This document shows positions 1 to 39,566 of a stretch of 39,566 nucleotides of DNA, piece by piece; the stretch's first letter is position 1; each line of letters starts with the position of its first letter. The stretch lies in the NCBI GenBank assembly GCA_944384725.1, contig CALWUJ010000016.1, positions 1-39,566 of the forward strand. Direction: 5' to 3'. Under the pieces are notes generated by a model, which saw nothing but the letters and a program-made list of their open reading frames with translations, was not told where the DNA came from and searched no databases. Position numbers and translations under genes: made by a program. The stretch is from an uncultured Agathobaculum sp. Lineage in GTDB: Bacteria; Bacillota; Clostridia; Oscillospirales; Butyricicoccaceae.

Positions 1-1106
1 TGTGTTTTAAAGAAAGTACAAGTCCCCTCGTCTTCTAAAAATCCGGATTGCAGGGTAAGGTTGCGCACCTGCGGCGGTGTGGCAGTGGCCAGAGGTTTCC
101 AACCTTGCCACGCTTCTCCGCTATACCCCGAAATCGTTCGCGTACACGTCACTCCTGAGCTATAGTCAGTAAATGTCTGTTTTCTTCCATTTCCTCCATA
201 CGATCCTGTATTTTCAACCAGCAAGGAGAATGCTCCCGTATTGATTGGCCTGTTTGCACCAGTTGCTCCATCACAATAATAGAATCCCGGTGTTTTTACA
301 TCATTCAAATCCACATTTGCGTTTAAAGATGTTGGTGTATCGAGCTTATTCGCGAGATCTGCCCTGACTGCCTCCATCTCCTTTATGACGGTCGTCTCCG
401 TCCAGTGCGCGGCGTTCCACGCCTCTCCGCCCTCGATAGGCGTGCTGCACTTGTGCAGCTTACCGCCGTGCGTGCAGTAGTCGCCCACGGCATAGCTGCC
501 CTCCGGGTCGTACGCCGCAGCCGCAGAAATCGCAAGGAAAATCCCAAACGCATCTACAACGCCTTGTACCGTCGTCGCGCCCGTGCCGCCCTGTGGGATT
601 GACACCGCGCCGTTTTCACCCAGCCCCGCCACACCGTTCGGCTGGCCCACCATCCCGATGCTCACCAGCCCCACCGGGTCGAGCGTCACCGTCACTTCGC
701 TGGCGTTGCCGAACTGGAACACGAACGCCCATTCAATAACAAATCCCGGGCTTTCCGTTTGACTTGGAACTGTGTCTCCGACCTCGTCCTGCACGATTGC
801 ATACAAAATTTCGCCATTATCCGGATCCTCCGCAAAGAACCCCAGTTGCTGCATCATATATCCGGTTTCTAAGCCAATATTATTCAGCATGACTGGCACT
901 TTGATTTTTGCGCCGTCCAAAACATTCGGTGGCTGAAACGTCAGTGTCTGCTTTTCATTCACAAGTGCGGTTTGGTTTGCTAAGACAGACGGATCTACTG
1001 TCCCTGTGCCGGCTGCAACGCGCAAAAAGCCAAGCGTCTGCCCGTCTACCAGTTTTGCTTGCAATGCCAAACCAGCCTCTGTAACTGCCGCATTTGTCCA
1101 GCTCAT
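1..1106 (-). CDS. Phage tail fibre protein, C-terminus cut by window edge
   Basis: The frame is open from an ATG at 1106 to the window edge, giving 368 codons with no stop. The N-terminal part (about residues 1-150) resembles the tail-collar/fibre attachment region of Mu- and P2-like phages. It is followed by the motif IPQGGTGATT (about 170-180), a common boundary between the fibre shaft and variable parts. A later segment with the pattern YxxGDYCTHGGKLHKC resembles a small carbohydrate-binding-like domain. The ATG overlaps the stop of the upstream gpI-like gene as ATGA, so the two are translationally coupled. The protein would bind the host surface. Family assignment rests on position and motif and not on catalytic residues. 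Confidence 0.8.
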   Translation of the reverse strand, partial: MSWTNAAVTEAGLALQAKLVDGQTLGFLRVAAGTGTVDPSVLANQTALVNEKQTLTFQPPNVLDGAKIKVPVMLNNIGLETGYMMQQLGFFAEDPDNGEILYAIVQDEVGDTVPSQTESPGFVIEWAFVFQFGNASEVTVTLDPVGLVSIGMVGQPNGVAGLGENGAVSIPQGGTGATTVQGVVDAFGIFLAISAAAAYDPEGSYAVGDYCTHGGKLHKCSTPIEGGEAWNAAHWTETTVIKEMEAVRADLANKLDTPTSLNANVDLNDVKTPGFYYCDGATGANRPINTGAFSLLVENTGSYGGNGRKQTFTDYSSGVTCTRTISGYSGEAWQGWKPLATATPPQVRNLTLQSGFLEDEGTCTFFKT

Positions 1107-1678
1107 AGATTCACCTCAACTGTCGGATATGCTTTTCTTTCTGTTTCTGCTAACGCGAGATAGGTATTTGCCAACGTATCCCGCTGCAATGCCACATAAA
1201 TGATATAAATCAGATGTGCGGGTTTTGCTTCGTCAATCGCCTGTTTTGCTCGGTCTATCGTATCCGAGTTGGCACGCAACACCACTGCAAATGTGTTCTT
1301 TGCCACGTTCTCAATGACTTCGCACGGTACACCAGCCGCAGCGGATGCATATTCAGCCAATTTTGCCGGATTCACCGGCGGGATATACTTCATCTTCGAA
1401 ACCAGATTTGCCTGTCGCTGCGCATCCGTCCAAGCCGGATCGGGTGTAACACCATATTCCTGCTCCCAGATCGGCAATGACCATGTTGCCGTTTGCGGTA
1501 TGGTCTGGTCTCTGAGAGAGTCAACAAAACTTGCAATCGCATCCAGCGGCTTGCCAATCGCTTGGAACATCCACAGCGCAACATACCCGTTCCCATAGAT
1601 CGGAGCAACAAAGTCAATGATCCGCTGTGCGGTCTGGCTTTGCAAAATCTCATCCATCAGCTCTGTGCGGTATCTCAA
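1103..1678 (-). CDS. Baseplate/tail protein I-like (YmfQ/DUF2313 type)
   Basis: This 191-aa protein lies directly after the baseplate J gene and before the fibre, the position of tail protein I (gpI, YmfQ, DUF2313) in Mu- and PBSX-like myophages. The N-terminal half contains a run with WxLPIWEQEYG, typical of this family, where it describes the wedge tip joining fibre to baseplate. Its start overlaps the end of the J gene by 4 bp. Its stop overlaps the fibre start by 3 bases. Function is inferred from order and length. No enzymatic residues are expected. Confidence 0.8.
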   Translation of the reverse strand: MRYRTELMDEILQSQTAQRIIDFVAPIYGNGYVALWMFQAIGKPLDAIASFVDSLRDQTIPQTATWSLPIWEQEYGVTPDPAWTDAQRQANLVSKMKYIPPVNPAKLAEYASAAAGVPCEVIENVAKNTFAVVLRANSDTIDRAKQAIDEAKPAHLIYIIYVALQRDTLANTYLALAETERKAYPTVEVNL

Positions 1679-2802
1679 GTCACCACCCCCTGCGTGAGCA
1701 GAACACTATCGCTCGTCACCTGAGGAAGCTGTGTATTGGTGATGCTGATATTGGTCGAACCACTATTCAGAGTAAGCGCGTCATAGTCGTACACACCGGG
1801 TACTCCGGCAAGGATCTTTCCAATCTGCGTATAGCGCACTTCTCCATCCGAACGAGCGGTGTCCAAATATGCTTGCACCGCTTCGATGAACGCAGTCTTG
1901 ATTGCCTCCAAACTTGACCCTGTGCCCACTTCCACGGTGGCTGAAATAGAAAGCTCGATAATCGTGGGCGGGATCACGCTTAGTTTGACATTCGGAGCCG
2001 TCAACCGCAATTCCGGGTCTGCGGGTGACATGATGTAGTCATAGACGTTTTGGCATATCTCCTCATTGGCGGGATCCCCATTGCTATCCGTGATGACCAA
2101 TGTCACCAGTCCGCTATCATCTTGCGCAGGAATCACCGTCACGCCGCCGACACCGGGAACTTCCAGTGACCATCGCTTGTAATCAGCTACAGAACCGACA
2201 TATGACACGCTTTGGCTCTGATCGAGCGAAACAATGCGAGCGCGCAAGCTGTCATCGTCTTCCTCCTCAGTGCCTCCTGTGATGGCCTCCGGGTTTGTAA
2301 CAGCTGTTACGCCAGACAGCTGCGACAGTTTGAAAATTACCGTGCCAGCAATCACATTTCCAACTGTTCCAGTCTGCGTACATTTCACCGATACCTCGGT
2401 TGTCCCTTCAGGAAGATTGAACTTACCCTGCGTAGTTTCAAACACAACAGACGGCTGTCCGTCCACGGATGCGGTTGCGAATTGAGAGCCTACCGGGATA
2501 TTGGTATTTTTCGTCACGGTAAGCTGTAATGTTCCAGAAGATGCTGTCGCTGGACGGCGCGATATTCCGCGCATTTGTGCGTGATAGTCCAGCCATTCCC
2601 CGTAAGCATACATGGGAAAAATCAGCTTGATAATCTCCGGCAACGTCTGCTGGCAAAGCTCCGAAGCAATCATGGCCGTAGGCCGTGTATAATTGTATGG
2701 ATGCTGCCCCTGACTTTTGTCAATATCGCCCGGCATGGAATCCAGCATTTGCGTATGGATTTCATCGGTTGATTTGTTTTGCAAAAACTCAGGCAATTCC
2801 AT
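1675..2802 (-). CDS. Baseplate J-like protein (gpJ/XkdT)
   Basis: This 375-aa protein has the features of baseplate J family wedge proteins: an N-terminal region ending in LDYHAQMRGISRRPA, a central beta-rich domain, and an acidic EEEDDDSLRARI segment. The last is a hallmark of the family (the 'DD..LR.RI' stretch before the conserved core). The ATG at 2802 is directly preceded by the stop of the XkdS-like gene, and GGAGGTGA lies upstream. It would form the baseplate ring of a contractile tail. The length is normal and there is no sign of damage. Confidence 0.9.
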   Translation of the reverse strand: MELPEFLQNKSTDEIHTQMLDSMPGDIDKSQGQHPYNYTRPTAMIASELCQQTLPEIIKLIFPMYAYGEWLDYHAQMRGISRRPATASSGTLQLTVTKNTNIPVGSQFATASVDGQPSVVFETTQGKFNLPEGTTEVSVKCTQTGTVGNVIAGTVIFKLSQLSGVTAVTNPEAITGGTEEEDDDSLRARIVSLDQSQSVSYVGSVADYKRWSLEVPGVGGVTVIPAQDDSGLVTLVITDSNGDPANEEICQNVYDYIMSPADPELRLTAPNVKLSVIPPTIIELSISATVEVGTGSSLEAIKTAFIEAVQAYLDTARSDGEVRYTQIGKILAGVPGVYDYDALTLNSGSTNISITNTQLPQVTSDSVLLTQGVVT

Positions 2803-3273
2803 TTAGTAGTCACCTCCCGGAAGTGGAACGCGGATGTTGATGGTCACATCATCAATGCCGACGATTGTGACGTCTGCCAAAACAGCATCCGGCGCGGTCC
2901 ATTCATAGGAAATATCCTGCACATACGAAGTCCTTCCATAAGGGTCCGCGGTCAGTGCTTCCGTTATTTGCCGCGTCAACATTGATTCAGCTTCTTCCCG
3001 AGTGCTGCATTTGAAAACCGTATCGAATTCAATGCCGAAGTCCGTAGTGTAGGCCGCGTGATTGTACCGGTCCGTCAAGAGACAGGTTTTGCACCATGCC
3101 TCCCACGCATCTACGCCGGAATTGCTTTCAATCTGCTGTGCTCCGTTTCTAATGAAGTCCCCCTGCTCAAAGTCGAAGTCTGCCGACGGCTTATAGCCAA
3201 TCGGCTGCGGCATCAGTAGGTCAGCAGCCGTTGACAATTCATTTTCATATCCAACCGGAAACAAATTAGGCAT
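2803..3273 (-). CDS. DUF2634/XkdS-like baseplate protein
   Basis: This 156-aa protein sits between the DUF2577-type gene and gpJ, where PBSX-like phages carry xkdS (DUF2634), a relative of the gp25/GPW baseplate wedge. The visible pattern fits: an N-terminal acidic FDFEQGDFI, a central AWxxWCKTCLLTDRYNHAAY segment, and a C-terminal beta strand pair ending in the stop. The start ATG at 3273 has AAGGTGG upstream. No odd features are seen. Confidence 0.8.
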   Translation of the reverse strand: MPNLFPVGYENELSTAADLLMPQPIGYKPSADFDFEQGDFIRNGAQQIESNSGVDAWEAWCKTCLLTDRYNHAAYTTDFGIEFDTVFKCSTREEAESMLTRQITEALTADPYGRTSYVQDISYEWTAPDAVLADVTIVGIDDVTINIRVPLPGGDY

Positions 3274-3522
3274 TTAACCACCCACCTTGCTTATGACGAC
3301 GTATTCGCCCTCGGTATGCAAAACGAGAACGTGATCCCCGGGCATGAGAGAAATGGATGCAATGTACTGACCCTGCGGCACCTGTCCAGAGATGCCGTCC
3401 AGCGTGAGGTTCATCGCTCCATCTACTTGCCCGAATAGTGAACTGGGCGGGCTTCTGTTCGCTTTTGCAACGCCTTTCGAGCGATTGTCCAGAATATCGA
3501 AAAGAAGTTCGATATTGTTCAT
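3274..3522 (-). CDS. DUF2577/XkdR-like small tail protein
   Basis: This protein has 82 aa from the ATG at 3522, which has GAGGTG six bases upstream. An upstream GTG at 3543 is in frame but overlaps the XkdQ stop and lacks a ribosome site. The beta-rich sequence ends in GDHVLVLHTEGEYVVISKV, like the OB-type core of the DUF2577 (XkdR) family. These are found between XkdQ and XkdS in PBSX-type tails. It probably packs onto the baseplate hub. Confidence 0.7.
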   Translation of the reverse strand: MNNIELLFDILDNRSKGVAKANRSPPSSLFGQVDGAMNLTLDGISGQVPQGQYIASISLMPGDHVLVLHTEGEYVVISKVGG

Positions 3523-3532
3523 CTGTATCACC

Positions 3533-4531
3533 TCAATACTCACAAGTGAGCGTCATCTTCTTGCTGTCGCTTTTGATTTTTCTCTGGACACCAAGCACTA
3601 TAAAGTCGGAATTCATGTCTCCTGCCACTATCTTCACCTTGTCCCCTTTTCGAATCCAAGGGATGTCCACAGCTTCCACCTCGAATTTCTTTTTAGGCGC
3701 ACCGTTTTCGGAAATTTCGGTATTCGCCTCTTTCTTTGCCGCATCCAGACTTTTGTCCGAATCCTTTTGCCGTATCTTCTGTAAAGTGCCGTATTCGTTC
3801 GTTTTTCCGGTCACTACCGCAGCGGTATTGCTCGCCCCACCGTCATCTGCTGCGCCCATGATCTTGATTTTTGTGATAACGCCCGACATAGAAACGCGGC
3901 TATTTGTCGATATGACCCGTTCATTTTGATGCAGCGTATACACGGTATCGTTCTGGCCAACCGGCGCAATATCGATAATATCCTCACGCGACCGCATAAC
4001 GAACCGGGTGCCTTTTTGCCTTTTGACTTCTCCCAACAAATCATTCAGAAAAATATCCGAAAGCGTTCCCTGCAGCGTCAGCTTGTCGTGTGTAATGCTG
4101 TCATAGGTGTAATTTTGTTTTACGCCCCAATCCGCGCAGAGCGACGAAGTAACCTGTGATGTGCTTTGCCCTTTTGCAAAGAATTTGCTTTCCTCAGATT
4201 CTTGAAAGAAAATCAGATTATCATAGCAAGTTGCCGAAAGGATCTTTTCCAGATCGCTGGAATATTCAATTTCCCAAATGAAGCCGCGGAACACCTCTTT
4301 CGGACTGTTGCCATCATTGGCATACAGGTACATCCGATCCATAACGTCGATTGCTTCATTGAGATATGCGGACCCGTTCGGGGCATTAAAAAAGGACACC
4401 GTCACGCGCTGCGCGACCTGTCCTTCTTCCTCTGCTGTCTCCACGTCAGTCATGATGCTGGTAATGTTGTACCGCGCACCCGACTTTGTCACAATCACTG
4501 CGCTGTATTCAGGATTATCCCTACTCGCCAT
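3533..4531 (-). CDS. XkdQ-like tail hub protein (gpD/late control D family)
   Basis: This 332-aa protein matches the XkdQ/late-control-D type hub. A beta-rich N-terminus is followed by a domain with TLQGTLSDIFLNDLLGEV and a C-terminal region with DIPWIRKGDKVKI, typical of hub proteins that bind the tube end and tail spike. The ATG at 4531 follows GGCGGTGG. In complete phages this gene follows the tape measure and the LysM protein XkdP. Both are missing here, and an intrinsic terminator lies just upstream at 4556-4587. Expression of the tail segment would therefore depend on read-through. Confidence 0.85.
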   Translation of the reverse strand: MASRDNPEYSAVIVTKSGARYNITSIMTDVETAEEEGQVAQRVTVSFFNAPNGSAYLNEAIDVMDRMYLYANDGNSPKEVFRGFIWEIEYSSDLEKILSATCYDNLIFFQESEESKFFAKGQSTSQVTSSLCADWGVKQNYTYDSITHDKLTLQGTLSDIFLNDLLGEVKRQKGTRFVMRSREDIIDIAPVGQNDTVYTLHQNERVISTNSRVSMSGVITKIKIMGAADDGGASNTAAVVTGKTNEYGTLQKIRQKDSDKSLDAAKKEANTEISENGAPKKKFEVEAVDIPWIRKGDKVKIVAGDMNSDFIVLGVQRKIKSDSKKMTLTCEY

Positions 4532-4555
4532 ATTCCACCGCCTTTGAAAATGGGT

Positions 4556-4587
4556 ATAAGAAAACCACCCTACTTGGTAAGGTGGTT
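4556..4587 (-). terminator. Intrinsic terminator within the late region
   Basis: On the minus strand the arms AACCACC and GGTGGTT flank an 11-nt loop, followed by TTTTCTT. It lies between the KilAC-like gene and xkdQ. It closes the packaging/portal transcription unit before the tail genes, which is unusual for a phage late operon. Confidence 0.75.
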
Positions 4588-4603
4588 CCCATATTCGGAT
4601 TGC

Positions 4604-4996
4604 TTATGCTGTTTCTCCATTCAAAATAGAGCGCAGCACAGGAACGACTTTTTCATAGTATCGGAAAGTCGGCACTTCTTTTGCGATGCCTTTTGCCTTG
4701 TCATTGTACCATGCACCGTATTCATCCGTTTTGAGATTATGTCGGTTCGTCAGGATGCCAACCTTATTAGAACTGATACCAAGCATTTTTCCAATCTCGG
4801 TCGCGGAATAGGTGCGCTCCTTGATTTCGGGCAACGGCAGAAGAAACTCTCCCGTCAGTTCTTTCGTCGCATGTGCTTGCAACACCTGTCGGTATGTTCC
4901 CTGATATTCCTCGGCAAGCCGCTCTAAAATCTGTGCCTTTCGGATGCGAACATTCTGCATCCGAGTTTCGGCCATCATGCGCTGATAGTCCGTCAT
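4604..4996 (-). CDS. KilAC-like antirepressor C-terminal domain protein
   Basis: This 130-aa protein starts at an ATG at 4996, 34 bp after the MuF gene stop, with a weak ribosome site. The C-terminal half carries RTYSATEIGKMLGISSNKVG, a helix-turn-helix like the C-terminal (KilAC/ANT) domain of phage antirepressors. The N-terminal half is a charged helix. It lacks any BRO-N or ORF6N domain. A DNA-binding regulator is inferred. Its place between head and tail genes, followed directly by a terminator, is odd and marks the point where about a dozen structural genes are missing. Confidence 0.6.
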   Translation of the reverse strand: MTDYQRMMAETRMQNVRIRKAQILERLAEEYQGTYRQVLQAHATKELTGEFLLPLPEIKERTYSATEIGKMLGISSNKVGILTNRHNLKTDEYGAWYNDKAKGIAKEVPTFRYYEKVVPVLRSILNGETA

Positions 4997-5029
4997 GCTG
5001 ACAATCTTTGCTTCACCGCGTCGTAATGC

Positions 5030-5929
5030 TTATGAAACACTTTTTGTCACCTCCTCCTCGTAATACACCGCACACCGACAGGATGGATGCGCCGGCGGTG
5101 TTCGACGGATGCCGGGATCCTGTAATTTGGTTCGAAACGGAAAATCATCGTCTATTCCGATTTTCATCCCATCCAATGCACCGCACACTGGGCACACGCG
5201 CTCATCATCCGCGGTGCACCACACTTTGACCGGGTGTGTCATATATCCCTGCTCTTGCGCCTGTTTCACGCCCTGATAGGATCCCTGATTATATGCAAAA
5301 GACAGCTCCGTTCGGGCGATGTTGTATGCCCTGTATCGGTGCTGTCTTTCGGCGTATTTGATTGCTTGTTCCTGCGCCCGGACTTCTTTCATGCCGGATT
5401 CTATCGCATTTTCATAGTATCGCATATTGGCGAGCGATTGGTCTCTTGTCAGACCGATCATGGGGCGGATGACATGCGCAAGGTTATCCGCGCCCAGTCC
5501 ATCCAACTGCACAGCCCGGTTGATCACCGCCCTTAGTCCTTCCATCTGGGTATCTGTTACTTCCGTGATAAAAGCTGCGGCGCGATTGCGTGTCCACTCT
5601 GCGATACCGTCAGCCATAGGATTGAAAATATAACCCTTATAGCGCGTTTTGAACTCCGCAGCAGCTTCATCCATGGCCTTGACCCATTCCGGATACAGAT
5701 ATTCCATCACAAATGCCGCGTATTCTTCCCGCCATTGCTCAATATAATCTGCATCCAAATCGCCAGACAGGATTGCCGCGCGAATTTCCTTGTAGGTGAT
5801 CTCCTTTTTCTGACTATCCCACAGGCGGTATAATACGCGCACAAGCCCCGGCTCATTTGCATCCAGAAAGGACCGCAACTTTGTCAATGCGTTGTTCCGG
5901 CGAAATGTTTTCTTGATGATCGCATTCAT
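5030..5929 (-). CDS. Phage head morphogenesis protein (MuF/SPP1 gp7 family)
   Basis: This 299-aa protein has a helical N-terminus (1-150). Its C-terminal MuF domain has RTELSFAYNQG, then the zinc-binding-like CTADDERVCPVCGALDG, and the closing HPSCRCAVYY. These are the classic residues of the minor head protein family (Mu gpF, SPP1 gp7) that associates with the portal and is ejected or assists capsid assembly. The ATG overlaps the portal stop by 4 bp. The sequence looks intact even though no capsid gene follows it. Confidence 0.9.
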   Translation of the reverse strand: MNAIIKKTFRRNNALTKLRSFLDANEPGLVRVLYRLWDSQKKEITYKEIRAAILSGDLDADYIEQWREEYAAFVMEYLYPEWVKAMDEAAAEFKTRYKGYIFNPMADGIAEWTRNRAAAFITEVTDTQMEGLRAVINRAVQLDGLGADNLAHVIRPMIGLTRDQSLANMRYYENAIESGMKEVRAQEQAIKYAERQHRYRAYNIARTELSFAYNQGSYQGVKQAQEQGYMTHPVKVWCTADDERVCPVCGALDGMKIGIDDDFPFRTKLQDPGIRRTPPAHPSCRCAVYYEEEVTKSVS

Positions 5930-7266
5930 GCCATATCACCCGGCGATACTGCACCCTGCTCTGTCTGGACTGGTTCCGTTGTCCGTCCAATGGAAATATC
6001 TGCGGTTCCGCTTTCCGTTTCCAACCGACTTGGCAGCCCCGCGACACGGCGGACATAATCCTCGACTTGCTCATCCGGTTGGAGTATTCCAGAAGCAGAT
6101 ACGCGCTGCAAGAACTCTCCGAATACGGCCAGATCCTTATCCTCGATATCTCCATGTGCCATGTGTGGATAATCGGTAATCTGCGAAAACGCCTTTCCGT
6201 TAAGGTCAATTAGCCGCGGAATGCCTTGACTGTTAAACACATCACAAATCACATCCAGATATGTACCGACCGCCAGCGCGAATATCTTCGTCTTGCTGGA
6301 TGCCAGTGCAAATGAACCGACCGACTGCTGGCCAAGCATGACAAAGTCAGCCAAAACCGTTGTCGCAATCCGCTTGTCGTATCGCTCAATTACCGCATTG
6401 GTATCAATCGCTTTCCCGGTATTCCCGTGCAGCAGCTCCAGCTTCCAGCCGCCCTCCCCGCCCGGCAGTACGATACCCATTTCGCTATCTTGCTTGATGC
6501 CGGTCACAATGTCACGCGCCCAGTTTAACGCCTCCTGTGATTCCTTATCATCCGGGTCCCACAGATTCATATTCGGCGGCGTATACAGTACCGGAAAGCC
6601 TGCAAGATTTCTTTCAATGCCGATTCCCTCAATTTCCTGAATGCGGCTTTTGAAATACCATGACTTGTACGCTGTACGCAGGATAGAACGCCCTTCCGGG
6701 TTATTTTTCACGCTGGTTGTGCGGAAGTGCAGCGCCTTTTCCAGCGGTATTGTCAACACGCCAAAATCCGGCGGCGGCATCTGAGACATGCCAAGCAGTA
6801 CATCCGTCCCCGGCTTATACTCCCAGCGGAACAAGGTGTCCTGTGCGCGGATCGGCAGCTTGCTCCATCCAATCAAACCATCGTTAAACTTGCTTGAGAA
6901 ATCCGGGTCACGTTTTCGGCCATTCCGCCGCTTATAGCAAATTTCGTGATAGCTCCACCCGTATGTCAGGAAAGAGAGGATTTCAGCCAGCGTGTCCTGC
7001 CATGTGTTTGCCATGTCATACAGGCAGCTCTCTACGAACTCTGCCGCAGTCTTATCAATATCAGACGGTCCGCCCGGTTCGATTGTAAAATCCACCTGAC
7101 GCATTAGCATCTGGATGGCAAACAGGATGGCTCCGACCGTGTCATCATTCTCAGACATCTGATAGTATGTTTGCACACCGCGCGTCCCGCGCAGCTCCGG
7201 CAAGAACTCTTCGAAAAACATGCCGGAATATCTGTATTGACCGATGCGGCCATATTCATATTTCAA
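5926..7266 (-). CDS. Phage portal protein (DUF935/Mu gp29-like)
   Basis: This 446-aa protein lies directly after TerL. It has the portal-type pattern NDDTVGAILFAIQMLMRQVD near residue 40-60, a FLTYGWSYHEICYK segment near 100-115, and a long C-terminal helical region with PEGRSILRTAYKSWYFK. These match the DUF935/gp29-like portals of Mu-type phages. The portal forms the dodecameric DNA gate of the procapsid and docks the terminase. The start at 7266 lies six bases after the TerL stop. Length is within the usual range. Confidence 0.88.
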   Translation of the reverse strand: MKYEYGRIGQYRYSGMFFEEFLPELRGTRGVQTYYQMSENDDTVGAILFAIQMLMRQVDFTIEPGGPSDIDKTAAEFVESCLYDMANTWQDTLAEILSFLTYGWSYHEICYKRRNGRKRDPDFSSKFNDGLIGWSKLPIRAQDTLFRWEYKPGTDVLLGMSQMPPPDFGVLTIPLEKALHFRTTSVKNNPEGRSILRTAYKSWYFKSRIQEIEGIGIERNLAGFPVLYTPPNMNLWDPDDKESQEALNWARDIVTGIKQDSEMGIVLPGGEGGWKLELLHGNTGKAIDTNAVIERYDKRIATTVLADFVMLGQQSVGSFALASSKTKIFALAVGTYLDVICDVFNSQGIPRLIDLNGKAFSQITDYPHMAHGDIEDKDLAVFGEFLQRVSASGILQPDEQVEDYVRRVAGLPSRLETESGTADISIGRTTEPVQTEQGAVSPGDMA

Positions 7267-7272
7267 TCACGG

Positions 7273-8700
7273 TCACCTCTTCCAATACGATTGTTGCGCC
7301 GGCACTGTGGCTTTTGGTACAATCACCTGCTGTTTCCCGGTCATGCGCTCCGCAATGCCGGTCGTGGCGTCGGGCGCGTCATCATGCGCGTTCTTGCCCT
7401 CTTTTTGGTAGGACTGCATTGCTTTTGCGTATTCCGGCCACCGGTCACGCCAATTTGCCGGAAAATAAATATGATCCTGCACCCACGTTGCGTTGGTGAG
7501 GATCCGTGCGATCTTGTTTTCACTTTGGTGGAACCACTCGATGCGGCAGCGGTTGGTGCCCAGCGCGCGCAGCTCCCGCTCCACGTTGCGGGCAAAGCCC
7601 CGTCCGCCGTTGTTGCTCTCGATGCGGGCCACATTGCAACCGTGCGCCGCAAGCCGCCGCGCTGTCTCCGGCTCGGTGACCTCCATCGGCGCCTTGGTGT
7701 AGTACACGTCCAGCACATAGGCCTCATGGTTGTACTCGCCGTAGATGATCGAGCACAGAAAGTCGCTGCCCTGATCGGCGGTGTCCGTGTAGTTGCTGAT
7801 ACGGGTGAAAAGTGGCTTGCCGCTCGTGTCCCGCGGAATATCGGCGTAGGTCTTGAAGCTGCTGTACAGCCTGCCCTTGAGGTCGATCGGCTCCTGCTGG
7901 TAGTTGGCGGACGCGATCTCCTCGGACATGGTGCGCACCTTGTCGTCGTAGTCCGCCCGGGTCAGCACCGCGTCGCACAGCATCGTGCCGTCATCCTGCA
8001 GCGCCTTCATCGTGATGTGCTCCGCGTCCGGCCAATGCGCCAGCGCGCGACCTGCCAGGTCGTTGGTCGCCCAGCGGGTCATAATGATGATGATTTTATA
8101 GCCGGTCTCGGTACGCGACAGCATGGTGTCGGTGAACCACTGCCACTGCTTTTCGAGCGTATTCTCGTTGAATGCTTCCTCGGCCTTTTTGATCAGATCG
8201 TCGATGATCAGCTTGCGCGCGCCGAAGCCGGTCGCTGTGCCGCCGGGAGAGGTCGCCAGATAACTCGCATACTGCCCTTCAAGCGCCCACTTGCCAGCCG
8301 CCGCCTCGCCGTACTTAATGCGGGTGTGAGGAAAAATATCCGAGAACACGATGCGGTTCGGGTCGAACGCTTCCTCGGCAATGCCGTCGCGCACCGAGCG
8401 GGCGAAGGTGGTGGACAATGTCTCGTTGTAGCTGCCGGTCATGATCTGTTCGCTGGGGTCGCGCCCAAACAGCCACTGAGACAACAAAACCGCCGTGCGG
8501 CTCTTGCCATGACGCGGCGGCATATTGACGACCAGCACTTTGCGATCGCTCTCGCAGAACGCCTGCAAGCGGGTGCAAAGCTCCTTCAGATACGGCCGAT
8601 CTTCCCGGTAGAAGTCCGGTGCCATCAGCTTGCAGTACGACCAGAACTCACGCCGGGCAAGCTCCATCCGAGCCGCGCGCCGGATCGTCGGATCAACCAT
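7273..8700 (-). CDS. terL: Terminase large subunit (packaging ATPase/nuclease)
   Basis: This 475-aa protein has an N-terminal ATPase with a Walker A-like loop PPRHGKSRT (residues 61-69), Walker B-type KLIIDDLI (about 163-170) and coupling motif IIIIMTRW. The C-terminal RNase H-like nuclease has acidic residues in TADQGSD, IESNNGGRGF and the final HDDAPDA. It would translocate and cut phage DNA together with TerS and the portal. The start overlaps the TerS end by 8 bp. Codon use is more GC-rich than in the neighbouring tail genes. All key motifs are present. Confidence 0.95.
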   Translation of the reverse strand: MVDPTIRRAARMELARREFWSYCKLMAPDFYREDRPYLKELCTRLQAFCESDRKVLVVNMPPRHGKSRTAVLLSQWLFGRDPSEQIMTGSYNETLSTTFARSVRDGIAEEAFDPNRIVFSDIFPHTRIKYGEAAAGKWALEGQYASYLATSPGGTATGFGARKLIIDDLIKKAEEAFNENTLEKQWQWFTDTMLSRTETGYKIIIIMTRWATNDLAGRALAHWPDAEHITMKALQDDGTMLCDAVLTRADYDDKVRTMSEEIASANYQQEPIDLKGRLYSSFKTYADIPRDTSGKPLFTRISNYTDTADQGSDFLCSIIYGEYNHEAYVLDVYYTKAPMEVTEPETARRLAAHGCNVARIESNNGGRGFARNVERELRALGTNRCRIEWFHQSENKIARILTNATWVQDHIYFPANWRDRWPEYAKAMQSYQKEGKNAHDDAPDATTGIAERMTGKQQVIVPKATVPAQQSYWKR

Positions 8701-9166
8701 CCGATCCCGCCAGCTTCCGCAGCTCCTCGGTCGTCAGTCCGGCAAGCGGGTTGACATCCACGCTGCCCGAATGCTCGAGCTGCTGCTTATCCCGCCACCG
8801 ATCAGGGCGGCGGTTCTTGAGCCAGAAGATCTGCGCGGTCACATCCGGCGGAACGTGCTTGACCGTCTGCGTGGTTTTGACCGACTTTTTCCCGTTTTCC
8901 TTGCTGACCTCAACACGCTCTTCCGTGTATTCATAGCCGAGCGCACGCTTGAGCAGCGCGTTCTCGACCTCGATGTCCACGACCTCCTTGCCCCTTTTTA
9001 GGGCCTCGGAAATCTCAGGATACTTGTTCTTCCAGTCGTACAGCGTCGCTGCTGTAATGCCGATCTTCGCGGCAAGCTGCTCATCCGTCATCCCGTCGCG
9101 CGCCCACGCCTCCAGGCGGGTGATCCCGTCCGGTGTGAGCCATTCTTGATATTTGCCCTTTGCCAT
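8693..9166 (-). CDS. terS: Terminase small subunit
   Basis: This 157-aa protein has an N-terminal helix-turn-helix (about residues 26-50, with MTDEQLAAKIGITAATLYDW) that should recognise the packaging site. A charged coiled region and a C-terminal segment that would contact TerL follow. It lies immediately upstream of and overlaps terL. The ATG at 9166 is preceded by GAAAGGAG. Assignment is secure from domain and position. Confidence 0.88.
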   Translation of the reverse strand: MAKGKYQEWLTPDGITRLEAWARDGMTDEQLAAKIGITAATLYDWKNKYPEISEALKRGKEVVDIEVENALLKRALGYEYTEERVEVSKENGKKSVKTTQTVKHVPPDVTAQIFWLKNRRPDRWRDKQQLEHSGSVDVNPLAGLTTEELRKLAGSDG

Positions 9167-9186
9167 GGGGTCACTCTCCTTTCGGG

Positions 9187-9218
9187 CAAAAGAAAACCGC
9201 CTACAAGGTAGACGGTTT
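9187..9218 (-). terminator. Terminator of the two-gene nuclease module
   Basis: On the minus strand, stem arms with AAACCG and CGGTTT (one internal mismatch) are followed by TTTTCTTTT. It lies 7 bp after the stop of the nuclease-like gene and isolates that module from the terminase operon. Confidence 0.8.
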
Positions 9219-9224
9219 CAGCTA

Positions 9225-10271
9225 TTATCCTCCTAAAACATGAAGGTCTCGTAAATTGCTTGTTGCATTCGTGCACACTTCTATATATTTACGTTGTAAA
9301 AACCCAATAAAATTATCGTTGTTAGATAACAATTCAACGATTTCCTGTGTCGCAATACAGATAATCACTTGTTTGTGCCACAAAAAAAGCTCATGGCATA
9401 TCTGCTGGAATGTATCTGGCGTAGGTTTTTTACTTACAAAAACACCAAAGGAACATCCGTTTCTACTCATAATCTCTGATAGTTTTGAAATATATCCATT
9501 TTGGGGTGTACCATTTTCATTTTTACATTCCATATAAAAATATGAACCTATTTCGTCAAGAAAACTGCCTTTGAAGCATCTTTTTACTGCCACAAAGCCG
9601 TCAATCTGATTTAATTCGGTTCTAAAATCTCCGGTTGCAGAAAAACATGTGCATTGGTTAAAAATATCTACCATTAGCTGTTCTAAAAATTTTCCTCGCT
9701 CTGTATTGGTATCATAATGTCGACTATCAATCGTGTTTGCCCTTTCTAATAGTTCATCAACACAGTCTGTCGCAGGAGCATAAAAGTCTTCAAGTTCCAC
9801 CACTCCATGATCCCATGCGTACTGTAGAGAATCCGGCCGGACAGCATCCGCTGATTCCCTGCTACGCGACAAATCAAACCGATGCTGTCCTTCCACAAAA
9901 GGGGCATTTTCTACTATTTCAAACCGCACTTCGATATCTTGTGTACGATCAAAGTCATCTTTTGAGACTTCCTCATCACACCGCACACAATACTCAATAT
10001 TTTTTATATCTCCTACAGAAGCAATTTTTTTAATGATATGTCCACATTCCGGACAACACAAAACAAAATACTTTTTCAAAAACCCGGTTTTTACACATGC
10101 CGCTAAAAAGTCCGCGCTCTTTTCATAGCTGCAATTTAGATGAACTGCCATACGCGATATGGAAATATTTTTTCTAGCTTCACTTGACAAGCTTTCAAAA
10201 TATTGGTCTGCTCTATCCAAAAATTCTTCAGGAAATGCATCCTTGAGCATCAATAATTGAGAATAAAACAT
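9225..10271 (-). CDS. Putative wHTH-zinc ribbon-PD-(D/E)XK nuclease (accessory module gene 2)
   Basis: This 348-aa protein has three visible parts. The first is a winged-helix-like N-terminus (about 30-70, ISISRMAVHLNCSYEKSADF). The second is a zinc ribbon with C73/C76 and C95/C98. The third is a C-terminal restriction-endonuclease-like fold with E197 in GKFLEQLM, D224 in NQIDGF and E248-x-K250 in YMECKN. This pattern fits a Mrr-type PD-(D/E)XK active site. A helical tail with VIICIATQEIVELL follows, as in many such enzymes. The ATG at 10271 has GAGGAGG nine bases upstream and overlaps the partner gene by 44 bp, so translation is coupled. The DNA is AT-rich compared with the terminase genes, which suggests recent acquisition. 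A role in DNA cleavage or phage exclusion is inferred. I do not recognise the exact family. Confidence 0.65.
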   Translation of the reverse strand: MFYSQLLMLKDAFPEEFLDRADQYFESLSSEARKNISISRMAVHLNCSYEKSADFLAACVKTGFLKKYFVLCCPECGHIIKKIASVGDIKNIEYCVRCDEEVSKDDFDRTQDIEVRFEIVENAPFVEGQHRFDLSRSRESADAVRPDSLQYAWDHGVVELEDFYAPATDCVDELLERANTIDSRHYDTNTERGKFLEQLMVDIFNQCTCFSATGDFRTELNQIDGFVAVKRCFKGSFLDEIGSYFYMECKNENGTPQNGYISKLSEIMSRNGCSFGVFVSKKPTPDTFQQICHELFLWHKQVIICIATQEIVELLSNNDNFIGFLQRKYIEVCTNATSNLRDLHVLGG

Positions 10272-11484
10272 TTTGAATATCCTCCTCAGCAGTATACTCT
10301 TTGAAACTCAAATAGCATTTCCCTTTTTTCTCTGAAATGCGTACAGTAAATGTTTCAGAACTATAATATTTACGATTTCGCCGCTTCCACTTTAGTGTTA
10401 ACCCATCGCACATTTGATCATTCTCGATCATTCTTTTATTATCAAAGAAAACTTCTTTGCTTTGTAGTGGTCCAAAATCTCCTCCTGCTGTTTGATCAAC
10501 ATGAGATTCTTCTGCATCTGTAGCGCATAATTTAATTGGATAAGCCTCTCGATTGCGAGTAAAAATATTTTTATCTGGCCAATTGATTGAAATATATTTC
10601 TCTAAAAGATTGCGAATATCACTATCTAAATTTGCACTTTGACTGCCCGGAATTGCACAAATATTCCCGATGAGCTGTTTTATGTCTTCGACAGCAGCAT
10701 TATTCTCGTTAATAATTTGTTGTATTTCAGGTGGAGTATCAGTAAATGATTTCAGGAGCCTATAGAAGATTTTCTTTAGAAAATATGTTTGCGCGGGTGA
10801 TTTGTCTTCCTCCACTTCAAAAATCTTCTTCACCCGTGCTTCTGCCGTCCTTACAGGTTTATCCAACGACATCGGATACTGCATTTTTCCTTCAATACTC
10901 TGAGTTTCCGGATTATAATCATATAAATTTGACCTTGGCTTATATCTGACAATATACCATCCGCCGTCAATGAAGAAATCAAAAATAACAGGAAATTCGA
11001 TGTCTCTGGCCTGTAATTTTCTTTTGTCAATATATGTGGCCATGCTGCAACAATAAAGTGTTACTACACGCTTCCCTCGCATATTCAAAATACGATATTT
11101 AATCAGTCTCACTTTTTCATCATATTTTGAGTTTATTAAATGCCCTGTAGACTCTTGATCAACAAAAGTATCCAAATATTTTTTTAAACTTTCCTCATCC
11201 GAAAAAAGCATTTCAATATTTGGCTTAAAGCTGCATTTATGAAGAACGATTTCCTTAATACCCTCACGGGCAACATCATCTATCCACTCAGCAACTAATT
11301 CAGAATTATTTTCATTTTCATTCCCAAATGCAAACACCGCTTCAAGCAGTTTTGCTTTAGTGTTCTCTTTGATAGCGCTATCAGTATCAACATTAACGTG
11401 ATTGCTTTTTGCAAACGCACGCATAGGCGGTATAGTAAGGAACTCTTCTTCCGGATTACGGAAAATGTGAGCTATGTTATCCAT
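10228..11484 (-). CDS. Unknown protein, accessory module gene 1
   Basis: This 418-aa protein starts at the ATG at 11484, which has AGGAGG eight bases upstream (an in-frame TTG at 11508 lacks a site). I recognise no domain. The sequence looks like a real alpha/beta protein with a FPVIFDFFIDGGWYIVRYKP strand region near residue 170-190 and a basic WKRRNRKYYSS segment near the C-terminus, before a final beta strand group. No ATPase, nuclease or membrane motif is visible. It is the first gene of a two-gene unit with its own promoter, SOS box and terminator. It shares 44 bp with the nuclease-like gene, so the two products probably work together. A sensor or specificity subunit is possible but unproven. 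Confidence 0.6.
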   Translation of the reverse strand: MDNIAHIFRNPEEEFLTIPPMRAFAKSNHVNVDTDSAIKENTKAKLLEAVFAFGNENENNSELVAEWIDDVAREGIKEIVLHKCSFKPNIEMLFSDEESLKKYLDTFVDQESTGHLINSKYDEKVRLIKYRILNMRGKRVVTLYCCSMATYIDKRKLQARDIEFPVIFDFFIDGGWYIVRYKPRSNLYDYNPETQSIEGKMQYPMSLDKPVRTAEARVKKIFEVEEDKSPAQTYFLKKIFYRLLKSFTDTPPEIQQIINENNAAVEDIKQLIGNICAIPGSQSANLDSDIRNLLEKYISINWPDKNIFTRNREAYPIKLCATDAEESHVDQTAGGDFGPLQSKEVFFDNKRMIENDQMCDGLTLKWKRRNRKYYSSETFTVRISEKKGKCYLSFKEYTAEEDIQNVLFSIIDAQGCIS

Positions 11485-11558
11485 ATTCTTTCCTCCTCTT
11501 TCCTCCAATATACGACATTTTCAATTAAAAGTAAATATTGGAATTTCAAGGAGATTAT

Positions 11559-11572
11559 AGAACATTTGTTCG
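11559..11572 (-). promoter_or_regulatory. LexA (SOS) box before the two-gene module
   Basis: The minus strand reads CGAACAAATGTTCT. The established Gram-positive LexA/DinR consensus is CGAACRNRYGTTYG, and this matches 13 of 14 positions. It sits just downstream of the -10 hexamer at 11578-11583, so LexA bound here should block transcription start. Confidence 0.75.
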
Positions 11573-11577
11573 TCTTA

Positions 11578-11606
11578 AGAATAAGCCATTACCCCAGATT
11601 TGTCAA
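11578..11606 (-). promoter_or_regulatory. Promoter of the two-gene module
   Basis: On the minus strand TTGACA (11606-11601) is separated by 17 bp from TATTCT (11583-11578). A second -10-like TATAAT lies at 11559-11554, downstream of the SOS box. The transcript would have a leader of about 90 nt before the ATG at 11484. Confidence 0.7.
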
Positions 11607-11611
11607 GATGC

Positions 11612-11643
11612 AAAAAACACCCTCATCACGAGAGTGCTTTCTG
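11612..11643 (-). terminator. Terminator after the late regulator
   Basis: On the minus strand an imperfect hairpin with arms CACTCTC and GAGGGTG is followed by TTTTTTGC. It stops transcription coming from 12243-11839 before the nuclease module. It lies immediately upstream of that module's own promoter. Confidence 0.7.
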
Positions 11644-11677
11644 AAGAATAGGAGCAAACTTCAAATGACTATCTTAG

Positions 11678-11724
11678 TTGTAGAGGTCGGATTTGAACCA
11701 ACGACCTTCCGCTTGACGTGCGGA
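11678..11724 (-). pseudogene. 3' half of a tRNA (fragment)
   Basis: On the minus strand there is an anticodon-type arm (5-bp stem TCCGC/GCGGA, 7-nt loop ACGTCAA), a 5-nt variable region AGGTC, a T-arm with the loop GGTTCAAATCC, and a 3' acceptor strand CTCTACA. There is no complementary TGTAGAG acceptor strand and no D-arm within 100 bp upstream. Position 33 would be C, whereas functional tRNAs have U. It is therefore a remnant. Such 3' tRNA ends are typical scars of integrase attachment sites. Confidence 0.65.
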
Positions 11725-11838
11725 TGCCCTTGCTGCCCGCCCCGCGGGTTGCAGGGCGGGTGCGTGAAAGAGAGATAATGCAGACCTCGGTTTCATCCTG
11801 CATTTTCACAATGCCATCATACCACAGCCTAACAGGAA

Positions 11839-12243
11839 CTAACAGGGCCTATCCAAAATCTCCTGCACCTGCTCCAACGCGCGAACATGCAAACGGCGCA
11901 CCCACCGCCACGAGTATTGCATCTGCACGGCGACTTCTTCCCACGTCTTATCGTTGACGTAATACTCGGTCAGCAGCGTCGCCAGCGTGTTATCCTCAAC
12001 CTGTCCGATCACCTGCAAAATTTCCGCGCGAACCTGTTCCAGCTTCTCGATCTGCCGGTCGGCCGCAAGGCTTACCTCCGCGTAAGCCGCGAGCTTATCC
12101 CCCGGCTCCCCGCCGGAAACGCGCTCGCCCAGTCCTGCCGTGCTGGACACCGCACGCGCATACGCCCGCTGCTTACTGTCCTCCAGCGCACTGAGCCGCA
12201 GGCGCAGCTTGCGCGCCCGCCCCAACCATTCTTTTGCTGTCAC
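11839..12243 (-). CDS. DUF1492/RinA-like late transcription regulator
   Basis: This 134-aa protein starts at the GTG at 12243. GGAGG lies seven bases before this GTG but only one base before the ATG at 12249, so the GTG is preferred. The N-terminus has a coiled region. The C-terminal half has a sigma-70 region 4-like helix-turn-helix (TLLTEYYVNDKTWEEVAVQM and WRWVRRLHVRAL). This is the layout of the DUF1492 and ArpU/RinA-like families, which activate phage late genes. It stands upstream of the terminase genes, separated from them by the accessory module. Confidence 0.75.
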   Translation of the reverse strand: MTAKEWLGRARKLRLRLSALEDSKQRAYARAVSSTAGLGERVSGGEPGDKLAAYAEVSLAADRQIEKLEQVRAEILQVIGQVEDNTLATLLTEYYVNDKTWEEVAVQMQYSWRWVRRLHVRALEQVQEILDRPC

Positions 12244-12357
12244 TACCATACCTCCATTTCAAATAACGCACAACCTCAGGTGCATATTCAGTCAAGGGAA
12301 ATTCCTCCTGTGCATGCCGTATCTCCGCTGCAATCTCATCTTTTTGGTTTTCGCCAT
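12173..12357 (-). pseudogene. Small phage ORF split by a frameshift in an A-tract
   Basis: An ATG at 12357 has a good AGGAG seven bases upstream and begins MAKTKK. It then hits a stop after 21 codons. Shifting by -1 at the five-A run (about 12342) opens a frame that reads KDEIAAEIRHAQEEF and then EYAPEVVRYLKWRYG, which is far more protein-like. One extra A would give a 61-aa protein that ends inside the regulator gene. This could be a true frameshift mutation, a sequencing error in a homopolymer, or programmed slippage. The function is unknown. Confidence 0.45.
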
Positions 12358-12445
12358 AATTTATCTCCTTTATCGAATTTCATCATTTTTTCATGCGCTG
12401 GATATCCCTATGGCTTTCGGGCAGGCTATGGATGAGGTGATCTTC

Positions 12446-12610
12446 ATGTCCTATGTTAGTCCGAAAATCCGCTCTCAATTTGAATCTCTGTCTGTCGAAC
12501 TGAAAAATGAAATTTTATCGCGCAATGTGCACATGGAAAACCTGCATGACCTGATTGCCGTGTTGGAAACGATTGTCTCCGAGGGCGAGCACGCTGAAAA
12601 GAACACCTGA
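12446..12610 (+). CDS. Small hypothetical protein (cassette gene 1)
   Basis: The product is 54 aa from the ATG at 12446, with GAGGTGA five bases upstream. It is a helical, acidic peptide (QFESLSVELKNEIL, then MENLHDLIAVLETIV) with no recognised domain and no membrane segment. It is the first of three small genes on the plus strand, against the direction of all neighbouring phage genes. The same GAGGTGA ribosome site recurs before each. The group ends in a strong terminator, so it is a self-contained cassette. Confidence 0.6.
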   Translation: MSYVSPKIRSQFESLSVELKNEILSRNVHMENLHDLIAVLETIVSEGEHAEKNT

Positions 12611-12670
12611 TCAAATTTCCATGTATGCCGCTTTTGTTCCTCACACACGCTACAGATGAGGTGATTTTTT

Positions 12671-12904
12671 ATGGCCAAAGCAGGTATGCGCCGCCCCGAT
12701 CCAAAGGAACCGCACGGTACAGAAAGCAATCACAAAACACATTTTCCGAAAAACGAAGTGCCGCCTGTTCCGCTCATTCAAGGCGAAGCCAAGCACGGCA
12801 ACGCTAAGGCACGCCCCATCGTCATGGACGGCACACGCCATCCACACAAGGTTTTTCATGAACCGCAGGCCGACAGTACGGCCGTTGATCCAAAAGCGAG
12901 GTGA
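12671..12904 (+). CDS. Small basic proline-rich hypothetical protein (cassette gene 2)
   Basis: The product is 77 aa from the ATG at 12671, with GAGGTGA upstream. It is hydrophilic and rich in Pro, Lys and His, with PKNEVPPVPLIQGEAKHG in the centre, and is probably intrinsically disordered. No domain is recognised. The next gene's ribosome site overlaps its stop codon. The composition resembles small clostridial hypothetical proteins, but I cannot name a family. Confidence 0.6.
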   Translation: MAKAGMRRPDPKEPHGTESNHKTHFPKNEVPPVPLIQGEAKHGNAKARPIVMDGTRHPHKVFHEPQADSTAVDPKAR

Positions 12905-12909
12905 ACTCA

Positions 12910-13044
12910 ATGCCCAAGGACAGCCAACCGGATAACAAGAAAGCACGCATGGAAAAATGCAACGGTCAAACACCGCTCACGCGTGAGAACCAGAACCAAA
13001 ACCGAAATGCCAAAAAGCATTCCGTCCCACACAACGATGTGTGA
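12910..13044 (+). CDS. Very small hypothetical protein (cassette gene 3)
   Basis: The product is 44 aa from the ATG at 12910, five bases after GAGGTGA, which itself spans the stop of the preceding gene. The peptide is highly charged and rich in Asn, Gln and Lys (TRENQNQNRNAKKH), so it is probably disordered. Six bases after its stop a strong rho-independent terminator begins, which supports real expression. Confidence 0.55.
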   Translation: MPKDSQPDNKKARMEKCNGQTPLTRENQNQNRNAKKHSVPHNDV

Positions 13045-13049
13045 CTGCT

Positions 13050-13077
13050 GCCGCCCTTTACCGGGCGGCTTTTTTTG
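13050..13077 (+). terminator. Terminator of the small-protein cassette
   Basis: GCCGCCC and GGGCGGC arms around a 6-nt loop are followed by seven T. It ends the plus-strand cassette facing the convergent gene at 13110-13421. Confidence 0.9.
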
Positions 13078-13109
13078 CGCCCTTACGCACTTCCATTCGT
13101 CTCAATTCC

Positions 13110-13421
13110 CTATCGTTCCGGCGCGTCAAACGCCTTGTCTGCCTCCGCCACGATCCCCTGCACGATCGGCAAATCACACCGGCGCAGTAGCTTCATCGCG
13201 GTCTGGCAGCGCAGCCACTCGGTTTCCTGTTTTCGGTACTGCTCAAAATCCCGTTCGAGCCGTCTCTTAAGCGCTACCCCCTCTTCGCGGGTGAACCGCC
13301 CGCAGAAGTGCAGTTCATACAGCAGGCAGAGCGCCATGTAGATCATGCGTTCGGCGGGCGTCAGCTCGTCCGGCGGCGCTTCCCGACGGTACGCCCGCTG
13401 GTTCATCTCCTCAAATTCCAT
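13110..13421 (-). CDS. Hypothetical phage protein
   Basis: This 103-aa helical protein starts at the ATG at 13421 with AGGAGG upstream. No known domain is visible. It has a central CLLYELHFCGRFTREEG segment and a basic helix with LKRRLERDFEQYRKQETEW. It lies downstream of rusA in the same direction, so it belongs to the end of the early/middle operon. The stretch 13422-13545 between it and rusA contains only very short frames. Confidence 0.6.
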   Translation of the reverse strand: MEFEEMNQRAYRREAPPDELTPAERMIYMALCLLYELHFCGRFTREEGVALKRRLERDFEQYRKQETEWLRCQTAMKLLRRCDLPIVQGIVAEADKAFDAPER

Positions 13422-13545
13422 GTAAAACTACCTCCTGCGCAGCACCGCTTATTTTTGCGTCTGCGCTCATTTTGCCCGCAAGCGTCAAATTACCCGCCCG
13501 GTATCCTCAGCAGCCCGCCTGCGCCACCTGTGCCTCCGCACGGGG

Positions 13546-13938
13546 CTATATCTCCTCTACCCGGATCCAGATGCCCGGAATCGCCGCCCAAAATTTCTCG
13601 GAGATCTCGGAGCATACTTGTGCGTCGTCTTTCCAGAAACCCACTTCAGTCATGCAGTCCTTGAGCAGCTTTTGCAGGTTGTCCGTATCCGGCTTGGTGA
13701 TGCGGTATTCGCCGTCCCTGTGTTTCCCTCGCGGGAACAACCACTTGACCATCAGCCGCACACCGCCCGTCAGCGGCGCCTCCGGTGCGTGCTGTGCCAG
13801 ATGGGCGGCCAGCTTGCTGCGCGCCGCCTGTACGGTGGGCGGGTCATAGAGCACCGGCTTGCCATGCACCACCCGCACCCGCTTCTCCTGATGCGTGCAG
13901 GTCGGCGGGCGCATCGGCATAAAAAACTGAATTTCCAT
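13546..13938 (-). CDS. rusA: RusA-type Holliday junction resolvase
   Basis: The product is 130 aa from the ATG at 13938, which has GGAG ten bases upstream. The frame stays open further but runs into the palindrome. RusA hallmarks are present: an N-terminal strand, then KPDTDNLQKLLKDCM with the catalytic Asp pair, followed by GFWKDDAQVCSEISEK, whose Asp completes the site. RusA cuts four-way junctions to resolve recombination or replication intermediates before packaging. The length is typical. It follows the primase/helicase gene, separated by the repeat cluster. Confidence 0.88.
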   Translation of the reverse strand: MEIQFFMPMRPPTCTHQEKRVRVVHGKPVLYDPPTVQAARSKLAAHLAQHAPEAPLTGGVRLMVKWLFPRGKHRDGEYRITKPDTDNLQKLLKDCMTEVGFWKDDAQVCSEISEKFWAAIPGIWIRVEEI

Positions 13939-13975
13939 TTTCTGCACGCTCCTTTCCTCGCGCGTTCGATGGTGG

Positions 13976-14206
13976 TGGGTCAAAAGCAGGGGGTGGTCAA
14001 AAAAGGGTATATTATATATACCCTTTTTTGACCCCTGTTTTTTGACCCCATCCATGCCCTTTTTGACTGGGGTCAAATTTGCGTTTTTGTAAACACTGAC
14101 CCCTATATTTGTCTATTATCGTTCACTCATATCCAAGCAATGCGCCAGATGAAACGAAACCAACGGGTCAATAGGGGTCAATTCCGTTTTTGACCCCTGT
14201 TTCCAG
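13976..14206. repeat. GGGTCAA repeat cluster (possible replication origin or operator array)
   Basis: This gene-free stretch between rusA and the primase holds about ten copies of GGGTCAA, often GGGGTCAAA, in both orientations. Examples are near 13977, 13995, 14026, 14037, 14059, 14066, 14095, 14165, 14174 and 14189. The flanks are AT-rich. Such iteron-like arrays next to replication genes commonly bind an initiator. The 39-bp palindrome at 13995-14033 lies within it. Confidence 0.6.
13995..14033. repeat. 39-bp perfect palindrome
   Basis: Two 18-bp arms beginning GGTCAAAAAAGGG flank a TAT spacer. Each arm ends in a GGGTCAA-type motif. In RNA the GGGTATAT stem followed by six T/U also resembles a bidirectional terminator. 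Either reading is possible: cruciform/origin element or terminator between the primase and rusA. Confidence 0.8.
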
Positions 14207-14219
14207 AACGAAACCGACG

Positions 14220-16454
14220 TTAAAACGGTGCACACGCAGGCTGTTCCTGCTGTGAGATACGGCGCACCGTGCCACCATCCCGTTCGAAATCCGGATGCTC
14301 GTCGATGTAACTGCGCACGGTGTTTTTCGTTTTTCCCATGTAGGCCATCAAGTCTGCAATCGTGACCCCGTCGCCCATATTACAGGCATCATACGCTGTC
14401 TCCAGTGCAGACAGCCGCTCCTGCCGTTTATCAACGGGTTTCTTGTCCCTGCCCTGCTTCCATGACGGCACATCTTCGCCCGGACGGATATCCGCCAACA
14501 AGCCGCTGTGATCCGGCCGATGCAGCGGAAACTCGAACCAGAGGTTAACCGGCGGAAACCGCGGAAACTCGCGCAGCGTGCCCTCGATGCGCCATGCCGT
14601 GCGCGCCTGTACCTCGCGCCGGGTGTCTGCGACGTCGTCCAGCAGCGCGTTATAAGCTGTACCCGACAACAGCCGTTTACAAGCGTCCAGCGCCTCCCGC
14701 TGGCTGCACAGTGTGTCCTGTGACACATCGTCCGACCGCCCCGCTGCCTCGAGCGCCGCGCCGCACACCTTGCAGACCGCGTTGTTCTCGAGCTGTTTGC
14801 GCAAGTCGTCGCTGATGTCCAGTTCAATGAGGTCGAGCAGCGCGTCCGGGTCGCGGGCGAACACGCCCGAACCGCTCGCACGGTCCATCGAGCGCTTGCC
14901 GCCCTGATTGCCCTTGGAATGATGGTGACAGTAGATCACCGCGCAGCCCAGCTCGGTGCAGACCAGGTCGAACTGGTTGCAGAACGCCGCCATCTGGTCG
15001 GCGCTGTTCTCGTCACCCGTAATGATCTTATAGATCGGGTCGATCACGACCGCAATGTACTCTTTCTTGAGCGCGCGGCGGATCAACTTGGGCGCGAGCT
15101 TGTCCATCGGGATCGCCTTGCCGCGCAGGTTCCAGATGTCGATGTTGGACAGGTGACGCGGCGGCCAGCCCAGTTTGTCGTATACGTCACGGAAGCGGTG
15201 CAGGCAGGACGCGCGGTCAAGTTCGAGGTTGACATATAGCACGCGCCCCTGTGCACAGGAAAAGCCCAGCCAGTCACGGCCCTCTGCGAGTGCGATCACC
15301 AATTCAATCAGGCCGAACGACTTGCCCGCTTTGGACGGTCCGGCGAGCAGCATCTTGTGCCCCTGCCGCAGCACACCTTCGATCAGCGGCGGCGCGAGAT
15401 CGGGCAGATGGTCCCACACCTCGGACATGCTCTCAGGGTCGGGCAGATCGTCGGTCACGCTCTCGATCCACTCTTTCCACTCCGCAAAGTTCGCCTTGCC
15501 GAGATTTATGTCAATCAGATACTGCTTTTTGCCGCCGCGCATTACGCCCGGCATACGGGACAGGCGCGAGGGGTTGCGGTTCTGCTGGTCGAGTTCCAGC
15601 CCGTTGCGGCGGCAAACCGCATACAGGTATTCCACCCGGCTGCGGTACTCGTTGTAGTCGGCGGCGTCGATATGGACAATGGCGTGCAGACTTTTGCCGC
15701 CCGAGTGCACCAGACACGCCACCGGCAGCTCCAGCTCCCGGATGAGCGCGTTCTGCCGCTCGAGCTCCATGCCGTCGCACTCGACCAGCGCATACCGGAA
15801 ATCGGTCACGTTGTCGTTGCGCACGCCCTTGCCGTCGAGTGGGTTGAAGCGGATCCACGCGCCGACCGCCGGATTGTAATCGCCCAGCACCGCGCCCACG
15901 TCATCCTTGCAGCGGGACAGCTCCTCGATCAGCCTGCCCGCTGTGCGTGACCAGTCGCCTTTGGTCGGCATATACTTGCCGTCCTTTTCGAAGCTGCGCG
16001 TCACATAGCCAACTGTCTCGGTCGAGTCGAACAGCGTCTCCAGATAGGTGATGAGCTGCTGCGCGGGATGCCAGTCCTCCGGTTCTGCGAGGTCGCGCCC
16101 CTCAACCCAGTGCGGGTCAACAATCATATACGGGTCGTCCTTCGCGCCGATCTCCGCCTCCCAGCCCAGTTCATGCCCGCCGTCTCGTTCCGGCCGCCAG
16201 CCTCTGGAAAGCGCCATCTGCACGATCGTACCCGCCGTGATCGGGTTGCCTGTCCCGCGGAAAGTCTCCCATTTGCGGGCGCACTCGCCGGCGTGATACC
16301 GGCGCGCGTCCCGTCTCGACCATTCGTCCCATACGGAAACCGGCAGACCGGCTTCCTTCAGCCCCATGCCGACACCGACCCACTCCTGATAGGAAAGGCT
16401 CATCGACTCGATGTAAGCGAGCGTCTGTTTCAGGTCCAGCTCATTTCGTTCCAT
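14220..16454 (-). CDS. Primase-polymerase/RepA-type helicase fusion
   Basis: This 744-aa replication protein has an N-terminal PriCT-2-like helical segment (about 10-85, LSYQEWVGVGMGLKEAG). An archaeo-eukaryotic-type prim-pol domain follows with LVECD (223-227), HSGGKSLHAIVHID (250-263) and a closing RLSRMPG (297-303). A RecA/RepA-like ATPase has Walker A GPSKAGKS (372-379) and VVIDPIYKI as Walker B. A C-terminal helix-turn-helix region with TIADLMAYMGKTKNTVRSYI completes it. A Cys-rich CKVCG...C insert follows the ATPase. It would prime and unwind phage DNA. The ATG directly follows the helicase stop. Confidence 0.88.
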   Translation of the reverse strand: MERNELDLKQTLAYIESMSLSYQEWVGVGMGLKEAGLPVSVWDEWSRRDARRYHAGECARKWETFRGTGNPITAGTIVQMALSRGWRPERDGGHELGWEAEIGAKDDPYMIVDPHWVEGRDLAEPEDWHPAQQLITYLETLFDSTETVGYVTRSFEKDGKYMPTKGDWSRTAGRLIEELSRCKDDVGAVLGDYNPAVGAWIRFNPLDGKGVRNDNVTDFRYALVECDGMELERQNALIRELELPVACLVHSGGKSLHAIVHIDAADYNEYRSRVEYLYAVCRRNGLELDQQNRNPSRLSRMPGVMRGGKKQYLIDINLGKANFAEWKEWIESVTDDLPDPESMSEVWDHLPDLAPPLIEGVLRQGHKMLLAGPSKAGKSFGLIELVIALAEGRDWLGFSCAQGRVLYVNLELDRASCLHRFRDVYDKLGWPPRHLSNIDIWNLRGKAIPMDKLAPKLIRRALKKEYIAVVIDPIYKIITGDENSADQMAAFCNQFDLVCTELGCAVIYCHHHSKGNQGGKRSMDRASGSGVFARDPDALLDLIELDISDDLRKQLENNAVCKVCGAALEAAGRSDDVSQDTLCSQREALDACKRLLSGTAYNALLDDVADTRREVQARTAWRIEGTLREFPRFPPVNLWFEFPLHRPDHSGLLADIRPGEDVPSWKQGRDKKPVDKRQERLSALETAYDACNMGDGVTIADLMAYMGKTKNTVRSYIDEHPDFERDGGTVRRISQQEQPACAPF

Positions 16455-18035
16455 TTACGCTCCTATATATTCCTGCGGATTGATGTCATGCGGGATGCGC
16501 CAGCCGTTAGCGGCAATGCGGTCGATCAGATTCTTTGCCGTTTCAAACTGCCATGTGCCGACATGCTGGAAGCCGCGTCCCTCGAGAAAACGGATCTGTT
16601 TCGGAGTGGTCAGCCCTTCCGCCCGACGCGCACTCAATCGATCGAGCAGCTTAGCTGCTTTACCGGCATTGTCGATCTCATCCGGCAGAATGCCCCACTT
16701 TTCGAGTGCGCTGCGCTGCTTGTCGCTTGCGGGCGCCATCTCCCAGCCAAATGCGGGAACATAGCCGGACAAGTCCTCCGCCTGAATGGACATCTCGAAT
16801 TGCAGCGGATCGACCAGCTTGCGCTTGCGGCTGCGCATCTCGTGCAGCTGCTTGGCGAGCGCTTCCTCACGCGCCGCGACCACTTCTTCACTGGCAGTCT
16901 GTTCTGCTTCCTCAATGTCCACCGGCGCGCCGGCAGCCTCGATGTTTTCGGTCATGCGCTGGGCGACCTCTTCATTTTCGCAGATCAGGTGCGCCGGGTG
17001 ACACAGCTCGTGCCGTTCGGTGTGCCACAGGAAGTCGAGCAGCAGCAGGTGGTCTTTGTCCGGGAACAGGCGCGTGCCGCGGCCGACCATCTGGCTGTAC
17101 AGGCTGCGCACCTTGGTCGGACGCAGCACAACAATGCAGTCCACGCTCGGACAGTCCCAGCCTTCGGTCAGCAGCATCGAGTTACACAGCACGTTATAAT
17201 CGCCGCGCTCAAAGGCCGCAAGCGTTTCGGCGCGATCCGGGCTTTCGCCGTTGACCTCCGCTGCACGGAACCCGAAGCCGCACAGAATATCGCGGAACTT
17301 CTGCGAGGTCTTGACCAGCGGCAGAAAAACCACGGTTTTGCGATTCATGCAGTGCTTTACCATTTCCTCCGCGATCTGGTACAGATACGGGTCAAGCGCG
17401 TTACCGAGGTCGGACGCCTTGAAATCGCCCGACTGCATCCCTACCCCGGACAAATCCAGTTTCAGCGGAATGGTCAGCGCCTGAATGGGCGACAGATAGC
17501 CCTCGCGGATTGCCTTAGGCAGCGTATACTCATAAGCCAGCGACTCAAACACGCTGCCGAGGTTGCGCATATCGCCGCGGTCAGGCGTTGCGGTCACGCC
17601 CAGCACGCGGGCATCCCCGAAGTGGTCGAGGATACGCCCGTAGCTGTCCGAAATCGCGTGATGCGCTTCGTCGATAATGATGGTGTCAAAGTAATGCGGG
17701 TCAAACTGCACGAGCCGCTGCGGGCGCATGAGCGTCTGCACCGAGCCGACCACCACACGGAACCAGCTGCCGAGACAGCTTTCCTCCGCCTTTTCGGTCG
17801 CGCAGCCAAGCCCGGTGGCTTTGCCGATCTTGTCCGACGCCTGCTCGAGCAGCTCCCCGCGGTGCGCCAGAATGAGCACACGGTCACCCGCGCGCACCCG
17901 GTCTTCGGTGATCTTGGCAAACACAATCGTCTTGCCGCAGCCCGTGGGCAGCACGAGCAGGGTACGATTACGCCCCTGCTCCCACTCCCGTTCGACCGCC
18001 TCGCGCGCTTCCAGTTGATACGGTCGAAGCTCCAA
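16455..18035 (-). CDS. SF2 DEAH-type helicase
   Basis: This 526-aa protein shows superfamily 2 motifs in order: LPTGCGKT (Walker A, 29-36), DEAHH (motif II), VTATPDRGD (motif III region) and QMVGRGTR (motif VI). An acidic/basic coiled region and a C-terminal domain that may bind DNA follow. It resembles the UvrB/ResIII-like helicases encoded in many Firmicutes phage replication operons. It starts immediately after the DUF669 gene stop and ends immediately before the primase ATG, so the three are cotranscribed. Confidence 0.9.
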   Translation of the reverse strand: MELRPYQLEAREAVEREWEQGRNRTLLVLPTGCGKTIVFAKITEDRVRAGDRVLILAHRGELLEQASDKIGKATGLGCATEKAEESCLGSWFRVVVGSVQTLMRPQRLVQFDPHYFDTIIIDEAHHAISDSYGRILDHFGDARVLGVTATPDRGDMRNLGSVFESLAYEYTLPKAIREGYLSPIQALTIPLKLDLSGVGMQSGDFKASDLGNALDPYLYQIAEEMVKHCMNRKTVVFLPLVKTSQKFRDILCGFGFRAAEVNGESPDRAETLAAFERGDYNVLCNSMLLTEGWDCPSVDCIVVLRPTKVRSLYSQMVGRGTRLFPDKDHLLLLDFLWHTERHELCHPAHLICENEEVAQRMTENIEAAGAPVDIEEAEQTASEEVVAAREEALAKQLHEMRSRKRKLVDPLQFEMSIQAEDLSGYVPAFGWEMAPASDKQRSALEKWGILPDEIDNAGKAAKLLDRLSARRAEGLTTPKQIRFLEGRGFQHVGTWQFETAKNLIDRIAANGWRIPHDINPQEYIGA

Positions 18036-18515
18036 TTAAAACGCCCCCGGTGTAAAGCCGCTCTGCGGTGCGGACGACGCAGCGGGCACCCCCGCCGGGT
18101 CGAGGAATTCGTCTACATCGTTGGCTTCGCGATCTACGCCATAACGATCCTTATAAGTACGCTTGGTCACCTTGCAGCGGCCGGTGCGTCCGGTCACGGC
18201 CTGCCAGTTCATGCGCAGCTTTTCCCCATGCTGGCGCAGGCCGAGACAGGTGAAAAACTGGCACAGCTTCCACTCGAAGCGGGTATGCAGGAACAGATTG
18301 ACGTTGATGTTCGCCGGGCCTTCCGTGGTGTCGATGCGCAGATGCACGATCGCCTGCGGACAGGGCGGCACCTTTTCCGAACCGGCATAGCGGGCGCGTT
18401 CAAAGCCCTCCACAGTAAACGGATATTCTCCCGCTTCCAGTACGCGGCGCGGACTGCCTTCGTTTTCGATCTCGTCTTCCCAGCCGAGTTCGCGTTCCAT
18501 CGTGGTTTCGTTCAT
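18036..18515 (-). CDS. DUF669 protein (probable ssDNA-binding/replication accessory)
   Basis: This 159-aa protein has the DUF669 pattern: LEAGEYPFTVEGFERA near residue 26-41, a beta-rich middle with NINVNLFLHTRFEWKLCQFF, and VTGRTGRCKVTKRTYKDRYG near the end. The family always travels with Sak4-like ATPases and helicases in phage recombination-replication operons. It is thought to act as a single-strand-binding-like partner. AAGGAGG precedes the ATG at 18515. Confidence 0.8.
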   Translation of the reverse strand: MNETTMERELGWEDEIENEGSPRRVLEAGEYPFTVEGFERARYAGSEKVPPCPQAIVHLRIDTTEGPANINVNLFLHTRFEWKLCQFFTCLGLRQHGEKLRMNWQAVTGRTGRCKVTKRTYKDRYGVDREANDVDEFLDPAGVPAASSAPQSGFTPGAF

Positions 18516-18533
18516 GGGTAAATTCCTCCTTCA

Positions 18534-19625
18534 TTAAAACGGGATATTTTCGCGCTCCTGCAGGATGACCTGATACAGCTGATCCCACGCGCCGATCAGA
18601 CAGCCGTCAATGAAGTCCTTCGGATAGTCCGTGATCTCCATGCCAAGCGGGAAATACCCCTTGGCGGAAACGGCAGTCTGAATGTCGGTCGCGGTGACGT
18701 TGTTTGCGCGCATCAGATCGGCGAGTGCTTGCGGGATGCCGTCCGGGATGTCAGGGACAAAATCGTCCTCAGGCGCGGGCGGCGCAGGTTCGGCAGTTTC
18801 CGCAGACGCAGGTGCAGAAGCATCCCCTACTGTCTGCGGCGGATCGGGTGGCAGATTGACCGCAGCCGGTTCACTCTGCGGCGCAGGGTCAGAAATAGGC
18901 TGCACCGAAGCACAGGCCGCATCCACGATCCCCGCGATCTCCGCATACTGGAACGGCAGCTCGGGCGCAAGCCCAAAGCAGTTCTTGGCGTCCCAGCACG
19001 GGTGGTGTGTAGTGTACATCCGACGCTCGCCGCCCTGCCCCTTGACCTTGCCCGCCTCGGTCTTAACCGCATAAGTCTTGTAATTCGCAAACAGCACGAG
19101 GTCGGCCCACTCTCGGATCATTGGCGCGACCTTTTTGGTTGTTTTCATTTCCCAATGGTCAAATGCTCCCAGCTCATCCGGCAGTTCAACCTTCCGCAGA
19201 CAGGCATGAGCCGTCATAACAACATGGACGCCTCTTTCTGTGACTTCTGAAAGAAGGTTGAGCAGTTTGCCAAATTCATCTGCGCTGTATTGATAACCGC
19301 GTCCATATCCCGGATCTTCAATCCCTGACCATTTTTTACGGGCACACAAATCGGCGATTTCAAGCTGTTCTGCCCAATCGGCAGTATCTATCACAAGAGT
19401 TTTGCAGCAGTTGGGGTTTTGAACGACGTACCGTACTTCCTGCAAAAGCATCTGCCATGAAGTCGGCTTGTCAAACCGCGCAATATCCAGATTCTTTGTG
19501 CTCCCCTCAGTGTCGATAAATAATGGAGCTGGGAACTGAGAAGCAAAAGTACTTTTCCCGATGCCCTCTACGCCATACAGCACGACTTTTAAAGGGGATG
19601 GAATTTTTCCTTTCGTAATGTTCAT
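18534..19625 (-). CDS. Sak4-like RecA-fold ATPase
   Basis: This 363-aa protein has Walker A GVEGIGKST (18-26), an Asp-rich strand LVIDTADWAE as Walker B, and a RecA-like core to about residue 230. A long Pro/Ala/Glu-rich linker (about 240-300) and a C-terminal helical tail follow. This is the phage nucleotide-binding (AAA_24, Sak4) family, single-strand annealing or recombination mediators. The tail is longer than in the minimal family. It overlaps the HNH-type gene by 4 bp. Confidence 0.82.
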   Translation of the reverse strand: MNITKGKIPSPLKVVLYGVEGIGKSTFASQFPAPLFIDTEGSTKNLDIARFDKPTSWQMLLQEVRYVVQNPNCCKTLVIDTADWAEQLEIADLCARKKWSGIEDPGYGRGYQYSADEFGKLLNLLSEVTERGVHVVMTAHACLRKVELPDELGAFDHWEMKTTKKVAPMIREWADLVLFANYKTYAVKTEAGKVKGQGGERRMYTTHHPCWDAKNCFGLAPELPFQYAEIAGIVDAACASVQPISDPAPQSEPAAVNLPPDPPQTVGDASAPASAETAEPAPPAPEDDFVPDIPDGIPQALADLMRANNVTATDIQTAVSAKGYFPLGMEITDYPKDFIDGCLIGAWDQLYQVILQERENIPF

Positions 19626-20158
19626 GATGTGCGTTTCCTCCTGTTATTTGCCTGTGCCGCAAGACTGACCCACCGGCAATTGGATGGCATATAGCCCTTA
19701 TTGTTATCAATGCGGTCAATCGTACATTGGCCAAAAGGTGCTGCAGGGTCATATCCATGCGCCATCGCCCATGTATAAAATGATTCAAATTCATTCCACT
19801 CAGCGCATACGTGAATACCGCGTCCTCCGTAGTCTGGATAGGATTTATCGTTCGTATTATTGCAGCGTTGACGCATTGCCTTCCAGATAGCATACAGTCT
19901 GGTTTTGCTTTGCCCATGAACAGTCATCTGTGCGCCTCTTGCCTGCGCTGCTGCGGCAGCGCGACAAGCTGCTTGTTCTTTTCTTAAGCAACCGCAGCTT
20001 TGTACCTTGCCTTGGCGCAGATCATTTACGCTTACAATCTTTTTCCGCCCACATTCACAAGTGCAAAGCCACTGAACATGCCCTGATTTTGAACCGACGG
20101 TGTATTTTGCGATGAGTCGCCCAAAATGCTGACCAGCTATATCTACAGTAGCGGGCAT
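19622..20158 (-). CDS. HNH/AP2-type homing endonuclease-like protein
   Basis: This 178-aa protein has an N-terminal AP2/zinc-type segment (LCTCECGRKK then QSCGCLRKEQ). The C-terminal HNH-like module has YGGRGIHVCAEW, CTIDRIDN and PSNCRWVS, a pattern seen in free-standing phage homing endonucleases. It sits between two recombination ATPase genes, overlapping one by 1 base and the other by 4. It has therefore been fitted neatly into the operon. It probably mobilises itself. A packaging nicking role is also possible. Confidence 0.7.
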   Translation of the reverse strand: MPATVDIAGQHFGRLIAKYTVGSKSGHVQWLCTCECGRKKIVSVNDLRQGKVQSCGCLRKEQAACRAAAAAQARGAQMTVHGQSKTRLYAIWKAMRQRCNNTNDKSYPDYGGRGIHVCAEWNEFESFYTWAMAHGYDPAAPFGQCTIDRIDNNKGYMPSNCRWVSLAAQANNRRKRTS

Positions 20159-21462
20159 TAAAATTCACCTGACTTCCATGTATTCTGCTTAGGTTCGGCA
20201 GGTACGGGGCGTTCCGCGCCCTGCACATAGCCGTCCTCGATAATGATGGAGCATTCCCCGCCCGTCGAAACGCGGGTCGCGATCGCCTGCAGGCCCTCGG
20301 ATTCCAGCCATGCGCCGAACTCGCGCAGCGTGGTCAGATCCATCTGCTCCAGCTTGTCCAGCAGCACGAACCCGCACTGCGGTTTGAGGCAGCGCACGAT
20401 CGCCGTTGCAACGCGCAGCTGGTCGCTGCCGGACATGTTGTCCCACCGCTGCCCCTGGTAGGTCAGCGCGCCGTCCTCGACGCTAAGCCCAGGAAGCGGC
20501 AGGTGTGCGCCGTCCAGCAGGTCATGCTTGGCCTTGCGGGTCTGCTCCAGATCAGCGGTCAGCGCATCATACTGCTCGCGATAGCCGCGCGCGTCCTCTT
20601 CGGCCTTCTCGCGGTTGAGGTTATCGCGCACCTTGGCATTGATTGTCTCGATGTCTCGGATGCTGCGCTCCAGCTCCTCGGTGGATTCGTCGTGCAGCTG
20701 CTCCGCGGTCTTGCGGGCGGTCTCAAGGTCTGCCGACTTCGCGGCCAGCTCCTCCTGCGCGGCGTTCAGCTGCATGGCCAGATCGGACGCCTTGGCCTGC
20801 AGCGTCTCCACCTGCTGGGTAATGATGTCCACCATTGCCCGCTTGCGCTGGTTTTCTCCATTGCGTGCGAGGATGTCCTGCTGGCGGGCGATCAAGTCGC
20901 TGGCCGAAATCAAATCCTTGGGCGCATCCGGCCAGAAGGTCTGCTCCTTGGCGTATTTCTCCTTCTGGTCCGCGATCTGACCGATTGCGTGGCGCTGGTT
21001 GTACAGTTCGCGTTCCTTTTGTTCGAGCACGGCCAACTGCTCCCCCACGCCAATGATCTGCAGCAGCGTATCCGCCTTTTCGCGGTCGCTCATCTGTAAA
21101 AAGCGCGGCAGATCGAGTGCAAGCTGTTCGACAAAAGCATTGAGTAGCTGCTGCCCTGCCCGGTTGCCGGACGGATCGACGACCGTCAGGCTGCTGTTCT
21201 TGCCCTTGCGCTCGACCACAATTCCATTAGACAGCGTGACCTTGAGGTGGGGCGGCACCGCCGAGCCTTCCCGCGCCGCCTGCGACGGACGGAAACGTTC
21301 TCCGCCGAGCGCCCATGCGATCGCGTCCAGCACCGAGGTCTTGCCCTGATTGTTGTCGCCGCCGATGATGGTCAGACCAGTTCCCGCCGGCTCGATTGCG
21401 ACCGCGCGGACGCGCTTGATGTTCTCGGTTTCCAGCCGGGTGATTTTGATGGGATTGTCCAT
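20158..21462 (-). CDS. Rad50/SbcC-like ATPase
   Basis: This 434-aa protein has an N-terminal P-loop GGDNNQGKTS (34-43) after the strand TGLTIIGG. A long coiled-coil region (about 150-330) follows, then a C-terminal ABC signature-like MSGSDQLRVATAIV and Walker B FVLLDKLEQMD. This is the SMC/Rad50 layout on a small scale, as in phage recombination operons with Sak4 and DUF669. It would tether or process DNA ends. The ATG at 21462 follows GGAGAGGTGTGAC and lies one base after the AbrB-like stop. Confidence 0.82.
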   Translation of the reverse strand: MDNPIKITRLETENIKRVRAVAIEPAGTGLTIIGGDNNQGKTSVLDAIAWALGGERFRPSQAAREGSAVPPHLKVTLSNGIVVERKGKNSSLTVVDPSGNRAGQQLLNAFVEQLALDLPRFLQMSDREKADTLLQIIGVGEQLAVLEQKERELYNQRHAIGQIADQKEKYAKEQTFWPDAPKDLISASDLIARQQDILARNGENQRKRAMVDIITQQVETLQAKASDLAMQLNAAQEELAAKSADLETARKTAEQLHDESTEELERSIRDIETINAKVRDNLNREKAEEDARGYREQYDALTADLEQTRKAKHDLLDGAHLPLPGLSVEDGALTYQGQRWDNMSGSDQLRVATAIVRCLKPQCGFVLLDKLEQMDLTTLREFGAWLESEGLQAIATRVSTGGECSIIIEDGYVQGAERPVPAEPKQNTWKSGEF

Positions 21463-21463
21463 G

Positions 21464-21721
21464 TCACACCTCTCCTTTCAGTCCTGCCGCAAGCTGGCGG
21501 GCGCATTTCTCGCAGATCGGGCGGTCATAAAAGTCGAACAGATCGTCCTCCCCGCCGCAGAACACGCAGCTACGGCCATACTTGCGCAGAATAATGTCCT
21601 CGCCGTCCACGAAGATCGCAAGCGGCGTCTTTTCCGGGATTTCCATGGTGTCGCGCAGCTCCTTGGGCAAAACGACGCGGCCCAGTTCGTCCACGCGGCG
21701 AACAATTCCAGTCGATTTCAT
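21464..21721 (-). CDS. AbrB/SpoVT-family regulator with C-terminal zinc ribbon
   Basis: The product is 85 aa from the ATG at 21721, with AAGGAGAGG upstream. The N-terminal swapped-hairpin domain reads GIVRRVDELGRVVLPKELR, as in AbrB and SpoVT. The C-terminus has CVFCG and CEKC, two CxxC pairs that make a zinc ribbon. It would bind DNA as a dimer. It stands at the head of the recombination operon and may set its level. The length is close to the host AbrB type that carries this extra ribbon. Confidence 0.8.
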   Translation of the reverse strand: MKSTGIVRRVDELGRVVLPKELRDTMEIPEKTPLAIFVDGEDIILRKYGRSCVFCGGEDDLFDFYDRPICEKCARQLAAGLKGEV

Positions 21722-21770
21722 TTGACAAATCCTCTCCTTGTGGTATTCTATCAGTGAAGTATTTTGCTTT

Positions 21771-21807
21771 GCCGCCTTCGGAGTGCCAGCTCCGGGGCGG
21801 CTTTTTT
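21771..21807 (+). terminator. Strong hairpin with plus-strand T-tract
   Basis: GCCGCC-TCGGAG and CTCCGG-GCGGC arms are followed by six T on the plus strand. No plus-strand gene lies upstream of it within the operon. It may block antisense transcription or be a relic. Confidence 0.6.
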
Positions 21808-21833
21808 CGTTATGTATCGGTTGACAAAAGGTT

Positions 21834-22079
21834 TCACAGCTTATCAATCTCCCGGAAAAACTCAGCCTTCCACGCGCTGTGCCGAATGGCCTCTTTCTCC
21901 TTCTGCTCGAACGCTCGAATGACAGCCAACTCATGCAGAGACACAAACAGCCCACACCCGCAGCCAATCAGAATCATCACAAATGAGATCCCGCTACACC
22001 AGCCGTCACCCCACGCTGCGGCGGCCAGCCCCATGGCCCCGCCACAGCTGAATGCCACGATCTTAAGCAGCCTTTTCAT
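21834..22079 (-). CDS. Small membrane protein
   Basis: This 81-aa protein has two hydrophobic segments (about residues 5-22 and 28-48) followed by a charged helix with IRAFEQKEKEAI. The start ATG at 22079 has AGAGGAAG upstream. It resembles no enzyme. It may be a small superinfection or holin-like protein, but it lies in the early operon, far from the lysis position. The function is unknown. Confidence 0.55.
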   Translation of the reverse strand: MKRLLKIVAFSCGGAMGLAAAAWGDGWCSGISFVMILIGCGCGLFVSLHELAVIRAFEQKEKEAIRHSAWKAEFFREIDKL

Positions 22080-22093
22080 TTTTCACTTCCTCT

Positions 22094-22258
22094 TTAATGG
22101 TAAAAACGCTTCTCTAAGTATTCCTTTGGGATCTTACCTCTTATGGTGAGATACCCTTTTTTATTCAGTTCTGCATTGAGCTGTTTGATAATGCCGTACG
22201 CTTTGGTTTCCCCTACTCCCAACAGCTTTTTGACTTCTTCTACACCAATCAGCTCCAT
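22094..22258 (-). CDS. Small helix-turn-helix (excisionase-like) protein
   Basis: The product is 54 aa from the ATG at 22258. It reads LIGVEEVKKLLGVGETKAYG, then GYLTIRGKIPKEYLEKRF, a MerR/excisionase-type winged helix in which the wing carries the GKIPKEYL pattern. Such proteins direct excision or regulate early genes. It stands in the early leftward operon, upstream of the small membrane protein. The alternative ATG two bases upstream is out of frame and closes after four codons. Confidence 0.65.
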   Translation of the reverse strand: MELIGVEEVKKLLGVGETKAYGIIKQLNAELNKKGYLTIRGKIPKEYLEKRFYH

Positions 22259-22364
22259 TTCATCACCGCCTTTCTCATTTCATGGTATGCGGTCTTAGCT
22301 TGTCTGTGCGCTTGTACGTTTTGCGATACTGTAGGCTTAGGAGCTTACCAATAACTGCACAGCA

Positions 22365-22577
22365 TCACGGATTATGCTTTTTAATGATCGGTTCGCCCAG
22401 TGTGCGTACCGTGCATTCATCTGCAAGATACTCAATCGTCACAGTTGGCGCTTCCCCAGCAGTACACTTGAACATAATGGACATGGCATTTTGGGTAATG
22501 TCCTGACCATTTAGAAAGATGTTTGTTGTAGTGTCATCTTTTGTAATAATCTCGATTTTTGATTTCTTTTGCTCCAT
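22365..22577 (-). CDS. Hypothetical early protein
   Basis: This 70-aa, beta-rich protein (TTNIFLNGQDITQNAMSIMF) starts at the ATG at 22577, preceded by AAGGAGAGG. No domain is recognised. It is hydrophilic and not membrane-bound. It lies in the early leftward operon. The 106-bp gap before the next gene holds nothing obvious. Confidence 0.5.
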   Translation of the reverse strand: MEQKKSKIEIITKDDTTTNIFLNGQDITQNAMSIMFKCTAGEAPTVTIEYLADECTVRTLGEPIIKKHNP

Positions 22578-22623
22578 AGCCTTTCTGACCTCTCCTTATT
22601 TCCATTATCAGGGATAAAACACA

Positions 22624-22845
22624 TTACGCTTCCAACGTCTTCACAAGATCCTCAATAGGCAATTGGAGCACGAAACGCTCCAAATCCTTGGCTGCGTCCT
22701 CCAGTGCACCTATGACGCCTTGAACTAACAGTACGCCTTTGGTTTCGTCTCGAAGCTCATCCGCTGCTAAACGGATGAGCTTTTTGCTTAGTTCGGTCAA
22801 TCTCGTTTCACATCCTTTCATCGAACTTGTTCTTCTTCTCCTCAT
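22624..22845 (-). CDS. Hypothetical early protein
   Basis: The reading frame is 73 aa from the ATG at 22845, or 65 aa from the ATG at 22821. Neither start has a well-placed ribosome site. The product is helical, with LSKKLIRLAADELRDETK and a leucine-rich C-terminus. The 5' end overlaps the promoter region of the divergent gene at 22883. No function is known. Confidence 0.45.
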   Translation of the reverse strand: MRRRRTSSMKGCETRLTELSKKLIRLAADELRDETKGVLLVQGVIGALEDAAKDLERFVLQLPIEDLVKTLEA

Positions 22846-22855
22846 CTGCTAAAAT
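22827..22855 (+). promoter_or_regulatory. Promoter for the 22883 gene
   Basis: TTGTTC (22827-22832), a 17-bp spacer and TAAAAT (22850-22855). The palindrome GAACTTGTTC covers the -35 and could be an operator. Its spacing does not match a LexA box. Confidence 0.5.
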
Positions 22856-22882
22856 AAAAACAGAGAGAGGAGGTGAACTGAA

Positions 22883-23446
22883 TTGACAGATTCTCGTAAA
22901 AAGCTTCTCCAACTGATTTATGAGCACGATCAGACAGAGGGCGGCCCTCTTCAAATTGGTGTTGACGGCAGTGATATAGGTTATGACCGCTTGACACTTC
23001 GAAATGATGTTTCTTATCTGAAGCATCATGACTTCGTTTGCGAACCAATACCTATCGCACAAGCTTACTGCCTCATGCTCACCGAAAAAGGCGAGCTGTT
23101 TGTTGAAAGTGACTTTCAGCGTCCGTCTGCTCCTCAGGCTAATTTTAATTTCGCCGGCGCAACGATCCACAATGCAACCATTGGTAACGAAAACACTGTC
23201 GGCTCCATGGTGTACAATTCCACATCTGCCCTTTCTGAATTAGAAAGCGCAATCAACCGCCAACCTTTAGAGGAGCAAGCGGCTCTTAACGAGATGCTTG
23301 ATATCCTCCGGGATATCCAACGCACTGAGAAGCCCCTCGAGAAATCCCGCCTCACTCGTTTCTACGAGCTTGCGAAAAAGAGTTCTGACCTGCTCCTTCC
23401 TATCGGAAAGTTCCTGTTTGAATTCGTCTTCGCTCCGCGCGGATGA
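22883..23446 (+). CDS. Winged-helix protein of unknown function, opposite to early operon
   Basis: This 187-aa protein starts at the TTG at 22883, with GGAGGTGA upstream. The N-terminal 75 residues look like a winged helix (LTLRNDVSYLKHHDFV, then YCLMLTEKGELFVE). A beta-type linker follows with ATIHNATIGNENTV. The C-terminal half is helical and ends in a hydrophobic LLLPIGKFLFEFVF. Similar TIxNxxIGxxN linkers occur in proteins of uncertain role in Firmicutes. It is expressed against the early operon and its last 180 bp overlap a convergent gene. It could be a lysogenic-state gene. Confidence 0.6.
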   Translation: MTDSRKKLLQLIYEHDQTEGGPLQIGVDGSDIGYDRLTLRNDVSYLKHHDFVCEPIPIAQAYCLMLTEKGELFVESDFQRPSAPQANFNFAGATIHNATIGNENTVGSMVYNSTSALSELESAINRQPLEEQAALNEMLDILRDIQRTEKPLEKSRLTRFYELAKKSSDLLLPIGKFLFEFVFAPRG

Positions 23447-23554
23447 TGGGATGAACCCCTGTTGCTTTGCCCAAAGTTCTACTGCTGCAAAAGTCAGCTC
23501 GAGGCACAGCAGCAGGGTTTCGTTTTCTTTTTCCAGCCTTTTCACCTCGTCCAT
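23267..23554 (-). CDS. Hypothetical early protein, antisense to the 22883 gene
   Basis: The product is 95 aa from the ATG at 23554, which has AAAGGAGGG nine bases upstream. It has an N-terminal coiled coil (DEVKRLEKENETLLLCLELT) and a C-terminal helical part (ETSEAGFLEGLLSAL). It follows the Cro-like gene by 40 bp, as the second gene of the leftward operon. Its last 180 bp lie opposite the end of the plus-strand gene 22883-23446. Both look coding. Confidence 0.6.
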   Translation of the reverse strand: MDEVKRLEKENETLLLCLELTFAAVELWAKQQGFIPSSARSEDEFKQELSDRKEQVRTLFRKLVETSEAGFLEGLLSALDIPEDIKHLVKSRLLL

Positions 23555-23594
23555 AGCTCCCCCTCCTTTCCTTTTTATTGAGTATCTTTTTAGG

Positions 23595-23795
23595 TTACTC
23601 CTGCGCAAAAAAAATTTCTACAGGATTGTCGATATGAAGAATTCTAATCATCACCTCGATTTCGTCGCTGCCAAAAACACCTTTTGACATTTTCTCATAG
23701 AATGTTTTCGGAGTAATGCCAATCGCTTCGGCCACCTTTGCTTGCGAAAAACCTTTCTCAGATATAATCCCCCGAAGCTTATCAGTTCGAATCAC
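23595..23795 (-). CDS. Cro-like XRE-family regulator
   Basis: The product is 66 aa from the GTG at 23795, with GAGGTGA upstream. It is a compact helix-turn-helix (FSQAKVAEAIGITPKTFYEKM) followed by a short tail, the DUF739/Cro type. It is the first gene from the leftward promoter and faces the CI-like gene across a 131-bp operator region. It should bind the shared operators and favour lytic growth. The C-terminus lacks any protease domain. Confidence 0.8.
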   Translation of the reverse strand: MIRTDKLRGIISEKGFSQAKVAEAIGITPKTFYEKMSKGVFGSDEIEVMIRILHIDNPVEIFFAQE

Positions 23796-23820
23796 TTTAT
23801 CACCTCGTATCTTATTAAGC

Positions 23821-23849
23821 TACCCCAAGTATACTACTACCTTTGTATC
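23821..23849. promoter_or_regulatory. Two repressor operators at the leftward promoter
   Basis: TACCCCAAGTATAC (23821-23834) overlaps the leftward -10. TACCTTTGTATC (23838-23849) lies in its spacer. Both match the plus-strand site GATACCAAGGTA at 23900-23911 on the opposite strand. These are inferred CI/Cro sites. Confidence 0.6.
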
Positions 23850-23856
23850 CTGTCAA
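23828..23856 (-). promoter_or_regulatory. Leftward early promoter (PR-like)
   Basis: On the minus strand TTGACA (23856-23851), a 17-bp spacer and TATACT (23833-23828). It drives the cro-like gene and the replication operon, and is covered by two operators. Confidence 0.85.
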
Positions 23857-23868
23857 GTTATTATTGTG

Positions 23869-23896
23869 TTGACTGTGAACATTTTTGTGATATAAT
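23869..23896 (+). promoter_or_regulatory. Repressor promoter (PRM-like)
   Basis: TTGACT (23869-23874), a 16-bp spacer and TATAAT (23891-23896), reading into the CI-like gene at 23927. The two divergent promoters are back to back. Confidence 0.8.
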
Positions 23897-23899
23897 AAA

Positions 23900-23911
23900 G
23901 ATACCAAGGTA
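23900..23911 (+). promoter_or_regulatory. Third repressor operator
   Basis: GATACCAAGGTA lies just after the repressor promoter -10, where bound repressor would limit its own synthesis. It shares 11 of 12 bases with the minus-strand copy at 23838-23849. Confidence 0.55.
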
Positions 23912-23926
23912 AAGGAGGTTTCTCCG

Positions 23927-24574
23927 ATGAATGTAGGCGATCGTATTAAACTGCGACGCAAGGAAATCGGAATGTCGCAGACTGATCTCGCTAATGAAGT
24001 TGGCTCTACCAAGCAAAATATCTATAAATATGAAAATGGCATTATCACGAATATTCCTTCAGATAAAATCGAAGCAATATCTGCCGCTCTCTGCACCACC
24101 CCCGCCTATCTGATGGGCTGGGACGATACAGCAGGCGTACATGCTTCCGATAACGACGCTGGTCTTTGTTATGTCCAGTATGCTGGACCGGTTGCCGCGC
24201 ACTTCAACGCGACGCCCACCGAAGAACATGAGTTCCGGTGCATGCCTTCAGAATGGCTTGGCCACCGGCGGCCGGAAGACTTTTTTGTTGCATCAGTGGA
24301 CGGCAACTCCATGTACCCTCATTTTCATGACGGCGACGAGATCCTGTGTCTGCGCTGTTCTGATATGGGCCATTCCGGCCGTGTTGGCATCATCGTATTC
24401 GGTAATGACGAGGCCACGCTCAAGCGGATCGACTACCATCCCGGCGAAGACTGGATCGACCTCGTACCGGTCAACCCGGAATATCAGACCAAGCGCATCG
24501 AAGGCGCCGATCTAGAGCAGTGCCGGGTTGTCGGACGAGTCATCAAGGTGATCCGCACGGTGGATGAGGCATAA
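23927..24574 (+). CDS. CI-like repressor with LexA-type S24 self-cleavage domain
   Basis: This 215-aa protein has an N-terminal XRE helix-turn-helix (about 6-60, MSQTDLANEVGSTKQNIYKY). A linker carries the A86-G87 cleavage-type pair. The C-terminal S24 peptidase has the nucleophile S128 in DGNSMYPHF and the general base K166 in EATLKRI. The 38-residue Ser-Lys spacing is as in LexA. It should hold lysogeny and self-cleave with RecA during DNA damage. AAAGGAGG precedes the ATG at 23927. It is intact, so the switch may still work in this otherwise deleted prophage. Confidence 0.92.
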   Translation: MNVGDRIKLRRKEIGMSQTDLANEVGSTKQNIYKYENGIITNIPSDKIEAISAALCTTPAYLMGWDDTAGVHASDNDAGLCYVQYAGPVAAHFNATPTEEHEFRCMPSEWLGHRRPEDFFVASVDGNSMYPHFHDGDEILCLRCSDMGHSGRVGIIVFGNDEATLKRIDYHPGEDWIDLVPVNPEYQTKRIEGADLEQCRVVGRVIKVIRTVDEA

Positions 24575-24709
24575 AATACGTCCATGGCCACATCGAAATG
24601 AATATTTGAACCAATTTCAGACTGCATAGAATAATGAAACTCTCCCAAAGGACTACGTCACTGAGATGAAATACATTACTCTCATTTCAACAAAAAGGAA
24701 GTGGTATCG

Positions 24710-25657
24710 ATGAAACTATTTATCAGTCATTCAGAAAAAGACAAAAATGCTGCAAAAGCCTTAGTGAAATTGCTATATGGGTTACGTATGCGAGAAGCAG
24801 ATATGTTTTGCAGCTCGACGCCTGAACTATCCATTCCAATCAAGCAAGATATTTATCAGTATTTACGACATGAATTGGATACCGAATCGTTATTTGTTGT
24901 ATTTTTGTTATCCGGTAATTATTATTCAAGCGCCGCCTGCTTAAATGAGATGGGGGCTGCATGGATAAAACAACACGATTATATCAGCATATTACTCCCA
25001 AAATTCCATTTCGAAGACATTAAAGGGGCAATCAACGCTAACGGTATCGCAATCAGCTTTGATGATGATATATCGATGCTCAAAGACAGATTAAATCAAC
25101 TACGGAAGTATTGTGAGCAGACATTTGCTTTAGAAGCAATAAATGACACACATTGGGAAAATATTCGTGATGAATTTATTCAAGATGTGCGCAAGGCTTG
25201 TTTTGATGGTCAGATTGATCTCACCCATAGTCTTGGTGTTTGTGTAGACGATGTATTAAACGACGGTTGTGCGATCGATTATTCTAATAGGAGTAAAACG
25301 GAAGTTACGGCCACTATTGACTTTAGCAAAACTTCAACTAAAATGTGTTCTTTGGTGATATCTCCTGAGGAACATGATTGGCGATACTTTGTTCAATCGG
25401 ACAGAAGCCTTTCTTTCTCTGCCAGCACCACCGGTGATATACGAGAATTTATCTTGGAGTTTAATATTCCAAGCAGCAAAGAACCTCGTCTGCAAAAGCA
25501 TTTTTCATATCCCTTCGACAACATAAAAGTTCGATTAACTGATTTTAATCTGCACTATACTAAGTGGAGTAATGTCAAAGAGATCAACTTTCTTGTCGTT
25601 AATCGTGGAAATGTAAATTCGGGAAATCTAACAATCAAAGATATGCAAATTATCTAA
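24710..25657 (+). CDS. TIR-domain protein with C-terminal beta-rich domain
   Basis: The product is 315 aa from the ATG at 24710, which has AAGGA ten bases upstream. The N-terminal TIR domain (about 1-150) begins KLFISHSEKDK and shows FCSSTPE and LSGNYYSSAACLNEMGAAW. E80 sits where bacterial TIR NADases have the catalytic Glu. The C-terminal half (about 170-315) is rich in beta strands and looks like a sandwich or jelly-roll. A role in NAD cleavage and phage exclusion is inferred. The DNA is more AT-rich than the CI gene. It is alone, with no Thoeris ThsA-like partner. It lies in the lysogenic-expression zone after CI, as cargo genes often do. No convincing promoter was found in 24575-24709. 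Confidence 0.75.
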   Translation: MKLFISHSEKDKNAAKALVKLLYGLRMREADMFCSSTPELSIPIKQDIYQYLRHELDTESLFVVFLLSGNYYSSAACLNEMGAAWIKQHDYISILLPKFHFEDIKGAINANGIAISFDDDISMLKDRLNQLRKYCEQTFALEAINDTHWENIRDEFIQDVRKACFDGQIDLTHSLGVCVDDVLNDGCAIDYSNRSKTEVTATIDFSKTSTKMCSLVISPEEHDWRYFVQSDRSLSFSASTTGDIREFILEFNIPSSKEPRLQKHFSYPFDNIKVRLTDFNLHYTKWSNVKEINFLVVNRGNVNSGNLTIKDMQII

Positions 25658-25759
25658 GACATACAAATAACCTGTTGCATCTAAATAAAGCGAGTAAATT
25701 TTTCATTCGCATCGATGTAAGCTCACATTATAGAAATTTATCATTGTTATCGTGATAAT

Positions 25760-25800
25760 AAAAAAATCCCGCCCCGGTACGCTACCACCAAGGCGGGCTA
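25760..25800 (-). terminator. Terminator of the antirepressor gene
   Basis: On the minus strand AGCCCGCC and GGCGGGAT arms around a long loop are followed by seven T. It also faces the end of the TIR gene. Its 3' part (ATCCCGCCCCGGT, plus strand) is repeated at 26878. Confidence 0.8.
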
Positions 25801-25807
25801 TATGAAT

Positions 25808-26596
25808 TCAGACTGCGCGCTCGTAAAATGCAGTGAACTGCTTTCCCTTATATGAAATTTCAGTCGGGTAACTATGCCGGTCAAGCCAAAGGCGAACCTT
25901 TGTGACGACCGATTCGGTGTACTGGATATTGGTGCCGGAATGGCCACTTGCACCGCTCTGAAACGGCACCAGTTCCATCTCCTCCGGAAGCACGTCCACC
26001 TGCGCGATGATCGCAGACACCGCGTGCGCGTGTGGTTTCCCTGATCTGGACATAATGCCGAGACGCTTTGCGATCGCGGTCGCGTCGAACAGCCGCTTGT
26101 TCAGCGTGATGCCCTCCAGCGGGATCTCTACGCCGACCGGCTCATACAGGCTTTTCATAGCCACTGCGACGAACTGCGGCGCCATGCCGGCCTCGCGTAA
26201 TGTCTGGCGGATGATCCGCGCCGCGCTGTTGACTTCGCCGAGCCGCTGCTGTGCCTTGCGCGGGCTGACGTACTCGCCGTGTTTGCGGATGGAAGGAAGT
26301 ACTTCAGCAGTGACCCAGCGCTTAAACGCTTTTGCCGTCTCAAGTTTGCTGGAAAGGATTAGACTGTATAAGCCGGATTCGTTGATGATCCAGCCGCCGC
26401 GCTGGCCTAAACTCGATAACGATTCGTTATTGAGTTTGTCTTCCTCATCAACATGGTCTGCCAGCGCTTTGCTCGGATTGGTGTAACCAAGAATTTCAGC
26501 TACATCTTTACCTACAAACCACGGCTCATCGCCTTGCATAATCATGCGGATCTGGCCAAACTGTTCATTCTTAAAAATCTGGATTTCTTTGCTCAT
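25808..26596 (-). CDS. BRO-N domain antirepressor
   Basis: The product is 262 aa from the ATG at 26596, with AAAGGA upstream. The N-terminal BRO-N domain (about 1-105) has PWFVGKDVAEILGYTNPSKA, then WIINESGLYSLILSS and FKRWVTAEVLPSIRKHG. The C-terminal domain (150-262) carries a basic helical segment with ATAIAKRLGIMSRSGKPHAH and is not the common KilAC type. Such proteins inactivate the phage repressor or regulate early genes. The gene sits between integrase and the TIR gene and has its own promoter and terminator. Confidence 0.85.
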   Translation of the reverse strand: MSKEIQIFKNEQFGQIRMIMQGDEPWFVGKDVAEILGYTNPSKALADHVDEEDKLNNESLSSLGQRGGWIINESGLYSLILSSKLETAKAFKRWVTAEVLPSIRKHGEYVSPRKAQQRLGEVNSAARIIRQTLREAGMAPQFVAVAMKSLYEPVGVEIPLEGITLNKRLFDATAIAKRLGIMSRSGKPHAHAVSAIIAQVDVLPEEMELVPFQSGASGHSGTNIQYTESVVTKVRLWLDRHSYPTEISYKGKQFTAFYERAV

Positions 26597-26712
26597 AGCA
26601 TTGTCCTTTCTCGAATGGACGGAAAGGAGCGGCGGGAGCATACCCCGCCATGCATAACTCCAATGCCTTCCCCATTTCGGGGGTGAGCGCGCTCAGTCGT
26701 AATTACACGAGT

Positions 26713-26741
26713 ACATTACAGGAAAAATAAACCGCTGTAAA
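26713..26741 (-). promoter_or_regulatory. Possible antirepressor promoter
   Basis: On the minus strand TTTACA (26741-26736), a 17-bp spacer and TAATGT (26718-26713), leading to a leader of about 110 nt before the ATG at 26596. Confidence 0.4.
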
Positions 26742-26871
26742 TTGTCGAAACAGAGAATTTCATATCGCATAAAATCCGCATCGTGTTTATTCATTTTATT
26801 TTCTGTGTATCGTGTTATTTCGTGGTATTACATCATTTTTTCATACTGTATTTTTTATCGGCATTTTGACG

Positions 26872-26910
26872 AAAAAAATCCCGCCCCGGTGTTGGCGCAC
26901 CAGAGCGGGA
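26872..26910 (-). terminator. Orphan minus-strand terminator before integrase
   Basis: On the minus strand TCCCGCTCTGG and CCGGGGCGGGA arms are followed by seven T. No minus-strand gene ends here, so a lost gene is possible. The 3' half repeats that of the terminator at 25760-25800. Confidence 0.6.
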
Positions 26911-26992
26911 GCAGGGGCAGAAAACTTTGCGCGTGTTCTGCCCTTTCATTATAGCATATATTTTTGTGTGTTGTAAATGGGAGGGATACCAA

Positions 26993-28045
26993 ATGGCGGT
27001 ACACAAAATGACCGACGGCAGTGGTCGCTGGTACGCGTCCTTCTACTTCAAGGACAGCTTTGGCACCACGCACCGCAAAAAGAAAGAAGGCTTTGCCACC
27101 CGCCGGGAAGCAAAAGCCTTCGAGGACAATTTCGTTAAGCAGCACAGCGGCAGCTGCAGCATGACGTTTCAGGCATTATACGAACAGTACATGCAGTCAA
27201 GCACCGCTCGCCTGCGTGAAAGCACAATTCGCAAAAAGCAGCATATTTTCCGCGATAAGATCTTGCCGACGTTCGGTGATCTTCCAGTCAGTTCGATCAC
27301 GCCACTGATGATTCACGAATGGCAGACCGCGATGATGCAAACCGAATACAGCCCTACCTATCTGCGGACGATAAACAACGATCTTGCCGCTGTGTTTAAT
27401 TTCGCGGAGAAATATTATGGCCTCGACCGTAACCCATGCCGCAACGAGCCTCGCATCGGCAAGCGGGACGCAAAAGTCATGCAGTTCTGGACGGTTGACC
27501 AGTACCGTCAGGTCATTGAATGTGTTACGGATCCCGAACTGCACGCCATCTATCAAATTCTGTTTTGGACCGGCATGCGTCGCGGTGAATGCCTTGCGCT
27601 GACAATCGAAGACGTTGATTTCACCTCCAAAACCATTTCGATCAACAAAACCCGCGACCGGCGCGGCGGCCGGGATGTCATCACGCCGCCCAAGACAGAA
27701 AACAGCGTGCGTACCGTGACCATACCCGACCAGCTTTGCGCCGAACTACAGACATACATCAAGCGGCTTTACCAGCCCGCCCGTACTGATCTGCTGTTTC
27801 ATCGTTCCCCCAGCAATGTCTCGACCTCGCTGGGCAAGGCCGCAGAACATGCAGGAGTGCCGCGTATCCGCGTCCACGATCTTCGGCATAGCCATGCCTC
27901 CATGCTGATTGAGCTAGGCTTCTCGCCGCTCCTGATCGCCGAGCGGCTGGGTCATGACAGCGTAGACACGACACTCCGCATCTATTCCCACCTGTACCCC
28001 AACAAGCAGGCCGATGTCGCCGCAAAGCTGAGCGCACTCGCCTGA
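26993..28045 (+). CDS. int: Tyrosine recombinase integrase
   Basis: The product is 350 aa from the ATG at 26993, with GGGAGGG upstream. The N-terminal AP2-like arm-binding segment has GRWYASFYFKDSFG. A SAM-like core-binding domain (about 55-155) follows. The catalytic domain has Arg in GMRRGECLAL, the HxxR box in HDLRHSHASM, His in LGHDSVDTT and the Tyr in IYSHLY. All catalytic positions are present, so it should be active. It lies at the right end of the prophage next to the inferred attachment site. Confidence 0.93.
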   Translation: MAVHKMTDGSGRWYASFYFKDSFGTTHRKKKEGFATRREAKAFEDNFVKQHSGSCSMTFQALYEQYMQSSTARLRESTIRKKQHIFRDKILPTFGDLPVSSITPLMIHEWQTAMMQTEYSPTYLRTINNDLAAVFNFAEKYYGLDRNPCRNEPRIGKRDAKVMQFWTVDQYRQVIECVTDPELHAIYQILFWTGMRRGECLALTIEDVDFTSKTISINKTRDRRGGRDVITPPKTENSVRTVTIPDQLCAELQTYIKRLYQPARTDLLFHRSPSNVSTSLGKAAEHAGVPRIRVHDLRHSHASMLIELGFSPLLIAERLGHDSVDTTLRIYSHLYPNKQADVAAKLSALA

Positions 28046-28064
28046 CAGTACGATTCTGGTACGA

Positions 28065-28172
28065 TTACAAAAAACAAGAGCGCGAAAAGCCGCACCACAT
28101 CTGGCTTTTCGCGCTTTTTGCAATCATCCACCACCAGTTGTTCTCGCCAAAAATAGAGTTAGAAGAGCACAT
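28065..28172 (-). pseudogene. Small host gene interrupted at the prophage right end
   Basis: An ATG at 28172 has AGGAGG nine bases upstream and reads MCSSNSIFGENNWWWMI for 17 codons. The frame then runs into the integrase terminator and stops after 35 codons. The start resembles the tiny Cys/Trp-rich peptides common in Clostridia, which usually continue with a hydrophobic stretch. The junction at about 28,120 therefore probably marks attR, with the rest of the gene at the left end, outside the window. It lies 70 bp after mtaB on the same strand. Confidence 0.5.
28079..28119 (+). terminator. Integrase terminator
   Basis: A 13-bp perfect stem (AGCGCGAAAAGCC and its complement) around an 11-nt loop is followed by T-rich sequence on the plus strand. 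It is near the prophage end and just inside the inferred right junction. Confidence 0.85.
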
Positions 28173-28241
28173 AAGGAATTTCCTCCTATCAAAGATTTCA
28201 CTTCATACTATGGAACAAACCCTCATGTGGTGACAGATATC

Positions 28242-29537
28242 CTAAAGTATTTTTCCGCGCAGTCCGTCGCGGTGCAGATCTTCCAAACGTACGGCAATCG
28301 GACTGTTCTTCTGCACCCTTGCATCTTCTTCTATATATATGGGAAATCCGTATGTTCCATGCGCCGCCCAGAAGCCACCCGTGCGGTGTTCCGGCAATAC
28401 GGTCAGTTCCCATCCTACAAAACCACGGCGGTATATTTCACTGAGACGCAGCGCCACTGCCTTCGCCCGTTCTGCACGCGCCGCCTTCGTCTGCTGGGAA
28501 AGTTGACCCGGCAGTTTCGCCGCGCGCGTGCCTTCCCTCACAGAAAAAGGAAACACATGCACCGCTGCAAACGCACAGCGCTCAAGAAATGCAAGTGTTG
28601 TCTCGAATTCCTCCTCGGTTTCTCCTGGAAAGCCCACAATTAAATCCGTCGTAATCGAGGCATCCGGAAATACCGTCCGAATCCGCTCTACTGCCTGGTA
28701 ATATTCCTCTGCTGTATACCTGCGACCCATACGCTGTAACACACTGTCACAGCCGCTCTGCATCGAAAGATGAAAATGCCGTGCCAGGTTGGAAAAGCCA
28801 GCTAACCGGCTGCAAAAGTCCGTATCCACTACGCGCGGATCAAGTGATCCCAGTCGGAACCGCACTTTCGGATGCGCCGGAAGCAAATCACACAGTAAAT
28901 CCGTAAGCGATATAACAGGCCGCAAGTCCCGTCCATACGACGCAATCTCAATGCCTGTCAGCACAATTTCGTGCACACCATTCTGTTCCAGACGCGCCGT
29001 TTCCCGTTTCGCCTGCACTGGCGGCAGCGAGCGCACCCGTCCGCGTGCATATGGAATGATACAATAGGTGCAGAAATTGTTGCACCCGTCCTCTATTTTC
29101 AATAGCGCCCGTGTCCGCCCTCGCGGAACCCCGGCCGGAAGCACTTCATACCGATCCTCTTCCGCAACTGCATCTTTCGCAACTGCATAAGATACCTGCT
29201 TCCCTTGCACTGCGGCTTCACACAGCGCAATCACCTCCGCACGGTTGCCCGTTCCGCAGATAAGATCGACTTCCCCTGTCGCGCGCACACGCTCCGAATC
29301 GGTTTGCGCAAAGCAGCCGCAAGCCGCGATCACCGCCCGCGGATTATCCTTGCGCAGCCGGTGGAACGCGCGGATATTCTTATGATCGGATACCGATGTG
29401 ACCGTGCAGGTATTGATGATGACCGCATCCGCATCCTTGTCAACAATCTCATGACCACGCGCCTGCGCCAGCTGCTCGAGTGCCTGCGTTTCAAATAAAT
29501 TAACCTTACACCCCAGAGTAAAAAAAGTAATCTTCAT
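28242..29537 (-). CDS. mtaB: tRNA ct6A/t6A37 methylthiotransferase MtaB
   Basis: The product is 431 aa from the ATG at 29537; an upstream TTG in frame lacks a ribosome site. The N-terminal MTTase domain has GCKVNLFETQ, NTCTVTS and ACGCFAQ, whose three Cys hold the auxiliary cluster. The radical SAM core has CNNFCTYCIIP (CxxxCxxC). The C-terminal TRAM region is FVGWELTVLPEHRTGGFW. It adds a methylthio group to t6A37 in tRNAs that read ANN codons. It is a host gene, intact, directly flanking the prophage. Confidence 0.93.
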   Translation of the reverse strand: MKITFFTLGCKVNLFETQALEQLAQARGHEIVDKDADAVIINTCTVTSVSDHKNIRAFHRLRKDNPRAVIAACGCFAQTDSERVRATGEVDLICGTGNRAEVIALCEAAVQGKQVSYAVAKDAVAEEDRYEVLPAGVPRGRTRALLKIEDGCNNFCTYCIIPYARGRVRSLPPVQAKRETARLEQNGVHEIVLTGIEIASYGRDLRPVISLTDLLCDLLPAHPKVRFRLGSLDPRVVDTDFCSRLAGFSNLARHFHLSMQSGCDSVLQRMGRRYTAEEYYQAVERIRTVFPDASITTDLIVGFPGETEEEFETTLAFLERCAFAAVHVFPFSVREGTRAAKLPGQLSQQTKAARAERAKAVALRLSEIYRRGFVGWELTVLPEHRTGGFWAAHGTYGFPIYIEEDARVQKNSPIAVRLEDLHRDGLRGKIL

Positions 29538-29618
29538 GAAAGACCCTACCAAATTGTCGTATTTTCCGCCCTATTGTATCACAAAACAGCGGTTTTTCCA
29601 ACCAATTTTAATTCCCAT

Positions 29619-29647
29619 TTGACAAATGACGGCAAGCATGCTATACT
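29619..29647 (+). promoter_or_regulatory. Promoter of the 29705 gene
   Basis: TTGACA (29619-29624), a 17-bp spacer and TATACT (29642-29647). The 50-nt leader holds three TGTAAC repeats at 29658, 29671 and 29682. Confidence 0.85.
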
Positions 29648-29704
29648 GTTTCCATAATGTAACTTTGTAATGTAACCGTTTTGTAACTATAAGGAGTGCA
29701 CAAA

Positions 29705-30004
29705 ATGCCTACCACTGCCAAGAAGAAAGAACTTCTGGAATATAAAGGTCACCCGCTGATGCGCAAGGAAAACATCATTTATTATGGTTCGATGAGCGAT
29801 TCCCACATTATTATGATGCAGATTCTGGACGCCGGCGAAGTCAAGGGCCTGCCGGTCGCCAAGCGCGTTTCCGTTCAATTGCAGCAAACCAACCCCAACG
29901 TGCGAATCAAGGATCGCATCGTAAAAAAGACTGAGAAAAACAGTCTGTGGGCCGCCATGGACATTGCCTCCATCTGGCTCGGCCGCGCACTGAACACCAA
30001 GTAA
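29705..30004 (+). CDS. Small conserved-looking hypothetical protein
   Basis: The product is 99 aa from the ATG at 29705, with AAGGAG upstream. It is soluble and alpha/beta, with basic N- and C-terminal parts (PTTAKKKELLEYKGHPLMRK, then NPNVRIKDRIVKK). I do not recognise a domain. It has a strong promoter of its own and is followed 33 bp later by the NlpC/P60 gene, probably cotranscribed. The basic charge would suit nucleic-acid binding, but this is only a guess. Confidence 0.65.
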   Translation: MPTTAKKKELLEYKGHPLMRKENIIYYGSMSDSHIIMMQILDAGEVKGLPVAKRVSVQLQQTNPNVRIKDRIVKKTEKNSLWAAMDIASIWLGRALNTK

Positions 30005-30037
30005 AACACGTTCGCTTTGGAAAACGGAGGCTTATCC

Positions 30038-30985
30038 ATGAAATCAACAAAGAAATTTTTCCGCATTGCCGTCACCGGCATGCTTGCTATATCCATGCTT
30101 CTTCCTAACTCGCTGGCTATGTATCAAGCAAAGGTGAAAGCAGATGCACTGTATCTGCGCGAATCTCCCGGCGGCGACGTCATCGGTACCCTGTCGCAGA
30201 ACACCGTCGTAGCTGTTCTGAACAACAGCAACAGCTGGTTTAAGGTCGTTTCTAACGGCAAGGTGGGCTATGTCAGCGGCGAATATCTGACGGGCACAAC
30301 CACCACTGATTTTTCGCTCGGTAAGGCGAAGATCGTCTGTGACACCACTGTGAACTTCCGTTCGCAGCCGAATACCTCTTCCAGCGTGCTCGCTTCTTTG
30401 AAAAACGGCACGGTTGTCGATGTAACAGGTGTAAAGAGCAACTGGTTTAAGGTTACATATAACGGAAAAACCGGTTATGTGCATCCGGATTATATCAGTT
30501 TCTCCGGTACACAGGGGACAAGCTCCAATTCCGGCAGCTCCGCTTCCAATAATTCCAGCAATTCTGAAACCATCGTACCTTCTGCTAACGCGGTTTCCTA
30601 TACCGGCAGCAGCGAAAAACGCGCTGAGGTTTTGGAATATGCAGCGCAGTTCCTCGGAACGCCGTATGTATACGGTGGCAGCACGCCGAGTGGCTTTGAC
30701 TGCTCCGGCTTTACCTCTTATGTATTTGCCAACACGGTCGGCACGATCCCGCGTGTTGCCCAGTCCCAGTTTGACGCTACTACGCGTGTATCGATGGACG
30801 AGCTTGAGCCGGGCGATCTCGTATTCTTCGGCAGCAGTGCCTCTTCTATCAGCCACGTTGGTATTTATGTAGGCGACGATACGTTCATCCATTCCCCGCA
30901 TACCGGCGAAGTGGTCAAGTATGAATCCCTGTCCGGCACCTATGAGACCCGTTTCCAGGGTGGCGGCCGCGTAATTTTTGATTAA
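30038..30985 (+). CDS. Secreted SH3-SH3-NlpC/P60 peptidoglycan hydrolase
   Basis: The product is 315 aa from the ATG at 30038. It has a signal peptide (1-28, FFRIAVTGMLAISMLLP), two bacterial SH3 domains (about 32-85 and 97-153), a Ser/Asn-rich linker and a C-terminal NlpC/P60 domain (about 195-315). The catalytic residues C222 (in FDCSGF), H273 (in SHVGIYV) and H285 are all present. It cuts cell wall peptides, typically the gamma-D-Glu-diaminopimelate bond. A host enzyme is more likely than a phage lysin because it lies beyond the integrase and mtaB. Confidence 0.92.
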   Translation: MKSTKKFFRIAVTGMLAISMLLPNSLAMYQAKVKADALYLRESPGGDVIGTLSQNTVVAVLNNSNSWFKVVSNGKVGYVSGEYLTGTTTTDFSLGKAKIVCDTTVNFRSQPNTSSSVLASLKNGTVVDVTGVKSNWFKVTYNGKTGYVHPDYISFSGTQGTSSNSGSSASNNSSNSETIVPSANAVSYTGSSEKRAEVLEYAAQFLGTPYVYGGSTPSGFDCSGFTSYVFANTVGTIPRVAQSQFDATTRVSMDELEPGDLVFFGSSASSISHVGIYVGDDTFIHSPHTGEVVKYESLSGTYETRFQGGGRVIFD

Positions 30986-31005
30986 AGGACAAGCTATATT
31001 GCTGT

Positions 31006-31040
31006 AAAACGGCATGACCTATTCGGTCATGCCGTTTTTT
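31006..31040 (+). terminator. Terminator of the NlpC/P60 unit
   Basis: A 14-bp stem (AAAACGGCATGACC and its complement) with a 5-nt loop is followed by T residues. It also separates the convergent gene at 31051-31614. Confidence 0.9.
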
Positions 31041-31050
31041 GCTGTTTATG

Positions 31051-31614
31051 TCATGTTGTCAACCGCAGCGCACCGTCTGTCCATTCCAGTTTTTCTGGTG
31101 TCATCCCCGCCTGAGTGAAATATTCATTAACGGAAGCCGCTACCTGATCGGTCAAGGTTGAGACCAGCTCTGCCGGTATCGCAATCTCACCGATTTCCGC
31201 TTTTTCACATTGCAGCGTGATCTTCCCCTCCGTCACGGAAGCTGTCCATGCACCGTACATACGGCATTCATCCGGCAAAAACATCAGGGCGGTACGCAGT
31301 CCACCCGGCACCATCCCACTTTCCTGCAAATCCTGTTTGCGCACCAAAATGACAACGGAAATGGTTTCATCCGTGCCGATCTGTGCGGTGATTTCGCGCA
31401 CCGGTATGGGCAGTGCCTGCCCGATTAATTCACACAAGTCCGATTCTCGCAATTCCATTCCTGTTTCCTCCTGCTCTGGTGAAGTCGGACTGCCCGTCTC
31501 CGGCGGGACTGCCGGCTCCGGATGACCGAGCAGCATCCTGCCGATCATCAGCAGACACAGCAGCATGCATACACCCAGAATGATGGTGTATACATGACTT
31601 TTTTCTTCCTGCAT
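31051..31614 (-). CDS. Membrane-anchored protein of unknown function
   Basis: This 187-aa protein has an N-terminal transmembrane segment (about 9-29, TIILGVCMLLCLLMIG), a Pro/Glu-rich linker and an extracellular alpha/beta domain (about 50-187, DETISVVILVRKQDLQ). This resembles small clostridial sporulation-associated anchored proteins, but I cannot name the family. The start is an ATG at 31614. It is not part of an evident operon. Confidence 0.55.
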   Translation of the reverse strand: MQEEKSHVYTIILGVCMLLCLLMIGRMLLGHPEPAVPPETGSPTSPEQEETGMELRESDLCELIGQALPIPVREITAQIGTDETISVVILVRKQDLQESGMVPGGLRTALMFLPDECRMYGAWTASVTEGKITLQCEKAEIGEIAIPAELVSTLTDQVAASVNEYFTQAGMTPEKLEWTDGALRLTT

Positions 31615-31736
31615 CCAGCGCCGCCCCCTTCCTACATCCCTATCCTATGCGGCCAAAGCGGTACTTATGTCCGGCATTATTTCTTCCCTGACAAGCAACC
31701 GCACTGTTCATCCCTCGATTTGCAAAATCAATACCA

Positions 31737-31770
31737 CAAAAAAGGGCGCTCCTTTCGGAGCGTCCCTTTT
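31737..31770 (-). terminator. Terminator of the truncated Cys-rich gene
   Basis: On the minus strand AAAGGGACGCTCC pairs with GGAGCGCCCTTT around GAAA, followed by T residues. One G-T pair is included. Confidence 0.85.
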
Positions 31771-31794
31771 CTGCTTTGTGAAGTTGTATCCGGC

Positions 31795-32495
31795 TCAGCA
31801 GCCGCACTTGCTGCCGCATCCACAGCCGCCCGAATTGCTGTTGCCGTTGCCGCATCCACAGCCGTTCGAGTTGCCGCCCAGCATGCCGCACAAATTCTCT
31901 CCACACTCCTGCTTGGGCGGGAAGAATTCGTCAATCGGGAATTCAAAGTTTGCGAAGATCTCGCAGGGATCCTGCTCGCCGCCTACGCCGCTGTTCGAGC
32001 AGTCGCGGCGCGGCAGGCAGATATCATACGCCGGCATGAGCAGCTGGATATCGCGCTCCAGACGGATGATAGAGAACTGACCGAGCGTAACGAACAGCTG
32101 ATAGCCGTCATTGTCCAGCACCAGATTGTCGCCGCCGAAGCAAGAGCAGATCGAGCGCGGTACCTCGTGCAGTGCGCAGCAGCAGCAGTTGCACGAAGTC
32201 TCCGGTGCAACCACGCGCGCATCCAGCACGATCGGATCAACCACTTCGACCACTGCGGTCGGCTTATTGCTGTCGGGCGCCAGCTGCACATCCATACCAT
32301 CCTCGACATAGCGGGAGGAGAAGATGCGTGCGCCGCCCTCGCCACCGAACAGCACCACGCGCTTGTCAAACACGGCAAGGCCGTCAATGATGCGCGGACG
32401 GCCAACCACGCAGCTGACCTCGCACTCGATGCGATAGAAGAAGCGGATATCAACCGTATAGCAGCCACGGTTAAACGGCTTCCGAGGTTACCACA
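31795..32495 (-). pseudogene. 5'-truncated Cys-rich protein gene
   Basis: The open frame begins right after a TAA near 32495 and has no ATG. The only candidate is a GTG at 32409 with no ribosome site. The frame encodes KPFNRGCYTVDIRFFYRI before that GTG, so coding clearly starts further upstream. A short ORF in another frame (from an ATG near 32540, ending VVTSEAV) abuts it, which suggests a frameshift plus loss of the N-terminal part. The C-terminus is Cys/Gly-rich (GCGCGNGNSN, then GCGCGSKCGC) with a CNCCCC block in the middle. From memory it resembles a clostridial family of unknown function with a conserved PFNRGFYTVD stretch. Confidence 0.6.
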
Positions 32496-32552
32496 TTCTT
32501 TTTTCTCTTTCTATCGTCCAAATTTGATAGCATTTCTTGCTGTTTTTCCGCG

Positions 32553-32580
32553 AAAAAGCCGCCCCAAAGGGCGGCTTTTC
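32553..32580 (-). terminator. Terminator of the amt-P-II gene
   Basis: On the minus strand an AAAAGCCGCCC hairpin with a short loop is followed by TTTTTCG. It lies 35 bp after the amt stop. Confidence 0.85.
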
Positions 32581-32614
32581 TGTTATGATCTCAGCTTATC
32601 AATCAGTGTAATCC

Positions 32615-34345
32615 TTATTCATCATCCTGCAAAGCGTCAAAGCCTTCTGCGCCTGTGCGCACCTTGATGACGTTCTCCACATCGTACACAAAGATTTTGC
32701 CGTCGCCGATGTGACCCGTGTACAGCACCTTCTTAACCGTCTCCACCACGGCTTCTACCGGCACCTTGGACACAACAACTTCCATCTTGATCTTGGGCAG
32801 CAGCGTCATATCCACTTCCGCGCCGCGGTAATACTCTGCCGCGCCCTTCTGGATGCCGCAGCCGATGACGTTGGTCACGGTCATGCCGGATACGCCGATC
32901 GCTCCCAGCGCTTCCTTGAGCACTTCAAACTTGGACTGCTTGGTAACGATCACAATCTTGGTCAGCTTGTGCTCGCCGTCTTCGGTGGTCACCTTGGTGA
33001 CCGGTACGGCCTTCTCCACGGCAACCGGAATGGTGTCCAGCATGGACGCCGCCTTCTCCACCGCCTTGGTGCCTAACACATTGGGAACAACCGGCATAAA
33101 GTCCGCATATGCCGAGGACAGGCCGTGCTCCGGCTTATCAAGACCCATGATTTCCTCTGCTTCAGTGACACGCAGCCCGATGGTGTGCTTGATGATCTGG
33201 AATACAATCGTCATCGTGATAGCAACCCATGCGATGACTGCCACCATGCCGAGCGCCTGAATAGCCAGCGCATGCACGCCGCCGCCATAGAAAAGGCCCA
33301 CCGGCGCAATCTCAGTGCTGCCATATGCATAATAGCCGAACAGACCGACCATCAGCGTGCCGGTTGCACCGCACAGGCCATGTACGCCAACCGCACCAAC
33401 CGGATCATCCACCTTGAGCTTCTGATCGACAAATTCAATACCGAATACCACGACAAAACCCGCAATAATACCAATGACCGCCGCACCGAAGGGCGTAACT
33501 GTGTCACATCCCGCCGTGATAGCAACCAGACCGGCAAGCGAACCGTTCAGCGTCATGGAAACATCCGGCTTCTTGTAGCGAATCCAGGTGATGCACATAA
33601 CGGTAACCGTCGCAACCGCTGCCGCCATGTTAGTGGTCACAAAGACACGGGCCGCAACCTCTGCGCCCTCACCGGACAGGGCAACGGTCGAGCCGCCGTT
33701 GAAACCGAACCAGCAGAACCACAGGATGAACACGCCGAGCGCACCGAGCGTCAGCGAGTGACCGGGAATCGCGCGCGCCTTGCCGTCCTTGGTGTACTTG
33801 CCGATGCGGGGCCCGAGGATCGCCGCGCCGATGAGCGCCGCAACACCGCCAACCATGTGCACCGCCGTAGAACCGGCAAAATCATGGAAGCCCAGCTCAC
33901 TCAACCAGCCGCCGCCCCAGATCCAGTGACCCGAGATCGGATAGACGATGGCCGAAATGACCATGGAGTAAATGCAATAGGCCGAAAATTTGGTGCGCTC
34001 CGCCATCGAACCGGAAACGATCGTCGCTGCCGTTGCACAGAACACGGTCTGGAAAATCAGCGTCGTCCAGTTGTATCCTTCGCCCACAACACCGTCCGCG
34101 AAGAAGTCAAAGCCGCCAAACAGACCGTTCATCGAACCGAACATAATGCCAAAGCCCACCAGCCAGAAAATCGGCGTGCCCAGGCTGAAATCCATCAGGT
34201 TCTTCATAATGATATTGCCCGCATTTTTCGCGCGGGTAAAACCGGTTTCTACCATCGCAAAGCCCGCCTGCATGAAGAATACGAGTGCAGCGGCGATCAG
34301 CGTCCAGCCGACGTCCATCGAAGTCGCAAGGGCATTGAAATCCAT
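32615..34345 (-). CDS. Ammonium transporter fused to a P-II signalling domain
   Basis: This 576-aa protein has an N-terminal Amt channel (about 5-405) with 11 hydrophobic segments and the family signatures FFMQAGFAMVETGFTRAKN and DFAGSTAVHMVGG. A linker follows, then a complete GlnB/GlnK-type P-II domain from about residue 459 to the end. The P-II T-loop reads GAAEYYRGAEVD, with Tyr near 505 in the position modified in free P-II proteins. The P-II signature KIFVYDVENVIKVRTG is near the end. P-II normally docks onto Amt to close it; here the regulator is tethered. The gene follows GSIII on the same strand. Confidence 0.93.
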   Translation of the reverse strand: MDFNALATSMDVGWTLIAAALVFFMQAGFAMVETGFTRAKNAGNIIMKNLMDFSLGTPIFWLVGFGIMFGSMNGLFGGFDFFADGVVGEGYNWTTLIFQTVFCATAATIVSGSMAERTKFSAYCIYSMVISAIVYPISGHWIWGGGWLSELGFHDFAGSTAVHMVGGVAALIGAAILGPRIGKYTKDGKARAIPGHSLTLGALGVFILWFCWFGFNGGSTVALSGEGAEVAARVFVTTNMAAAVATVTVMCITWIRYKKPDVSMTLNGSLAGLVAITAGCDTVTPFGAAVIGIIAGFVVVFGIEFVDQKLKVDDPVGAVGVHGLCGATGTLMVGLFGYYAYGSTEIAPVGLFYGGGVHALAIQALGMVAVIAWVAITMTIVFQIIKHTIGLRVTEAEEIMGLDKPEHGLSSAYADFMPVVPNVLGTKAVEKAASMLDTIPVAVEKAVPVTKVTTEDGEHKLTKIVIVTKQSKFEVLKEALGAIGVSGMTVTNVIGCGIQKGAAEYYRGAEVDMTLLPKIKMEVVVSKVPVEAVVETVKKVLYTGHIGDGKIFVYDVENVIKVRTGAEGFDALQDDE

Positions 34346-34368
34346 TGATAAAACCCCCTAAAAATTAA

Positions 34369-34425
34369 AATGGCGTGTACCCCCTGCCGCCCTTTCGGGC
34401 AAACAGGAAACACACGCCATTGTGT
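34369..34425 (-). promoter_or_regulatory. Leader attenuator before amt
   Basis: On the minus strand a mini-hairpin ACAC-AATGGC-GTGT (34425-34412) overlaps the 5' arm of a terminator (AATGGCGTGT pairing with ACACGCCATT, 34421-34369) followed by TTAATTTTT. The two folds exclude each other. The hexaloop has A at position 1 and G at position 4, the established rule for ANTAR-protein targets. It may also end the GSIII transcript. Confidence 0.65.
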
Positions 34426-34449
34426 ACAATGATGATGAAAATACGTATT

Positions 34450-36537
34450 TTATACGTAGAACAGGATGTCGGAATAGGTCGGGAACGGCCAATACTTCTT
34501 CCCCACCAGCATTTCCAGCTGATCGGCCGGTGCACGGACTGCATCCATCGCGGGCAGGATCGTGTCGTGATAGTAGTTGGCGACCGTCTCCGCGTCCGCA
34601 GAGGGTGCTTGGGCTACTGCTGCGTCCAACGCAAGACCCTTGGTATACAGCTCTTCGGTCAGTGCGGATACGCGACCCAGCAGATCGGCCTCCATACCGC
34701 CTGTAATACCAGCTTCTTTCTTATTCTTGACCGTCTTTGCCAGATCGCTCTGGTAGTTCACACAAGCCGGCAGGATCTCCTCGCGCACCATATCGCTCAT
34801 GGTCAGCGCTTCAATATGCAACGTCTTGTAATATTCCTCCAGCAGCGCTTCCTCACGGGACTCCATCTCCACGCGGCTGTAAACGCCATGACGGGTGAAC
34901 AGCTCAACATTCGCCTCATCCGTATAGTGCGGCAGCGCATCCACCGTAGACTTGAGGTTGTGCAGACCGCGCGCTTCCGCCTCAGCGACCCAAGCGTCGT
35001 CATAGCCGTTGCCGTTGAAGATAATACGCTTATGTGCCTTGATCTCGCGCTTGATGAGTGCAATCAGTGCAGTCTTGAAGTCGTCCGCCTGCTCCAGTTC
35101 TTCTGCAAACAGGCGAAGCTCTTCGGCAACCGCCGTGTTGATCATGATGTTCGGGCACGCAATATTGATCGCGGAACCCAGCATACGGAACTCAAACTTG
35201 TTGCCGGTGAAGGCAAAGGGCGAAGTACGGTTGCGATCCGTGGTATCCTTCGGGATATCCGGCAGCGCAGATACGCCCAGATCCATTTTGGTCTTTGCCA
35301 TGTCGGTGTAGTCCTCACCGGACTCGATCGCGTCGAGAATCGCCTGCAATTCGTCGCCAATAAACATAGAAACGATAGCCGGAGGCGCTTCGTTTGCGCC
35401 CAGACGATGGTCGTTGCCCGCGGAAGCAACCGAGATGCGCAGCAGATCCTGATATTCGTCCACTGCCTTGATGACCGCCGTCAGGAACAGCAGGAACTGC
35501 GCGTTTTCGCTCGGGGTCTTGCCCGGCTCGAGCAAGTTCTCGCCCTCATCGGTCGAAATCGACCAGTTGTTATGTTTACCGGAACCATTGACGCCGTCGA
35601 ACGGCTTTTCGTGCATCAGGCAGATGAAACCGTGCTTCTGCGCAACACGCTTCATGACTTCCATGGTCAGCTGGTTGTGGTCGGTGGCGATATTGGTGGT
35701 GGTGAACACCGGCGCCATTTCGTGCTGCGCCGGAGCAACCTCGTTGTGCTTGGTCTTGGCAAAAATGCCGAGCTTCCACAGTTCCTCATCCAGCTCCTGC
35801 ATGAATGCCGCTACGCGCGGACGGATGGAGCCGAAGTAGTGATCCTCCATCTCCTGTCCCTTGGGAGGCTTGGCGCCGAACAGCGTGCGGCCGGTGAAGA
35901 TCAGATCCTTACGCTGTGCGTAGTCCTTCTTTTCAATGAGGAAGTATTCCTGCTCGGGGCCGACGGTCGTCGCAACATGACGCACGTCCTTGCCGAACAA
36001 CTTGAGCACGCGGCAAGCCTGCGTGCTGATTGCTTCCATCGAGCGCAACAGCGGGGTCTTTTTATCGAGGATTTCGCCGGTGTAAGAGCAGAACGCAGTC
36101 GGGATGTAGAGCGAACCGTCCTTGACGAACGCATAGCTGGTCGGGTCCCATGCGGTATAGCCGCGGGCTTCGAAGGTAGCGCGCAGGCCGCCGGACGGGA
36201 ACGAGGACGCATCGGGTTCACCCTTAATCAGTTCCTTGCCGGAAAACTCCATCATAACGCTGCCGTCATCGGTGGGCGAGATGAAGGAGTCATGCTTTTC
36301 CGCCGTTACGCCGGTCATCGGCTGGAACCAATGGGTGTAATGGGTCGCACCCTTGGAAACCGCCCAGTCCTTCATGGCGGTCGCTACAACCGCAGCGACG
36401 TCTGCGTCGATCGCCGTGCCCTCTCGCATGGTTTTCTTCAGCTTTCGGTAAACGTCTTTGGGCAGACGTTCCTTCATGACGGTCTCATTAAAGACCATGC
36501 TGCCGAACAGCTCGGGGACATTCTTTGCTGTCATCAT
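34450..36537 (-). CDS. glnN: Glutamine synthetase type III
   Basis: This 695-aa enzyme makes glutamine from glutamate, ammonia and ATP. The GSIII family is defined by its length (about 700 aa against 450 for GSI) and by conserved blocks seen here: [11 protein letters not shown] near 80-90, the ATP-binding loop [13 protein letters not shown] and the [10 protein letters not shown] segment. The metal-binding Glu residues lie in VGPEQEYFL and in the block [13 protein letters not shown]. The start ATG at 36537 follows AAAGGAG. It is transcribed from a strong promoter with a leader terminator and sits between amt and glutamate synthase, as part of ammonium assimilation. Confidence 0.95.
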
Positions 36538-36595
36538 GAATGTTCGCTCCTTTATATGTGAATTTTGTTACCCAACGAATGGAATATAACAAAAC

Positions 36596-36633
36596 AGGCG
36601 CTGCGGGTCGTGTTCCCACAGCGCCTTTGCTGT
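36596..36633 (-). promoter_or_regulatory. Leader attenuator before glutamine synthetase
   Basis: On the minus strand a mini-hairpin ACAGC-AAAGGC-GCTGT (36633-36618) shares its 3' half with the 5' arm of a 12-bp terminator (AGGCGCTGTGGG with CCCGCAGCGCCT, 36626-36596), followed by GTTTTGTT. It is the same architecture as before amt and glutamate synthase, with a loop identical to the latter. Confidence 0.7.
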
Positions 36634-36644
36634 TAACACCTTGC

Positions 36645-36673
36645 ATTATAGCGGGCTGTTCCTCCTTTGTCAA
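36645..36673 (-). promoter_or_regulatory. Promoter of glutamine synthetase
   Basis: On the minus strand TTGACA (36673-36668), a 17-bp spacer and TATAAT (36650-36645), a consensus sigma-A promoter. Transcription would begin about five bases before the mini-hairpin. Confidence 0.88.
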
Positions 36674-36797
36674 GGTTTCCGCGCACTCTTTTTCGCCCAA
36701 ACGGATGATTTGATGCAACTTTCTGAAAACCCACGGAAAAGATTGCGGCCATTCTATGCAAATTGTAAAAAATTGATTGTTTCCACTGTTTTCCCGC

Positions 36798-36827
36798 TTG
36801 ACGCTGCCGCCTATACTGTAATAGAAT
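36798..36827 (+). promoter_or_regulatory. Promoter of the glutamate synthase operon
   Basis: TTGACG (36798-36803), an 18-bp spacer and TAGAAT (36822-36827). The start point would fall near 36834, immediately before the leader hairpin. Together with the divergent glnN promoter it occupies the 475-bp gene-free stretch 36538-37012. Confidence 0.65.
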
Positions 36828-36834
36828 AGATGCA

Positions 36835-36903
36835 CGGACAAAGGCGTCCGCCATAGCCGGGGATCGGAAAACAGATCCCCGGCTATGGCGGACGCCTTTT
36901 TTT
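36835..36903 (+). promoter_or_regulatory. Leader attenuator of the glutamate synthase operon
   Basis: A mini-hairpin CGGAC-AAAGGC-GTCCG (36835-36850) competes with a perfect 25-bp terminator stem (36841-36865 with 36874-36898, 8-nt loop) followed by seven T. Without an antiterminator nearly all transcripts should stop here, 110 bp before the first gene. Confidence 0.75.
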
Positions 36904-37012
36904 ATATTTATTCCCCGCCCGGCGACGCATCCCGCTTGCAAACGTATGCCCGGCGGCCGGCTTCCCCGCAAAGGGAACGCCCTGCAACGCGCATATAAAA
37001 GGAGGAAGCACC

Positions 37013-38110
37013 ATGTTGCAAAAAGAAGGCAAAATCCGCATTCCGGCGGGCTGCGCGATCTCCGGCATCTTCCATAAGGACGGCACGCGCGAAAACGGCA
37101 CGCGCATCATCGAGTCCATCCGCACCATGCACGACCGCTCCAACGGTCTGGGAGGCGGTTTCGCCGGTTACGGCATTTATCCTGAATACGCAGACTTCTA
37201 TGCGTTCCATGTATTCTATGATACGCAGAACGCAAAAGAGGAATGCGAAAAGGAGCTTGAGCGGCACTTTGATATTGTAAACCTCTCCAAAATCCCGACG
37301 CGCCGCCACCCCCGCATCACCGATGAACCGATGATCTGGCGGTATTTCGTCACCCCGCTGCACACCAAACTGGCCTCCAGCCAGCTGGATGAGCGCGAAT
37401 TCGTCGCCCGTTTTGTGATCCGCATCAATCACACGCTGGATGGCGCGTACATCTTCTCTTCCGGCAAGAACATGGGCGTATTCAAGGCCTCCGGTTTTCC
37501 GGAAGATGTTGGCGAATACTATCGTCTGGAGGAATACGAAGCTTACTCCTGGACCTGCCACGGCCGCTATCCGACCAACACCCCCGGCTGGTGGGGCGGC
37601 GCGCACCCGTTTGCGTTGCTGGACACCACGGTGGTCCACAACGGCGAGATTTCCTCTTATGATGCAAACCGCCGCTTTATCGAAATGTTCGGCTATTCCT
37701 GCGATCTGCTGACCGATACCGAGGTCATCACCTACATCGTTGATTATCTCGGACGCAAGCTCGGGCTGACGCTCGAAGAAATCAGCCGCGTGATCGCTGC
37801 GCCGTTCTGGTCCACGATTGAAAAGCAGGAACCGGCCGAGCGCGAACGCCTGACCTATCTGCGCAACGCATTCGCCTCTTTGATGGTCACCGGCCCGTTC
37901 TCGATCCTTGTGGGCTTTGAGGGCGGCCTGATGGCGCTCAATGACCGCTTGAAGCTGCGCAGCATGGTGGTTGGCGAAAAGGACGAGACAGTTTATATCG
38001 CATCTGAAGAATGCGCGGTACGTGTAATCGCGCCCGAGTTGGATCACATCTGGGCGCCGCGCGGCGGCGAGGCGGTCATCGTTCGTTTGAATGAAGGAGG
38101 AGAGCAGTAA
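37013..38110 (+). CDS. Glutamate synthase glutaminase domain subunit
   Basis: This 365-aa class II glutamine amidotransferase has the nucleophile region IPAGCAISGIF (Cys14) and the conserved block YSWTCHGRYPTNTPGWWGGAHPF, whose Arg and Asn bind glutamine. VVHNGEISSYDANR, the NGE motif, then follows. It corresponds to the N-terminal domain of GltB as a separate protein, as in the archaeal-type split enzyme. It would release ammonia from glutamine for the next subunit. The Cys is internal, so residues 1-13 may be processed. AAGGAGG precedes the ATG at 37013. The next gene overlaps it by 1 bp. Confidence 0.9.
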   Translation: MLQKEGKIRIPAGCAISGIFHKDGTRENGTRIIESIRTMHDRSNGLGGGFAGYGIYPEYADFYAFHVFYDTQNAKEECEKELERHFDIVNLSKIPTRRHPRITDEPMIWRYFVTPLHTKLASSQLDEREFVARFVIRINHTLDGAYIFSSGKNMGVFKASGFPEDVGEYYRLEEYEAYSWTCHGRYPTNTPGWWGGAHPFALLDTTVVHNGEISSYDANRRFIEMFGYSCDLLTDTEVITYIVDYLGRKLGLTLEEISRVIAAPFWSTIEKQEPAERERLTYLRNAFASLMVTGPFSILVGFEGGLMALNDRLKLRSMVVGEKDETVYIASEECAVRVIAPELDHIWAPRGGEAVIVRLNEGGEQ

Positions 38111-39566
38111 TGGCGATTGATTTTCTGTATCCGCAGTATGAGGTCGTGCGCAATTACGACCGCTGCATCGCCTGCCGCGCCTGCGAGCGGCAGTGCGCCA
38201 ACGAAGTACATTTTTACGATCCCGAATTTGAAAAAATGATGGTGGATGAATCCAAGTGCGTCAACTGCCACCGCTGCGTCTCGCTCTGCCCCACGCGCGC
38301 ACTCAAGATCGTCAAAACCGACCATACCTTTAAGGAAAACGCCAACTGGACGGGCAAAGCCATTTCCGAGGTCTATCGGCAGGCAGGCTCGGGCGGCGTG
38401 CTGCTGTCCTCGATGGGCAATCCAGAGCCGTACCCGATTTACTGGGACAAAATTCTTATCAACGCCTCTCAGGTGACCAATCCTTCGATTGATCCGCTGC
38501 GCGAGCCGATGGAGACCAAGACATTCCTCGGCAAAAAGCCGGGCAAGATCGAGCGCGACGAAAACGGCCGTCTGGTTCCCAACATGTCCCCGCAGCTTGA
38601 GCTGAACGTACCGATCATGTTCTCGGCCATGAGCTACGGCTCGATTTCTTACAACGCGCATGAATCGCTCGCCCGCGCCGCCTGCGCGCTGGGCACCTAC
38701 TACAACACCGGTGAGGGCGGCCTGCATCAGGACTTCTATCAGTACGGCCCGCACACCATCGTGCAGGTTGCGTCCGGCCGCTTCGGTGTGCATAAGGACT
38801 ATCTGGAAGCAGGCGCAGCCATTGAGATCAAGATGGGCCAGGGCGCAAAGCCCGGCATCGGCGGTCACCTGCCCGGCCACAAGGTCGGCCCGGATATCTC
38901 CAAGACCCGTATGATCCCGGAAGGCACAGACGCCATCTCCCCCGCCCCGCATCACGACATTTACTCGATCGAAGACCTGCGCCAGCTGGTCTACTCGCTC
39001 AAAGAAGCGACCGAGTACAAAAAGCCGGTCATGGTCAAAATTGCGGCAGTACATAATGTCGCGGCGATTGCTTCCGGTGTTGCCCGCTCGGGTGCAGACG
39101 TGATCTGCATCGACGGCTATCGCGGCGGCACGGGCGCAGCCCCGACCCGCATCCGCGACAACGTCGGCATCCCGATCGAGCTGGCGCTTGCGGCGGTTGA
39201 TCAACGGCTGCGCGATGAAGGCATCCGCGATCAGGTTTCCGTGGTCGTCGGCGGCTCGATCCGCAACTCGGCTGATCTTTTGAAAGCCATCGCGCTCGGC
39301 GCGGACGCCTGCTACATCGCCACCTCTGCCCTGCTTGCGCTCGGCTGCCACCTGTGCCGCTCCTGCCAGACCGGCAAGTGCAACTGGGGCATTGCGACCC
39401 AGCGCCCCGAGCTGGTCAAGCGCCTTAACCCCGATATCGGCTCGCAGCGCCTGATCAATCTGGTCACCGCATGGGATCACGAACTGAAAGAAATGATGGG
39501 CGGCATGGGCATCAACTCGATCGAAGCCCTGCGCGGCAACCGCCTGATGCTGCGCGGCATCGGCCT
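38110..39566 (+). CDS. Glutamate synthase FMN/Fe-S synthase subunit, 3' end cut by window
   Basis: At least 485 residues are visible. The N-terminus carries two 4Fe-4S ferredoxin clusters (C19, C22, C25, C29 and C50, C53, C56, C60). The FMN-binding TIM barrel follows with FSAMSYGSISYNAHE, GEGGLH, IKMGQGAKPGIGGHLPG, IDGYRGGTGAAP and VVGGSIRNSADLLKAIALGA. Cys residues in CHLCRSCQTGKC bind the 3Fe-4S centre. It converts 2-oxoglutarate and ammonia to glutamate. The ferredoxin domain implies electrons from ferredoxin. The GXGXG subunit should follow beyond the window. Confidence 0.93.
   Translation, partial: MAIDFLYPQYEVVRNYDRCIACRACERQCANEVHFYDPEFEKMMVDESKCVNCHRCVSLCPTRALKIVKTDHTFKENANWTGKAISEVYRQAGSGGVLLSSMGNPEPYPIYWDKILINASQVTNPSIDPLREPMETKTFLGKKPGKIERDENGRLVPNMSPQLELNVPIMFSAMSYGSISYNAHESLARAACALGTYYNTGEGGLHQDFYQYGPHTIVQVASGRFGVHKDYLEAGAAIEIKMGQGAKPGIGGHLPGHKVGPDISKTRMIPEGTDAISPAPHHDIYSIEDLRQLVYSLKEATEYKKPVMVKIAAVHNVAAIASGVARSGADVICIDGYRGGTGAAPTRIRDNVGIPIELALAAVDQRLRDEGIRDQVSVVVGGSIRNSADLLKAIALGADACYIATSALLALGCHLCRSCQTGKCNWGIATQRPELVKRLNPDIGSQRLINLVTAWDHELKEMMGGMGINSIEALRGNRLMLRGIG

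What the first reader, a model, noticed from the sequence alone, without database searches (positions are those of the whole stretch)
9187..11606. SOS-controlled two-gene nuclease module inserted in the phage late region
Seen: a self-contained AT-rich unit between the late regulator and terminase. It has a terminator upstream, a promoter (TTGACA-17-TATTCT), a 13/14 match to the Gram-positive LexA consensus at the start point, two genes overlapping by 44 bp, and its own terminator. Gene 2 has wHTH, zinc-ribbon and PD-(D/E)XK-type residues. Gene 1 matches nothing I know. Established: LexA boxes of this form control DNA-damage genes in Firmicutes. Inference: a damage-triggered nuclease system, either phage exclusion, competitor killing or altruistic death.
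Basis: partly seen in the sequence, partly recalled or inferred. Interest (0 to 1): 0.85.

Follow-up and report, generated by a model that had tools for sequence, protein, structure and literature searches.

The report
Prophage defence pair with swappable effectors
A virus dormant in a gut bacterium carries two overlapping genes that look like a DNA-damage-controlled sensor joined to a DNA-cutting protein; relatives keep the sensor but swap the cutter for a membrane protein, which suggests a modular anti-virus suicide system.

Summary
A 2.4-kb AT-rich insert lies between the late regulator and terminase of a Clostridia prophage; sister phage L061 shows the empty site. It carries a promoter with a host-type LexA box, two genes overlapping by 44 bp, and a terminator. 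Gene 2 models as wHTH + zinc ribbon + PD-(D/E)XK nuclease. Gene 1 has no sequence family, but its model's best PDB matches are RdgC, a fold reported for phage lambda RexA. Gene 2 directly follows gene 1 in 20 of 20 distinct loci. The LexA box is optional (4 of 20). Two of four non-phage neighbourhoods scanned hold known defence genes (AbiGii/KAP; type I restriction). Best reading: a Rex-type two-component phage-exclusion (abortive infection) system in which a DNA-clamp-like sensor triggers an interchangeable killer through a shared adapter. Sequence membership in RexA or RdgC is not met, so it is filed as a new variant of a known kind. No activity was shown.

The parts
11611..11643 (-). Terminator of the upstream late-regulator side; the left edge of the insert lies just beyond it
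   Evidence: fold z -4.7; an equivalent hairpin is in the empty site L061
11578..11606 (-). Promoter-like site TTGACA-17-TATTCT
   Evidence: count not clearly above shuffles
11559..11572 (-). LexA box CGAACAAATGTTCT
   Evidence: host boxes at recA, LexA-like and RarA-like genes; similar boxes at gene-1 promoters of L008, L011 and, relaxed, L019
11554..11559 (-). Alternative -10 (TATAAT) abutting the box, as in L008 and L011
   Evidence: sequence
10228..11484 (-). Gene 1, 418 aa: putative sensor with RdgC-like fold in its model
   Evidence: relatives in 20 distinct loci
10228..10271 (-). 44-bp overlap of gene 1 and gene 2
   Evidence: overlaps of 29, 41, 44 or 47 bp in relatives
9225..10271 (-). 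Gene 2, 348 aa: adapter plus nuclease effector
9978..10271 (-). Adapter half of gene 2: wHTH-like residues 1-68 and zinc-ribbon cysteines 73, 76, 95, 98
9264..9713 (-). PD-(D/E)XK-like domain of gene 2 (about residues 187-336; E197, D224, E248, K250)
9193..9219 (-). Terminator of the module; identity with the empty site resumes at 9196
   Evidence: fold z -3.6

Best explanation
A prophage-borne, Rex-type two-component phage-exclusion (abortive infection) cassette. Inferred mechanism: LexA keeps it low in this prophage; DNA damage, or the DNA intermediates of an invading phage, raises its transcription; gene 1, an RdgC/RexA-fold protein, acts on DNA as the sensor; it engages the wHTH-zinc-ribbon adapter of gene 2 and releases the effector. 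Here that is a PD-(D/E)XK nuclease that cuts phage and/or host DNA and stops the infection; in relatives a membrane segment or a separate membrane protein takes its place. Shown by computation: an optional insert, a constant pair, the folds, the exchanged effectors, the host-type SOS box, and defence genes beside some copies. Not shown: DNA binding, gene 1-gene 2 contact, cutting, LexA binding, phage exclusion.
Confidence: 0.62

Rival explanations
1. SOS-timed self-destruction or competitor weapon: on prophage induction the nuclease degrades the host chromosome or rival DNA, rather than defending against incoming phage.
For: LexA box at the promoter with host-type core; in 5 loci the pair follows a late regulator.
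Against: No box in 16 of 20 loci; copies beside AbiGii or type I restriction genes; effector exchange as in immune systems.
Confidence: 0.15
2. Phage DNA metabolism: an RdgC-like recombination factor and a nuclease that serve the phage's own replication, recombination or packaging.
For: RdgC fold; 430 phage records hold an RdgC relative; position next to terminase genes.
Against: Optional: empty site in L061 and 1 of 80 related terminase loci with the pair; the nuclease is replaced by membrane segments in 4 of 20 loci; non-phage copies.
Confidence: 0.12
3. Toxin-antitoxin or addiction pair: gene 1 neutralises gene 2.
For: Constant overlapping pair (20 of 20); toxic-looking effectors.
Against: In L021 and L024 gene 1 is interrupted while gene 2 stays open, the reverse of what an antitoxin would allow if gene 2 is made; gene 1 is large and conserved.
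Confidence: 0.08

Closest known systems
Phage lambda RexA/RexB and Rex-like systems (actinophages; P. putida RexAB)
   Same: Two adjacent phage-borne genes; the first has an RdgC-type fold (in its model); the second is an effector, a membrane protein in some relatives.
   Different: No sequence similarity found; the window's effector is a nuclease; every gene-2 protein has a wHTH-zinc-ribbon adapter (a 144-aa RexB has no room for it); 1-2 predicted TM segments where RexB is reported to have 4; here a LexA box, in lambda transcription from PRM (PMC11077077, passage).
RdgC (PF04381) recombination-associated DNA-binding ring protein
   Same: Best structural matches of the gene-1 model.
   Different: No sequence match; extra N-terminal helices and a longer middle helical part in the gene-1 model; gene 1 always has an effector partner.
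PD-(D/E)XK nucleases (Mrr/DUF2130-like; Nt.BspD6I, FokI; phrog_6350)
   Same: Fold and invariant E/D/E/K residues; phrog_6350, unknown function, E 1.9e-10; L006 to DUF2130 at 9.5e-5, below its cut-off.
   Different: Fused to a wHTH-zinc-ribbon adapter and exchangeable for membrane segments.
Eukaryotic CENP-L/CENP-N (Iml3/Chl4)
   Different: Kinetochore proteins; only a distant fold relation.

Membership tests
RexAB exclusion system | First protein in the RexA sequence family | tested here: not met
   PADLOC gave 0 families for gene 1, while its RexA model finds lambda RexA at 9e-110; hhalign without signal
RexAB exclusion system | First protein has the RexA/RdgC fold | tested here: inconclusive
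   RdgC best match; RexA itself not among the rows shown
RexAB exclusion system | Second protein with four TM helices | tested here: not met
   no TM segment in the window's gene 2; one or two by hydropathy in L008, L011, L012, L023
RexAB exclusion system | Adjacent genes on a prophage | tested here: met
RexAB exclusion system | Excludes phages; first protein binds DNA | not testable with these tools
   needs experiments
RdgC (PF04381) | Matches the Pfam model | tested here: not met
   no match in the own genome, which holds gene 1 (0 of 3 genomes; control E. coli rings); not listed
PD-(D/E)XK nuclease superfamily | Core fold | tested here: met
PD-(D/E)XK nuclease superfamily | Conserved acidic/lysine active-site residues | tested here: met
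   E197, D224, E248, K250 invariant in 10 of 10 aligned; NQID...ECKNE in 15 of 20 loci
PD-(D/E)XK nuclease superfamily | Metal-dependent DNA cleavage | not testable with these tools
   needs an assay
Host LexA regulon | Box of the host's type at the promoter | tested here: met
Host LexA regulon | LexA binding and SOS induction | not testable with these tools
   needs footprinting and induction

The most novel reading that the evidence does not exclude
An undescribed family of Clostridia phage and chromosomal immunity systems in which a DNA clamp of the RdgC/RexA/CENP-L-N fold is the sensor, and a wHTH-zinc-ribbon adapter plugs it into interchangeable killers (DNA nuclease, membrane segment, separate membrane protein). 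Some prophages wire it to the host's LexA so that DNA damage arms it. It would make lambda Rex one branch of a broader modular class.
Probability: 0.5. Interest if true: 0.82.

Novelty: new variant of a known kind. Interest (0 to 1): 0.7.

Why it matters
How lambda Rex senses phages and activates its effector is an old open question (general knowledge; the 2024 structure paper leaves it open too). A Rex-like system whose effector can be a nuclease or a membrane segment separates sensing from killing and makes the question testable, with DNA cleavage as readout. If true it also links a recombination and kinetochore DNA-binding fold to phage immunity, and adds an SOS-armed design to prophage defence.

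Tried and rejected
Gene 1 gave no usable hit in Pfam, PADLOC, PHROGs, NCBIfam or PDB sequences. No plasmid hit for either gene. Same-family search: only the own genome, 1 of 87 for each gene. Order and class samples: the own genome plus one each, 2 of 394 and 2 of 391, and those two repeat L016 and L015. Single-protein viral scans found nothing. hhalign of gene 1 against RdgC (score 14.6) and RexA (17.4) lies within the scores of 20 column-shuffled gene-1 profiles (12.6-18.3 and 11.1-23.3); RexA against RdgC, reported fold relatives, also gives no signal (probability 0.1%), so I use this neither way. RexA missing from the VIA rows is not evidence. ARAGORN found no tRNA in the window. Random-stretch controls for the boxes are good for the window, L019 and L008 but weak for L011 (35% of stretches score as high), although L011 is a perfect GAACN4GTTC dyad placed between TTGCCA and TATAAT.

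Considered and rejected: a chance ORF or assembly artefact (20 loci keep the pair); a plain transcription regulator (nuclease residues invariant); the Staphylococcus RexAB of the literature, a DNA-repair complex by its listing (AddAB-type, recalled), which shares only the name.

Literature: no title or abstract start in the listings describes a nuclease-bearing Rex pair; one search returned no paper. Listings were capped: 15 of 30 papers, 10 of 16, 8 of 2,347. One search returned one review, not opened. Three papers were opened, outline and/or passages only; none was read whole. No bioRxiv library is held.

Rows dropped before counts: L007 (same module as L006), L013 and L014 (same contigs as L009, L010), L025 (inside L016), L027 (L015), L020 (same gene-1 pieces and upstream DNA as L021), L070 (same contig as L012), and L001, L005, L026 (the window). 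The tree has 18 rows: L021 and L024 were left out because gene 1 is interrupted. Structure alignments used 14 (gene 1) and 10 (gene 2) rows; the three phage records L002-L004 were left out there, as that tool asks.

Full report
What is there. On the minus strand, between a late transcription regulator (11839-12249; phrog_36) and the terminase small subunit (8693-9166; phrog_309), lies a low-G+C stretch (0.35-0.42 in 1-kb windows) with two genes. Gene 1 (10228-11484, 418 aa from the ATG behind a GAGGAGG) and gene 2 (9225-10271, 348 aa) overlap by 44 bp. Hairpins fold on both sides. The region is a prophage: integrase at 26927-28045 and S24-type repressor at 23927-24574.

It is an insert. In phage contig L061 the terminase block matches the window at 89% (window 7347-9196) and the regulator at 78% (11905-12242), but about 300 bp separate the two there (314 by the match ends), against 2,673 bp in the window. 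The hairpin on the left of the insert has an equivalent in the empty site; the one on the right lies where identity resumes. Of the 80 best loci fetched by the terminase small subunit (586 relatives were confirmed, 80 kept), 1 carries the pair (L070, the same contig as L012). L006 carries a pair 60-61% identical in protein before the same type of large terminase.

The SOS box. CGAACAAATGTTCT lies at 11559-11572. The loose consensus is at chance level in the window, so I tested the host. The GAACAAATGTTC core makes up 6 of 37 GAACN4GTTC sites of the genome, although the general pattern is not enriched (control 42). recA (located) has CGAACAAATTTTCG upstream. Boxes precede a LexA-like gene, a RarA-like gene, a serine recombinase and a tyrosine integrase (gene names by eye from the translations). 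In relatives, perfect GAACN4GTTC dyads lie between -35- and -10-like hexamers upstream of gene 1 in L008 and L011, and a relaxed one stands upstream in L019. So 4 of 20 loci have one and 16 do not. Share of random 250-bp stretches of the same locus that score as high: window 0.7%, L019 1%, L008 3.7%, L011 35%. In the nine distinct loci L002-L004, L006 and L008-L012, three distinct perfect dyads exist in all, and two of them are those at gene 1.

The pair is constant. The two window proteins hit the same 3 of 50,697 phage records, where both genes are annotated as hypothetical, overlap by 44 bp and lie between the large terminase (in L002 an unnamed gene after the small terminase) and the portal. 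IMG/VR and GTDB scans bring the total to 20 distinct loci in phage records, viral contigs and genomes titled as Clostridia or as genera that I take to belong there. In 20 of 20 gene 2 follows gene 1 directly, overlapping by 29, 41, 44 or 47 bp (starts chosen at the conserved Met). In L021 and L024 gene 1 is interrupted while gene 2 is open; there the overlap is with its last piece. The scans were led by gene 1 except, so gene 2 without gene 1 was looked for less.

The effector is exchanged. The first ~130 residues of gene 2 (wHTH-like part and zinc ribbon) are conserved and the four cysteines are kept in 20 of 20. The rest differs: PD-(D/E)XK-type NQID...ECKNE in 15 of 20; a membrane segment of one or two helices by simple hydropathy in L008, L011, L012 and L023; and in L028 gene 2 ends after the adapter, and a separate 248-aa gene with one predicted TM helix and no Pfam or PADLOC match follows. 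On the gene-1 tree of 18 rows the TM label needs two changes, and well-supported branches force two; L008 (TM) groups with seven nuclease types at 100/99. A constant sensor side with exchanged effectors is typical of modular immune systems (general knowledge).

Meaning. Lambda RexA has the RdgC fold by crystal structure, and RexA/RexB form an exclusion system (PMC11077077, abstract and passages). A P. putida prophage RexAB consists of a RexA-like DNA-binding protein and a membrane effector that damages the membrane (PMC12894663, abstract and passages). The relation of CENP-N/L orthologues to RdgC is noted in PMC4080450 (passage). The pair here resembles Rex in outline: RdgC-fold protein first, effector second, membrane type in some relatives, phage-borne. 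It fails the RexA sequence test and the four-helix RexB test, so I do not file it as RexAB. Points against my mechanism from the same papers: DNA binding is reported not to be strictly required for lambda exclusion, exclusion may be a by-product, and no RexA-RexB contact was seen in P. putida.

Context. L015 lies beside an AbiGii homologue and a KAP NTPase (PDC-S49), L017 beside type I restriction R and S genes; L016 (TPR and AAA_16 protein, integrase) and L022 (recombinase, AAA-ATPase) show no named defence family. So 2 of the 4 non-phage neighbourhoods scanned hold known defence genes; L018, L019, L021 and L024 were not scanned. In the window, L008, L011, L012 and L023 the pair follows a phrog_36 late regulator; terminase genes of three family types follow it in the window and L012 (phrog_309), L008 (phrog_3717/2/51) and L011 (phrog_1889). 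In L023 the next gene was not scanned.

Conclusion. Best explanation (0.62): a Rex-type abortive-infection cassette with an exchangeable effector, in this prophage under a LexA box of the host's type. DNA binding, activation, cutting and protection remain inference.

Noticed in passing
window 24701-25657 (+): TIR-domain gene (PF13676, E 1.5e-6, just over the cut-off) of low G+C beside the prophage repressor: another candidate defence gene of this prophage.
   Followed up: partly
window 22883-23446 (+): 187-aa protein without a Pfam match at E 0.01, just before the repressor region; function unknown.
   Followed up: partly
L021 7001-8230 (L020 alike) and L024 7001-8408: Gene 1 is interrupted while gene 2 stays open, as if gene 2 were harmless without gene 1.
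   Followed up: no
L028 7187-8457: Split version: adapter-only gene 2 followed by a separate 248-aa gene with one predicted TM helix and no known family.
   Followed up: partly
L061 4338-4413; window about 11680-11730: A tRNA-like gene of odd anticodon lies beside the empty site; the window keeps a similar 3' half that ARAGORN does not call.
   Followed up: partly
L046 and L048 (host contigs C11 and C15): LexA-type boxes just upstream of a serine recombinase and a tyrosine integrase (names by eye): mobile elements possibly under SOS control.
   Followed up: no
gene-2 adapter, e.g. L012 3284-4066: Weak repeated match of the wHTH-zinc-ribbon half to DUF5939 (PF19363; E 0.0045, 0.029 and 0.091 in three members, all below the cut-off).
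   Followed up: no
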